NCBI RefSeq assembly: GCF_033958435.1
Contig: NC_134138.1
Coordinates: 6,274,001 to 6,338,000 of the forward strand
Length of the DNA: 64,000 nucleotides
From: Carettochelys insculpta
Taxonomy: Eukaryota > Chordata > Testudines > Carettochelyidae
Direction of reading: 5' to 3'
In this document: positions 1 through 64,000 of the stretch, in pieces
How the letters are laid out: every line of letters begins with the position of its first letter
How positions within the stretch are numbered: the first letter of the stretch is position 1
Translations under genes and position numbers: made by a program
The notes under the pieces: model-generated
What the model was told of the DNA's origin: nothing
What the model saw: the letters and a program-made list of their open reading frames with translations, nothing else
Databases searched by the model: none

Positions 1-4432
<4,432 letters not shown>

Positions 4433-5232
4433 ATCATAGAATCATAGAATACCAGGACTGGAAGGGACCTCGAGAGGCCATTGAGTCCAGCCCCCTAGGC
4501 CCCAATGGCAGGACCAAGTACTGTCTAAACCATCCCTGACAGACATTTATCTAACCTGTTCTTAAATATCTCCAGCGACGGAGATCCCACAACCTCCCCA
4601 GGCAATTTATTCCACTGTTTGGCCACCCTGACAGTTGAGAACTTTTTCCTAATATCCAACCTAAACCTCCCTTGCTGCAGTTTAAGCCCATTGCTTCTTG
4701 TTCTCTCCTCAGAGGCCAAGAAGAACAAGTTTTCTCCCTCCTCCTTATGACACCCTTTTAGATACCTCAAAACCACTATCGTGTCCCCCCTCAGTCTTCT
4801 CTTTTCCAAACTAAACAAGCCCAATTCTTTCAGCCTTTCTTCATAGGTCACATTCTCTAGACTTTTAATCATTCTTGTCGCTCTTTTCTGGACCCTCTCT
4901 AATTTCTCCACATCTTTCTTGAACTGCGGTGCCCAGAACTGGACACAATACTCCAGCTGAGGCCTAACCAGCGCAGAGTAGAGCAGAAGAATGACTTCTT
5001 GTGTCTTGTTCACAACACACCTGTTAATGCATCCCAGAATCACGTTTGCTTTTTTGGGAACCGCATCACGCTGTTGACTCATATTTAGCTTGTGGTCCAC
5101 TATAACCCCTAGATCCCTTTCTGCCGTAGTCATTCCTAGACAGTCTCTCCCGCTTCTGTACGTGTGAAACTCATCGTTCCTTCCCAAGTGGAGCACTTTG
5201 CATTTGTCCTCATTAAACTTCATCCTGTTTTT
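4433..5232 (-). mobile_element. CR1 LINE, 3' end (5'-truncated)
   Basis: This is a non-LTR retrotransposon relic. On the minus strand an open frame of about 230 codons encodes the C-terminal part of a CR1 reverse transcriptase, with NRMKFNEDKCKVLHLGR, RDLGVIVDHKLNMSQQ, ALVRPQLEYCVQFW, RVQKRATRMI and [14 protein letters not shown] in the usual order. It ends with the CR1 3' UTR and the family's tandem 8-bp terminal repeat (ATTCTATG-type, seen on the plus strand as 'atcatagaatcatagaat' at 4433). The frame stays open through the end of ORF2, so this copy is fairly young, but the catalytic palm is missing. The open frame extends upstream into non-CR1 sequence only by chance. Confidence 0.93.
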
Positions 5233-5607
5233 TCCATGAGGAAGAGGAGGAAATAAACCTGGATCTTCTGCATTCCAGGCAAGTCTTTTAGCTACTAGTT
5301 TAAAAGCCCTCGCTGAGCAGCACCTCCAGCTGTGTTCACAAAACAAGGCAGGTAAGTGCTAGTGCCTGTGCCGTACCGTACTCAGCCCTTGCCTGCAGAT
5401 AACCCCCCATCCCTCCTATCCATTAGCTGCTGCGAGGGCACCCAAAATATTAGGCCTGGGACAGCTCACCCCACCTCATCCTATGGACCTGAAGACCCCT
5501 GACTACAGCCTATATATGTGTAGCACACACTATGTTGACAGGAGAGCTTTTTTGAAACATTGCAAAACAGTTTCCCTGTAGCTTTATTCTCAGAGGCAGT
5601 AGAACTG

Positions 5608-5720
5608 TTTTGGCTGAAATTTAGAGTCCTAGAGCTGGAAGACGCCTCAGGAGGTCATCAAGTCCAGTCCCATCCCAAAGCAGAACCAGCCCTGATTAAA
5701 TCATGCCAGCCAGGACTTTG
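5608..5720 (-). mobile_element. CR1 LINE 3' UTR fragment
   Basis: This short CR1 3' end is read on the minus strand. The plus strand shows 'cctagagctggaagacgcc' followed by 'ggaggtcatcaagtccag', a typical CR1 tail. No coding part is left. Confidence 0.8.
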
Positions 5721-5889
5721 TGGACTTTTACCAAAAAAAAAAACATTCAGCTTGAGGCAAACACACAGCATGGAAAATTTCATCCCAACCAATTAAACCA
5801 CGGAAAAGTTAAGAGCAACCGAAAACAAGTTGTAATACAGGGGCATCTCAAGTAACCATAATAAGCAGTAAAACCAGCCCCACCTATAA

Positions 5890-5975
5890 CTCTGAGGCAG
5901 CGGGTCTTACCCACGAAAGCTCATGACCTAATAATTTGTTAGTTTTTAAGGTGCTACAGGACCACTTGTTGCTTG
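5890..5975 (+). mobile_element. Penelope-like element terminal-module fragment
   Basis: This is a remnant of the PLE terminal module (pLTR): a degenerate hammerhead-like core (CTGAGGC...CCCAC GAAA at 5892-5918), then the conserved 'ttgttagtttttaaggtgct' type tail. The canonical core A is replaced by C, so it is probably inactive. Confidence 0.65.
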
Positions 5976-6098
5976 TGAAGCTACAGCTAACACTGCTCCC
6001 CCCAGAGACTACCACCACCACCGAAAGCGACCTGTACATCTTTGTTTTCATTCACTGGATAAATTCCTACTTGCACTAACCAGCCAAGTGCTCTATTT

Positions 6099-6304
6099 CA
6101 GCGTTTCTTCAACTATGTTCTGTGAAACACAGGTGTTCTGCGAATAATTCGTAGGTGTGCCGCGAGCATCGGGCACTTTTTTGATACCATCCACTGATGG
6201 TCTATATTCTCCATTATGAAAACCAGATACAATGTTACTTCTTCATTCCTATGATACCTGATTAAATTGCTGTTCCATGGCCTCAAAAAGTTTAAGAAAC
6301 ACCG
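6099..6304. mobile_element. hAT-like MITE, 206 bp
   Basis: The termini are CAGCGTTTCTTCAAC at the left and GTTTAAGAAACACCG at the right, forming an imperfect inverted repeat of the hAT type. The flanking 8-bp sites ctctattt (6091-6098) and ctctacat (6305-6312) match at 6 of 8 positions and are a plausible decayed hAT target duplication. There is no transposase. Confidence 0.7.
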
Positions 6305-6664
6305 CTCTACATCAGTAACACATAGACCAGAACCCCTCCCCATTCACTACACAGCCCCACCGCCTTCCATCTTCTCAGCGGTGTTCCAGGTCAATTAAGT
6401 GAGATAAAGGGTTTTCACTCCTTCCACGAAATTTCCCTGAACATCGGAGAGCGCTCCTCAGGGCTGTGCCCAGCCAAAGGAAGTGAAAGCCTAAAGGAGA
6501 ACTTTTGTTTTCATTTACTGAGGGAAGCCTTTAGCACCGGTCCTCAGTAGACACAGCAAAAGGTCCTCTTCTCTCTATGCCACCTTCCTATTTTTCACTG
6601 TAAAGTGAGTGCAGTAAATTTGGGGCAGCTCTTGAAGGATTTTCTTGCCACCTTAGCATTGTCA

Positions 6665-7005
6665 ACTCATCATCATCATCATCATCAACCATGGGCTCGG
6701 CGCCTGTTGGTGTCCGATGCCTCCCTCATTATTTCCTTCCATCCTCCCCTGTCCAGTACAGAGCAGCTTCATTTCTGTAGACTAGCTCTGCACCAATCAT
6801 CCACCCATTCTCTGTGGGGTCCACCTCTCCAATTTGAACTGTCCATTATGCCAAATACCAGGGTCTTGATTTTCCATTTCTTGTTCATTCTGCAAATATG
6901 TCCAAATAGTTGTAGCTTCCGTTTTATAACCTTCTGCAGCAGCTTCTCTTTTGGCTGTATCTGCCTATATAATTCCTTGTATTGCAAGTCTCATGACATT
7001 AGGCG
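6665..7005 (-). mobile_element. LINE 3' fragment with (GAT)n tail
   Basis: On the minus strand a 72-codon open frame contains LLQKVIKRKLQLFGHICRM and NWRGGPHREWVDDW, the hallmark C-terminal 'LFGHICRM...GRP.EW' region of an RTE/L2-like LINE polyprotein. Its 3' end is a (GAT)n simple tail, seen on the plus strand as repeated 'cat' around 6668-6687. It is strongly 5'-truncated. The clade assignment is approximate. Confidence 0.75.
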
Positions 7006-7065
7006 CTTTTCATGAAGGAATCCAAGATCCTAAAGTTACGTGATTAACGAAAAACCTCAGCTAGC

Positions 7066-7122
7066 CCTTAAAACCAAGCACACTTCTAGCCACCCCTTAA
7101 AACCAAGCACACTTCTAGCCTC
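7066..7122 (+). repeat. Short tandem duplication (two ~28-31 bp units)
   Basis: The unit 'ccttaaaaccaagcacactt' plus 'ctagcc' occurs twice in direct succession. It is a simple local duplication. Confidence 0.85.
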
Positions 7123-7125
7123 GTT

Positions 7126-10060
7126 TGAGGAGTAAACGTAACTTGGAATCATGAATCCTAAGAGTTCAAAATCCAGAAGACAAATGAAACAAACTCACTG
7201 TTTATTATTTATAAAAATCCCATGGTTTTTGAGCCAATTGTGATTTTGTAGCCTGATGAGTGATTTGAGTGTCTGAGCCCTAAGGCCAAAGGAGGGCTGG
7301 GTGCTAATGTTTGGCATGGATTGGTTGTTTTTCAGGAGGTAGGGTGGGCAAAACCATTTGTAGTCCTTTCTCCCCAGCCCCCCATTAAATGCTCAGGCAG
7401 CTCAGAGATGATGTTACAAACAGTTTCTTAACTGTTTTACACCCCAGAACCATAAGGTACCTGCTCCATAATGGAAAGGCACAGACACACATGAAAGTGA
7501 TTTAAGCCCAACTGCCTTGTTTAACAGGCTGGCTGCCTGATATTTATGGATCCCAACAGACAACTCAAAACACAGAAAAACCCATTTATGGACACTTTTA
7601 AAGCCCTCTCTGCCCTGGAGAAATATGGCCTCTCTATTGGGCACTTCACGGAGGCATCAGCATTGCTACTTCAGCCACATTGTCCCATTTGGTTGCAAGG
7701 GTACAAGACCAGGAGTCAGTGAGAGTTTATTGCTTTCCTCCTGTCAACGTTGAGCTGTTCCTCTTCCTGGAATTACACCTTCACAAGAGTGCACGTCAGT
7801 AAAAACCTACATATTCACCATGTTAGGGCTTCTGGCATTATCATGGGATTTGTATCTCACTGACTTGGAATGGGGAAAGCCTAGGGCCAGGGTGAACCCA
7901 GCTGTCACAAGAGGTCAAAGCTAATTTTTACTTCTTGGAAATACTTAACTAATAGCACAACTGGAAATGGAGAGTCCAACCAGGACATCTGAGGGGAACC
8001 CTGCAGCTAAACACAACGCAGTGCATTCTCGTGGCATTATTTCTCAGCTCGGTATCGTGGCACAACTCTGGACAAGGAAGGGAGCAGTTGGTTATGTAAG
8101 TAACAGACAGCACGCTGCAAAGGAACCGGAACGGAAGGAATCCAGACTGGTCTCCGTTTAGTGGCTCGAGGTGACTCAGGCGAGGACAGACTAGCAAACA
8201 GATGGCACAGAACAGAGTGGTTCTCAGACACAGCACAGAACAAGAGAGGGGATACTAGCGCACGCCAGGTGGGGCCATTTCTGGGGCTGCCTTCTGGTTT
8301 TTTCCATTTCAAAAAATAACACCCACTGCACAGGCCATGCTTGGAACCCAGACTCCTTTGAAGTCACTAGATTTACTCCACATTTACGCAGAAGTAAGTG
8401 AGAGCGGAATTAGGTCTATCAGTGCAGGTGGGAAGATGTTAATTATTTAGTTCTGCTGATGCTACACTGCAGATCAAATGGAACCCACCAGGAAAACACA
8501 AAAGAGGAAGACCTCAGACAATGGGGACCAAATCTACCGAGACTGAAAGAAAACAACTGGCGTAGTCCTGGAGTCAACTGGAAGTTTTGTCCCGAGACGG
8601 AGTGAAGTGAAGGAGACTTGTAGATGACCCATGCTCCACTCAGAGTACAGGGGTTTAAGCCAAGTCAAGATGCTACCCTGCCTCACCTACACAGGACTCC
8701 GTTTGCAATTCTTTTACTGAAAGTTTTCCCATAGGTTACATCATGAGTGCCTGGGAATGGACTAGTAAACCTCTCGAGGTTCTTTCCAGGCTTACCTTTC
8801 TAAGATTCTATGCAATACTTCATTTCAACAAGGGAGCTAACTTATGGCCCTGGAAGAAAATACAGCGTATTGCCCCAAACCAGCATCACGTTGCTTTCGA
8901 GCGCCCCCTCCAGCATGCAGGAATAGCGCTGTTGATGGAATTGCAAACCAGACTTCAGACGCATCAAACGCTGCACAAGATAAACATCAACCCGCAGCGA
9001 ACGCGCACACAGCTGAACCCAAAGCAAACGGGAGAGAAATGCGACGGCCCTGCAGATGCGATTCTGTGTATTGCTGCCACTAAACTCCCCCGATGTGCTT
9101 GCTGTCCTGCGAACAGGGCAGCTTTAGGAAGACAAACACTAAGAAGGGAATGAAAGAATAAATCACCTCCCTGCTGGTCAGCGGGCATGGCTCAAAGACA
9201 CATCTTTGGTAAACAGTCACCCTCCTGCATTGGCCCTTTAACACGCCATCGGCGTACACACACTAATCACAGTGCTGCACTGGGCTGATGCTGATCACTC
9301 TGGCTGCTGTTACCACCCCAAATAGGTGCAATCCAGGGCTGCAGCTGGTGGAAATGCAGGGTCAAAGGACTGGGCTGTGGCTGGCCAGGATGTCAATTTT
9401 TCTTTTTAAGTCCTAAGAGTTTTACCCACACAGCTGCTCGTCCCCACCCAAGGGAATTTCCTTGCAAAGGCTGAAGTTGGATGGGAAAGGGAACGGGGTG
9501 TTGGTGTTACAGAGGGTGGTAGGGGCCATTCAGAGGGAGGGCTGCCCCTAAGTGGTGCAGGGCCTGGGATGATTCCTGCTCTGTCCCAGGCCCTGCCCTG
9601 CCCCCACTCTGCCCCTTCCCCCACGTGACATGACCCAAGGGACGACCGGGGGCAGCCAGGCTCAGGCCTCTCCCACACTCACGATGGCTGAGGGAGACAT
9701 GGGAAATGGAGGGCTCCAGCCGCAGGCTCCGCCCTCCATCCCAGCTGGATCGCTCCGTTTCCCGCCCTCCCAGTGAGGCGGAGAAGCCTGGTTCCGAGAT
9801 GGTGGGGTGGAGCAGGCAGCTGGGTCGCTCTGCTTCTCATGGCTCCCACAGCTGCAGCGAGGGAGGGGAACGACCCCCCCAGATAATTCCCCCAGGCCAC
9901 CCCAGGTCCCATGGGTGAGGTTGGAGCAATACGGGGGACTGTCCTGTCTATACGACAGTGAGGGCAGCCACTGTGGGGCCCCCCAGGTGCAGGTCCAGGT
10001 TGGCTGCCCTGATGGGACGGGGCGGTTCTTCTCAGGGATTTTGTTCTGTGGTCTATAGTG
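7126..10060. other. Intronic stretch without a recognised feature
   Basis: I see no host exon or recognisable transposon coding region. About 9500-10000 is notably GC-rich and may be an old non-coding repeat, but I cannot name it. Confidence 0.4.
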
Positions 10061-10065
10061 ACAGA

Positions 10066-10560
10066 GTTGCCAACTTTCTACTTGCGCCCAAACCAACACC
10101 CTTGCCCCACTCCACTCCTTCTCTGAGCCCCCCTCCCTCCGCTCACTCCTCCCTGCAGCCTCACTCGGTGGCTCATTTTCACCAGGCTGGCTCAGAGGAC
10201 TGGGGTGCAGGAGGGTGTGAGGGCTCTGGCTGGGGGTGAGGGCTCTGGGGTGAGTCCAGAAATAGGAGTTTGGGATGCAGGTCGGGGCTCCCGGCTGAAG
10301 CAGTGGGTTGGGATGTGAGAGAGGGTGAGGGCTCCAGGACAGGGCCAGGGAGGAGGGTATGTGGTGCAGGAGGGTGGCAGGCTCTCAGTGGCACTTACCT
10401 CAAACAGCTCCCAGAAGCAGCAGCATGTTCCCCCGGCAGGTCCTATGCAGAAGGGCATCTGGGAAGTTCTGCACATTGCCCCATCTGCAGTCTCAGCTCC
10501 CGCTGGCTGTGGTTCCTGGCCAGTGGGAACTGTGGGGTGGCTCTCAGGGCAGGGACAGCA
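10066..10560. repeat. GA/GGGT-rich interspersed repeat, related to 24020-25137
   Basis: The stretch opens with 'gttgccaactttctacttgc' and continues into an irregular 'ggggtgagggctctgg' minisatellite-like body, then a 'ctcccagaagcagcagcatgt' section. The same order of blocks recurs at 24020-25137. It is probably a non-autonomous DNA transposon with an internal minisatellite. The right end is not clear. Confidence 0.55.
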
Positions 10561-11044
10561 TGCGGAGCCCCTTGGATGCCCGTGTGTGTAAGAGCCAGAG
10601 GAGGGACCTGCCAGCTGCTTCCTGGGAGCTACGTGGTGTGGAGGCCAGCAAGGGGCTTGCTAGCCCGGCTGTGCAGTGCCACCAACCAGACAGTCAACGA
10701 TCCAGTCAACAGAGCCTCTAAGATCCCTTTATGACAGAGTGTTCCAGAGCCTATGTCCTGAGCATGGCCAAAGCATGGTGTGTGGGACAAAGACAGTGCA
10801 TGGAGTTATATAGTGGAGCCTGTGACTACCACATAGATTATTGGTCCCAGCACATCATGTGCCACCTTGGCCCAAGCACCTAGACACATGGCATGCTAGG
10901 GCCTGTAGTTTCCATGGGCTGCATTTCTCTAATGAACAACTGCAGTTTTATGTCAGTCACATGCGGCCTTCAGCCTACCAGCTAGTTGCTACTGCAGCCT
11001 TCTCTGGGAGCATGTCTCTGTCAGATGGCAGTGAGGCAGTTAAA

Positions 11045-11761
11045 TAACTTTAGCTCATTTCCAGGACCTAAAAACGATGACGGCAATTCTGAAAATTTAC
11101 CATTTATTCCAACCCTTTGTTTCCTGACTTTTATCCCATTCTCAGTCCAGGAAACAACTTCCCTCTTATCCCACGACAACTGAGTTTATAGAAGAACCTT
11201 TGGTGAAGAAACTTGTCAAAGGCTTTCTGGAAATATAAGTACACTATGTCTACTGCATCTCCCTGGTCCATGTGTTTGTTCATCATTTCAGAGAACTCTA
11301 ATCAGTTAGCAAGCCACTATTTCCCTTCACAGAAACCACGTTGATTTTTGCTCAACAAATTAAGTTCTTCTCTGTGTCTGACAATTTTATTCTTTACTAT
11401 GGTTTCAGCTAATTTGCCTGGTACTGACATTAGATTTACCAGTCTATAATTGCCAGGATCACCTCAAGAGCCCTTTTTAAATTTTGGCATTACATTCACT
11501 ATCTTCCAGTCATTGGGTACAGAAACTGATTTAAAGGACAGGTTACAAACCACAGTTAATAGTTCTGCAATTTCTCATTTGAGTTCTTTCAGAACTCTTG
11601 GGTGAATGCCATCTGGTCCTGGTGACTTGTTACTGTTAAGTTTATCAATTATTTCCAAAACCTCCTCTAATGACAGCTCAATCTTGGACAATTCCTCCAA
11701 TTTGCCACCTACGAAGGACGCCTCAGGTTTGGGAATTACCCTAACATCCTCAGCCATGAAG
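11045..11761 (-). mobile_element. Older CR1 LINE, downstream segment (interrupted copy)
   Basis: Antisense CR1 ORF2 sequence covers the region upstream of and including the first RT blocks (minus-strand reading includes NKSPGPDGIHPRVLKELK). It is more diverged than the CR1 that begins at 11762. Its left part (11060-11270) matches the RT region also seen at 12876-13040. The element resumes at 13397 after the inserted copy. Confidence 0.85.
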
Positions 11762-13396
11762 ACATAAGAACATAAGAATGGCCATACTGGGTCAGACCAA
11801 AGGTCCATCCAGCCCCATATCCCATCTGCTGACAGTGGCCAATGCCAGGTGCCCCAGAGAAGGAGAACAGAAGACAATGATCAAGTGATTTATCTCCTGC
11901 CATCCATCTCCTGCCTTTGTACTGAAGGCCAGGGCACCATACTTTATCCCTGGCTAATAGCCATTCATGTACCTAACCTGCAAAAATTTATCAAGCTCTT
12001 TTTTAAACCCTAATAGAGTCCTGGCCTTCACAGCCTCCTCTGGCAAGGAGTTCCACAGGTTGACTGTGCGCTGTGTGAAGAAAAATTTCCTTTTATTAAT
12101 TTTGAACCTACTACCCATCAATTTCATTTGGTGTCACCTAGTTCTTGTATTATGGGAAAAGGTAAATAATTTTTCTTTATCCACTTTCTCCACACCATTC
12201 ATGATTTTATATATCTCTATCATATTGCCCCTCAATCGCCTCTTTTCCAGACTGAAAAGTCCCAGTCTCTCTAGCCTCTCCCCATACGGGACCCATTCCA
12301 AACCCCTAATCATCTTAGTCGCCCTTTTCTGAACCTTTTCTAATGCCAATATATCTTTTTTGAGGTGAGGAGACCACATCTGCATGCAGTACTCGAGATG
12401 TGGGAGTACCATAGTTTTATATAGGGGAAGTATGATATCTTTTGTCTTATCATCTATCCCTTTTTAATAATTCCTAACATCCTATTTGCTTTACTAACTG
12501 CCGCTGCACACTGCGTGGATGTCTTCAGAGAACTATCCACTATAACTCCAAGATCTCTTTCCTGATCTGTCGTAGCTAAATTTGACCCCATCATGTTGTA
12601 CTTGTAATTTGGGTTATTTTTTCCAATGTGCATTACCTTACACTTACCCCCATTAAACTTCATTTGCCATTTTGCTGCCCAATCACTCAGTTTGCTGAGA
12701 TCTTTTTGTAGTTCTTCACAATCCCTTTTGCTTTTGACTGTCCTGAACAACTTGGTGTCATCTGCAAACTTGGCCACCTCACTGCTTACCTCATTTTCTA
12801 GATCATTGATGAAGAAGTTGAACAGGATCGGTCCCAGGACTGACCCCTGGGGAACACCACTAGTTACCCTCCTCCATTGTGAAAATTTACCATTTATTCC
12901 CACCCTTTGTTTTCTGTCTTTTAACCAATTCCCGATCCATGAAAGGATCTTTCCTCCTATCCCATGACCGCCTAATTTACATAAAAGCCTTTGGTGTGGG
13001 ACCGTGTCAAAGGCTTTCTGGAAATCTAGGTATATTATGTCCACTGGGTGCCCCTTGTCCGCATGTTTATTAACCCCTTCAAAGAATTCCAATAGATTAG
13101 TTAGACATGACTTCCCTCCGCAGAAACCATGCTGACTTTTGCCCAACAAGTCGTGCTCTTCTACGTGCCTTGCAATTTTATTCTTTACTATTGTTTCTAC
13201 TAATTTGCCTGGTACTGATGTTAGACTTAACGGTCTATAATTGCCAGGGTCTCCTCTAGAGCCTTTTTTTAAATATTGGCGTTATATTGGCCGTCTTCCA
13301 GTCATTGGGTACCGAAGCGGATTTAAAGGATAGGTTACAAACCACTGTTAATAACGCCGCAATTTCACATTTGAGTTCTTTCAGAACCCTTGGGTG
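11762..13396 (-). mobile_element. Younger CR1 LINE nested in an older CR1
   Basis: This 5'-truncated CR1 is on the minus strand. A 231-codon open frame at 12454-13149 encodes reverse-transcriptase blocks: KSQHGFCGGKSCLTNLLEFF, VDIIYLDFQKAFDTVPH, SGVPQGSVLGPILFNFFIND and the catalytic KFADDTKLF. Position 12134-12412 continues with PHLEYCMQMW and [10 protein letters not shown] in another frame, so there is at least one frameshift at the run near 12466-12470. The 3' end carries a tandem TTCTTATG-type 8-bp repeat (11762-11780 on the complement), different from the ATTCTATG ending of other CR1s here. Short 'tgaag' flanks at 11756-11762 and 13393-13397 are a possible target duplication. Confidence 0.93.
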
Positions 13397-13591
13397 AAGC
13401 AAAGAATTTATTTAGTTTCTCTGAAATGACCCGATGGTCTTTGAGTGCTTCTTTTATATCTCGATCATCTAGGGGCCCTACGGGTTTAGCAGGCTTCCTG
13501 TTTCTGATGTACTTAAAATATTATGGTACTGCTTTTTGAGCATTTTATTAGTTGTTTTTCAAACTCCTTTTTGGCTTCTTTTATTACATTT
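13397..13591 (-). mobile_element. Older CR1 LINE, upstream segment 1
   Basis: This continues the older CR1 whose downstream half is 11045-11761. The sequence picks up directly after the nested copy ('gcaaagaatttatttag', 'ttcttttatatctcgatcat', 'tagggg'). It is broken again at 13592 by a palindromic MITE. Confidence 0.8.
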
Positions 13592-14028
13592 TGGCCGTGT
13601 CTACACTAGCCCCAAACTTCGAAATGGCCATGCAAATGGCCATTTAGAAGTTTACTAATGAAGCACTGAAATACATATTCAGCGCTTCATTAGCATGCGG
13701 GCGGCTGCGGCACTTCGAAATTGACGCGCCTCGCCGCCGCGCGGCTCATCCTGATGGGGCTCCTTTTCGAAAGGACCCTGCCTACTTCAAAGTGCCCTTA
13801 TTCCCATCTGCTCATGGGAATAAGGGCACTTCGAAGTAGGCGGGGTCCTTTCGAAAAGGAGCCCCGTCGGGACGAGCCGCGCGGCGGTGAGGCGCGTCAA
13901 TTTCAAAGTGCCGTGGCCGCCCGCACGCTAATGAAGCACTGAATATGTATTTCAGCGCTTCATTAGTAAACTTCGAAATGGCCACTTGCATGGCCATTTC
14001 GACGTGTGGGGCTAATGTAGACACGGCC
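13592..14028. mobile_element. 437-bp near-perfect palindromic MITE (GGCCGTGTCTACACTAG ends)
   Basis: The left end GGCCGTGTCTACACTAGCCC and the right end ...GTAGACACGGCC are inverted, and the complement continues through the full length with centre near 13810 ('cccatctgctcatggg'). Each arm is about 215 bp and contains repeated TTCGAA-type words. There is no transposase and the open frames across it are mirror-image artefacts. It interrupts the older CR1. Flanking T-runs leave the target-duplication length ambiguous. Confidence 0.9.
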
Positions 14029-14230
14029 TTTGACACTTAATTCGGTAGTTTTAATGCTCCTTTCTATTTTCCTCAGTAGGATCTGACTTCATTTTTTAAA
14101 ATATGCCTCTCTCTCTCTTGCTGCTTCTTTTACATGGTTGTTAAGCCATGGTGGCACTTTTTTGAACTCTTACTGTGTTTTTTTAAATTTGAGGTATACA
14201 TTTAAGTTGGGCCTCCCTTATGGTGACCGA
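14029..14230 (-). mobile_element. Older CR1 LINE, upstream segment 2
   Basis: CR1-type antisense sequence resumes after the palindrome ('gacacttaattcggtag', 'atgctcctttctattttcct'). It is the 5'-most part still visible and fades out around 14230. Confidence 0.65.
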
Positions 14231-14259
14231 GCCTTAAACACTATCTTTCTCCAGCACAA

Positions 14260-14600
14260 AAACACACACAGTAAACTCTTTCATATCCAGCATTCTATCA
14301 TCTGGAATTCTCAAACAACCGTCATTTCAACCCTAAGTAAATTTTAGTTATGTTTTCCATAAGTACATTATAGTGTAAGTAAATACAAATAAATACAGCT
14401 AATACAGTTTAAGTCTACAATGTGCAATACTACTGCTGTTGGTAAATAAAGTACTCTGCATACATTTTTGTTTGTTTCTTACTATCTGACCTTGTTTTTC
14501 TTCAGTGTTACGCATTGCTAGGTGTACCTCTCCACTATCCAGAATATGTGAATATCCAGCAACTCCCTGGTCCCCAGGCTGTTGGATAGGAAAGAATGCC
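14260..14600. repeat. Possible pogo/Tigger-like MITE remnant
   Basis: 'actctttcatatccagcatt' at the left and 'ccagaatatgtgaatatcc' plus 'tggatagga' at the right look like decayed inverted ends of a mariner/pogo-type element with 'tatccagca' words. The match is weak and the termini are uncertain. Confidence 0.35.
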
Positions 14601-14784
14601 CTGTAGCTGGAACCATTCTGGTAGTTATTTTTCCTGGCAGAGAAACAGCACATGATGCTTCAGTGGGAGCTCACTCCTGCGCTCATGATAGAGGGGGCAG
14701 ACGCCCATTTTAGGAAAGCAAGTCAGGCAAGGGGAGAATGATGAGAAGGTGAGGGGCAGTATTTCCTGTAAGCTGAGCACTTGA

Positions 14785-15179
14785 TGTGATGGAGTGGGGG
14801 ATATGTGTGTACGTGAGTGGCTCACAGAGGGTGTGGGGCTCCTGCTGAGGGTAACCGAGGTGACCAGGTGACACTTCTGGGCTGCAGACAAAGGAGGAGG
14901 TGGAGCCTGAGGGGTTTGAATTGGAACTGGGAGTTGGAAGCAGTGAGTCTGGGCTGGGAGAGAGAGAGACAAAGGAGGGGGCAAGGCCCCGGCCCCAGGG
15001 GCCCCTCGGGGCCTCCTCTCCCCAGCATGCATTGGACTGGCTGTCCCTGTTGGCTGTACTGACTCTTCTGTAAGATGCTGTGTCCTGTCAGCTAATAAAC
15101 CCGCTGTTCTCCTGCTGAGTGAGAGTCACTCCTGCCTCAGGATGGGGTGCAGAGCTTGAGGACCCCGAAATCCATCACA
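14785..15179 (+). mobile_element. LTR-like unit (TG...CA, 395 bp), candidate solo LTR
   Basis: The unit begins TGTGATGGA and ends TCCATCACA, a perfect 9-bp inverted terminus with the TG...CA ends of LTRs. It contains a polyadenylation-type AATAAA at 15094-15099 and is flanked by cttga/cttgg, a possible 4-5 bp target duplication. There is no coding sequence and no adjacent retroviral gene. It could instead be a DNA element with short TIRs. Confidence 0.5.
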
Positions 15180-16640
15180 CTTGGACAGCCACACAAGAGA
15201 TGCAGGTGCTGCCCAGCCGATTACCAGAGCTCCCTGAGCCATGCACAGCCAGCAGCATGTGTTTCTATTAGAGGTGCACATCCATGGAAATTTACTCTTC
15301 CCCTGGATGGAAAAAATTAGAGGGAACACTGGTGGGGAGGTGGGGCATGGTGAAGGTGCAGTATAAAGCTCCATTGTCCTGCAGATGACACCCAAATTCC
15401 TAGTCCCTAATAGCACCACTGGGATGAAGTCAAAGAGATGCTGGACAAGGTTTGTGCTGGAAAGAGATCTGGCTCCTGCAAGCGCATCGAGAAAGAAGGT
15501 TTGACCTTCGTGGAACTACACCTGCCTTCAGCTTCCCCACTAATACATTTAAGTCCCCCGTAAGTAATGTTTTCCCAGAATAATTAAGAATCCAACAAAA
15601 TGCATTTCCAACTTGCAGCTGGAACTTCCCTGATTTACATTCCAGCGGCATGGCCCTCCAGTTATCCACTTCAACTCTATTCGGAACTTGCAGTGAAATG
15701 AGCATAGTTTTCTCTTTATTAATAATTCATAGACAGAAATAATTATAAGCTCAGCTCAGCAATATTAACTCTTTAGGGCTGTGCCACGGGGAGCCGCAGA
15801 ACCCACCGTCTGGCCACGCAGTCCTGTTGATCTGCTCTAGCCATCGGGCCTTCACCTCTTCAGTGGTGGGTGCCCCTGGAGCAAGAGGGAAAGAAAACTA
15901 AAGGGAGGAACAGTGACACTTGGCAGGAGTTTCCATCCGTGTTGGTGGCAGGGTGGCACTGTTCCAGTGCCCAAATCAATCAATCAATCAGCAACATGAT
16001 GATCCCCACGGGGCTGGGAGCTCTGGTTGGTTGGTTGGTTCAAGCTGGAGTAGTCCTAAGGCCTCTCCCTTACCACAAAATAAAAATAACCTAGTCCACA
16101 GCAGTGGCCACAGCTACTGGGGAGCAAAGCCCCAGAACTCTCTGGCTTCAGCAACAGAAAGATATAAATCTAAGTACTCCACAGAGCCAGGTGGATTTAA
16201 CTCCGCTTAGCGCCTATATCAAGCGACATGGCCACCCGCCTGACCATGTCAAAACACTCACATAAAAACAAAAGGCCATTAGGATACAGTCAATTTTGAC
16301 TTGGGCAAGAGCCAGTGCATGTCCCCCTCGAATACAGGAATCTTCCAACAGCAGGCGGCAGCCGGTCGTTCCAAGCCGATACCTGACTTTTGAGAACTGG
16401 ACAAACTAAATTCCTGTTTCTGTCATCCAAACTGCAGTCAAAGGATACAGGGTGTGGTTTGCAGAAGTTCCGAGCATCTGCAGCTACTGCTAACTTCAAC
16501 GGGCACCTCTGGAAATCACTCTCCAAGAGTTTCTGTTTGCTAGCACACCTGGCTTCTTCACCACTCCCAAACTGGCCTGATAAAACAGTGCCTCAATTCT
16601 TCATCGCCCTTCCATTTGTGTCAGAATGTCCTTGTTTGTA
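15180..16640. other. Intronic stretch without a recognised feature
   Basis: Short simple runs occur (caat repeats at 15967-15990, ggtt repeats at 16026-16040). I see no coding homology or named repeat. Confidence 0.45.
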
Positions 16641-16895
16641 TCACTGTGGCGCCTGGAGGGTCCAGCTAAGATTGCCCCCATGTACTAGGTGCTGTACAAA
16701 TGCAAAGCAAGATACAGTCCTGATCTGGAAGCGTGCACAACTGTAAGAGACAAGGCAGCCAGCTTGGGAGAGGAGACAGAAGCACGGAGAGAAGTGACTC
16801 ACCCAAGGTTCGTAGCAAAGCCAGGAACCAAACCCAGCTCCCCTAGCTCCCAATCCAGCATCTTTTCCGATGGACCTTATAGCCAGTGCATCAGT
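16640..16895 (-). mobile_element. MIR-like CORE-SINE, antisense
   Basis: The plus strand shows 'aggtgctgtacaaatgcaaa', then 'agtgactcacccaaggttc', then 'aaccaaacccagctcccct', the typical order of a tRNA-derived MIR/CORE-SINE read in reverse. It is old and diverged. Confidence 0.6.
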
Positions 16896-17454
16896 CTCCA
16901 ATTAAGCTTAATGATTACGTCAAAAAAGAATTAACCCTTCCAATGCTTATTTACCTGTCCCTATCCCCAGCCCCCCACCCCCTTTTATCTTTTAAGGAGA
17001 TTCTCTCATTGAAATTTGCCTAATGAGAAGTGCTAGAGACAGACTCCTCTATCCACAGCACAGCCCCCACAGAACAGGAGGCACTTCCCCCATACTGCCT
17101 GCCCTACCACCCTACCATCAGGGTTGAGAACAGCATTGAGTCTCTCGGCTTCTCTATGAAAAACCAGCAGAGTTGCGCACCAGTTGTGGTGGTGACCGAT
17201 GGTCACTCTGTCCCTCCAGGAGCATATCTGAGAACCAAAACAACTCACTGCCCATGAATCAAATGAAGATTTGCCACTCTATAAGGGACCTCAGGTTGCT
17301 ACGGACTTATGTCAGGCACTTCTACAGCACCAGAAGGTTTCAAAAGTCAATCCAAATTCTGATCACCAATGTGCTCCCCATGACACAAATACTGCTAGCA
17401 ATGTGCCACTGCTGCTCAGATTGGCCCCTTCCATTTAGCGTGACACTAAGCTGC

Positions 17455-17715
17455 AGGGAGGGGTGGATATGCTGGAGGGTAGGGACAGGGGTCAGAGTGA
17501 CCTAGATGAATTGGAGGACTTGGTCAAAAGAAATCTGATCAGGCTCAACAAGGATAAGTGCAGTGTCTCACAGCGAGGATGGAAGAATCCCAAGCAGGCT
17601 GGAGACCAACTGGCTCAGGGGTAGTTCTGCAGAAAAGGACCTGGGGATTACCGTGGTCAGGAAGCTGGATGGGAGTGAAAAATGTGCCCTGCTGACGAGA
17701 CGGCTAAGCTGACAG
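17455..17715 (+). mobile_element. CR1 LINE, upstream part of a split copy
   Basis: Plus-strand CR1 RT-region DNA with many lesions: 'gaaaaggacctggggattac' corresponds to the RDLGI block and 'gaagctggatgggagtgaaa' to the following block. It breaks off near 17715 and resumes at about 19305. No useful open frame remains. Confidence 0.75.
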
Positions 17716-19304
17716 TCTCACTGTGCCCCTAGGCAAGGCAGACGAAGTTCTGCTTCATGCCCCAGGAAGGGTTAGGGCCTTGGGCGGAAGCAGCGTGGCT
17801 GGGGGCAGCCAGCCCTCAGCACTGCCCAGATTGAGGCCCCTACCCCCTACCCTTAGCGGTGTCTGGAGCACACCATGAATCGTTCCCAGAGAAAATTAAA
17901 GGGTCCTGGGCTCTGGCCACCACCCCTGCTGCAGTAGTGATGGCGGCTGCCAGGAACTCCCGGTCCTTTTGTATCTGCTTGTAAGGGGGCGGACTGGGCC
18001 CCAAAGCTGTCTGCTGGAGACTTGCAGCCTTGCCACACCTCATCATGCTAACTACAGAGGAGTCCTCCAAGGGAGGCTAGTGTGTCAGAGGGAGGATGTG
18101 GCCATTCCGGGGCCAAGACGACCCTACGTGAAAAGCTGAAGTGCGGTGGAAGTCCTCCAGGAGAGGGGACCGAGAAGAGTTAAAGCAGCACCTTGGAGAG
18201 CTACCTGTGGAGCGGTGATGAGACACTGTTCAGCTTTGGTGAGTGCTGGTGGACGGATGGTAGAGCACTAATGAGATGGCGAGGACTCGGCCACCAGGAG
18301 GGAAAGCCTTGAAGGCACCACTCCCAGCTCAAGTGGGGAACAGACTGTGGTGGGGCTAGGGTGACCAAATCTCCCCCAGCCAAATATGGGACATGGGGAA
18401 CAACACCTGTCCCAGCCAAAACAAGGCAGATGGTCGTCCTATCTGGGGCACCGGGAATAGGGCTGCCACCCTGCCAGCAAAGCTCCTGGCTTCCCTGAGC
18501 TGTGGGTGGCAGCCAGGGCCACCTCACAGGTCCAGCTCCCAGATGGCGGAAGCCGAGTAGTTCCAGCCCCAGATCCACCGTGGCCTTGGTTCACCCCCCC
18601 ACCCCCAGCTCTAACTCCCCATGGCTCTGGCTCCAGTGGCCCCGCAGTAACCCCCTGGCCCTCACTCCCGCTCCAACCTCCATGGCCAGGCTCAACCCCC
18701 CACAGCTCCGGCTCCAGCAGCCCCACCCCAACCCCAGCTCCTGCTCCAACCTCCGCCGTTCAGGCCCTGGATCCAACCCCATTGAAATCCCAGATCACAC
18801 ACCTCTCACAAGGCTCTGGCCCCAACCCATGCGGCCCCACTGAATCCCCCGGGCTCCTGCTCCAACCCCCATGGCCCCGGCTCAGCTCCAAGCCCTGCTG
18901 GGGGAAGCCGGGTGGCAGCTGAGCCACTGCGTAGTCTGGCTCCTGGCTCCCCCCAAGCTGGTGAACCACCGTAAAATGCAGGGCAATTAGCCCCTTTTGC
19001 AAAATAAATCGGGATGCCAGAATGGCGCCTGAAATACAGGGCTGTCCCGCTGAAAACGGGATGGATGGTCACCCTAAGTGGGGCTTTAGTGATGGATCCC
19101 TGCTCAATGAATACTGTGGAAGGGGATTGTTGCTGTGCCCCTGTCGGACTTGGCCAGAGGGCTGGGTCGTCTAATAGGCTTTGGAACTGCATCAGCGCTG
19201 ACCTGCCCATTTGCCCAGACAGGGGCACTCTTGAGAGACGCGAGGCACCCCATTACCCAGCTGGAACCTGCGGCACCTGCTCCCTTCCTTTCCACCATCA
19301 GTGG
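17716..19304. repeat. Composite insert splitting a CR1
   Basis: About 1.6 kb separates the two halves of a CR1. Its outer parts (17716-18357 and 19086-19304) are of unknown identity. Its centre is a hAT-like element with its own target duplication, listed separately. I see no coding capacity. Confidence 0.55.
18358..19077. mobile_element. hAT-like non-autonomous element with 8-bp target duplication
   Basis: The inverted ends are AGGGTGACCAAATCT at the left and GGATGGTCACCCT(AA) at the right. It is flanked by the perfect 8-bp direct repeat gtggggct at 18350-18357 and 19078-19085, the hAT signature. The body is a C-rich imperfect repeat of 'cccagctccggctcca' type and contains no transposase. 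The termini resemble the short element at 31023-31145. Confidence 0.85.
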
Positions 19305-19855
19305 GCCTGGCCTATGGCTGCATCACTAGGAGAATGGCCAGCAGACTGAGGGAAGTAATTATTCCCCTCTACTTTGCACTGATGAGGCCACCTCTGGAGT
19401 ACTGGGCCGGTTTTGGGCCCCCGCTGCAGAAAGGATGTTGGCAAACTGGAGAGATTCCAGCAGCGGGCAATGAAAATGATTAAGGGGCCAGGGCACACAC
19501 CTCATGAGGAGAGGCTGAGGGAATGGGGCTTATTTAGTCTGTGAAAGAGAAGAATGAGGAGTGGTGGGAGAATTGGATCGCAGCCTTCAACTACCTGCTG
19601 GGGGACTCTGAAGAGCAATAATCTCAAGTTGCACTGGGGAGGTCTAAATTGGATACTAAGGAAAACTATTTCCCTAGGAGGGTGGGGAGGCACTGGAATG
19701 AGCTGCCAAGGGAGGTGGTGGAAACTCCATCCTTGGAGGTTAAGGTCCTGCTTGACAAAGCCCTGGATGGGATCATTTAGCCAAGGGCTGGTCCTGTTGT
19801 GACCAGGGTTTTGGACTAGATGACCTCCAACCCTAATCTTCTCTGATTTTCTGAC
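19305..19855 (+). mobile_element. CR1 LINE, downstream part and 3' end of a split copy
   Basis: The CR1 resumes with 'ggctgcatcactaggagaat', then 'gaggccacctctggagtact' (the RPPLEYW block), 'gagaggctgagggaatgggg' and the 3' UTR 'ttggactagatgacctcc'. It is full of frameshifts. Confidence 0.85.
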
Positions 19856-20190
19856 TCTCCAGTTCCTTCTGAAAGCAGCCATGCGGGCTCTCCCCCTAGA
19901 TTTTGGGAGCCACAGCGCCTCTGCCAATTCCAAAGTGCAAGGGTTAAACAGAAAAAGCGAAGCAAATTCCAAATGTACTTGCACCTGCAGATTTCATGTG
20001 ATATGTCACATTTCAGTTTCACCCCTTCGAAGTAATGCCTCTAATCATTCCCTGCTTGCTCCCGGCGCAGCCCTTCAACGACATGACTTGGCAGGCAGGC
20101 TGTGACGCTGACAGAATAAGAGCTGGCAACAACCAAAATGCACGGAGATGCAGAATCTCTTCCCTGGCATGTAATTCTTTCAAAGCTGTT

Positions 20191-20221
20191 CAACACACAC
20201 ACACACACACACACACACACT
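20191..20221 (+). repeat. (CA)n microsatellite
   Basis: An uninterrupted run of about 15 CA units follows 'gctgttcaa'. Confidence 0.95.
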
Positions 20222-20454
20222 ATTTACTGTTATGGGCTCCCCTGCCTTCAAAAGAGAACTGCAGGTGCTCTGAGGTGGGAAGCAATTTATTCAGATCTAC
20301 AGAGAGCCTGTTGGCATCTTCAATTATGTTAATACTGTAAAACCTCCCCATGTCATAACACCACATGAAATAAAATGCTAAAAAAGCCTCCACGGTGCTG
20401 TCAGTAAAACTCTGCTAGAAAGGAAATCCTTGAAGTGTGCCCTGAAGGTCATAA

Positions 20455-20740
20455 AGGGTACGTCTACCCTGTAACTGAAACCCTGCAGCTGGTCCATGTT
20501 GGCTGACTCAGGCTTTTGAGCTCAGGTTAGGAGGCTGTTTAACTGCAGTACAGATGTTTGGGCTCAGCTGGAGCCCGAACTCTGGGATACTCCCACCACA
20601 AAGGATCCCAGTGTCCGTGCTCCAGCCCAAGCTCCAATGTCTACATTGGTTAAACAGGCCCTGAGCCCAAGCCTTGCAACCCCAAGCAGCTGGAATGGGC
20701 TGGCCACAGGATTTTAAGGGATAGAAGGGACCCCCTTGCC
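20455..20740. mobile_element. Imperfect palindromic MITE (~285 bp)
   Basis: The left arm ('ctcaggcttttgagctcagg', 'aggctgtttaactgcagt', 'tgggctcagctggagccc') is mirrored by the right arm ('ccagcccaagctccaatgt', 'ggttaaacaggccctgagcc', 'caagcagctggaatgggct'). It is a non-autonomous DNA-transposon relic. The exact ends and target duplication are unclear. Confidence 0.65.
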
Positions 20741-22990
20741 ACAGTGCAGGATTTGGTATTTCTAAACCATCCAAGACAGAGGACAAACTATAAGACAGCT
20801 CCCTGGTGGTAAGAGGATCCCATTCGCTACCTCCACGTCACTCTCAGAGTTTTCAGGGTAACTCCCTGCCCACAGAGAAGACTCGTGGCTGATCCATTCC
20901 ATGAATTTATGATGAAACGTGGTTCTCCAAAACTACTCCATTACTAGCATGGGCACGGGAGGAGATCTGGACGTTCAAAGCCCATGGGTGGGTCTTACCT
21001 GGTAAAAGCTTATGAGACTGGGAGCTGTGAAAGTTTTTTGGGTGATTTAACCGCCAAATCGAGTCCAATCTAGCACACTTTAAATGGGCAGAACTTTGCC
21101 ACAACCAGGTGTATAAATGTCCCACACAGAGATCGCCCGGACTACTGCTGAGGTAGTCAATTACATAGAACTGTGTATTGAAAAAGTCTGCTGGTTGGGA
21201 GGGTTCTTCAATCGATATGCTATTCACTCAAGTGCCCCACATGAAAAGTGACAGAAGGACACAATCAGGATGAGGCGCCAGCGTAATTTTTAGAGGCATA
21301 ACAATTACCTGCTTCCCATGGAAGATCTGAAGTCAAACTGATTATTGTCTCAAGTGGGACGTGCCAGAGATATATATTAATTCTTCCCTGAATCCTTACA
21401 CTGGCATATAAGCTACTGGAGATATAGGCTGAAAGTACATTTGAGAGACCACACATACTAATTTCCTAGCTAATTTCTCTCTAAATTTTCCTTTATCTTT
21501 CCACAGCATTTCTTTTTATTGTCCTTCAGAAAAAAAAAAAAAAAAATCTATGGAATGTGTTCAATTACAGGTTTTGCAGGAAAAAGCCCACAAAGAGAAA
21601 CAAATATCTCCCCATATGCATCTCTCCCATGCACGCTGCTTATTATTGTACAAATTCAGAATTATACTTTGCTTCAAGACTTCCAAAGAATGCTAGAGGC
21701 AGGGAGCCCTCATTTGCAAAGCTGGTTTGGTCCTGTTCACAATGCCTCATCTGCAGCAGCATCTGAAGAGGCAGAAACAACAGAACATGCCGCTATCTAT
21801 AAAGCGCCCACATTACCACTTTACACAGTCATTTTTAAAGTAAGTAATAAAATGTTGGCTGCCAGACTTCTCTTAATAAGAATGGAAGTGGCTTTGGGGG
21901 AAGAGGATGGCTCTCGATTTTCTGTGCTGTACAGAAGCAGAATGGAATGAGCACAACACAATGGAATTTTCCAGACAAATCAAAATCCGGTTCCCACTTG
22001 TACGAGTAAAACCCAGCTCCGTAATTGCATTCTGCCACGTACTGATCAAACACCGGGCGGTGAGTTTTGAGGGAGATTGCAGGTAGCGAAAGAGGAGCAA
22101 CAGCACTTTCTGACGCTCAGATCCACACAACCCTAAACTCCTGCCAAGGGACCAAGAACCCGACCGACACAAATCTCACAGCTGTGCCCTACAGAGGGTG
22201 ACAGGTTAGAGCACTGATCTATTCACATACCTAACTCTTGGGGGTAGGGAGACTGGACCCCACATCTGAGCTTTGCAGCTCAAGACCCAGCCGTAACTGC
22301 GGTATTCCTTGCATGCCCTAACTAGGATGACTAACTTGACTCACACAGGCAACAGGTGAGCCTAGGACAGGGGATGCAAGCCCCCCAGCCCCCAACCCAA
22401 CCCTTCTGCCTGAGGCTCTGTGGGAACCAAGCGCTCCCCAGCCTGTAAGGGTAGGTCATCCCTCCCCCAGCAGGCGGTGAATGGCCCCAGCTTTCCCCTC
22501 TCCACACAGTCTGAGACCACAGGGGGAAGCAGGCAGCCGCAGGCGGAGCCCCGTGGGAGCACAAAGCCTCAATCCTCCTTGGCTCTACCCAGAGCATGGG
22601 GCCAGAGAGGCAGTGCCCAGCCCCAGCATCCCCAGCTCCCAACTAGCTAGATCCTAGACAACTCAGGGGATTCACACTGAAGGGTGGTAGAGGCTGGGGA
22701 CAGAGTGTGGGAGGGGACGGGCTGGCAGCTTGGGAAGGTGTTGCCTTTCCCTGCCTATTATACCTGCCACCCTCTTCTGCTCATCTGAGGTTCTCATGCT
22801 TCTCCAGTCATCACAGCTTCCGCCAGCGTGAACAGATCTACTCTGGAGGGATCCTGAGGCAAGGGGAAAATTCACTCTTCATGGCCACCGACTCGCTGCA
22901 AGGGTGAAGGGTGGGAACTTATTGCGTGTTTGTTCAGTGATTAACAAAATGGGACCCTAATCCTATTTAAGGTATCCAGGGAATACCGCA
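20741..22990. other. Intronic stretch without a recognised feature
   Basis: I see a poly-A run at 21529-21546 but nothing I can name. There is no conserved coding frame. Confidence 0.45.
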
Positions 22991-23079
22991 GTACAGTACA
23001 AACCAAAACATACCTATGTCACCAGTTTTGAACATTTTTATACGCACACAAGTTTACCATGTTGTTATTAGAAGAACGC

Positions 23080-23640
23080 TGCAAAATCCACGGTCCGTTT
23101 AATGGTCATAGGATTTTAAAATTCGTAAATTTCATGATTTCACTTTTTAAATGTGAAAGTTCCTGGTAATTTAATGGAAGGGCCCTGACCCATAAAGGAG
23201 TTGCTGGGGGTAGGGTAGGTCTCACCAGGTGATTGTAGAGGGCGTCAGTACTGCTACCCTTATTTCTGTGCTCCTGCTGGCAGCAGTTCTTTCTTCCGAT
23301 CTGGGCAGCTGCTGGCCAGGAGCTCAGCTCTTGAAGGCAGAGCTGCCCTCAGCAGCAGCGCAAAAGGAAGGATGGAATGCCATGGTCCTGCCATCTTTAC
23401 TTCTGCACTGCTGCCCGCAGAGCTAGGACCTGAGTCAGCAGCAGCCACTCTGATCACCCAGCTCTGAGGGCAGTGGCACATAAGTACGCATGGCTTGATA
23501 AGGTGCTGACACTCTTACTTCTGAGCAGCTGCAGGCGGGGCACTGCCTTCAGAGCTGGGTGTCGGGCTAACAGCTGCTGCTCTCCTGCTACCTAGATCTG
23601 AAGGCATGGGAGAGGCGATTTCACCAGCCCTGAATTATGG
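23080..23640. repeat. Interspersed repeat related to 56140-56710
   Basis: It shares 'aaatttcatgattt', then 'gggccctgaccca.aaaggag', then a section with tandem 'ctgctgctcc'-type words with the copy at 56140-56710, where inverted ends are visible. This copy seems to lack clear termini. Confidence 0.55.
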
Positions 23641-24000
23641 CCTGACCAACTTCAAATGAAAGCTGAATTACAAGTTCTCACCACTTCCATCTGCTATCAT
23701 CCCTCCCATTCATTCTCCCCTTGACACATCGCACTGCTTGGCCATTTAAACTAGGCAGTGGCTCCACGAGAAGAGAGATGAACCAACCACATTTAACTCC
23801 ATTTGTGTGGGCATCCCCTCTTCATGGTCTAACTCAGGTTGCACGAGTTTTGGAATCCTTTGTACGGGAAGCCCTCCTGTGCCATCACACCGTCATCCTC
23901 AGTGTCCATTCAGGGATGTCCCTGCTTGATATTCACCAGCTAAAACTTCCCAGCTAACCGTGAGCAGACGCTATTCAATGAAGTCCAAGCAGCACTTCTC

Positions 24001-25440
24001 AGGCTACGTCTATATCACCATGTAGGGATGCCGATCTTCTACTTGCAGAAAACTGAACACCCTGTGCCTGCCCGGTCCCCACTCACCTCATCCGCCTTCC
24101 TTCTATTGCTTGCTGTCTTCACTCACACATTTTCACCAGACTAGGACAGGCAGTCGGGAGGGGTTTGGGGTGTAGGCTCAGGGTGACCGACCAGAGGCTG
24201 GGGTTTGGGGGGGTCTGGGTTAGTTGGGGAGTAGAGCTGGAGTAAGGCCAGAATGAAAGCTTAACAGTGCAACAGGGGGCTCCTGCTGGGGCAGGAGGTT
24301 GGAGTGTAGGAGCGGGAGGAGCGCTCTGGCTGGGGCAGGGTGCAGGCTGGGGTCATGGATGAGAGGTTTGGAGTTCAGGGGGTCCAGGAAGGGGCTGTGG
24401 GTTGAGGTCAAAGGGCTCAGGGTATGGGGGGCAGGCTCTGGGCTGGGGCAGAGGATTGGAGTGTGGGAGAGGCGAGGGCTCTGACTGAGGGTGCAGGCTC
24501 CCAGATGGGGCCAGAAATGAGAGGTTCAGGATTCGGCAGCGGGGCCCTCTGGTCTGGGGTGGGGGGTGAGGGTGTGGAGAGATGAGGGCTCTGGGCCGAG
24601 GCCGGGGTCAGGGATGAGGGGTTTGGATTGCAGGGGAAGGCTCAGGCCTGCAGCAGGAGGTTGGGGTGTAGCAATGGGCTCACCTAGGCATTTCCCAGGA
24701 AGCAGTGACATGTCCCTGCAGCTCCTAGGTGCAGGGGCAGCCAGGAAGGCTGTGCACGCTGCCCCCAAGCACCAGCTCTGCAGCTTCTAGGTGCTGGGAA
24801 CCGTGGCCAATGGGAGATGTCGGGCTAGAGCTGCGGGGGAACGTGGTGTCTTGAGCGCTGGCTCTACAGCTCCCTTTGGCCCAGAACTGTGGCCCGTGGG
24901 AGCTGCAGGGGTGGAGTCGCTGCTCAGTGGCAGCACACAGAGTCTCCCTGGCCACTCGTGTGCCTAGAAGCCACAGCGACATGTTGCCCCTTACTGGAGT
25001 GAGCGCCACCCAGAGCCCACACCCCAAACCTGCTCCTTCACCCCAGCTTGCCTGGGGCCAACTGGACTTTTAATAGCGGAGCCCCCAGGTCCTTTTCAGC
25101 CAGGCATTCTGGTCGATGACCCGGTGCCTGGCAACCCCACTACGGCGGCATCAACGCTGCTGCGATGGATGCAGTGGGCTCGACTCAGCAGCTCTAATAA
25201 AGACCAGCTAAACCGACAGCAGAGCGCTCTCTGATCAACTCGGGTACTCCACCAGAAACAAGAGGAGTAAAGCGAACCAATGGGAGAACGTCTCCCATCG
25301 ACGGAGGGTGGTCTGGACCCTCCAGTAAGCTGACGGAAGCTCTGTTGACTCCAGCGACGTTAGTCACACAGCTGAGGTGGCAGAATGTAGGTAGATACAG
25401 CCTTAGCAAAGCTGCCGTATGAAGCAGAGCCAGCAGTCCC
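24001..25440. mobile_element. Two nested DNA-transposon relics
   Basis: The outer element starts 'ggctacgtctatatcac' at 24003 and continues after 25138 with 'cactacggcggcatcaacgc'. The inner element (about 24024-25137) has ends GGGATGCCGA and GCCTGGCAACCCC as rough inverted repeats and a long GA/GGGT-rich imperfect minisatellite body. No transposase is present. The inner body matches 10066-10560. Confidence 0.55.
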
Positions 25441-25479
25441 ATTTTGTGTAGTTACTAATACTCCACACTCATACACTCG

Positions 25480-25715
25480 GCATCTCCCATCTCAAGTCAC
25501 TGCAAAGGTGAGCAGCCCACAGCATCCCCACCTACAGGGAGAAAGAACTGAAGAACTTCATGGCCGATCTCCAGAGATACAGAGCACCACTACTGGTCAA
25601 AGTCAGTGCCCGGGAAAATCATTCGCTTCAGAACCAAGACTGAGCCAAGACTAAAACCTGAGCCTGGACTCCTAGTGCTGCGCTGTAGCTATTAGGTCCC
25701 TCTGCCTCCCTGGTG
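25480..25715 (-). mobile_element. MIR-like SINE, antisense (weak)
   Basis: 'agactaaaacctgagcctgg' and 'ctagtgctgcgctgtagct' follow the usual antisense MIR head order. The match is old and weak. Confidence 0.45.
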
Positions 25716-26389
25716 TGTTACAGGAACCCACGCCCTTCGGATTACGAAGGGCCCATCTGAACTGCCATTGTGAAGTGAAGGCTTCTTTGAATAAAGCGAC
25801 TGTGCCACAGCCCGCCTGGAGCTCCCATAGGCTTTAGCCCTCAGATTACAAGTGAAAGCTGCCTCCCGCTTCTGAGCTGCAACCAAGTGTCCACCCAAAA
25901 TACCGGCCTGGCCTGGCCCCCCACTCCTTTCTTCCTCCCTCTCTCTTTCCCCTTGCTCTCCTCATAACCCTGGCTGACGAATGACCCCTCTTGCAGCATG
26001 GCCACTAACCATGCTCTCCTATTACTTAATCAATTATCCTACTGCAGAGAACACATTTATTTTCACCATGGTTACTAACTGAAATAATTGCATGTTGAGG
26101 GAGCTGGACTGCACTTAATGTTCTTCAGCAAAGCTGCTGGCTCCAGGCCCCCTGTATGGATACCGTCCTCATTCAGCCAGCAAATTAGCAACCTCATGCA
26201 CTAGGCCTGATTGTCAAGCATGGAAGAGTTGAAATGACCGCACCTGCAAACACTACACCTGCAGTACCTGCCATACACACTGTATGCAGTGCCCGTAGCA
26301 TTGCCTAGTTAACGGTCTCACCAGGCTGGTGATACCAACAGCCATGTTACTTAACAGCCATGTTAAAAAGATACTTAACAGCCATGTTA

Positions 26390-29199
26390 AAAAGGCAGTG
26401 AGAGAGAAAAGGGCAGCTTTTAAAAAGTGGAAGTCAAATCCTAGTGAGGAAAATAGAAAGGAACACAAACACTCCCAAATTAAGTGTCATAGGCTACGTC
26501 TACACGTGCACCCAACTTCGAAATAGCTTATTTCGATGTTGCGACATCGAAATAGGCTATTTCGATGAATAACGTCTACACGTCCTCCAGGGCTGGCAAC
26601 GTCGATGTTCAACTTCGACGTTGCTCAGCCCAACATCGAAATAGGCACAGCGAGGGAACGTCTACACGCCAAAGTAGCACACATCGAAATAAGGGAGCCA
26701 GGCACAGCTGCAGACAGGGTCACGGGGCGGACTCAACAGCAAGTCGCTCCCTTAAAGGGCCCCTCCCAGACACACTTTCATTAAACAGTGCAAGATACAC
26801 AGAGCCAACAACTAGTTGCAGACCCTGTATATGCAGCACGGACCCCCAGCTGCAGCAGCAGCAGCCAGAAGCCCTGGGCTAAGGGCTGCTGCCCACGGTG
26901 ACCACAGAGCCCCGCAAGGGCTGGAGAGAGAGTATCTCTCAACCCCCCAGCTGATGGCCGCCATGGAGGACCCCGCTATTTCGATGTTGCGGGACGCGGA
27001 TCGTCTACACGTCCCTACTTCGATGTTGAACGTCGAAGTAGGGCGCTATTCCCATCCCCTCATGGGGTTAGCGACTTCGACGTCTCGCCGCCTAACGTCG
27101 ATTTCAACTTCGAAATAGCGCCCGACGCATGTAGACGTGACGGGCGCTATTTCGAAGTTAGTGCCGCTACTTCGAAGTAACGTGCACGTGTAGACGCAGC
27201 TATAATGTAGTAAGACAAGCCAAAAAAGATTTTGAGGAACAGCTAGCCAAAAATTCAAAAAATGATAGTAAAATGTTTTTTAAATACATTAGAAGCAGGA
27301 AGCCCGCTAAAAAAAGCAGTGGGGCCCTTGGACGATAAAGATATAAAAGGAGCAATCAAGGAAGACAGTGCCATTGCGGAGCGATTAAATGATTTCTTTG
27401 CTTCAGTCTTCACGGCTGAGGATGTTACAGAGGTTCCTAAATCTGAGCCAGCCTTTTTAGGTGACAAATCTGAGGAACTCTCCCAGATTGAAGTGACATT
27501 AGGAGGTGGTTTTGGAGTTAATTGATAAGCTGAATAGTAACAAGTCTCCAGGACCAGACGGTATTCACCCAAGGGTTCTGAAAGAACTCAAATGTGAAAT
27601 TGCGGAGTTATTAACAGTGGTTTGTAACCTATCCTTTAAATCCGCTTCGGTACCCAAATGACTGGAAGACGGCCAATATAACGCCAATATTTAAAAAAGG
27701 CTCTAGAGGAGACCCTGGCAATTATAGACCGATAAGTCTAACATCAGTACCAGGCAAATTAGTAGAAACAATAGTAAAGAATAAAATTGCAAGGCATGTA
27801 GAAGAGCACGAATTGTTGGGCAAAAGTCAGCATGGTTTCTGCAGAGGGAAGTCATGTCTAACTAATCTATTAGAATTCTTTGAAGGGGTTAATAAACATG
27901 CGGACAAGGGGCACCCAGTGGACATAATATACCTAGATTTCCAGAAAGTCTTTGACACGGTCCCACACCAAAGGCTTTTATGTAAATTAGGCGGTCATGG
28001 GATAGGAGGAAAGATCCTTTCATGGATCGGGAATTGGCTAAAAGACAGAAAACAAAGGGTGGGAATAAATGGTAAATTTTCACAATGGAGGAGGGTAACT
28101 AGGGGTGTTCCCCAGGGGTCAGTCCTGGGACTGATCCTGTTCAACTTCTTCATCAATGATCTAGAAAATGAGGTAAGCAGTGAGGTGGCAAAGTTTGCAG
28201 ATGACACCAAGTTGTTCAGGACAGTCAAAACCAAAAGGGATTGTGAAGAACTACAAAAAGATCTCAGCAAACTGAGTGATTGGGCAGCAAAATGGCAAAT
28301 GAAATTTAATGGGGGTAAGTGTAACGTAATGCACATTGGAAAAAATAACCCAAATTACAAGTACAACATGATGGGGTCAAATTGAGCTACGACAGATCAG
28401 GAAAGGGATCTTGGAGTTATAGTGGATAGTTCTCTGAAGACATCCACGCAGTCTGCAGCGGCAGTTAGTAAAGCAAATAGGATGTTAGGAATTATTAAAA
28501 AAAGGGATAGATAATAAGACAAAAGATATCATACTTCCCCTATATAAAACTATGGTACGCCCACATCTTGAGTACTGCGTGCAGATGTGGTCTCCTCGCC
28601 TCAAAAAAGATATATTGGCATTAGAAAAGGTTCAGAAAAGGGCGACTAAGATGATTTGGGGTCTGGAACAGGTCCCATATGGGGAGAGGCTAGAGAGACT
28701 GGGACTTTTCAGTTTGGAAAAGAGGCGATTGAGGGGTGATATGATAGAGATATATAAAATCATGAATGGTGTGGAGAAAGTGAACATAGAAAAATTATCT
28801 ACCTTTTCCCATAATACAAGAACTAGGGGACACCAAATGAAATTGATGGGTAGTAGGTTCAAAACTAATAAAAGGAAATTTTTCTTCACACAGCGCACAG
28901 TCAACCTGTGGAACTCCTTGCCGGAGGAGGCTGTGAAGGCCAGGACTCTATTAGGGTTTAAAAAAGAGCTTGATAAATTTTTGCAGGTTAGGTCCATAAA
29001 TGGCTATTAGCCAGGGATAAAGTATGGTGCCCTAGCCTTCAGAACAAGGGCAGGAGATGGATGGCAGGAGATAAGTCACTTGATCATTGTCTTCTGTTCT
29101 CCTTCTCTGGGGCACCTGGCATTGGCCACTGTCGGCAGACGGGATACTGGGCTGGATGGACCTTTGGTCTGACCCAGTATGGCCATTCTTATGTTCTTA
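26390..29199 (+). mobile_element. CR1 LINE, ~2.1 kb plus an internal DNA-element insertion
   Basis: This plus-strand CR1 is closely related to the one at 11762-13396. Coding blocks seen are DDKDIKGAIKEDSAIAERLN and FFASVFTAEDVTEVPKSEPA (27262-27525), the RT core with GKSQHGFCRGKSCLTNLLEF and KFADDTKLF (27813-28385), and the C-terminal part with [12 protein letters not shown] and [15 protein letters not shown] (28552-29010). It ends at the TTCTTATG-type 3' repeat. It is inactivated by the insertion at 26491-27201, frame breaks around 27520-27810, a TGA at 28383-28385 where the related copy reads a sense codon, and a slip in the A-run near 28500. Confidence 0.93.
26491..27201. mobile_element. 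Non-autonomous DNA transposon (GGCTACGTCTACACGTGCA ends), 711 bp
   Basis: The left end GGCTACGTCTACACGTGCAC and the right end ...GTGCACGTGTAGACGCAGC are inverted and carry TTCGAAATAG-like subterminal words. Short palindromic blocks near each end flank a non-repetitive core of about 250 bp (26710-26960) with a 'gctgcagcagcagcagc' tract. It interrupts the CR1. There is no transposase frame. The target duplication is not certain (ata on both sides is possible). Confidence 0.85.
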
Positions 29200-30560
29200 C
29201 CAAGGTGAAGAGGCACATTACAAAGTGGGGAAGAAGAGTAGCTGCATTTTGCCATGGAGACAGAAGATTATGTGACTTGGGCACAAAGCCAGACAGACTG
29301 GAACTCCTCAGGGGCTCCTTCCCAGCCCCACGTCCAAACCCTGCCTCTGGTAGTCAGCATCCCTTGGAAGCTTCAGAGACACGTTTTACCTGCCCAGACA
29401 TGGGATAATTTACAAAGTGCAGCTCGTTGGCCCTTAATGTGTCAACACCAACAAGCCGAGGGAGAGCTGACTGAGCAGAGTGGAACCAATGGACTCAGGT
29501 TTACTGGTGAGTTCCTGGAGTGGATTTAGGGACCTGCTTTTCAAGCAAGTGCAGACATGTTTTGCTGCTTGCTCCAGAGGAAGGCTGAACACCTGTGTGT
29601 ATGCATCTCATTTCTGCCCTGCACTCTGGCAGATCAAAGCTGCTTCAGCGTGCATTGACTCAATCTGGCCTTCCAACCAGACTCCCTGCTCACCGAACTG
29701 GAACACAGCCCCTGACAGCAAGTTCCATTCATCACAGGGCAGGCAGTACAGAGCATTAACAGAGACTGTACTTCAGCTGTGTGCAAAGGTCCTGGTAGAT
29801 GGATGCACGTTCACACCAGACTGTCAGCTTGACAACTGAGCCGCTCAGGAGAAGCCAGGGCAGGAGAAGTAAGGGCACTGCAGGCAAAGATAGAGTGCAC
29901 CAATTTCACAATGTTGCCTCATTATGGCACTAAAGTATAGCAAGGATATTTTCTTCTCCTAAGGATCTAATTACAAGAACAAGGATTAAAAGGTGATTCA
30001 TAAAATTGCTTAGCGCCGTCTGCACGCAGCGGTCCACTGGGGAAAACAAGCTGTATCTCACATCCAGCAACACAAATCAGCAAGCACAGCAATTCATAAT
30101 GTGCTTCTCCTTGATAAAATCCTCCCTACAATTAATGAAAGCTCTCCTGTAACACAGCACTTAATAGCGCTTCAACAAGCCCTGCTGCCTAAAGTGAATG
30201 GTGGGATATGCACATGTGGGCGAGCAATTTCAAATGGAAGCTGAAACCTTCAGTACGGATGCAATTCCAAGGAGCTTCCAGCGTAACCAGGAGCAGAGCG
30301 GGGTTTGGACAAATGGAAGGAGCTGAAACATTGTGGGGGACTCGCAGTTCCGCTTGCTTCAACTAATCTCTCAGTCTTTAGTTACTCAATACTGACATGG
30401 AAGGAGAACAACCCCATGGGCCCAGCCTGCGCCCCTCCACAGCCTTGCATTGCAACAACCCTTGGCACCTTTTACCTGAGGCTCACAAAGCATTGCACAA
30501 ACCTCAGGCCTTGTGGCAACCTCCCAAGAGGGGGCAGTTCTGCCTGCTGCACAGATGGGA
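29200..30560. other. Intronic stretch without a recognised feature
   Basis: Weak MIR-like wording occurs at 29270-29370. I see no supportable gene or element. Confidence 0.4.
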
Positions 30561-30574
30561 AGTCCCAGGTCAGA

Positions 30575-30810
30575 TAGGTTGGAGGCCCTTTTCCCACCCG
30601 CATCTTAGAGAGCGAACGCAAAGCAGAACAAGGAGTTCTGAGAGTGCCAGCACCTTTCTCCACTGGCAATGTCTGGCTTAGGTGCAGGGCTGTCCCTTGT
30701 AATGCAGGGGGGCCCTACGCTGCCCAGCACCTGCGCGCGCGCACGCATGCACGCACGCACTATGGCTGAGAGCTGCAGGGGCAGAAGCTGTAAGTGCAGG
30801 AGCCCTATTT
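30575..30810 (+). repeat. Copy 1 of a local ~200-bp direct repeat
   Basis: It shares a nearly identical block with 31900-32170: 'agcagaacaaggagttctga', 'gcacctttctccactggcaa', 'ggtgcagggctgtccct' and 'cagcacctgcgcgcgcgc'. Here the GC/AC tract is short and interrupted (gcgcgcgcacgcatgcacgc). Confidence 0.9.
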
Positions 30811-31022
30811 TAATCACTGCAAAAGGGGTTCCCACGCTGCCAGTTGGCAGAGCACTTACTGCAGGCCACATAGTACGGCAGGTCACATGGCACAAGTTCT
30901 TCCTCTGTGTTTCCAGCTGCTTCTATAGGTGCTGATGCTTTTCCCTGCCAAGAGAACCCGAGAGGCCTGCAAGAGCAGCTGGAAAGGAGGGGCGAGCACC
31001 AGCCTAGCTGACTCCCTTAGTA

Positions 31023-31145
31023 CAGGGTGACCAGATAGGAAGTGTGAAAAACTGAGGCAGAAAGTGGGGGGTAATAGGCGCCTATGTAAGAAAAAAGACC
31101 CAAATATCAGGGATGTCCCTATAAAATTGGGACATCTGGTCACCT
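31023..31145. mobile_element. Short hAT-like MITE (~123 bp)
   Basis: CAGGGTGACCAGAT at the left and ACATCTGGTCACCT at the right are inverted ends of the same type as the element at 18358-19077. The flanks share 'ttagt', an approximate target duplication. Confidence 0.75.
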
Positions 31146-31899
31146 ACATTAGTGCTAAATGTTCTGACCCCAGAGCCATCTTCTTGCAAAGACTTCCCCA
31201 ACAGCGTGTCATGTGCCTCTCAGGGGAGGGGCAAGGGTGTTGGGGGCAGAGGGGGAATCCCTAAGCTGCTCGAGTAGGATGGGGAGTGGGAGGGGAAACC
31301 CAAAGAGAGGGCGATAAAGTCAGAGGGAGGCAACAGTCCATTCCAAGCAATGATCCAAGCACGGGACAGCTGTGTCATGGCTGCACTCATATGGGGTGGG
31401 GGAAAACTCACAGAGACGAGGAGCAACACAACAATAACTGCAAGGCAGGAGAAGAAATCACAGGGCGGCGGTGGGAGAAGTCTGTCCGAGTTGTCTGATT
31501 TTACAGTGCCTTCCTTTCCATCTCTTTACCGCGTCCAGCAAGCGTGCGGGCAGCACGTTCCACCTGATGTTACAGGATCGCCCACCTTCCCATGATGTTT
31601 GCAAATTATTGTCATCAGAGGTCCAAATGCACCAAGCCACAGAGCTGAGCTGGGGTTGGAACCTGTATTTAAACTAATCTCTGCAGAATCAAATGTCACC
31701 CAGTAGGCAGCTCCGTCATCTCCACAGTTAAAAAAAAAAAAAAACCCAACAGCGGCAGGCAAGCTCAGCTAGAAAGCCACACGGGGGCTGCAGTAGGGAG
31801 AGCAAGCAGAGGTGGGAGGGGATCTGTACCAGATGCAGCGTTCCTGCTCGGACTCCAAGACGCAGGCTGTAGAGGAGGCAGCAGACAATTCCAAATGGG

Positions 31900-32061
31900 G
31901 CCCTCTCCCCACCTGCATCTTATTAGAGAGCAAATGCAAAGCAGAACAAGGAGTTCTGAGAGTGCCAGCACCTTTCTCCACTGGCAATGTCCGGCTTAGG
32001 TGCAGGGCTGTCCCTCGTAATGCAGGGGGGCCCTATGCTGCCCAGCACCTGCGCGCGCGCG

Positions 32062-32133
<72 letters not shown>

Positions 32134-32180
32134 GTGTACAGCAGGGGCAGAAGCTGTAGCGTGCAGGAGCACTGCAGGGC
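31900..32180 (+). repeat. Copy 2 of the local direct repeat with expanded (GC)n(AC)n tract
   Basis: This is the second copy of the block at 30575-30810. A pure (GC)n run at 32050-32069 passes directly into about 30 AC units to 32131, an alternating purine-pyrimidine tract of about 80 bp. The open frames of Thr-His or Val-Cys repeats across it are artefacts of the microsatellite. Confidence 0.9.
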
Positions 32181-32599
32181 AGGGAGAACCACCTGCTGCC
32201 TCGGGAGCAGGTAGAAGGCTTGGGCAGCAGAGAGTGGCATGAGCCTGTGGGCCAGAGGACTCAGGAGGAGCAGTGAGCGGCTGCACCACTGGCTGAGAGT
32301 TTACTACACACCTTTAGGTGGCTGCTGCTGTATCCTACATGTCTTTACACCCACCCACGGCACTGCCCCATAGGATTCCTCTCAGGTTTACAGTGTGCGG
32401 TGCTGTGTTGTTAGCTTGTAAGCTGCTCAGGCACAGACCACAATTATGTCTGTCTGGTACAGCACCGAACACTGCACCAGTAGCGAACAAAGAGAATCTG
32501 AACCCCCTACTGGCCACCTTTCCCACCCTAAAACTGCCAGCATAGCATGTCCCAGGTGGTCCCCTATTGACTGTACACCCTAGAGCGGCCGTGTTTGGT

Positions 32600-32790
32600 A
32601 ACTGACATTTGCATGCATAAAGAACTTTCCAGCCACAGATCTCAAAGCACCTTACAGAAAGGGTCAGCGTCACTTGTCCACTTTACAGGTGATGAAAGGA
32701 AAGCACGGGGTCATTAGCAACCACTCTGCCAGCCCCCTCTGAAAAACTGGCAGCCAGGTCACATGCAGCCAGTCACAAAGCGGGTGCTGC
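32600..32790 (-). mobile_element. MIR-like SINE remnant (weak)
   Basis: 'ttgtccactttacaggtgat' preceded by 'tcaaagcaccttacag' resembles old CORE-SINE sequence. Orientation and limits are uncertain. Confidence 0.4.
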
Positions 32791-33071
32791 AGCCTAGACA
32801 TCTTGTCTGCCATCCAACAGCAAGCAATTCTGATCATCCCGCTTCTACCAGGACTTACGGCTGCCCTTGTAGGTGCCAGACGGTGGGTGCCCACCATGGA
32901 GGCCTTTCTGGACTGGCCTTTGCCGGGCAGTACATGATTGGCTGGCCATCTCCTTCACCTGATTAACAACTGCCACCCATCGCCCCTGCCTGTGCACAGA
33001 CTGAATTTATAGTGCACTGCGTAGACAAACATGCTGCAGAGACAGCAAAGGGAATACTGCATCATCTAAAG

Positions 33072-33487
33072 CAGGGGTGAGCAAACTTTTATGGTGCACC
33101 CCACTTTTCAGCCCTGCAATTAGCCAGGGCCCCCCAACCCGTGGGAGGATCAGAGAAAGGGATGTGGGGGGAGTTCTCAGAAAGGGGACGGGATCCTCAA
33201 GGAGGGGCTGGGAGGCTCCAGCAGGTGCCCCAAAGGGGGAGGGGTGCTCGCCCAGGCAGACCCCAGGAGGGAATCTCATCAAGCCAGGAAATCGCTAGCT
33301 GCCCCCACCACTTGTTTCAGGGCCTCCGTGCACTCTGCTTGGCCCAGCGGCGGGCGGGGGTTGTTCCCTTTGCAACGCAGCGGTGAAGGCCACTCGAGAG
33401 AAATCAGAGGGCTGGGGAGGCAGTGGAAGCTGTGGGGTGGGGGGAGCCAATCACACTACGCCCCCCCTTACAAAAAGCACACTCCTG
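33072..33487. mobile_element. hAT-like MITE, 416 bp, with 8-bp target duplication
   Basis: The left end CAGGGGTGAGCAAACTTTT is mirrored by ...CAAAAAGCACACTCCTG at the right. Flanks atctaaag (33064-33071) and atctaagg (33488-33495) agree at 7 of 8 positions. The interior is G-rich and non-coding. Confidence 0.85.
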
Positions 33488-33610
33488 ATCTAAGGGGTAT
33501 CAACAGGTGAAACGGTCAATCAGCAACACTTTCCTGGTCATCCCAACTGATTGGCTTCATGCCATTGTCAGATTAGGACGACGTGTGAACAGCACCTGAA
33601 TTAGAGTGTA

Positions 33611-33967
33611 CAGTAAAGCCTTGACATTATGAACCCCAACTGAGTGGGCTTTGGGCACAACAGACGTCCCCCAGACCCCTGTTGGTCCCAAAGGCTGCTT
33701 AATCGAGGCCTGTAAAACCCTCAATTCCACACACCCCCCAACCAAAAAAAAAAAATTTAAGAAGCATGGGACTTACCCGAGCCACCAGAGCTGCTGCCGC
33801 CTGGAGCATCGAGGCTGCTGGAGTCCGGGCTCCAGCTCCAGTGGATGAGCAGCGGGCATTTTGGGGTGGGCAGAGGGAAGGTCTCAGTAAACCCTCCGAT
33901 TTAACAGATGTCTGGGTTTAATGGACAACCCTTCCCTCTATTAGTCCCTTAAATCAAGGGTTTACTG
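33611..33967. mobile_element. Tigger/mariner-like MITE, 357 bp, TA target duplication
   Basis: The left end TA|CAGTAAAGCC and the right end GGGTTTACTG|TA give inverted CAGTAAA termini and the TA dinucleotide duplication typical of Tc1/mariner-pogo elements. A second, right-truncated relative is at 46351-46751. Confidence 0.82.
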
Positions 33968-33999
33968 TACTGTTTTGGGTAGGAACCATGCTACATTCT

Positions 34000-35500
34000 A
34001 TGCACCTACTTTCTCGGCACACAGCACAATCATCAATCCACAGCCAAAAGCCTCCTGACCCCATTCAGGAGACACTTCCATTTCTTACTCATGGCCAAGA
34101 GCAAGACGTGTAACCAGGGAAAAGATAAGCCAAGCAACCTTCCCACCTGCACCCATCTGGAGCATGGCACTCTGGGAGCTGTAGTCTCTGGAGGCTACCT
34201 TCTCTAGCAGGTGATTGGTTGCAAGAGCCGGACAATCTTTTCAGAAATCCAAGCGTATCAATATCTGGTGCTGATTCCTCCTTTGTTTAGAATTCAATTT
34301 CCACAGGTAAAACAAGCACTCTGACTGGTGAAACAACACAGAAAGCCATTTTCTATTGATCTGCAGCACAGGACTGAAGGATAATGTATCTGAAGATGGA
34401 ATAATTGAGACAGAAGATAGACAGTGATGTTTAGTTTGGACAAAGATCACCTGCCAAGCCAGGTCCTTGGTTTGCTTTTTTATTTCCCTATTTGCTCCCC
34501 TAATGTCAAACCACTTCGGTGTGTCTGGCACACAAATGTTTTGACTGAATTCATCTTGACAGTAAATTATTTTGATCAATGGCAGTTCTGTAGATTTGTA
34601 ATTTGTAATTCCCTGACCAGCTTCCACATGAGGGGAAGGGAGTTGGGGAAGAGGCTGATTTATTCAGTCATGTACATATAATTTTATACTGATCTTGTCC
34701 ATTGACAGCAGCATCTCTCAATTAAAGAAACGCTGTCATGTCACTTAGACTGAAAATGTGTCCTCCAGTACCATTAATGGGAACTGGCAATAGAACAGAA
34801 AACATTTTCCAGTCACCTGATACTACGTGAACTTGACTGCAGCTTAGCTAATTATGCCTTTAACAGATCCCGCCATGCGTATAAACATTACTCTGTAAAA
34901 TAATAAAACAAGCATCTGCGCTCGTAGCTTGGTGACGTGCATCAAAAGATTGCAGGTTTTTTCTGGGTTAGAGTCTGGTTTTTCTTTTTAATAGAGTTGA
35001 TTTAACCATGCAGACAAGATGTCCAGAAAAATTAGAATTCCAAGTTATTGCAAGGAAGTGAGCACCGAGAGTTGTTTTTTGACAATGATAGTCCAAAATA
35101 GTGGCCATTGAAGTTGCCTTGAAATGTGAATGAGAGAAAAAATGGAGGGTGATAATAATGTTGGGTTAACCCAATTGGCTCCCCTCGCACCACTGAAGCA
35201 GTGGAAAGCATCTGTAAGTCCCCAGTTGGTTCCAGGGTGTCCACCCTGCTGATAATGGTGCAGGAGTGCGCTAGGAGTGGAGACATGTCAGAGGAGTAGC
35301 TGAAGCACACTGGAAGTCTTGGATCAAAGCCAGCTGATGCAAACTGGAACAGCCCCTAATGACTACATAAGCCATAAAGTCCACAATCCTGCAAAGACAA
35401 CAGTGTGTGTACCAACTTTTCTCATTGAGCAGGACAGAGCACTAGGCTGAGATACCAACAGTGCCCACCCTCCCATCCCACAAATCCATCTTTGTGTTGG
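34000..35500. other. Intronic stretch without a recognised feature
   Basis: AT-richer sequence. I see no named repeat or coding homology. Confidence 0.4.
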
Positions 35501-35510
35501 TTTGCACTAC

Positions 35511-35821
35511 AGGTTGAACCTCCCTCATCCCTTTGGGACTTGACTGGTGCCAGACGAGAGAATTTGCTGGACGACAGGAGGTCAATATTCTTAGCATATT
35601 GCCAACACTTCCACTGCTTACTGGGTTCTTAGAAGACATTTAGTGGTAAACTACAGCTAAATAACAGCACAGAACACTGAGAGCCAAGGCTGGTGGCTGT
35701 AAACAAACTGTATGGGACCATGGGAAACTTGGACACACCCAGGATAAGTGGTTGTCCAGCTAACTAAAATCAAGCCAGATTATGAAGTTTGCCAGACAAG
35801 AGAGTTCTGGACTAGAGAGGT
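35511..35821. mobile_element. Tigger-like DNA element remnant
   Basis: It begins ta|CAGGTTGAACCTCCCT and ends near 'ggactagagaggt', which is complementary in type to the start. The right terminus seems incomplete. There is no transposase frame. Confidence 0.6.
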
Positions 35822-35906
35822 ATTAGTTTTACTGCAAAAGGGCTCTCTCTGCAAAGCATGTCTGGAAGCCCTAGGACATGGCAATTTCTTAGTGGTGTCC
35901 TAGTCA

Positions 35907-38417
35907 GTAGTAGTAGGCATCCTTCAGTCTGCACAGACTATGGATCGCGCCCTTTAACGTTTCAATTGAGTACTTCATTTACAGCGTCTATTGTGACTGT
36001 GAAGACGCACACGAGAGTGACAGTCCTTGCTGCATCTCTTGCAGATGTAGTGAGTGTCTGGAAAATCCTTATTGTGCTTTCTGTGCGCTCGCTTCTCCTC
36101 TGCTAGCTGTCTGATCTTCAACTCGCCCTTCTGAAGGCCCTTGTGTAACCCCTGCCTCCATCTGCTGCGGTCGTCTGCTAGTTCTTCCCAGTTGTCCAGC
36201 TCGATGTCTACCTCTCTGAGGTCTCTCTTGCAGACATCTTTGTAACGCAACTAGGGGCGTCCGGGAGGTCTTTTGCCAGAGGCTAGCTCACCATACAGGA
36301 TGTCTTTTGGAATCCTTCCATCATTCATCCTGTGGACGTGGCCAAGCCAGCGCAGTCGACGCTGCCTGAGGGGGGTGTGCATGGTTGGGATTCCAGCTTG
36401 CTCGAGGACGGCGGTGTTGGTCACTCTGTCCTTCCATGATATTCCAAGGATGCATCTGAGGCAGCGCAAGTGGAAGACGTTCAGCCTCTTTTCCTGGCGG
36501 GCATACAGGGTCCAAGTCTCGCTGCCATAAAGGAGGGTGCTGAGGATGCACGCTCTGTAGACTTGCATTTTGGTGTGAGTGTATAGCTTGTTGGTATTCC
36601 ACACTCTCTTGCTGAGTCTGGACAGAGTTGTGGCCGCTTTTCCGATCCTCCTATTTAGCTCAGTGTCCAACGACAGGGTGTCAGTGATGGTGGACCGAGG
36701 TAAACGAACTCGTGGACGACCTCTAACGTATAGTTGTCAATGCTGATTGATGGGGATTCAGCAACATCCTGACCGAGTACGTTCGTCTTCTTTAGGCTGA
36801 TGGTAAGCCCAAAGTCTTTGCACTCTTTGGAGAACTGATCCAGCAGTTTTTGAAGCTGGTCTTCTATGTGAGACACGACAGCAGCATCGTCTGTGAACAG
36901 CATGTCTCTGATGAGGACTTCTCGCACCTTAGACTTAGCTTTCAGCCTTGCAAGGTTAAACAGTTTCCCATCAGATCTCGTGTGAAGCAAGATGCCCTCT
37001 GTTGAAGATCCAAAGGCATGCTTCAGGAGGAGTGCGAAGAAGATCCCGAACAATGTCAAAGCAAGCACGCATCCTTGTTTGACGCCGCTCCTGATTCTGA
37101 AAGCATCCGATAATGCGCCATCATATTGGATGGTTCCTCTAATGTCTTCGTGGAACGACTGGATCATCTTGAGTAACCGTGGAGGACAGCCTATCTTGTG
37201 GAGCAGTTTGAACAGACCATCCCTGCTGACCAATTCAAAGGCCTTGGTCAGGTCGATGAAGGCTATGTAGAGTGGCTTTCTCTGCTCCCTGCACTTCTCC
37301 TGCAGCTGCCTTACAGAGAAGGCCATGTCAACGGTAGACCTCTCTGTGCGGAATCCGCACTGCGATTCGGGGTACACCCTCTCAGCAATCTTCTGGAGTC
37401 TGCCAAGGATGATGCGAGCAAACAGTTTACCAGTGACGCTTAGGAGGGAGATTCCATGGTAGTTGTTGCAGTCGCTTCTGTCTCCTTTGTTCTTATACAA
37501 CGTTAGCATTATGCATATCCTGTGGAACCTCACCCTCTTTCCAGCACAGGCACAGTAGCTCATGTAGGGGTTCCAGGAGTGTGTCCGCGGCACATTTGAT
37601 TACCTCTGGTGGTATACCATCCTGACCAGGGGCCTTTCCTGCTGCAATGCTGTCGATGGCTCTCTTCAGTTCATCCACAGTCGGTTCTTGATCCATTTCG
37701 TTCATTACTGGTAGGAGCTCGACGGCATCAAGGGCTGCGTCAACCACAACGTTCTCGTGTGAGTACAGCTCGGAGTAGTGCTCAACCCAGCGCTCCATCT
37801 GTTTGGCTTTGTCAGCGATGACTTCACCAGATTTGGATTTCAGAGGTGCCATCTTGTTCTGGGTGGGTCCTAATACCTTCTTCATACCCTCGTACATTCC
37901 TCTGAGATTACCAAAGTCGGCACAGGTCTGGATGCTGCTGCATAACTGGAGCCAGTGGTTGTTGGCACAGCGCCTGGCTGTCTGCTGTACTGTTCTTCTG
38001 GCCTCTCTAAGTGCTTGCTGGGTATTCTGGCTTGGTGAGCGTTCGTACTCCAGGAGTGCAGCGCGCTTCTTTTCAATGACTGGAATCATCTCATCAGAGT
38101 TATCTTCGAACCAGTCATTCGTGTTTCTAGCTCTTCTCCCAAACACCAACAAGGCCGTGTTGTAAACTGTATCCCTCAGATGTTGCCATTTGGATGTCGC
38201 ATCGGCGCCCCCAGGGCCGCTGCGCAGATTTTTCTGGAGGGTCTCTCTGAACTTTTCAGCTTTCTCCAAGTTTGCCGTCTTTCTGGAGTCAATGCAGGGC
38301 CTTCCAGCAGGTTTAGAGAGGTACAGCTTCTTGGGTCTCAGCTTGAGCTTGGAGCAAACTAGTGAGTGATCTGTATCACAGTCAGCACTATGATAGCTGC
38401 GTGTCAGAAGGACGTTT
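35907..38417 (-). mobile_element. RTE/L2-like LINE, ~2.5 kb, with 11-bp target duplication
   Basis: A minus-strand non-LTR retrotransposon. From 5' to 3': a pre-RT region (38269-37493: NTNDWFEDNSDEMIPVIEKK ... GKAPGQDGIPPEVIK); RT (37593-36655: YHGISLLSVTGKLFARIIL, AFIDLTKAFELVSRDGL, SGVKQGCVLALTLFGIFFA, catalytic MLFTDDAAVVS); the post-RT region (36670-36251: LYGSETWTLYARQEKRLNVF, RWLGHVHRM, LASGKRPPGRP); then, after an in-frame TAG at 36251-36253, a C-terminal Cys/His tail (36250-35975: KRCSKDCHSRVRLHSHNRRC). The 3' tail is (CTA)n. It is flanked by the 11-bp direct repeat tgtcctagtca at 35896-35906 and 38418-38428. Frame breaks occur near 37500-37590 and 36660. The endonuclease part is missing or truncated. 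Confidence 0.92.
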
Positions 38418-38429
38418 TGTCCTAGTCAT

Positions 38430-39490
38430 TTAAGGTTTTATAGGGCAACACCAACACCTTACATTCAACTCCAATGCCAACAGGTAGTCATCAAAGGTCA
38501 CACACTGATCCAGGCACCCAGGCCTTTACTAGAAATAACAGGTGGGAGATACCGCTGCAAGCGATCACATGCTATGAATGGTTGCATTTGTCTAAATACT
38601 TACATCTGTAATCACTTCTTTCTATTAGAAACAAAAGAATTAAGTGTTTCCCTCCTAGCTTGTGTGCTACAAGTAGGTGGAGGAAAACAGCCTAGCAAGA
38701 CATCTCCTTGCACATAGATTATTCAGCATCACCTTTCTGGATCTCAGATGGTGGGAGGGGGGAAAAAAGAGCCTGCCATTATTTTGACTCTTATTTCCTC
38801 TTTTCACAGCTAGATCACCACGTGGGATACAGCTTGCAACCTTCACCCAGCCCCTTGCAAGTCCCAAAAAGAATTGTGCTGGGGAACAAGCTGCTCTGTG
38901 GACAGCCACTGGAGCGTAGAGCTACGTGTGCCCACAGGAGCAGCAGGCTGCCAGTGATTTGCTCTGTGGTTTTCCACGCAATGCATAATGCTGCGCAGAT
39001 AGATGCTAAATAGCTCTCTGCACATCAGACCACATTAAACATTCCACCTGCTTCACGGGGGTGCCAGGTAAGGCAGACTGCACCAGTCCCAGGCAGGAGC
39101 CAGGCATTTTAAATTAAGTCAGGTGAAAGCGCTCTTAATTCCTGGATCTGTGGCCTGTATTAATATTTCATGCAGCAGCATACATCTGGCATTGCTGTGT
39201 CTAAAAATAAATCCCTGCAGACTGCAGACCTGCACATCAAATGAGCCAGCAAAGGTATAGCTTTAAATCAGAATATTAAACATCATCAACTAATAAACCT
39301 GAAAGCTCCATCATACTGTCCCAGATTATTCCTAAACACTGGAATGTATTGCTCTAGACTAAACATAATTTTCTATCCATAAAAGAAATACTAAGAAAGG
39401 CTTTTCTGGTGCTAATTCGCTGCAGCCACCACTCTCAGGGGCAGGCTAGTTACATTATTAAAGAACAAAATATTCTGCTACACAGAAGAA
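38430..39490. other. Intronic stretch without a recognised feature
   Basis: I see no coding homology or named repeat. Confidence 0.4.
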
Positions 39491-39492
39491 TA

Positions 39493-40140
39493 GTAACAGA
39501 GAGAAAGCCGTGCTAGTTTATATACTATCAAAACAAAAAAGCAGTCAAGTAGCACTTTAAAGACTAACAAAATAATTTATTAGGTGAGCTTTCGTCAGAC
39601 AGACCCACTTCTTCAGACCATAGCCACACCAGAACAGACTCAATATCTAAGGCACAGAGAACCAAAAATAGTAATCAAGGTTGACAAATCAGAAAAAAAA
39701 TTATCAAGGTGAGTAAATCAGAGAGTGCAGGGGCGGGTTGGGGGGTGGGGAGAGACAGTCAAGAATTAGATTAAGCCCAGTATGCAAACTAGCCCCTATA
39801 GTGACCCAGAACATTTGCATCCTGGTTCAAACCACGTGTTAATGTGTCGAATTTGAATATGAGAGAGTTCAGCAGCCTCTCTTTCCAAAGTAGTGTGAAA
39901 ATTCCTCTTCAGTAAGACGCAAACTCTTAAGTCATTAACAGAATGGCCCACTCCATTAAAATGTTGGCTGACCGGTGTGTGGATCAGGAGTGTTTTTATG
40001 TCTGTTTAAGAGAGTTTGAAGTCTGTCCAATATACAAAACATCATATGTGCCAGCAATGCCCAGATGCTTTGTATGTTGGACAGACTTCAAACTCTCTTA
40101 GGCAAAGAATTAATGGGCACAAAACAGATGGGCTTGCAGG
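39493..40140 (-). mobile_element. Penelope-like element with head-to-head GIY-YIG pieces
   Basis: The minus strand carries, from 40036 downward, the end of a PLE GIY-YIG endonuclease domain (TTG-type reading Y-I-G-Q-T-S-N-S-L), a region reading FKFDTLTRGLN, a 3' UTR, and the terminal module with a hammerhead-like core at 39590-39616. At 40037-40135 the plus strand carries another piece of the same domain (CQQCPDALYVGQTSNSLRQR then INGH). The two pieces overlap as a 30-bp inverted repeat (40007-40036 and 40071-40100, 29 of 30 matching). PLE proteins are RT plus GIY-YIG. No RT core is left here. Confidence 0.85.
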
Positions 40141-40364
40141 GAGCAGGACACTGTTGCGTCCCCCTTATGAAACTTTGGACATCCCGAGGGGGAGCGTTCC
40201 CCTGCTTTAGATAGCCCAGCGATACTCCCGAGCAAAAAGGAAATTCATCCAAATGCTTTCAAACGGCGCAGAGAGCTATAGCGTGCTTCGCTCACTCTGA
40301 CATAAGGGAAATGGTATGTTTTCTGCTTCAGTCAGGATACCTATAAGCTATCCCTCTGCCACCG

Positions 40365-40480
40365 ACTTACTCTGTGACCTCAGAGTCTCAGCAGCCTTGA
40401 CATGTCTCCATTTCTCACCCTGAAATAGAGATAGTACATAGCCACCTCCTGAGGTACTAAGGTAACTTTCTTCATTCAGA
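40365..40480 (+). mobile_element. MIR-like SINE remnant
   Basis: 'ctctgtgacctcagagtctc' and 'ctccatttctcaccctgaaa' followed by 'atagagatagtacatagcc' match the order of the MIR core region. It is old. Confidence 0.55.
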
Positions 40481-41079
40481 GAGGACTCAGATTCAAAGTA
40501 TTATTGTTGCCTCAGCTTTGCAAGAAGTCTATCATTTGTCTTAATTTTAAAGAATCAATCATGACTCTAGTTCAGGATGTATGTAGGTTTCCCTAATTCA
40601 GGCAGTGTGCAGATTTCCACTATAAATCCTAATCTTCAAGCAGCCCCTAACTTTTGACTGGAGAATCAACTTGCTTGTAAATTTGCCTAATTTAAATGAA
40701 GTTAAGAGTTTTATTTGTTCTATAAACACCCAATTGCTAAGTCACTTTTAAAAACACCCAAGTCCCACTGGTATCATTTTAAAAGATTTGGAAAGTTAAA
40801 GGTTCAGCGAGTTATGTGCTAGGTAATCAAAAATGTCAAGTGTTTTGAAGATATCCCATGACAGGAAATTTAAGTCCATGTTTTCGCAGCATGTCAAGCT
40901 ACAGAGAACTCTAAATCTCACAGATACAGACATCTTTCCCTTAAGAACAGTTTCTTCTATCTTTTCTTCCATACAGAGTCATTATGGATTGTATTCCCAA
41001 AGCAGAAAGTTGAGGTGGATAAATCTGACAGACATTTAAATATATTGTTTTTGGTTTGTACACTAATTAAAAGGAGCAC

Positions 41080-41570
41080 TTCTTCTTAGTGAGGTACAAA
41101 ATGCAAATGTCAGTCTGGAATATATTAAGAGAAGTGTCCTATTGTCATAAATAAGAGGTAATTGTTCCTCTTTGCTCAGCACTGGTGAAGTCTTACCTGG
41201 AGTAGTGCCCAGTTTTGGGCACCACACAAAGACAGACATGAATAAATTAGAGACACAAATGTGAAGATTACAAAACAGGATGTATGAGAAAAGGCTGAAA
41301 GAACTGGGCATGTTTAGTACCAACGTGGGACATAATAATCTTCAAATATGTAAAAGGCTGCAACGAGGACGGTGGATCAATCATTTGCTGTGCTGAGCAA
41401 GCTTAGGACAAGAAGTAATCTTCTTAATCTGCAGCAAGGGAGACTTAGATTACATATTAGGGAAACTTTTCTAATGGCAGGGCTAGCTGGGTTCAGGAAT
41501 GGATTGCAAAGGCAGGTGGCAGAATTCCCATCACTGGAGGCTAAAAACAGGTGGTACAAAGTTACTAAGG
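41080..41570 (+). mobile_element. CR1 LINE fragment
   Basis: Decayed plus-strand CR1 ORF2 3' region: 'ctggagtagtgcccagtttt' (LEYCAQFW block), 'gagaaaaggctgaaagaact' and 'gcaagggagacttagattac' (QGRLRL block). Frameshifts are frequent. Confidence 0.82.
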
Positions 41571-42054
41571 ATGGTCTGGGCTGGACATACTTAATCTTGC
41601 CTCGCTGTGTGTGTGAAGAGGGTGGGATGACAGGTTGTGTTCCTGTATTCACCCCTTGCACACTACTATAAATAATTTTTGAATAAAATATGCCTTGTAT
41701 CATCTGAAGATTTGTGATTTGCTGATCATTATTGTCCAGGTCAAATGTGTAGCGACACTGTATATGAAGTTTTAGATTCTCCTCTATGGCATTCCCAAAA
41801 CACGTTCCAAGTCTGGGAAGTGGCCAAACCAGTTACTCAGCGATGCAGGACAATCTGATGCTCCAGCCAGGTCTGAACGAGGTCACATGGCTCACCACCC
41901 GTTAAACGGGATTCTTTGGATGGAAAGAGCATGTGGGTGGAAAAAAAAAAATCACGTATTAGCAAAGAAACGGCATGCAGTTCCTGTCAGCACAGCTGGG
42001 GTGGCTTCTTGGAGAAGGGAAAGGGTTATAAGAAGGAACGTGGTCCCGACTGTA

Positions 42055-42150
42055 CCCTAGATAAGTTATGGAGAGAACAGCATGGGTTGGGCTAGATGAC
42101 TTCTCAAGGTCCTTTCCAGCCATACATTTATGTGATTTTATAGTTCTTGG
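42055..42150 (+). mobile_element. CR1 3' UTR fragment
   Basis: 'gttgggctagatgacttctc' and 'aaggtcctttccagccatac' are a CR1 tail. The coding part is absent. Confidence 0.75.
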
Positions 42151-44080
42151 CACTCCGAACCAGTTGCAAACCAATAAGAATTATGCTGTGTTGTTTACAG
42201 TTTCCACAATTGCACCTTTTAACACTGTGAACTGGGAGTTTAATTGCCAATGGCACTGGGATGGTTAAACCACCATCTCTGCAAAACTACCTTCATGATG
42301 TTTTAAATATAACTGATTTATAAGAAACCAAGGCTATTATTTTCAAGTTAGGCATACTCATTGACCTTGCTCTGAAAAAAATAGATTTTTGTCATTCACA
42401 TTATGTAAAAATAATGAACTATCATATTATCTTAGTCTTTTTAAGCAATCACTGATCAGAAGGGACAATCTACCTTTAAAAGATATACAATATTGAGGTA
42501 TAATAAAGCATTTGCTATAAATGTTGCATGCTCAGTCTCAATATTTAACGCCAAGCAAAAGCAACGAGGCTTGTCATCTGAAACACAACCATTGCTTATG
42601 GGCAAATGGCAGCAGAAATATTTGACCACACAAAACATTTCTGCTATACTTTTCTTTATAGCAGCTCAGAGAAGTGTGCCCTTCTCCATCCTCTTCCACT
42701 TGGGACCTGGGTCACCTCCTGCCTCCACTGCTATTCTGACCTACCTATCTCCAATCCATACAAAACAATGCTGTTGCCCCCCACATATCTCACCTCTGGT
42801 GAGCCCTCTGCTGCCTTCCCTGTGCTTTCAGCATCAAGTCTGCTTTTTCCATACTTATCTCCATGGCCCTGCCCAGCTCTGTTCCTTCCTATACCTGGGC
42901 ACTCACGTCCTTCCTGCCAATGCTTGACCCAGACCACCAGCCTAAAAGGTCTCTCTTCAATCCTCACTCACTCTGAATAGCCTAGGCCCACCCCTTCTTT
43001 GAACTTCCTCCACTGCTTTCAAGTACATCTGGGAACTTCAGACACCTGCCTTTCTTTCCATCAGTTCACCATATAAAGTAGTGGAATTAAAGAAGCAGCC
43101 CGCTCCATATGGAAATCACTCCATCATTTGGCTACCCAGAAATTATTGGGCTTACATGCCACATGTTTACTGATCCATTTACCTACTGCTCACATGAGGA
43201 GACCCTAGCCTATCCCGTAGAAGGGTGAATCTGGTGAGGGCTGGTGGATTTTACAGTACACCAGGAGAAAGTTCAGATTTCAGCTAGCATGACCATTGCA
43301 GTGAGCCCAATGAGGCAAAGTGGATGAAAGATTTTCATAACCATGTCCTCTCTTTTGAGCCCACAAATTTGTCTTTTTCTAAAATTTCGCAAACTGGGAT
43401 TTTTATATCAAATAGCTAGCACACACGTTTTATCCAAATATCTATCTTTGTCTCAGCAAAATTTTCTACTGATACATTTGCCCAGAAGGTGCAATCTGAC
43501 GGCATGGCAACAAGCTGCCCAATAGGTTCTATTTAATTGAATGCATGGGCAGGGCAGCTAGTGCGTGGACATATTTTTGCTAGTTACAGTGGACGTGGGA
43601 GGGGAAGGGAAGACGTGGAGGAGGGTTTGGAAGCTGAACGTACACCAGTAAAACTGGCTTTCTGCTCAACTCTGATGGGATGAAATTCATTTGTATGCAG
43701 AGAGCCAGAACAAACCACAGAAACAACTTAAATTCTCAGAATAGGATGTAAGGTTGCACCTCGGTTTTATGCACGTTCCTTGAAACAAGTGAATTTCACT
43801 TCTCTAACTACAATAACTGCTTAGTGCAGAGCTGCTACCTACACACTACACCCCATGCAGTCAAGCAAAAGCATTACAGCACCAAAATTACTGAAAGCAC
43901 AATTTAGGCATGAAATCTAGGCGATATTTAAGAGACACCCTCTCCCAAACGTGACAAGCAGCACCACTTTAATGAAAAGGAAAGCCTCAGATTCGGAGGC
44001 TGTGAAATTGAAATCCTCCGGATTGTGTTATGCAGGTGTCAAACTAGATCATCACCACACTTCCTTCTAGCTTTAAGGTG
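42151..44080. other. Intronic stretch without a recognised feature
   Basis: There is a pyrimidine-rich part at 42660-42990 on the plus strand. I see no supportable gene or named element. Confidence 0.4.
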
Positions 44081-44084
44081 CATG

Positions 44085-45105
44085 AACAGTCTCTTGAGCA
44101 TTTAATAGCAGCCTTCAACTTCCTGAAGGGGAGCTCTAAACAGGATGGAGAGAAGCTGTTCTCAGTGGTGTCTGATGGCAGAACAAGGAGCAATGGTCTG
44201 AAGTTACAAAAGGAGAGGAGCAGGTTAGATAGTAGTAGTAGTAGGCATCCTTCAGTCTGCATAGACTATGGATCGTGCCCTTTATAGTTTCAATTGAGGA
44301 CTTCATTTACAGCATCTATTATGACTATGAAGACCCACACGAGAGTGACAGTCCTTGCTGCATCTCTTGCAGATGTGGTGGGTGTCTGGCAAGTCCTTAT
44401 TGTGCTTTCTGTGCACTCGCTTCTCCTCTGCTAGTTGTCTGATCCTCATCTCGCCCTTCTGAAGGCCCTTGTGTAACCCCTGCCTCCATCTGCTGCGGTC
44501 GTCTGCTAGTTTCTTCCCAGTTGTCCAGCTCGATGCCTACCTCTCTGAGGTCTCTCTTGCAGACATCTTTGTAGCGCAACTAGGGGAGTCCAGGAGGTCT
44601 TTTGCCAGAGGCTAGCTCACCATACAGGATGTCTTTTGGAATCCTTCCATCATTCATCCTGTGGACGTGGCCAAGCCAGCGCAGTCAACGCTGCCTGAGG
44701 AGGGTGTGCATGGTTGGGATTCCAGCTTGCTCGAGGACGGCGGTGTTGGTCAGTCTGTCCTTCCATGATATTCCAAGGATGCGCCTGAGGCAGCGCAAGT
44801 GGAAGACGTTCAGCCTCTTTTCCTGGCAGGCATACAGGGTCCAAGTCTCGCTGCCATAAAGGAGGGTGTTGAGGATGCAGGTTAGATATTAGGAAAAACT
44901 AATTCACCAGGACAGTGGTGAAGCTCTGGAAAGCGTTACCTAGAGAGGTGGTGGATTCTCCATCCCTAGAGGTTTTTAAGTCCCATCTTGGCAGGGTCCT
45001 TGTTGGGATGACTTAGTTGGGGTTGATCTTGCTGGAAGCACAGTGTTGGACTAGATGACCTCCTGAGGTCCCTTCCAGCCCTGGGATTCTATGATTTCAC
45101 ATATT
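44085..45105 (+). mobile_element. CR1 LINE 3' end, split by a second LINE
   Basis: The CR1 part is 44085-44230 plus 44878-45105 (RT C-terminus and 3' UTR, ending 'gggattctatgatttcaca'). The coding blocks 'aggatggagagaagctgttc' and 'ggtggattctccatccctag' are those of the family. The interruption is the LINE at 44231-44877. Confidence 0.9.
44231..44877 (-). mobile_element. RTE/L2-like LINE, 5'-truncated copy nested in CR1
   Basis: It is the 3' 650 bp of the same LINE family as 35907-38417, with about 95% similar wording by eye, antisense and ending in the (CTA)n tail at 44231-44243. It is flanked by caggttagat at 44221-44230 and 44878-44887 (the match extends to about 12 bp), a clean target duplication. 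The post-RT region, the in-frame TAG (complement of 44580-44582) and the Cys/His tail region are present. Confidence 0.93.
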
Positions 45106-45379
45106 CCTACCCCTAACACTGCTGTTTCCAGTAACTCAGAAGGAAGCTGCCTCCGCAATATTCTCTGTTGGTGACAATACAGCTGATCAGACAAAAAAAT
45201 GACCAAAATATTTTAAAAAATTATTACCCGCAGTTTGTGATTTGGTAATTAAGTATCCAACTAGTTCCAGTGATGGTCCACACCCTTCACAATGGAGGAA
45301 GCAGCACCATGAACTCGAGATTCACTGCTGACAAAGAATCCCCCAGTTTTAATTTTTAAATTTTTTCTCATGGGTCAAA

Positions 45380-46310
45380 TTTTCTAAACTTGTTTTTATG
45401 TCCTCTATCTTGAACTTGTTCACACCCTTCTTAAAGTGTGGTACACAGAACTGGACACATAACCTAGCTAAGGCCTCACCAGGGCTGAAAACAGCGACAT
45501 AATTACCTCCTGTATCTTAGATAAAATATTCCATTAATACACTCCTGAATAATAATAGCCCTTTAATACCTTGTTGACTCATTCAATTTGTGATCCATTA
45601 TAATTCCAGGATCCTTTTCAAAAGTAGTACCACCCAGCCAGATATCTTCCACCTTGAATCTGCACATCTGATTTTTCCTTCCTAACTAAAGCTTTTTGTC
45701 TTTTATTGAATTTCATCTTTTTGTTTTCAGACCAACTATCTAATTTACAAGTATCAGACAGGCAACCGTGTTAGTTAGTAGCTTCGAGAACAACAAGAAG
45801 TCTTGTGGCACTTTATAAACTAACAGATATTTTGGAGCATAACCTTTCGTGGGCATCTGACGAAGCGGGTCTTTGCCCATGAAAGCTTATGCTCCAAAGT
45901 ATCTGTTAGTCTATAAGGTGCCACAGGACTTCTTGTTATTTAATTTACGATGGTGTTTCTGAATTCTAATCCTGTCCTCCAAAGCGCTTGAGAAACTCTC
46001 AGCTTAGTGTCATTTGTAAATTTTAGAAGTACATTCTCCACTCCATTACCCAAATCATTAAAATATTGACTGGCACTGGACTCCGGACAGAGTCCTGCAG
46101 GACATCACTAGGTATACCCTACCGGTTTTACAGCAAGCAGATGATAACTACCAAGTATGATTTTACAAACTGCTGAACATGCTCTTTACAGGAATATCTA
46201 TTCTAGACTATGTTTCCCCTAATTTGCTTTTGAGAATGCCATGCAGGACTGGGCCAAAAGCCTTACTCAGATACATTAGCTCTATGGCTTTCCCCTATCC
46301 GCAAGGTCTG
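45380..46310 (-). mobile_element. Old CR1 LINE, interrupted by a short palindromic PLE
   Basis: Antisense CR1 RT-region sequence ('gaactggacacataacctag', 'ccttgttgactcattcaatt', 'gaatttcatctttttg') continues after 45949 ('cctgtcctccaaagcgc', 'gactccggacagagtcctgc'). It is the most diverged CR1 in the window and no open frame remains. Confidence 0.8.
45749..45940. mobile_element. Short palindromic PLE-derived element with hammerhead-like core
   Basis: A 192-bp unit flanked by taatttac at 45741-45748 and 45941-45948. It holds a ~35-bp head (gtatcagacaggcaaccgtg...) and then two inverted arms: 'acaagaagtcttgtggcact ... ttttggagcataacctttcg' and its reverse, with centre near 45857. The plus-strand core CTGACGA at 45857-45863, a G/C-rich stem II and GAAA at 45881-45884, followed by GCTTATGCTC, fits a type-I hammerhead ribozyme with a three-pair stem III. 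It has no protein coding. It is interpreted as a non-autonomous PLE. Confidence 0.8.
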
Positions 46311-46350
46311 CAGCCCTGTCAGAGAGGGAAGATATATTGCTTTAGCATTA

Positions 46351-46751
46351 CAGTAAACCCTCAATTTAATGGACTATGCAAACAACAGATGCTGTCTGCC
46401 AGCTTCACCCCCCCTCCCAAAAATGCCAGCAACTCACCAGAGCTGCTGCTGGAGTTGCCAGAGATGGGGGAGACACCACCACAGCAGCTAGGGACACTGG
46501 GGCCAGAGAAGCCACCAGAGCTGCAGGAGCTGGTGCAGTGGCTGTGGCCGTGGCGGCTGGAGGAGCTGCCAGAGTGGCTGGGGCCTCCAGGGCCAGAGGG
46601 GATGTCCCAAGCCCACTGCTTTCTTCCCAGGCCTCAGATGGAGCGTTCCCTAGTGCACCTTGCAAGGTGCCTCCACTCCTGCAAATTCAGCTGTAAAAGA
46701 CTTGCGGCATTAACAGACATCCCTTCCCCCCTTAGTCCATTAAATCAAGGG
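46351..46751. mobile_element. Tigger/mariner-like MITE, right end truncated
   Basis: The left end TA|CAGTAAACCCTCAATTTAA is mirrored by 'gtccattaaatcaaggg' at the right, where a PLE fragment takes over before the final bases. The interior contains a 'ctgctgctggagttgcc' type tract, similar to 33611-33967. Confidence 0.75.
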
Positions 46752-47545
46752 CTTGTTGCAAGGAAAAGTCCCAGGATTAGTATTACTGTGGTTAGTACTA
46801 AGAATCCTCATTAGGTTGGGAGGTTGCCTATAGGACAGAACAGGCCTGTCACTTAGGGCCTTCTGGAGTGTGGCATCATAATTTATGACAGGCTGTAGGT
46901 CTTTAATGGTGCATTGTAGTGGTTTGAGTTTGGGGCTGTAGGTCATAAGAAGTGGTGCTCTGTTATTGATTTCTTTGGGCCCATCCTGGAGTAGTTGGTT
47001 TCCGGGTATTTGTCTGGTCCTGCCGATTTGGTTTTTTACTTCTCCTGGTGGGTAATTAAAGTTTATGAATGTTTGGTAGAGATCCTGTAGTTTTTGGCCT
47101 CTGTCAGTAGGATCACAGCAGATGCGATTGTATCTCAGGGCTTGACTGTAAACAATGCATTGTGTGATGCATGCAGGATGGACGCTAGAAGCATGTAGGT
47201 AAGGGTAGTGGTCAGTAGGTTTCTGGTAGAGGGTGGTATTGATCTGGCCATCAGTGATTTTTACTGTAGTGTCCAGGAAATGTACCTCTTGTGTGGACCT
47301 CACACTTACTTCCCACCTCCCCCAGCTCTTTTATCTGATTTGCCAACAATAATAATAATTTTTGGACTTCTGTACTTTACATATTGAATCTGTTCTGGTA
47401 AGGCTATAGATCTGAAGAAGTGGGTCTGTCCCACGAAAGTTCATCACCTAATAAATTATTTCATTAGTCTTTAAAGTGCTACATGACAGCTTTTTTGTTT
47501 TGACAGGATACAGACCAACATGGCTCTCTCTCTGTTACTATTCAA
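46752..47545 (-). mobile_element. Penelope-like element: RT thumb region and inverted 3' module
   Basis: The minus strand at 46752-47303 has an open frame of about 180 codons with VHFLDTTVKITDGQINTTLY, QKPTDHYPYLHASS, YSQALRYNRIC and FINFNYPPGEV, the region after the RT palm in PLE proteins, ending at a Cys-containing NPGTFPCNKP motif. From 47304 the orientation flips: a plus-strand 3' UTR ('attgaatctgttctgg') and terminal module with hammerhead-like core CTGAAGA ... CCCAC GAAA at 47412-47438. There is no start and no complete RT. Confidence 0.88.
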
Positions 47546-48629
47546 CTTACCTAAGTATTTTTAACCTGTTCTTTCCTCTTTTGCCTTGTGTTTCTGCCTT
47601 CTTCTTGTTGATAACAATTAAAGCATCTGATCACAATCAAATATTTAGGGAAGATTGAGGCAATAGGCATTACAAATGTCAGCAAACCTGGCACATAAAT
47701 ACTTTGCAATGCTACGTGCAACAGTGAGATGGAAATATCTATTCTCACTTCCAGGTGGCTTTGTAAATATGAAGCAGGCAGTATTATCCACCATAAATGT
47801 AAATAAACTTGTCTGAGTAACTGGCTGATCAAGAAGTAGGACTGTGTGGACTTTTATGCTCTAACATTTTACACGCTTTTGGTTTTTAGTGCAGTTAAAT
47901 GAAAAAAAATCTGCATTTGTAAGCTGCACTTTCACAATAAAGGGATTGTACTACTGTCTGTGTATGAGGTGAACTGAAAAATACTACTGCTTTTGTTTAT
48001 CATATTTAGAGTACAATTATATGCAATCAAAAATAACAATATAAAGTAAGCAGTGTACACTTTGTATTCTGAGTTGTAACTGAAATCAATATATTTGATG
48101 TAAATTTTTCTTTTATTTCCAGAAAAAATTAATTGAGCTAAGGGTCCAAGCAAAGCTGGGTAAATTTTCTGCTATTTAATAAATTTAAACTGATATATTG
48201 TCGCTTAACAGTGCAGTTAAAACTGCTATTAATCTTGATTTTAATCATGTTTGAGTTAATTGCATGAGTTAAATGTGATTAATTATCAGCCCCAATTTAT
48301 ATACTAATCAAGTCACTCCAAAACCCTCCTTACAAAGCTACATAGAGTGAGCTGCTTGAGTCAATACTACAAGTCACATTTTCTAATCCTTTAATCATTC
48401 TCGTGGCGCTTCTTTGAACTGCGGACACCAGAACTGGATATAGGATTCCAGCAGTGACTGCACCATTCCCAAAACAGAGGTAAACTAACCTCTCTTAACT
48501 TAAGAGTCTCCTGTTCATGCTGCCCCAGATCACATTAGCCTTTTGAAATGCAGTGTTGCACAGTGAGCTCACATCCAGCCAAGTATCCACCCTCACTCCC
48601 AGGTTATTTTCAAGGTCACAGCTGCCCAC

Positions 48630-49060
48630 TGTAACACCCACAGACCTGGGCTGCCGGCAGCAGGGACTGAACCGGAAATCAGAGGGGCTAAAGCCCTGTG
48701 CTCTACTATAAGTTAAAGGCCACCTCATCTGGTAGAACGCAGCGCTTTAGCCTCTCTGATCACAGGTTTAATCCCTAGTGCCAGCAACCCAGGTCTGTCA
48801 GCGTTACACGTGGGGGCTCATCCAGGCTGAGCTGCTGGAAGGTCGCAGAAGTATGGGATGCGCTCTCTCAGCCCAGGGAAGCATGTCGTACCCAGAGGCA
48901 CGGAGACCTCATACTAGGGTGAGTGAAGTCTCTGCTCTACAGTGTTGGTCAAGAGCCCGCTGGCCTTTAGCTCACACGGTAGAGCAAAGGGCTTTAGGCC
49001 CCTGTTCCTGCAGGTTCAATTCCTGGTACCAGCAACCCAGGCCTGTCAGCATTATACCAA
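48630..49060 (+). repeat. Composite tRNA-like cassette (reverse, forward, spacer, forward)
   Basis: Three tRNA-like modules: one antisense at 48630-48722, one sense at 48722-48807 and one sense at 48960-49055. The third reads TAGCTCACACGGTAGAGC (A-box-like), then GGTTCAATTCC (B box with one mismatch to the pol III consensus). The first two form an inverted repeat. The spacer of about 150 bp is shared with the cassette at 60611-61035. None is a functional tRNA by appearance (no clean acceptor stem). It is likely a tRNA-derived SINE relative. Confidence 0.78.
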
Positions 49061-49565
49061 GATAAAGTCTCTCAGAACGTAAATATGAGCTGTATTCTTT
49101 GTTCCTAGATACACGTATATGCTACATTTAGCCATATCTGAATACATATTGTTTGCTTAAGCCCAGCTGGCCAAAGTGACCCTAATTGCTCTGTGTCGGA
49201 CATATCCTCTTCTCCATTTATTACTCATCCAATTTTCATGTTATCTGCAGATTTGATCCACAATTTTAAGTTTTCTTCCAGGTCATTGACAAAAAACGTT
49301 AGACAGTCTAGGACCAAAAACCAGTTTTCAATCCATGAAATGTGTGCACCTTAATTTTATATCATTTTCGGGAGTTATTTAATCAAAATGTTGGCTGTAT
49401 CAAGTCAAACATGGTACAGAAATCTGTTAAGTCAACACTGATATCTTTATCAAACTTGTGACCTCCTCTGAAAAAAACATATCAAGTTAGTTTCAGAGGA
49501 TCTATTTTCCATAAGCCCATGCTGTTTGCCATTAATTTGCTCTTGTGCCTTAAATATTGCACCTA

Positions 49566-49757
49566 TACGGTTACCATATAAAAAAAGAGGAGACCCCTGA
49601 GAGGGAATGTATCTGTATCAGAATCTACCAACTCACGTTATATTAACGTCTTACAGTATATACAGTTCATTAGTACAATGTGAGTTGGTAGATACTAATA
49701 TACACTCCCTCTCAGGGGTCTCCTTCTTTTTGAAAGGTCACATATGGTAACCTTAGG
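49566..49757. mobile_element. Palindromic MITE (~190 bp, GGTTACCATA ends)
   Basis: The left arm 'ggttaccatataaa', 'ggagacccctgagaggga' and 'ctaccaactcac' is mirrored by 'gtgagttggtag', 'tccctctcaggggtctcc' and 'tatggtaacc'. There is a short unpaired centre around 49655-49670. It is non-coding. Confidence 0.85.
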
Positions 49758-50130
49758 CACCAAACCACTTGCCAACTCTCCTGAACAACTTTTTCCTGTA
49801 GATTTTCTGCCCACGTGACTTTACCTTCTAGCTGAGTTTGTCCAAGTCTGTTTTGCTAAAGTCCGTTGTCCTTATTCATAGACCAGGCTCTATGGTGGAT
49901 TTACTTGTGGATAAATACCCACACAGAATGGCTCCAACAAACTCACTTCCTCTTGAGGGCTAGGACTCTGGAGTTCAGAGATAAAGGCCAGGTTATTACC
50001 CTCCATCTCACTCCTACCCCCCTGCCCACCTAAATCACCAAGTACTGGATTCTGATCCAGACAACTGGGTGAATTTGGGAACGTAATGTGATCACTACTT
50101 CATTTGCAGACAGACTAAGTAAATATCTTT

Positions 50131-50262
50131 GAGTGGTAACAACGAGGGAGCCGTGCTAGTCTATACACTATCAAAACAAAAAGCAGTCAAGTAGCACTTT
50201 AAAGACTAGCAAAATGGTTTATTAGGTGAGCTTTCGTGGGACAGACCCACTTCTTCAGATCT
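50131..50262 (-). mobile_element. Solo PLE terminal module
   Basis: An isolated pLTR-like module in antisense: 'gggagccgtgctagtctata', 'cagtcaagtagcactttaaa', and the complement of a hammerhead-like core at 50232-50258 (CTGAAGA...CCCAC GAAA on the minus strand). No coding sequence is attached. Confidence 0.85.
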
Positions 50263-50767
50263 TTGAGAGGTGTGATCTGCTTTAGTATCAGTGTACCGCT
50301 GAGTGAACAAAGTCTAACAAACTTGCTCAGATCACCAGCATCAAAGACAGAGGTGTGCATTGACTGTGGTCCTGATCTGTGTGCAGTCAGCTTGCGCATC
50401 CTGCACGTCTTGCTGAAGATTAGGTCCTAGAGGGCAACAATTGTGTATTTGTGCTAAAGGGATTATCTGCAAAATATCCAGTGACTTGGTTATTCTGTAA
50501 ATTCAGATGTAATTTCACAGCAGCAGAATATTATACATGATGGTTTGTCCGTATTAAGAATTTTATCTGAATTTTAAATTAATTAGTCTCAGACTGGGGA
50601 TGAAAGAGGCATTTTATTTTATTTTTTATTAAAACAAGGATGCAGCTGAGCATAAGCCAACTGACAGACATATGAAGAGGCAAATACAAACAAAAAACCT
50701 TAGCACGACAGCAAAGAACAAAACTGCCATGCAGATAATTCTCCCCACACAGACATTTTGTTTTCAT

Positions 50768-51910
50768 GTGACAGAGAGATAACCGTGTTTGCCTGTATTC
50801 TACCAAAACAAAGCAGGAGTCCTGTAGCACTTTAAAGACTAACAAACATATTAGGTGATGAGCTTCCATGGGACAGACACACTTCTTCAGATCCTACTGA
50901 CAGAGACCGAAAACTACAAGTGCTCTACCAAACATTCATAAACCTGAGTCACCCACCGGGAGAAGTAAAAAAAGAAATCAACAGGGCCAGCCAGACTAAT
51001 ACCCAGAAACCAACTACTCCAAGATCAGCCCAAAAAAGCCAAGAACAGAACACCACTGGTCATCACCTACAGCCCCCAACTCAAACCACTGCAACGCATC
51101 ATTACAGACCTACAACCTATCCTAAATCAGGATGCCACACTCCAGAAGGCCCTAAATGACAGGCCTGTTCTCTCCTCCCAGCCTTATGAGTATTCCCACT
51201 AGCAACCACAGACTATACCGCAAAAATACTAATCCTGGAACTTTCCCTTGCAACAAGCCCCATTGCCAAATTTGTCCACATATCTATTCTGGAGATAACA
51301 TCACTGCACCTAACCATGTTAATTACAAAATAACGGGCACGTTCTCCTGTTCCTTAACTAACAACAGATATGTCATCATGTGTCAATGGCCACACACTTT
51401 GTATATAGGACAGACTGCAAACACTCTTCGATAAAGAATACATGGACATAGAGCAGGCATCAAAAAAATCCAAATACGCAAACCTGTCCGCCAGCACTTT
51501 AATGGAGTGGGCCATTCTGTTAAAGACCTGGAAGTTTGTTTTCTATTGAAAAGGGACTTTAACAACGGTCTACAGAAGGAATGCTCAGCACTCATATTCG
51601 TATTCAAATTCGACACTTTAACACGTGGTTTGAACAGGGACAGAAATTACCTGACCCATTATAAGCACTCTTTTACATAGTGTGATATTTTATCTAACTC
51701 TTAACTTCCCCACTCCATACCCCCCACCGCCCCTCTGCTCTTCTGACTTCCCAACCTTGATAATATATACAGCCTAGAGGCCCAAAAATTGTTGAGTCTG
51801 TTCTGATAAGGCTACGATCTGAAGAAGTGGGTCTATCCCATGAAAGCTCATCACCTAATACATTATTTTGTTAGTTTGTAAAGCGCTACATGACTGCTTA
51901 TTCATTTTGT
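50768..51910 (+). mobile_element. Penelope-like element with inverted terminal modules and GIY-YIG domain
   Basis: The order is: an antisense terminal module (50768-50890, degenerate core), plus-strand coding remains (about 50895-51665), a 3' UTR and a plus-strand terminal module with core CTGAAGA ... GAAA at 51819-51845. The coding remains include LYQTFINLSHPPGEVKKEIN, NPGTFPCNKPHCQICPHIYS with paired Cys, and a GIY-YIG endonuclease segment YVIMCQWPHTLYIGQTANTL. These lie in different frames with stops (for example TAA after TLR at 51434), so the copy is dead. The RT palm is absent. Confidence 0.9.
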
Positions 51911-52169
51911 TTTCATGTGTATGAGAATGACATCACTGCCCCAGTGCTGAAACAGCCACATTTTCCAGTCAGATATTCAGACTGGAAGTCTTAGCTGCCC
52001 ACAGACAAGAGAACAGAATTTTCCCACAGAGTCTTTTTGCTATACAGTAAGATTAAAATCACAAGCTGGAGATTGGAATCTCCTATTGTGGAGTTTGTTC
52101 CAAACACTATGTTTTCCAGTTCCAGTCACAGAGATGCCACACAACAAAGCTTCCATCCCTCGGTAGCAA

Positions 52170-52265
52170 CATGAAGTCCTGTGGCACCTTATAGACTAAC
52201 AGATAAGGTGCCACAGGACTTCTTGTTGTTCTCGAAGATACAGACTAACATGGCTCCCCTCTGAT
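52170..52265. mobile_element. Collapsed palindromic PLE-derived element
   Basis: 'agtcctgtggcaccttat' (52174-52191) is repeated in inverted form as 'ataaggtgccacaggact' (52203-52220), with the head sequence 'tacagactaacatggctccc' on the right. The hammerhead-core portion between the arms is missing, unlike 45749-45940 and 59211-59421. Confidence 0.75.
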
Positions 52266-52884
52266 ACTCATCTCTCAGTACGTTATTCCACAGTTGCACA
52301 GGCTGAGAACAACAACAAACCTGTCAACCCTTCTCTTCAGTTTCTCAGACACAAATATGGGTTTTTAAATCCTCCTGTATGTTGCCTCTCAGGACGCAAG
52401 TTGCATTAAGCCCAGGCCTGTTCATTACTTCTGAAGAAACCAGGAAACAGATTTGCCTTTAGGTTTTTAAGCATCAGAAATTAAAAACATAAATTATGAG
52501 AATGTCTTGGAGCCAGACGAATTCATCGTCGTCAATTGCAAAGCCAACGTAGAAGGAGCTGAATGACGCAAACAGCTGGCAGGCAGCGTGGCAAGTGGTT
52601 CTGGACTCTGCTACATGCAAGACAAATGGAACAGTCAATGAGATGTTCTTGTGGGCAGGTGCCCCAGCAGCCGTCAGCAGGACTAACAAACGTTTGCCTC
52701 AATTACAACATGTAAGAGATTCATTTCCTGGACACTACAGTACTAATCAAGGATGGCCTGATCAGTACCACACTGTACCCAAAACCTATTGATTGCTATA
52801 CTTATCTACACCCTTCTAGCTTCCATCCTGCACACGTGACTAGATCCATTGTTTACAGTGAAGCTCTTAGATACAATCACATTT

Positions 52885-53620
52885 ACTCTGATCCAACTGA
52901 CAGAGATCAAAAACTACAAGAACTTTACCAAATATTCATAAACCTGAATTACCCACCAAGAGAAGTAAAAAAACAAAATTGACAGGGCCAGACGAATACC
53001 CAGAGACCAGCTACTCCAAGATCGGCCCAAAAAAGCCAAGAACAGAACACCACTGGTCATCACCTACAGCCCCCAACTCAGACCACTGCAACGAATTATT
53101 AAAGACCTACAACCTATCCTTAATCAGGATGCCACACTCCAGAAGGCCCTGGGTGACAGGCCTGTTCTCTCCTACAGACAACCTCCCAACCTTATGAGGA
53201 TCCTCACTAACAGCCACAGTCTATACCCCAGGAATACCAGTCCTGGAACCTTTCCCTGCAACAAAGCCCACTGCCAGCTTTGTGCACATATCTTCTCTGG
53301 AAATACCATCACTGGACCTAACCAGAACAAAAAGCAGTCCAGTAGCACTTTAAAGACTAGCAAAATAGTTCATTAGGTGAGCTTTCGTGGGACAGACCCA
53401 CTTCTTCAGACCATATCTTTTTCTGATTTGTCCTCCTTGCTTACTGTTTTTGGTTCTCTGTCTCTTAAATATTGAGTCTGTTCTGGTCTGGCTATGGTCT
53501 GAAGAAGTGGGTCTGTCCCACGAAAGCCCACCCAATAAACCATTTTGCTAGTCTGTAAAGTGCTACTTGACTGCTTTTTGTTTTGATAATGTATAGACTA
53601 GTACGGCTTCCTCTCTGTTT
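52885..53620 (+). mobile_element. Penelope-like element, 3' part with two inverted terminal modules
   Basis: Plus-strand coding remains 52890-53325 match the thumb region and Cys motif of the copy at 50895 ('aaactacaagaactttacc', 'ggaacctttccctgcaacaa'). They are followed by an antisense terminal module with core at 53383-53409 and then a plus-strand 3' UTR and module with core at 53499-53525. The GIY-YIG domain is cut off at the first module. Frames are broken. Confidence 0.88.
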
Positions 53621-53639
53621 GGAATGTGCGCCACTGTGA

Positions 53640-56130
53640 CACTGGTTAGGGTTGGAGGTTGCAGACCATGAACCCCTTATAAACAATGCCTGGTGAGAGC
53701 TGCAGCTCCATAAGCACTCTGCCAAAGACTGCAGCCTCTCTTAGCTCCAGAAGGGCTCAGGCTGGGCGGACAAAGCATGCTCCGCACTGAAGGAAGGAGC
53801 GTGTGCAGCCAGTGTTGAGATGCTCATATACTAAGCTTCAGTGTGAGGGGAAGGAAGATCAGAGACACCACCACGTAGGTTTGCCAAAGCCCTGCCCTCC
53901 ATTCTATTACCCTTTGGCTGTGTGTTATCGCACTACCAAGAGGAAGGCCAGTTGGCAGACACACTGCCTCAGTCCGTACTGACAGCTCCCTACACTTCTG
54001 TCTCAGGGGCTGTGACAGCCGCGGGATGGAACTGTAAGCCCCTGTTTCTCCTGTGCTCCCTGCCTAGGGAGGACTCCCGGACCTGCCTTCCACTACTTCC
54101 CCCCCACACACCTTTTCCAGGCTGGTTCCTATTGGAACTGGACCCACAGCCCCTCACAAGCACCCTACTCCTCAGCAGTGCGGCATTATCCGCTCCATGC
54201 AGAGACATATTGCAAGAGATACAAGAGGAGGCTGCCAGCACAAGATCAGCAGCAGCGTTAGCCCCACAGACCACCCACTGAGCATGCCCAGAGATCTGTG
54301 CTCACAACAATGCAGTCAGCACATTCCTTCAGGTAGCAGCAGCAACATTCCCTGCTGGAAAGGGACTTGGCCAGTGGGTGAAATCCTGAGCATCACGGCA
54401 AACTGAGCCAGAGTTCTGCTGAGAGCTCGTCAGTTTCTTCCACAGCTTAATGCTCCCTCAGCTCTGGTCTCTCCCAAGCTGGGAGAAAGTTGTAGACTTA
54501 GGTTCCCAAGCAGCCACGTCACTGTCAGACCCCAGAGACAACGCTGTCTATTGGCCAGAGGCAGGGCTGATGTCAGGAATCCTGGAACCTGTCTCAAACT
54601 CACTGCCCGCGCTTTTATACTTCCCCATTTTAGCCGTCGCCCAGTAAGTGATAGCACAACGCTAACTACTAGGGAATATTCAGGCAAGAAAACCTCCCTT
54701 ACCGTGAAATGTACCAGAGCTTGAAAGAAAACAGCTGCAGCCCCGTCTCTTGGGACATCCATAGGCTAGTTTGGGCAGAACGTTCTGCAAGGCACCCGAA
54801 GGATGAACTGGAAGAGCTACCTGGTTTAACTGGCCTTTTATTTTGATTCTTCGGCTGGAGGTCCAGTCATGGAATGATGCTTTTGTTTTAAGGTTGAGTT
54901 CTTTTGTTAGTGGGAAGGTCTGCAGAGAGTAAAGCCCCATTTTCCCCTTGTGGGCACACTATAACATTTGCTGCATCCATGTCTGTTTACTACAGTGAGC
55001 CCTATGGATTGAGGGATTCTGGGTTGTAATCGCAGAGCTCAGCCACAGAGGTTTCAAACTTTCCACACAGCCCCAGCCAATGTCTGGACTCCCAGTGTAA
55101 CTAACAAAGGGGAGTTAGCAAACCCTGCGCAGTGTTGAACCCCTGCCAGTAAGATACCAGAAGAGAGGCAGCTGTTTATTAAGACAGAAGATGAATTCAA
55201 CTATACCAGCAGGTGAGCTGGAGCATTCTGACCGAGACAGAATAGTCCTGGCATGTTTTAAAAAGGCTCCAGTCCCTACCAGTCAATCAAGGGAGCACAA
55301 CAGAAGCATTACATCAGACCAATAAATCAGCTTAATGTATGGGGCTAGCAGTGCCTCCGATCTGATTAACCCTTTCTTGACAAATCTGCCCCACAGATGT
55401 ACAAGGAATTCACAGCTTTGGATTGCTACAGGGCCAGGAAGAGATTAAATGGTCTCTTGGCCCTTGGGATCATCTACAGATCCAGGCTCCAGGAGCCACA
55501 ACAAGCTGCTTTATGTTCAACTCAGTAAGGATAAAAAGAGTTTAAAACAAGGTTGCTGATTGCAACTGGCCATGCTGATGAGATTAAGATGCCAGGGTTC
55601 TCTTACAAATGCCCCTGAATACTGAGGAAGACACCATCCATCCATCCCCTTAATGACACCCACTAATCATCATTTGCTGTACTAGAAACACCCTCTGCCC
55701 CCAGTAAATTGGCAGAGGGCTGCATTGATCCTGTTCGACTCTGAGGACAGAGAATTCTAGACACTTCCCTTCACGTTCTTTCCAAGGATCCTGATGCAGA
55801 ACCCAGGGCAGCTGGGGCCCTTCCAAAGTTGTCAACATGCCTAAGGTTGTTGGTTCTGGCATGTGATTCTCATAGCAGATAGCTTTGCAGCCTCCGAATC
55901 CTCCATACACACTAGCCTGAAGTGCAGGGCAAGGAGAATGAGAGCAGAACGCTGGGTTGCCAAACGAGGGTGCACTGGAGGGCATTTAATTGCACACCCT
56001 GCAGAATGGCAGGAGCAAAGTGGCACCTTCCCATCAGCAACACAGTCCTCTGCCCTCCGCTAAGCAGCCTTTCCCCAGAAATCAGCAGCAAGGCTCAGGA
56101 AGACCCAGGGGACCCAGGCCCTAAGAGGCC
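53640..56130. other. Intronic stretch without a recognised feature
   Basis: I see no coding homology or clear repeat. Confidence 0.4.
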
Positions 56131-56139
56131 TTCACTAGG

Positions 56140-56710
56140 CATACGGCCCTACCAAACTCACCGGCCATTTTGGTCAATTCCATGGTCCCGGGATTTTTAA
56201 AATGTTAAATTTCATGATTTAAACTATTGAAACGGGAAATTTCAGGGTGCTGTAATTGTAGGGGCCCTGACCCAAAAGGAGTTGGGTGTTGGGAGCGTGG
56301 AGTCACAAGGCTATTGGAGGAAGGGGTTACAGTACTGCTTTACTCTTTCTTCTGTGCTGCTCCTGGCGATGATGTTGCCTTCAGAGCTGGGTAGCTGGAA
56401 AGGCAGCGCCATCGCCAGTGCAGGAGTAAGGACGGAAGGTATGGTTTTGCCTCCCTTACCTCTGAGCTGTGCAGGAGGCCCCAGCCCTGCAACAGCTGCC
56501 ACTCCCCAGCCTCTCTGGAGGCAATGTAAAAGTAAGGGTGGCAATACCATGACCTTCAAAACTTCCTTATGGGTTAGGACTCCCAGTTAGACAAATGCTG
56601 GTCTTCCCCAGGAAATCTGTATGGGATAAAGCAAAAGCACACCGACCACCTGATTTCATAGTCCATGACACATTTTTAATGGCCATGAATTTGGTGAGGC
56701 CCTAATTAAG
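56140..56710. mobile_element. Non-autonomous DNA transposon (GGCCCTACCAAA ends)
   Basis: The left end CGGCCCTACCAAACTCAC with 'cggccat' is mirrored at the right by 'atggccatgaatttggtgag' plus 'gcccta'. The interior shares blocks with 23080-23640. There is no transposase and the target duplication is unclear. Confidence 0.7.
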
Positions 56711-59198
56711 TACATTCACGTCTCACCTTCCTTATCTCTCAGCTCTGCCCAAGCCCCACATCTAGCCCACCGCACACTCCCTCCCTCTCACCAATCCTGG
56801 AAACCATGATCAGACTTCCTCCTGCCCCACAAACTCTTCAAACTCTTCTTCCTCAAGAACTGCAAACCCCATTCTTCCCGTCTCTGCTGTGGGGCATGTA
56901 CCTGAAAGCACACGCGGGTATGGACACACAAAGGGGTAAGGAAATGACAAAGGAGGAAAGAGAGTGAACAAAAATACTAGGCCGGCCACCAAAATACTTA
57001 CACCACTGGCACAAGAGACCACCCTCATTGGTAAGATATCAGTCTGTCCCCCTTGCCAAGCCTGCAGAGCGTTTGCATACATCCTAACTCTTCATTCACC
57101 TTGCAGGCTCTTCAAGGGAAAATCCTTGTCTCGGTTATCTGGGCAGCACCAAAAACATTTATGGTGCTACTGCAGGAGTTGGGAGGACTGGGGGAAGAAC
57201 TACTTCATGCCCCCCCACTTCTCTATCTTCAGTGTCCTGGGCCCCCCTGCACTACTTCTGCCCAAAGACAACGTTTTGTCTTGGCTCTGTTCAGATATTT
57301 AAATCCTTGCCCTACAGTAACTGCACAAGAGGGTTGTATGAATGGATCTTGCCTGGGATTAGCAGGAGGCTGAATATAAGGTAGATTCTCTGAAGCAGAA
57401 TGATTTTGGGGGCAACTTTGATGAAATCCTGGGCAGGAAATATCCAGCACTCCTGCAGCGTAGAGAGCGACGCTGCGGTGCCAGAGGGAATTCTGCAAGC
57501 CAAGCAGGGCAACAACCTCTGCACCTCATGCAAGGGCAGAATTCACCCTTTAGACCTTTATCTATCCTTGCACTGGTCCATTTTGGCTCCACGTCTGTGT
57601 GAGCGTGCTAGAAAGGCAAAGGGAAGATTCTCTGATCTCCCCCAGCTGCTCTCAAAACCCATTCCTCTGGCCCAGCGACTGCTGCACATGGATCCCCATC
57701 AGATGATTGGTCAGAGGGGTCGGGTAAGTGTGACATGTGACACAGGCCAGGGAGGTGACTTCTGAGACGTCACTGTGTTGCCAGGCTGTGCCTAAGCACA
57801 ACAGTCATTTTGCATCATGATTCTGTGGGGTCCTGTCACCTTCCTTTCTTCCCAGCCGCACTCTCAACCAGAGCTCTCGCCTTGTGTCCTTAGAGCCCGT
57901 GTATTTCTTTTCACAGTGCTATGCAGCATCTCATCCAAGATTTTTGGCTACAGCTAGCAACTCTAGCTTCCTAGGTTTTTGGGGCACCTGAACAGAGGCA
58001 CCTCAAATCCTGGAAGGGGGTTGATTTCCAGAAAGCACCACACAGTTGCCCCTGAAAATCAGGCCCCTTTAAAGGTGTCAGTTTGGGCACCCAAAACCTA
58101 CAAGGCATGACTGAAAGTCTTGGCCCTAACTTTCACCCTCAGCGGCGAGACAACATACACAGATACCAAAGCTCTCACAGCCATACTTCAATGGAGGGCT
58201 AGCAATATACCCAAAAGAAACTCTTGCTATTGTTATAGCAGCATTTCCCTCCTGGCTGCACACAGAGGCCCACCAGTAATGGACAACTCTGTCTGGTTCC
58301 TCCAGAAAATAATCCAGTTTTAGCCAATTAAACAAACAAGGGGCTTGAAGCTGCTAATTAGCATCCCATCTGGCACAGATTTGGGGGAGGCAGGGGTAAT
58401 CTGTGTTTTACAGCCAATAAAAGCTGAGAGGGGAAAGAAATGGAAGTCCCTCTCTCTCTCTCTCTCCCCCCAGCAAAGCTTGTGCTGAGGCAACAGCCCA
58501 TGTGTGCTAATCATGGTGAAATTTCATCTTTTAATTACTTGGTTGTTGGAAAAAGCCCCACATGAAACGAAGAGACAACACAGGCAGCTGTTGCAAGATG
58601 TGCTACTGGCATTCAGAAGACAGAAAAGGCCCTCTACTTGTTAGCGGTAAGGCTGCACAGACCTCCCAACTGGTGGGAGGGGGACAGTCGCCCACTTGCA
58701 GATGGAGTGGCTGTCACTAAAAAAACCTATATTTTCTCTCCTGTTTTACTGAAGCTTGCATCCAGGGTGCTAATCCAGCTGGCAGAGGGTCAGAACTGAT
58801 CAGCATCAAACCTCTGTCCTGTTTACAGAAATAGCTGCTCACAAAGCGAGCCACCAAGTCCCAGTGACCTCTCCATCCTGGTTTGGATTTGGTTAGTCAT
58901 TCACCCGGGTGCATGGGAACGAGCACTCCCAGTGCTATGTGGAAATTAAAAAGGAGTGACCACGTGTCTAACGAGCCAAACGCAGGCCTGGGAGGCAAGC
59001 ACTCCCGAGTTTAATTTATCTGGAACAATGATTTAGAACTTGGGCAAATCCCTTCCCTATCCATAAAGTGGACATGCAACTTACTCACCTCTGAGGAATG
59101 GTTGTTATTAGGCTGGTCAGCACCCTTCTCCCAGACTTCACATACAGCACTTTGCAGGTGTATATACCAGCATACAGGAAGGGTCACTGGGACTACAC
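56711..59198. other. Intronic stretch without a recognised feature
   Basis: A short (TC)n run occurs at 58450-58466 and a weak MIR-like part around 59030-59160. I see no supportable gene. Confidence 0.4.
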
Positions 59199-59210
59199 AA
59201 GAATGTGAAG

Positions 59211-59421
59211 TATCAGAGAGGGAGCCGGGTTAGTCTATATCTTCAAAAACAACAAGAAGTCCTGTGGCACCTTATAGACTAACAGATATTTTGGAGCATA
59301 AGCTTTCGTGGGCAAAGACCTGCTTCGGCACATCTGCCGAAGCAGGTCTTTGCCCACGAAAGCTTATGCTCCAAAATATCTGTTAGTCTATAAGGTGCCA
59401 CAGGACTTCTTGTTGTTTTTG
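59211..59421. mobile_element. Short palindromic PLE-derived element, intact, 12-bp target duplication
   Basis: A 211-bp unit flanked by aagaatgtgaag at 59199-59210 and 59422-59433. It starts with the head TATCAGAGAGGGAGCCGGG, followed by an almost perfect inverted repeat of about 85-90 bp per arm with centre near 59332 ('cttcggcacatctgccgaag'). The arms contain 'aagtcctgtggcaccttata', 'ttggagcataagctttcgtg' and their complements. The plus arm carries CTGCCGA ... GCCCAC GAAA GCTTATGCTC (59334 onward), a hammerhead-like core in which the normally invariant second A is C. The minus arm has the mirror core. Confidence 0.9.
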
Positions 59422-59610
59422 AAGAATGTGAAGCTCATTCAGTGGCATAGGGTTACAACAAAAAAAGGCACTGCCAGCTGTGTAGTGAAGTCTGATCTCT
59501 TATTTTTAAATCCCGTGGCCAAAAAGGGACGTTAAATTGTGACCAGGCCAGAGAGTCTGTGCAAATGAATTCCTCTTGTGTGATCAATGCAAATGAAGCT
59601 AAACTACAGG

Positions 59611-59762
59611 CAGTGCTTTTTTCATGCTGGTACTTGCCAGTACTGAGTACCGGCACCTCAGCAGCCCCAGCCATGGGACTGGCTGGGGGAAAGGGGATGG
59701 GGAGCAGCCCGAGCACCAGCACCTCTGTTTTTGTTTTAAAAAGAAAAAAAAAAAAGGCACTG
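59611..59762. mobile_element. hAT-like MITE (~150 bp)
   Basis: CAGTGCTTTTTTCATG at the left and AAAAAAGGCACTG at the right form inverted ends. The interior has 'ggtacttgccagtactgagt'. The flanks resemble each other (ctacagg / ttacagg), a possible target duplication. Confidence 0.65.
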
Positions 59763-60089
59763 GGTTACAGGGCTAGCGGAAGACACATTTGAAGATGATT
59801 TTTATAGCTGGCTGCGCAGGCTGAAAGTTACAAACTCAGCCTCTGCAGGCATCTGACTCTGCTCTCAGCGCCCCATCAGGTCTGCCAACAGCCAGCGAAA
59901 GCAAGAACCTCTTCAAGGGGGAGGTTCGGACTCTTGATGGTATCAGAATGGATGAGTCGCTAACTAGGCTCCGCGCTGGTCTGAGGATAGCTTCATGCAA
60001 GGAGCGCCAACTCTTCTTAAACTGAGGCCAAATTACAGCAGAGCACTTGAGGCTGCCTCGCACAGTGAACAACGCTGTCTCTTACACGT

Positions 60090-60330
60090 AGCTTGTCATT
60101 TGTAGCGTATAGCCGTGTCATCCGCAGGGCAATGGAGAGGCAAGGTGGGTGAAGAGATAGCTTTTGTTGCTCCCATTTCTGTTGGTGAGAGAGAGAAACT
60201 TTAAAGTCCGCACAGAGCTCTTCTTCCGACCTTTCCCAGACCTGCAGAACAATGCCTCGTGTGCCCGAAAGTATGTCTTGCTCACCAACAGAAGCTGACT
60301 CAGTAAAAGACAATACCACACCCACCTTGC
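60090..60330 (-). mobile_element. PLE terminal-region fragment of a different family
   Basis: The plus strand shows 'gagaggcaaggtgggtga', 'ttctgttggtgagagaga' and 'cacagagctcttcttcc', an antisense PLE terminal module related to, but distinct from, the 39-53 kb family. The hammerhead-like core is decayed. Confidence 0.6.
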
Positions 60331-60610
60331 CCGTCTCACGCTGTAAGGCATTTGGAACAGGTGTTGTCGGTCTGTTCTGCATTTGTGCAGTGCCTAGCAC
60401 AAAGAGGTTCCTCAGGCTAGCACAATGCAAATCACAGAAGATAGGAATACACAGTAATAACCCATGCTTTTAGCAAAGCACCATTTCAACCCCTGCAGAC
60501 AGGGCACTGCTGAATTGAGCCCTGGTCCCAGTTGAAATCTTAAGCTGTCCAAAGTGGGGGAAAGGTGGGGAAAGTATCAGTTCAGTCTTTATACATACTA
60601 CATGTAATGC

Positions 60611-61035
60611 CAACAGACCCAAGTTGCTGGCACTAGGGATTGAACCTGTGATCATAGGGGCTAAAGCCCTATGCTCTACTGCATGAGCTAAAGGTCACCT
60701 TATTTCTAGCTCATGTGATAAAGAACAGGGCTTTAGTCCCTATGGTAGCAGGTTCAATTCCTGGTTCCAGCCACACAGGTGTGTCGGCGTTACAACTGGG
60801 GGCTTGCCTGGGAAGAACTGCTGGAAGGTCTCAGAAGCTCAGGATGCACTTCCTCAGCCCAGGGAAGCATGTAGTACCCAGAGGCACTGAGACCTCTTAC
60901 TAGGGTGAGTGAAGTCTCTGCTCTACAGCCTTGGCTGCATGCCAGCTGGCCTTTAGTTCATATAGTAGAGCACAGGGCTTTAGGCCCTATGACCACAGAT
61001 TCAATCCCTGGTGCCTGAATCTGTCAGCATTACAT
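60611..61035 (+). repeat. Second composite tRNA-like cassette
   Basis: It has the same layout as 48630-49060: an antisense module (60611-60702), a sense module (60708-60796, 'tagctcatgtgataaag' and GGTTCAATTCC), a spacer with 'cagcccagggaagcatgtag' and 'tactagggtgagtgaagtct', and a third, sense module (60946-61035, 'tagttcatatagtagagcac' and GATTCAATCCC). Two independent loci with one architecture indicate a single mobile family. Confidence 0.8.
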
Positions 61036-61925
61036 ACAGAACCAACAATGCTGACAAATCAGACGACCCTTCCACGTAATCCTTGAGACTCAAAATGGCA
61101 AATATTTGGCAGGAAATGAGTGTGCTCTGTTACTCAGTGGTATTCTTCCAGCAGGGCAGGTAGCGTTTTAAAGCTCTGAAACGAACTGGGGCGGGCAGGC
61201 GGGCCAGCCGGGGCGGGGGAGGGTTGTTCAAAGCAAACAGGGAGTTTTAAATGATACTCAGAAATACAAACTAAAGTGATTGCAACTGGTGCATTAATCT
61301 CTCCTTAATTTTTGGAGCCTACAGATTAAGCCCATTAAGAGCTCACATACTGTGAATGTCAATCAAGGCTAAAAGGAACATGGAACAGAACAGTCCTTGA
61401 TGCTGCTATCCAATCCGGAAATCTAACACCCACTAACTAACAGAGCTAACATCCTTAAGAGATGCCTTAATGTGAACATGATGCTCTGAAGAACTGCTTC
61501 ATTGAAAGTCAAACAACACATCAGTTCTCCATCCCACCTTCGGATGACTACAAGGTTGCTTAAGCCATCTGGACAGCGAGTCCATGTGAGAGCGCGCTCA
61601 GCTTTGATATTAGATAGAGAGCCCGAAAAGAGGAAACAAAGTGCTTTCTCCTGGGCTACTTTGGACTGTGCTAGCCACAAGGGAGAGAAAATCCTCCCAT
61701 TCCCAATTCGGAGAGCCAGCTCTAGAGAATGGACTGGGACTAAGCTCTCTGTCCTTGTCTACCCTAAGAGGGGAAGTTCTGCAGAAAGCCATTGCTTAGA
61801 ACACCTTGAGTTTTCACTGTGTGCACACTTCCCACCTGAATAACCGCATAGAGAATTTCACAAGTCAGCTTGTAATGGAAGTAAGTAACTCAGCTGGATG
61901 CAGTTAGTCTTCAACAGTTTTTGCT
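61036..61925. other. Intronic stretch without a recognised feature
   Basis: I see no repeat or coding homology. The part 61240-61400 is AT-rich with homeobox-like 'taatt/attaa' words, which proves nothing by itself. Confidence 0.35.
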
Positions 61926-61930
61926 TAGTG

Positions 61931-62556
61931 CAGGGATTCCCAACCTATGGGTCGGGACCCAAAAAGGAGTTGCCATTAGATTTTCTGAGGGTCACCAGCT
62001 GGGCAGCCCTGAGCCATATGTGGCTCTTTAAGGAGCCATTTGCAGCTCCCAATGCTCCCAGTCCCTGCCCTGCTGCGCTGAAACGGAACTCAATGTAATT
62101 GGTTTAATGGCCGGCAGGAGGGATCCTGCCCTTAACCCAATTGAACTGAGTCCCCTTTCAACATGGCAGGGCAGGGAACTGCCTGTGCTGGAGGTGGGAG
62201 AAAGGAGTAGGAGGGTTCGGGGGAGCCACGTGGAGGAGGTGGTGGCGGCCTGGTGAAGGACCAGCAGGGGGCTGCAGTAGCGCACATGCGAAGTAGATGG
62301 GGGAGCAGTTTGAGGCTGCAAGAGGTTTAAGCCTGGGGGCAGGAGGAGCAGTTTGGGGGTAGCAGAGGTTTAAACCTGGGAGGGTGAGGGGCTGCAAGGG
62401 GCTTAAGCCAGGGGCGAGGGAAGAGAATCAAGATTTAAAAAAATACATATATTCCTGGGGAGAACCACCCACCCCAGGTTTTGAATTGCCTTGGGTCACA
62501 AAGTCTTACTGAATTGTCAAAATAGGTTGCTGTCTCGAAAAGGTGTGGAACCGCTG
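61931..62556. mobile_element. hAT-like non-autonomous element, 626 bp
   Basis: The left end CAGGGATTCCCAACCTATGG is mirrored by ...AAAAGGTGTGGAACCGCTG at the right. Flanks gcttagtg (61923-61930) and gcctagag (62557-62564) agree at 6 of 8 positions. The interior has a 'gggggcaggaggagcagttt' imperfect repeat. No transposase is present. Confidence 0.8.
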
Positions 62557-62564
62557 GCCTAGAG

Positions 62565-64000
<1,436 letters not shown>

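Follow-up and report, generated by a model that had tools for sequence, protein, structure and literature searches.

A palindromic insert in the Carettochelys insculpta genome as a probable two-ended insertion of a Penelope-like element

The window, a 64,000-nucleotide stretch of the Carettochelys insculpta genome, carries a 211-bp insert at 59211-59421. It is directly abutted on both sides by a 12-bp target duplication, AAGAATGTGAAG, whose copies at 59199-59210 and 59422-59433 were located by sequence reading and a repeat search. The insert consists of two inverted arms that are complementary at 91 of 91 positions and lie 4 nt apart. The left arm (59240-59330, minus strand) is antisense on the plus strand and ends within a hammerhead core. 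The right arm (59335-59425, plus strand) repeats the same module, and its final 4 bases fall within the right target duplication. Only one side has a head, of about 30 bp (59211-59240, minus strand), and the 4 nt between the arms (59331-59334), a centre that varies in other copies, form the putative junction of two cDNAs. The predicted fold of the element RNA is a single long hairpin of -169.9 kcal/mol. The target duplication, the inverted arms with a head on one side, the lack of a protein in the unit and the RNA hairpin had all been proposed in an initial annotation made from the sequence, and all four hold.

The source of the insert was found by searching the turtle's own genome for GIY-YIG endonucleases, which gave at least 32 matches among the best 150 of 3,795 candidates scored; 30 loci were fetched. 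At one of these, L072, a GIY-YIG endonuclease is followed by a pseudo-LTR (pLTR) and tail that are 92-94% identical to the window. Two others, L054 and L060, each encode reverse transcriptase (RVT_1) and GIY-YIG in one frame and have pLTRs about 80% identical to that of the window; the L054 pLTR was read to end in a tail. Because these copies of a Penelope-like element (PLE) carry matching ends, the arms are assigned to the pLTR and the head to the tail, an optional extension of 30-40 bp in PLEs (PMC11167929). Thus by its sequence the insert is a PLE, and the presence in the same genome of an RT plus GIY-YIG ORF with pLTR and tail places it, as an insertion product, among the endonuclease-containing PLEs. 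The ORF-bearing copies bear out the PLE origin and PLE-type mobilisation suggested earlier; the head, taken then to be unique, is the known tail. The RT plus GIY-YIG frames of L054 and L060 are uninterrupted over about 600 aa in the fetched part, and reach 811 and 747 aa in the genome. Given these intact frames, the family may have been active recently.

The window was also searched with the PLE end of L072, which revealed additional family members, among them at least two with two arms. The first, at 45750-45941, has its tail at the left end, a shorter tail arm and an apparent 8-bp target duplication, TAATTTAC, identified by eye. The second, at 52167-52266, is short and has its tail at the right end. 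Seven further pLTR matches, 71-78% identical, lie at 5891-6002, 39491-39617, 47410-47540, 50136-50260, 50772-50905, 51817-51909 and 53326-53617; they would represent older or other subfamilies. A separate tRNA-family match on the minus strand at 60627-60697 (32.3 bits against a cut-off of 29) is perhaps a tRNA-derived SINE.

The family is abundant. Counted on both strands of the genome, a 16-position arm segment has 12,406 exact occurrences, the tail with the left-arm motif 8,262, the tail with the right-arm motif (near-full spacing) 1,804, and the head-to-head two-armed arrangement at least 3,500, with 0 occurrences of the reversed-pattern control in each case. A genome query made with the arm alone gave 0 candidates and thus no match. 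The 1,804 exact occurrences of the tail and right-arm layout against none for its control mean that the layout in the window is not due to chance. Copies with this tail have one arm about as often as two: among tail-bearing loci (best 40 of 2,076 candidates scored), 15 of the 30 fetched were two-armed, the window's own copy being counted and L089 and L099, whose second match was distant or weak, being excluded.

Three other samples of two-armed copies were analyzed. A window-like set comprises the window copy and 39 others (best 40 of 2,194 candidates). The window copy carries the majority base of this set at 75 scored arm positions, and its apparent youth is suggestive only, the 40 copies having been chosen for their likeness to it. 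A younger set, L110-L149, is the first 40 of 49 loci of the younger tail type, chosen by eye among the first 100 places with tail and right arm. Finally, L150-L169 are 20 copies fetched regardless of tail from the first 26 head-to-head places listed, after omission of five one-tail copies already fetched through a tail-requiring pattern and one near-duplicate neighbour. An exact flank repeat of at least 8 bp was found in 34/40 younger and 31/40 window-like copies, compared with 1.3% and 1.1% of mismatched flank pairs, so that the target duplication characteristic of a PLE is seen well beyond the 12 bp in the window. The copies have both the shared termini and the target duplications on which the initial annotation had made its mobile-element reading depend.

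On the plus strand, 59334-59369 shows a hammerhead-like layout, recognized by eye, that consists of CTGCCGA (59334-59340), stem II, GAAA (59358-59361) and GCTTATGC. Relative to the CTGANGA core one A is replaced by C, and stem II has two mismatches besides. On the minus strand the core is, by eye, further broken: the left arm ends inside it and its first base is G, which makes the two ribozyme layouts of the window copy unequal. The core-stem-GAAA layout and the change of the second A to C are as the annotation described, and its suggestion that this copy may be catalytically dead is borne out by the broken core.

Rfam models gave no hammerhead at the gathering score in the window, nothing of hammerhead type at E<=10 in the window element, and no hammerhead match in a PLE copy with an intact core. 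The matches obtained in the element were to hairpin models, mostly miRNA, all below their own cut-offs, and were set aside. Although the covariance models suggested earlier for this check were negative throughout, a plain scan for core and stem II detected the motif in relatives: L072, L054 and L060 were positive, as were, on one strand or both, 31/40 younger and 4/40 window-like copies, against 0/80 for the reversed control. The window copy was negative, lacking the combination of CTGANGA core, stem II and GAAA. L072 reads GCAT-CTGATGA-stem II-GAAA-GCTT-ATGC, with stems I and II in its lowest-energy fold. Judged from these motifs, the hammerhead is real in the family and broken in the window copy, where it is probably inactive. 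The AGCT at stem III is palindromic and hints at a dimeric form, and dimeric action is described for amphibian hammerheads in the accessible part of PMC7229834. From the predicted folds, transcripts with two arms should favour the long hairpin over the ribozyme.

The distribution of the tail follows a pattern. Among the 20 copies fetched regardless of tail, exactly one end carries it in 17, both ends in 0 and neither in 3, and the three include L154 (score 28) and L166 (24), which fall below the threshold of 30 and above their own shuffles. If the ends were independent, one end would be expected in about 9.8 copies, both in about 3.6 and neither in about 6.6 (P = 0.0009, n=20). The samples whose patterns required a left tail contain a whole tail at the right end in 0/40 (younger) and 0/15 copies. 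The right ends of the 40 younger copies lie 22-49 nt short of a whole tail, with L116, L138 and L139 aligning 22-25 nt short. These counts, from a small sample of 20, suggest a one-tail rule.

The arms also differ in length. In 15 of the 40 younger copies the tail arm is the longer one, in 19 it is the shorter, and in 6 the two are equal. Of the 20 copies fetched regardless of tail, 19 could be scored, with the tail arm the shorter in 15 and the longer in 4 (P = 0.019); L150, being tailless, gave no orientation, the sub-threshold tails of L154 and L166 served to orient them, and the procedure is biased towards a long tail arm. Adding the younger set gives 34 against 19 (P = 0.053). The query behind the 15 two-armed tail-bearing copies demanded a long left arm; among these the tail arm exceeds its partner in 9, falls short of it in 5 and equals it in 1. 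The tendency of the tail arm to be the shorter partner is suggestive only. A negative relation between arm lengths (r = -0.33) was set aside, since total length was constrained by the search pattern. At the junctions of the 40 younger copies the arms overlap in 12, meet flush in 5 and are separated by extra bases in 23. That either arm can be the longer argues for separately primed cDNAs joined mid-insert rather than for self-priming by a hairpin, though unequal arms could also result if young palindromes lose sequence at their centre.

In the copies examined, an antisense copy of the 5' portion of the PLE RNA lies next to each repeat of the target duplication and points inward. One arm begins at an outer site and includes the tail; the other lacks the tail and begins about 34 nt further inside. 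Each arm runs toward the 5' end of the RNA and halts at or short of approximately GCATCTG, and the position of the junction is variable. GCATCTG is reached by 15/40 left arms and 19/40 right arms of the younger copies, counts made with arm references cut at GCATCTG, which cannot reveal arms extending further; by eye, three fillers seem to continue upstream of it. A TATA-like box, identified by eye, lies about 30 bp upstream of GCATCTG in L072 and L054, which would put GCATCTG near the transcription start. With a start there, the template would be RNA uncut by the ribozyme, consistent with the finding that ribozyme cleavage is unnecessary in vitro (PMC11167929).

These features are best explained by asymmetric two-ended target-primed reverse transcription of a PLE, to which we assign a probability of about 0.7. 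The PLE protein would cut both target strands with a stagger. Each 3' end would then prime one cDNA, the outer start (the tail side, 59211-59240) being used at one end and the inner start (the tailless right arm) at the other, and host end joining would link the two cDNAs mid-insert. A lizard PLE protein, PAc, cuts and extends both target strands, and two adjacent internal start sites bound the tail (PMC11167929). By analogy, the natural copies look like that in vitro reaction carried to completion, with one start outside the tail and the other inside. Each insertion most likely generated its palindrome anew from the 5' portion of the PLE RNA, and we regard the palindrome as an insertion form of the PLE, not as a separate lineage of small elements.

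The least certain part of this explanation is that a single RNA serves both ends. Priming from two different RNA molecules has a chance somewhat below even. It would fit the 4 of 20 comparable old copies whose arms are discordant for a transversion at the core site, and the youngest subfamily, where within-copy similarity shows no excess (arms differ by 1.57% within a copy and 1.45% between copies). The subfamilies of the two arms nevertheless agree in 39/40 copies when assigned by script with S1a and S1b pooled, and in 33/40 unpooled; the S1a/S1b marker is mostly uninformative, sitting by eye where the target duplication begins, and the lone exception, L114, looks concordant by eye. In L150-L169 the script assigned differing arm labels to three short-armed copies. 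In old copies, moreover, rare variants recur in both arms of a single copy in 16 cases, where 300 shufflings gave a mean of 2.4 and a maximum of 9, and the strict asymmetry of the tail suggests coupling of the two ends. A tentative extension of the two-ended reaction would make it obligately asymmetric: a pair of proteins would load the DNA ends at the outer and inner starts of one RNA, the inner-start enzyme leading to the RNA 5' end and the outer one trailing and often stopping short, so that the tail would mark the trailing strand.

Self-priming is an unlikely alternative. A cDNA or antisense RNA would fold back on a short palindrome close to the 5' end of the pLTR and serve as its own template; the resulting hairpin would be inserted, and central deletions would later make the arms unequal. 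Self-copying had first been suggested by the private variants shared between arms, and the unequal arms argued against it. A palindrome, CAGATGCATCTG, does occur among the centres, one spacing recurs in 17/40 old copies, and the 16 shared rare variants fit as well; the rotifer PLE discussion also favours this route in the accessible part of PMC3846280. A tail arm that served as template should never be the shorter one, yet it is so in 19/40 and 15/19 copies. Nor do the extra bases at 23/40 junctions, or arms of the youngest subfamily that are no closer within a copy than between copies, agree with self-copying.

Finally, a mobile non-autonomous unit copied whole by PLE reverse transcriptase is disfavoured and very improbable: the 40 similar copies do have common outer ends with target duplications of their own, and 17/40 share one centre spacing, yet arms of different copies are 90.7% identical over 75 nt whether left is compared with left, right with right or left with right, arms within a copy are closer (92.4%, an excess reached in 0/20,000 permutations), centres range from 29 to 50 nt, and one-armed copies with the same tail are as common as noted above. 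Left arms being no closer to left arms than to right arms, the palindrome is unlikely to be copied whole, and the copies do not form a self-propagating fold-back element with an inherited palindrome, although the shared spacing counts against this exclusion. The spacing in question is the 42-nt form, and a single shared 42-nt centre is also expected from a preferred meeting point of the cDNAs. The initial annotation's inference that the palindrome moved as a unit is thus unsupported, in view of the absence of any left- or right-arm lineage in the 40 copies and of their variable centres, and its tiny non-autonomous retroelement with a lineage of its own gives way to the insertion form of a PLE.

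Two-ended priming has a parallel in LINE-1 twin priming, in which both broken ends prime on the element RNA to give an inverted segment with a target duplication. There, the segments derive from different stretches of the RNA, whereas here both ends copy one stretch. The Poseidon PLE of Anolis (PAc; PMC11167929) likewise has a pLTR with hammerhead, a tail between two start sites, and cutting and extension of both strands; that work is in vitro only, and its text contains neither joined two-ended products nor a one-tail rule. In the accessible part of PMC3846280, the endonuclease-containing PLEs of Adineta vaga carry inverted pLTRs arranged head to head, one of which has a 31-bp tail, and a short target duplication, so inverted PLE copies of which one bears a tail are already known. 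As described there, however, the pLTRs flank an ORF in few copies, whereas the two-armed copies here lack an ORF and number in the thousands; and those elements are read as self-priming, whereas the junctions here point to two-ended priming. Retrozymes, as presented in the accessible part of PMC7229834, are similarly small, non-coding, hammerhead-bearing and spread by reverse transcription. They consist of direct tandem repeats and have circular RNA; here the modules are inverted, no module is directly repeated and the RNA is seemingly uncut. The literature searched, with subscription papers mostly outside it and including the accessible parts of PMC8969392 and PMC12910113, yielded no paper in which a one-tail rule is stated or natural junctions are taken as evidence for two-ended priming.

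The mechanism of PLE insertion is largely obscure, and inverted copies and the optional tail are treated as puzzles (PMC11167929 and the accessible part of PMC3846280). Thousands of two-armed insertions in one genome provide a ready data set on this process. Their ends and junctions indicate priming of reverse transcription at both DNA ends of the break, and suggest fixed, separate roles for the two start sites, a rule that is testable in the published in vitro PLE system. If transcribed, the two-armed copies could also supply double-stranded RNA.
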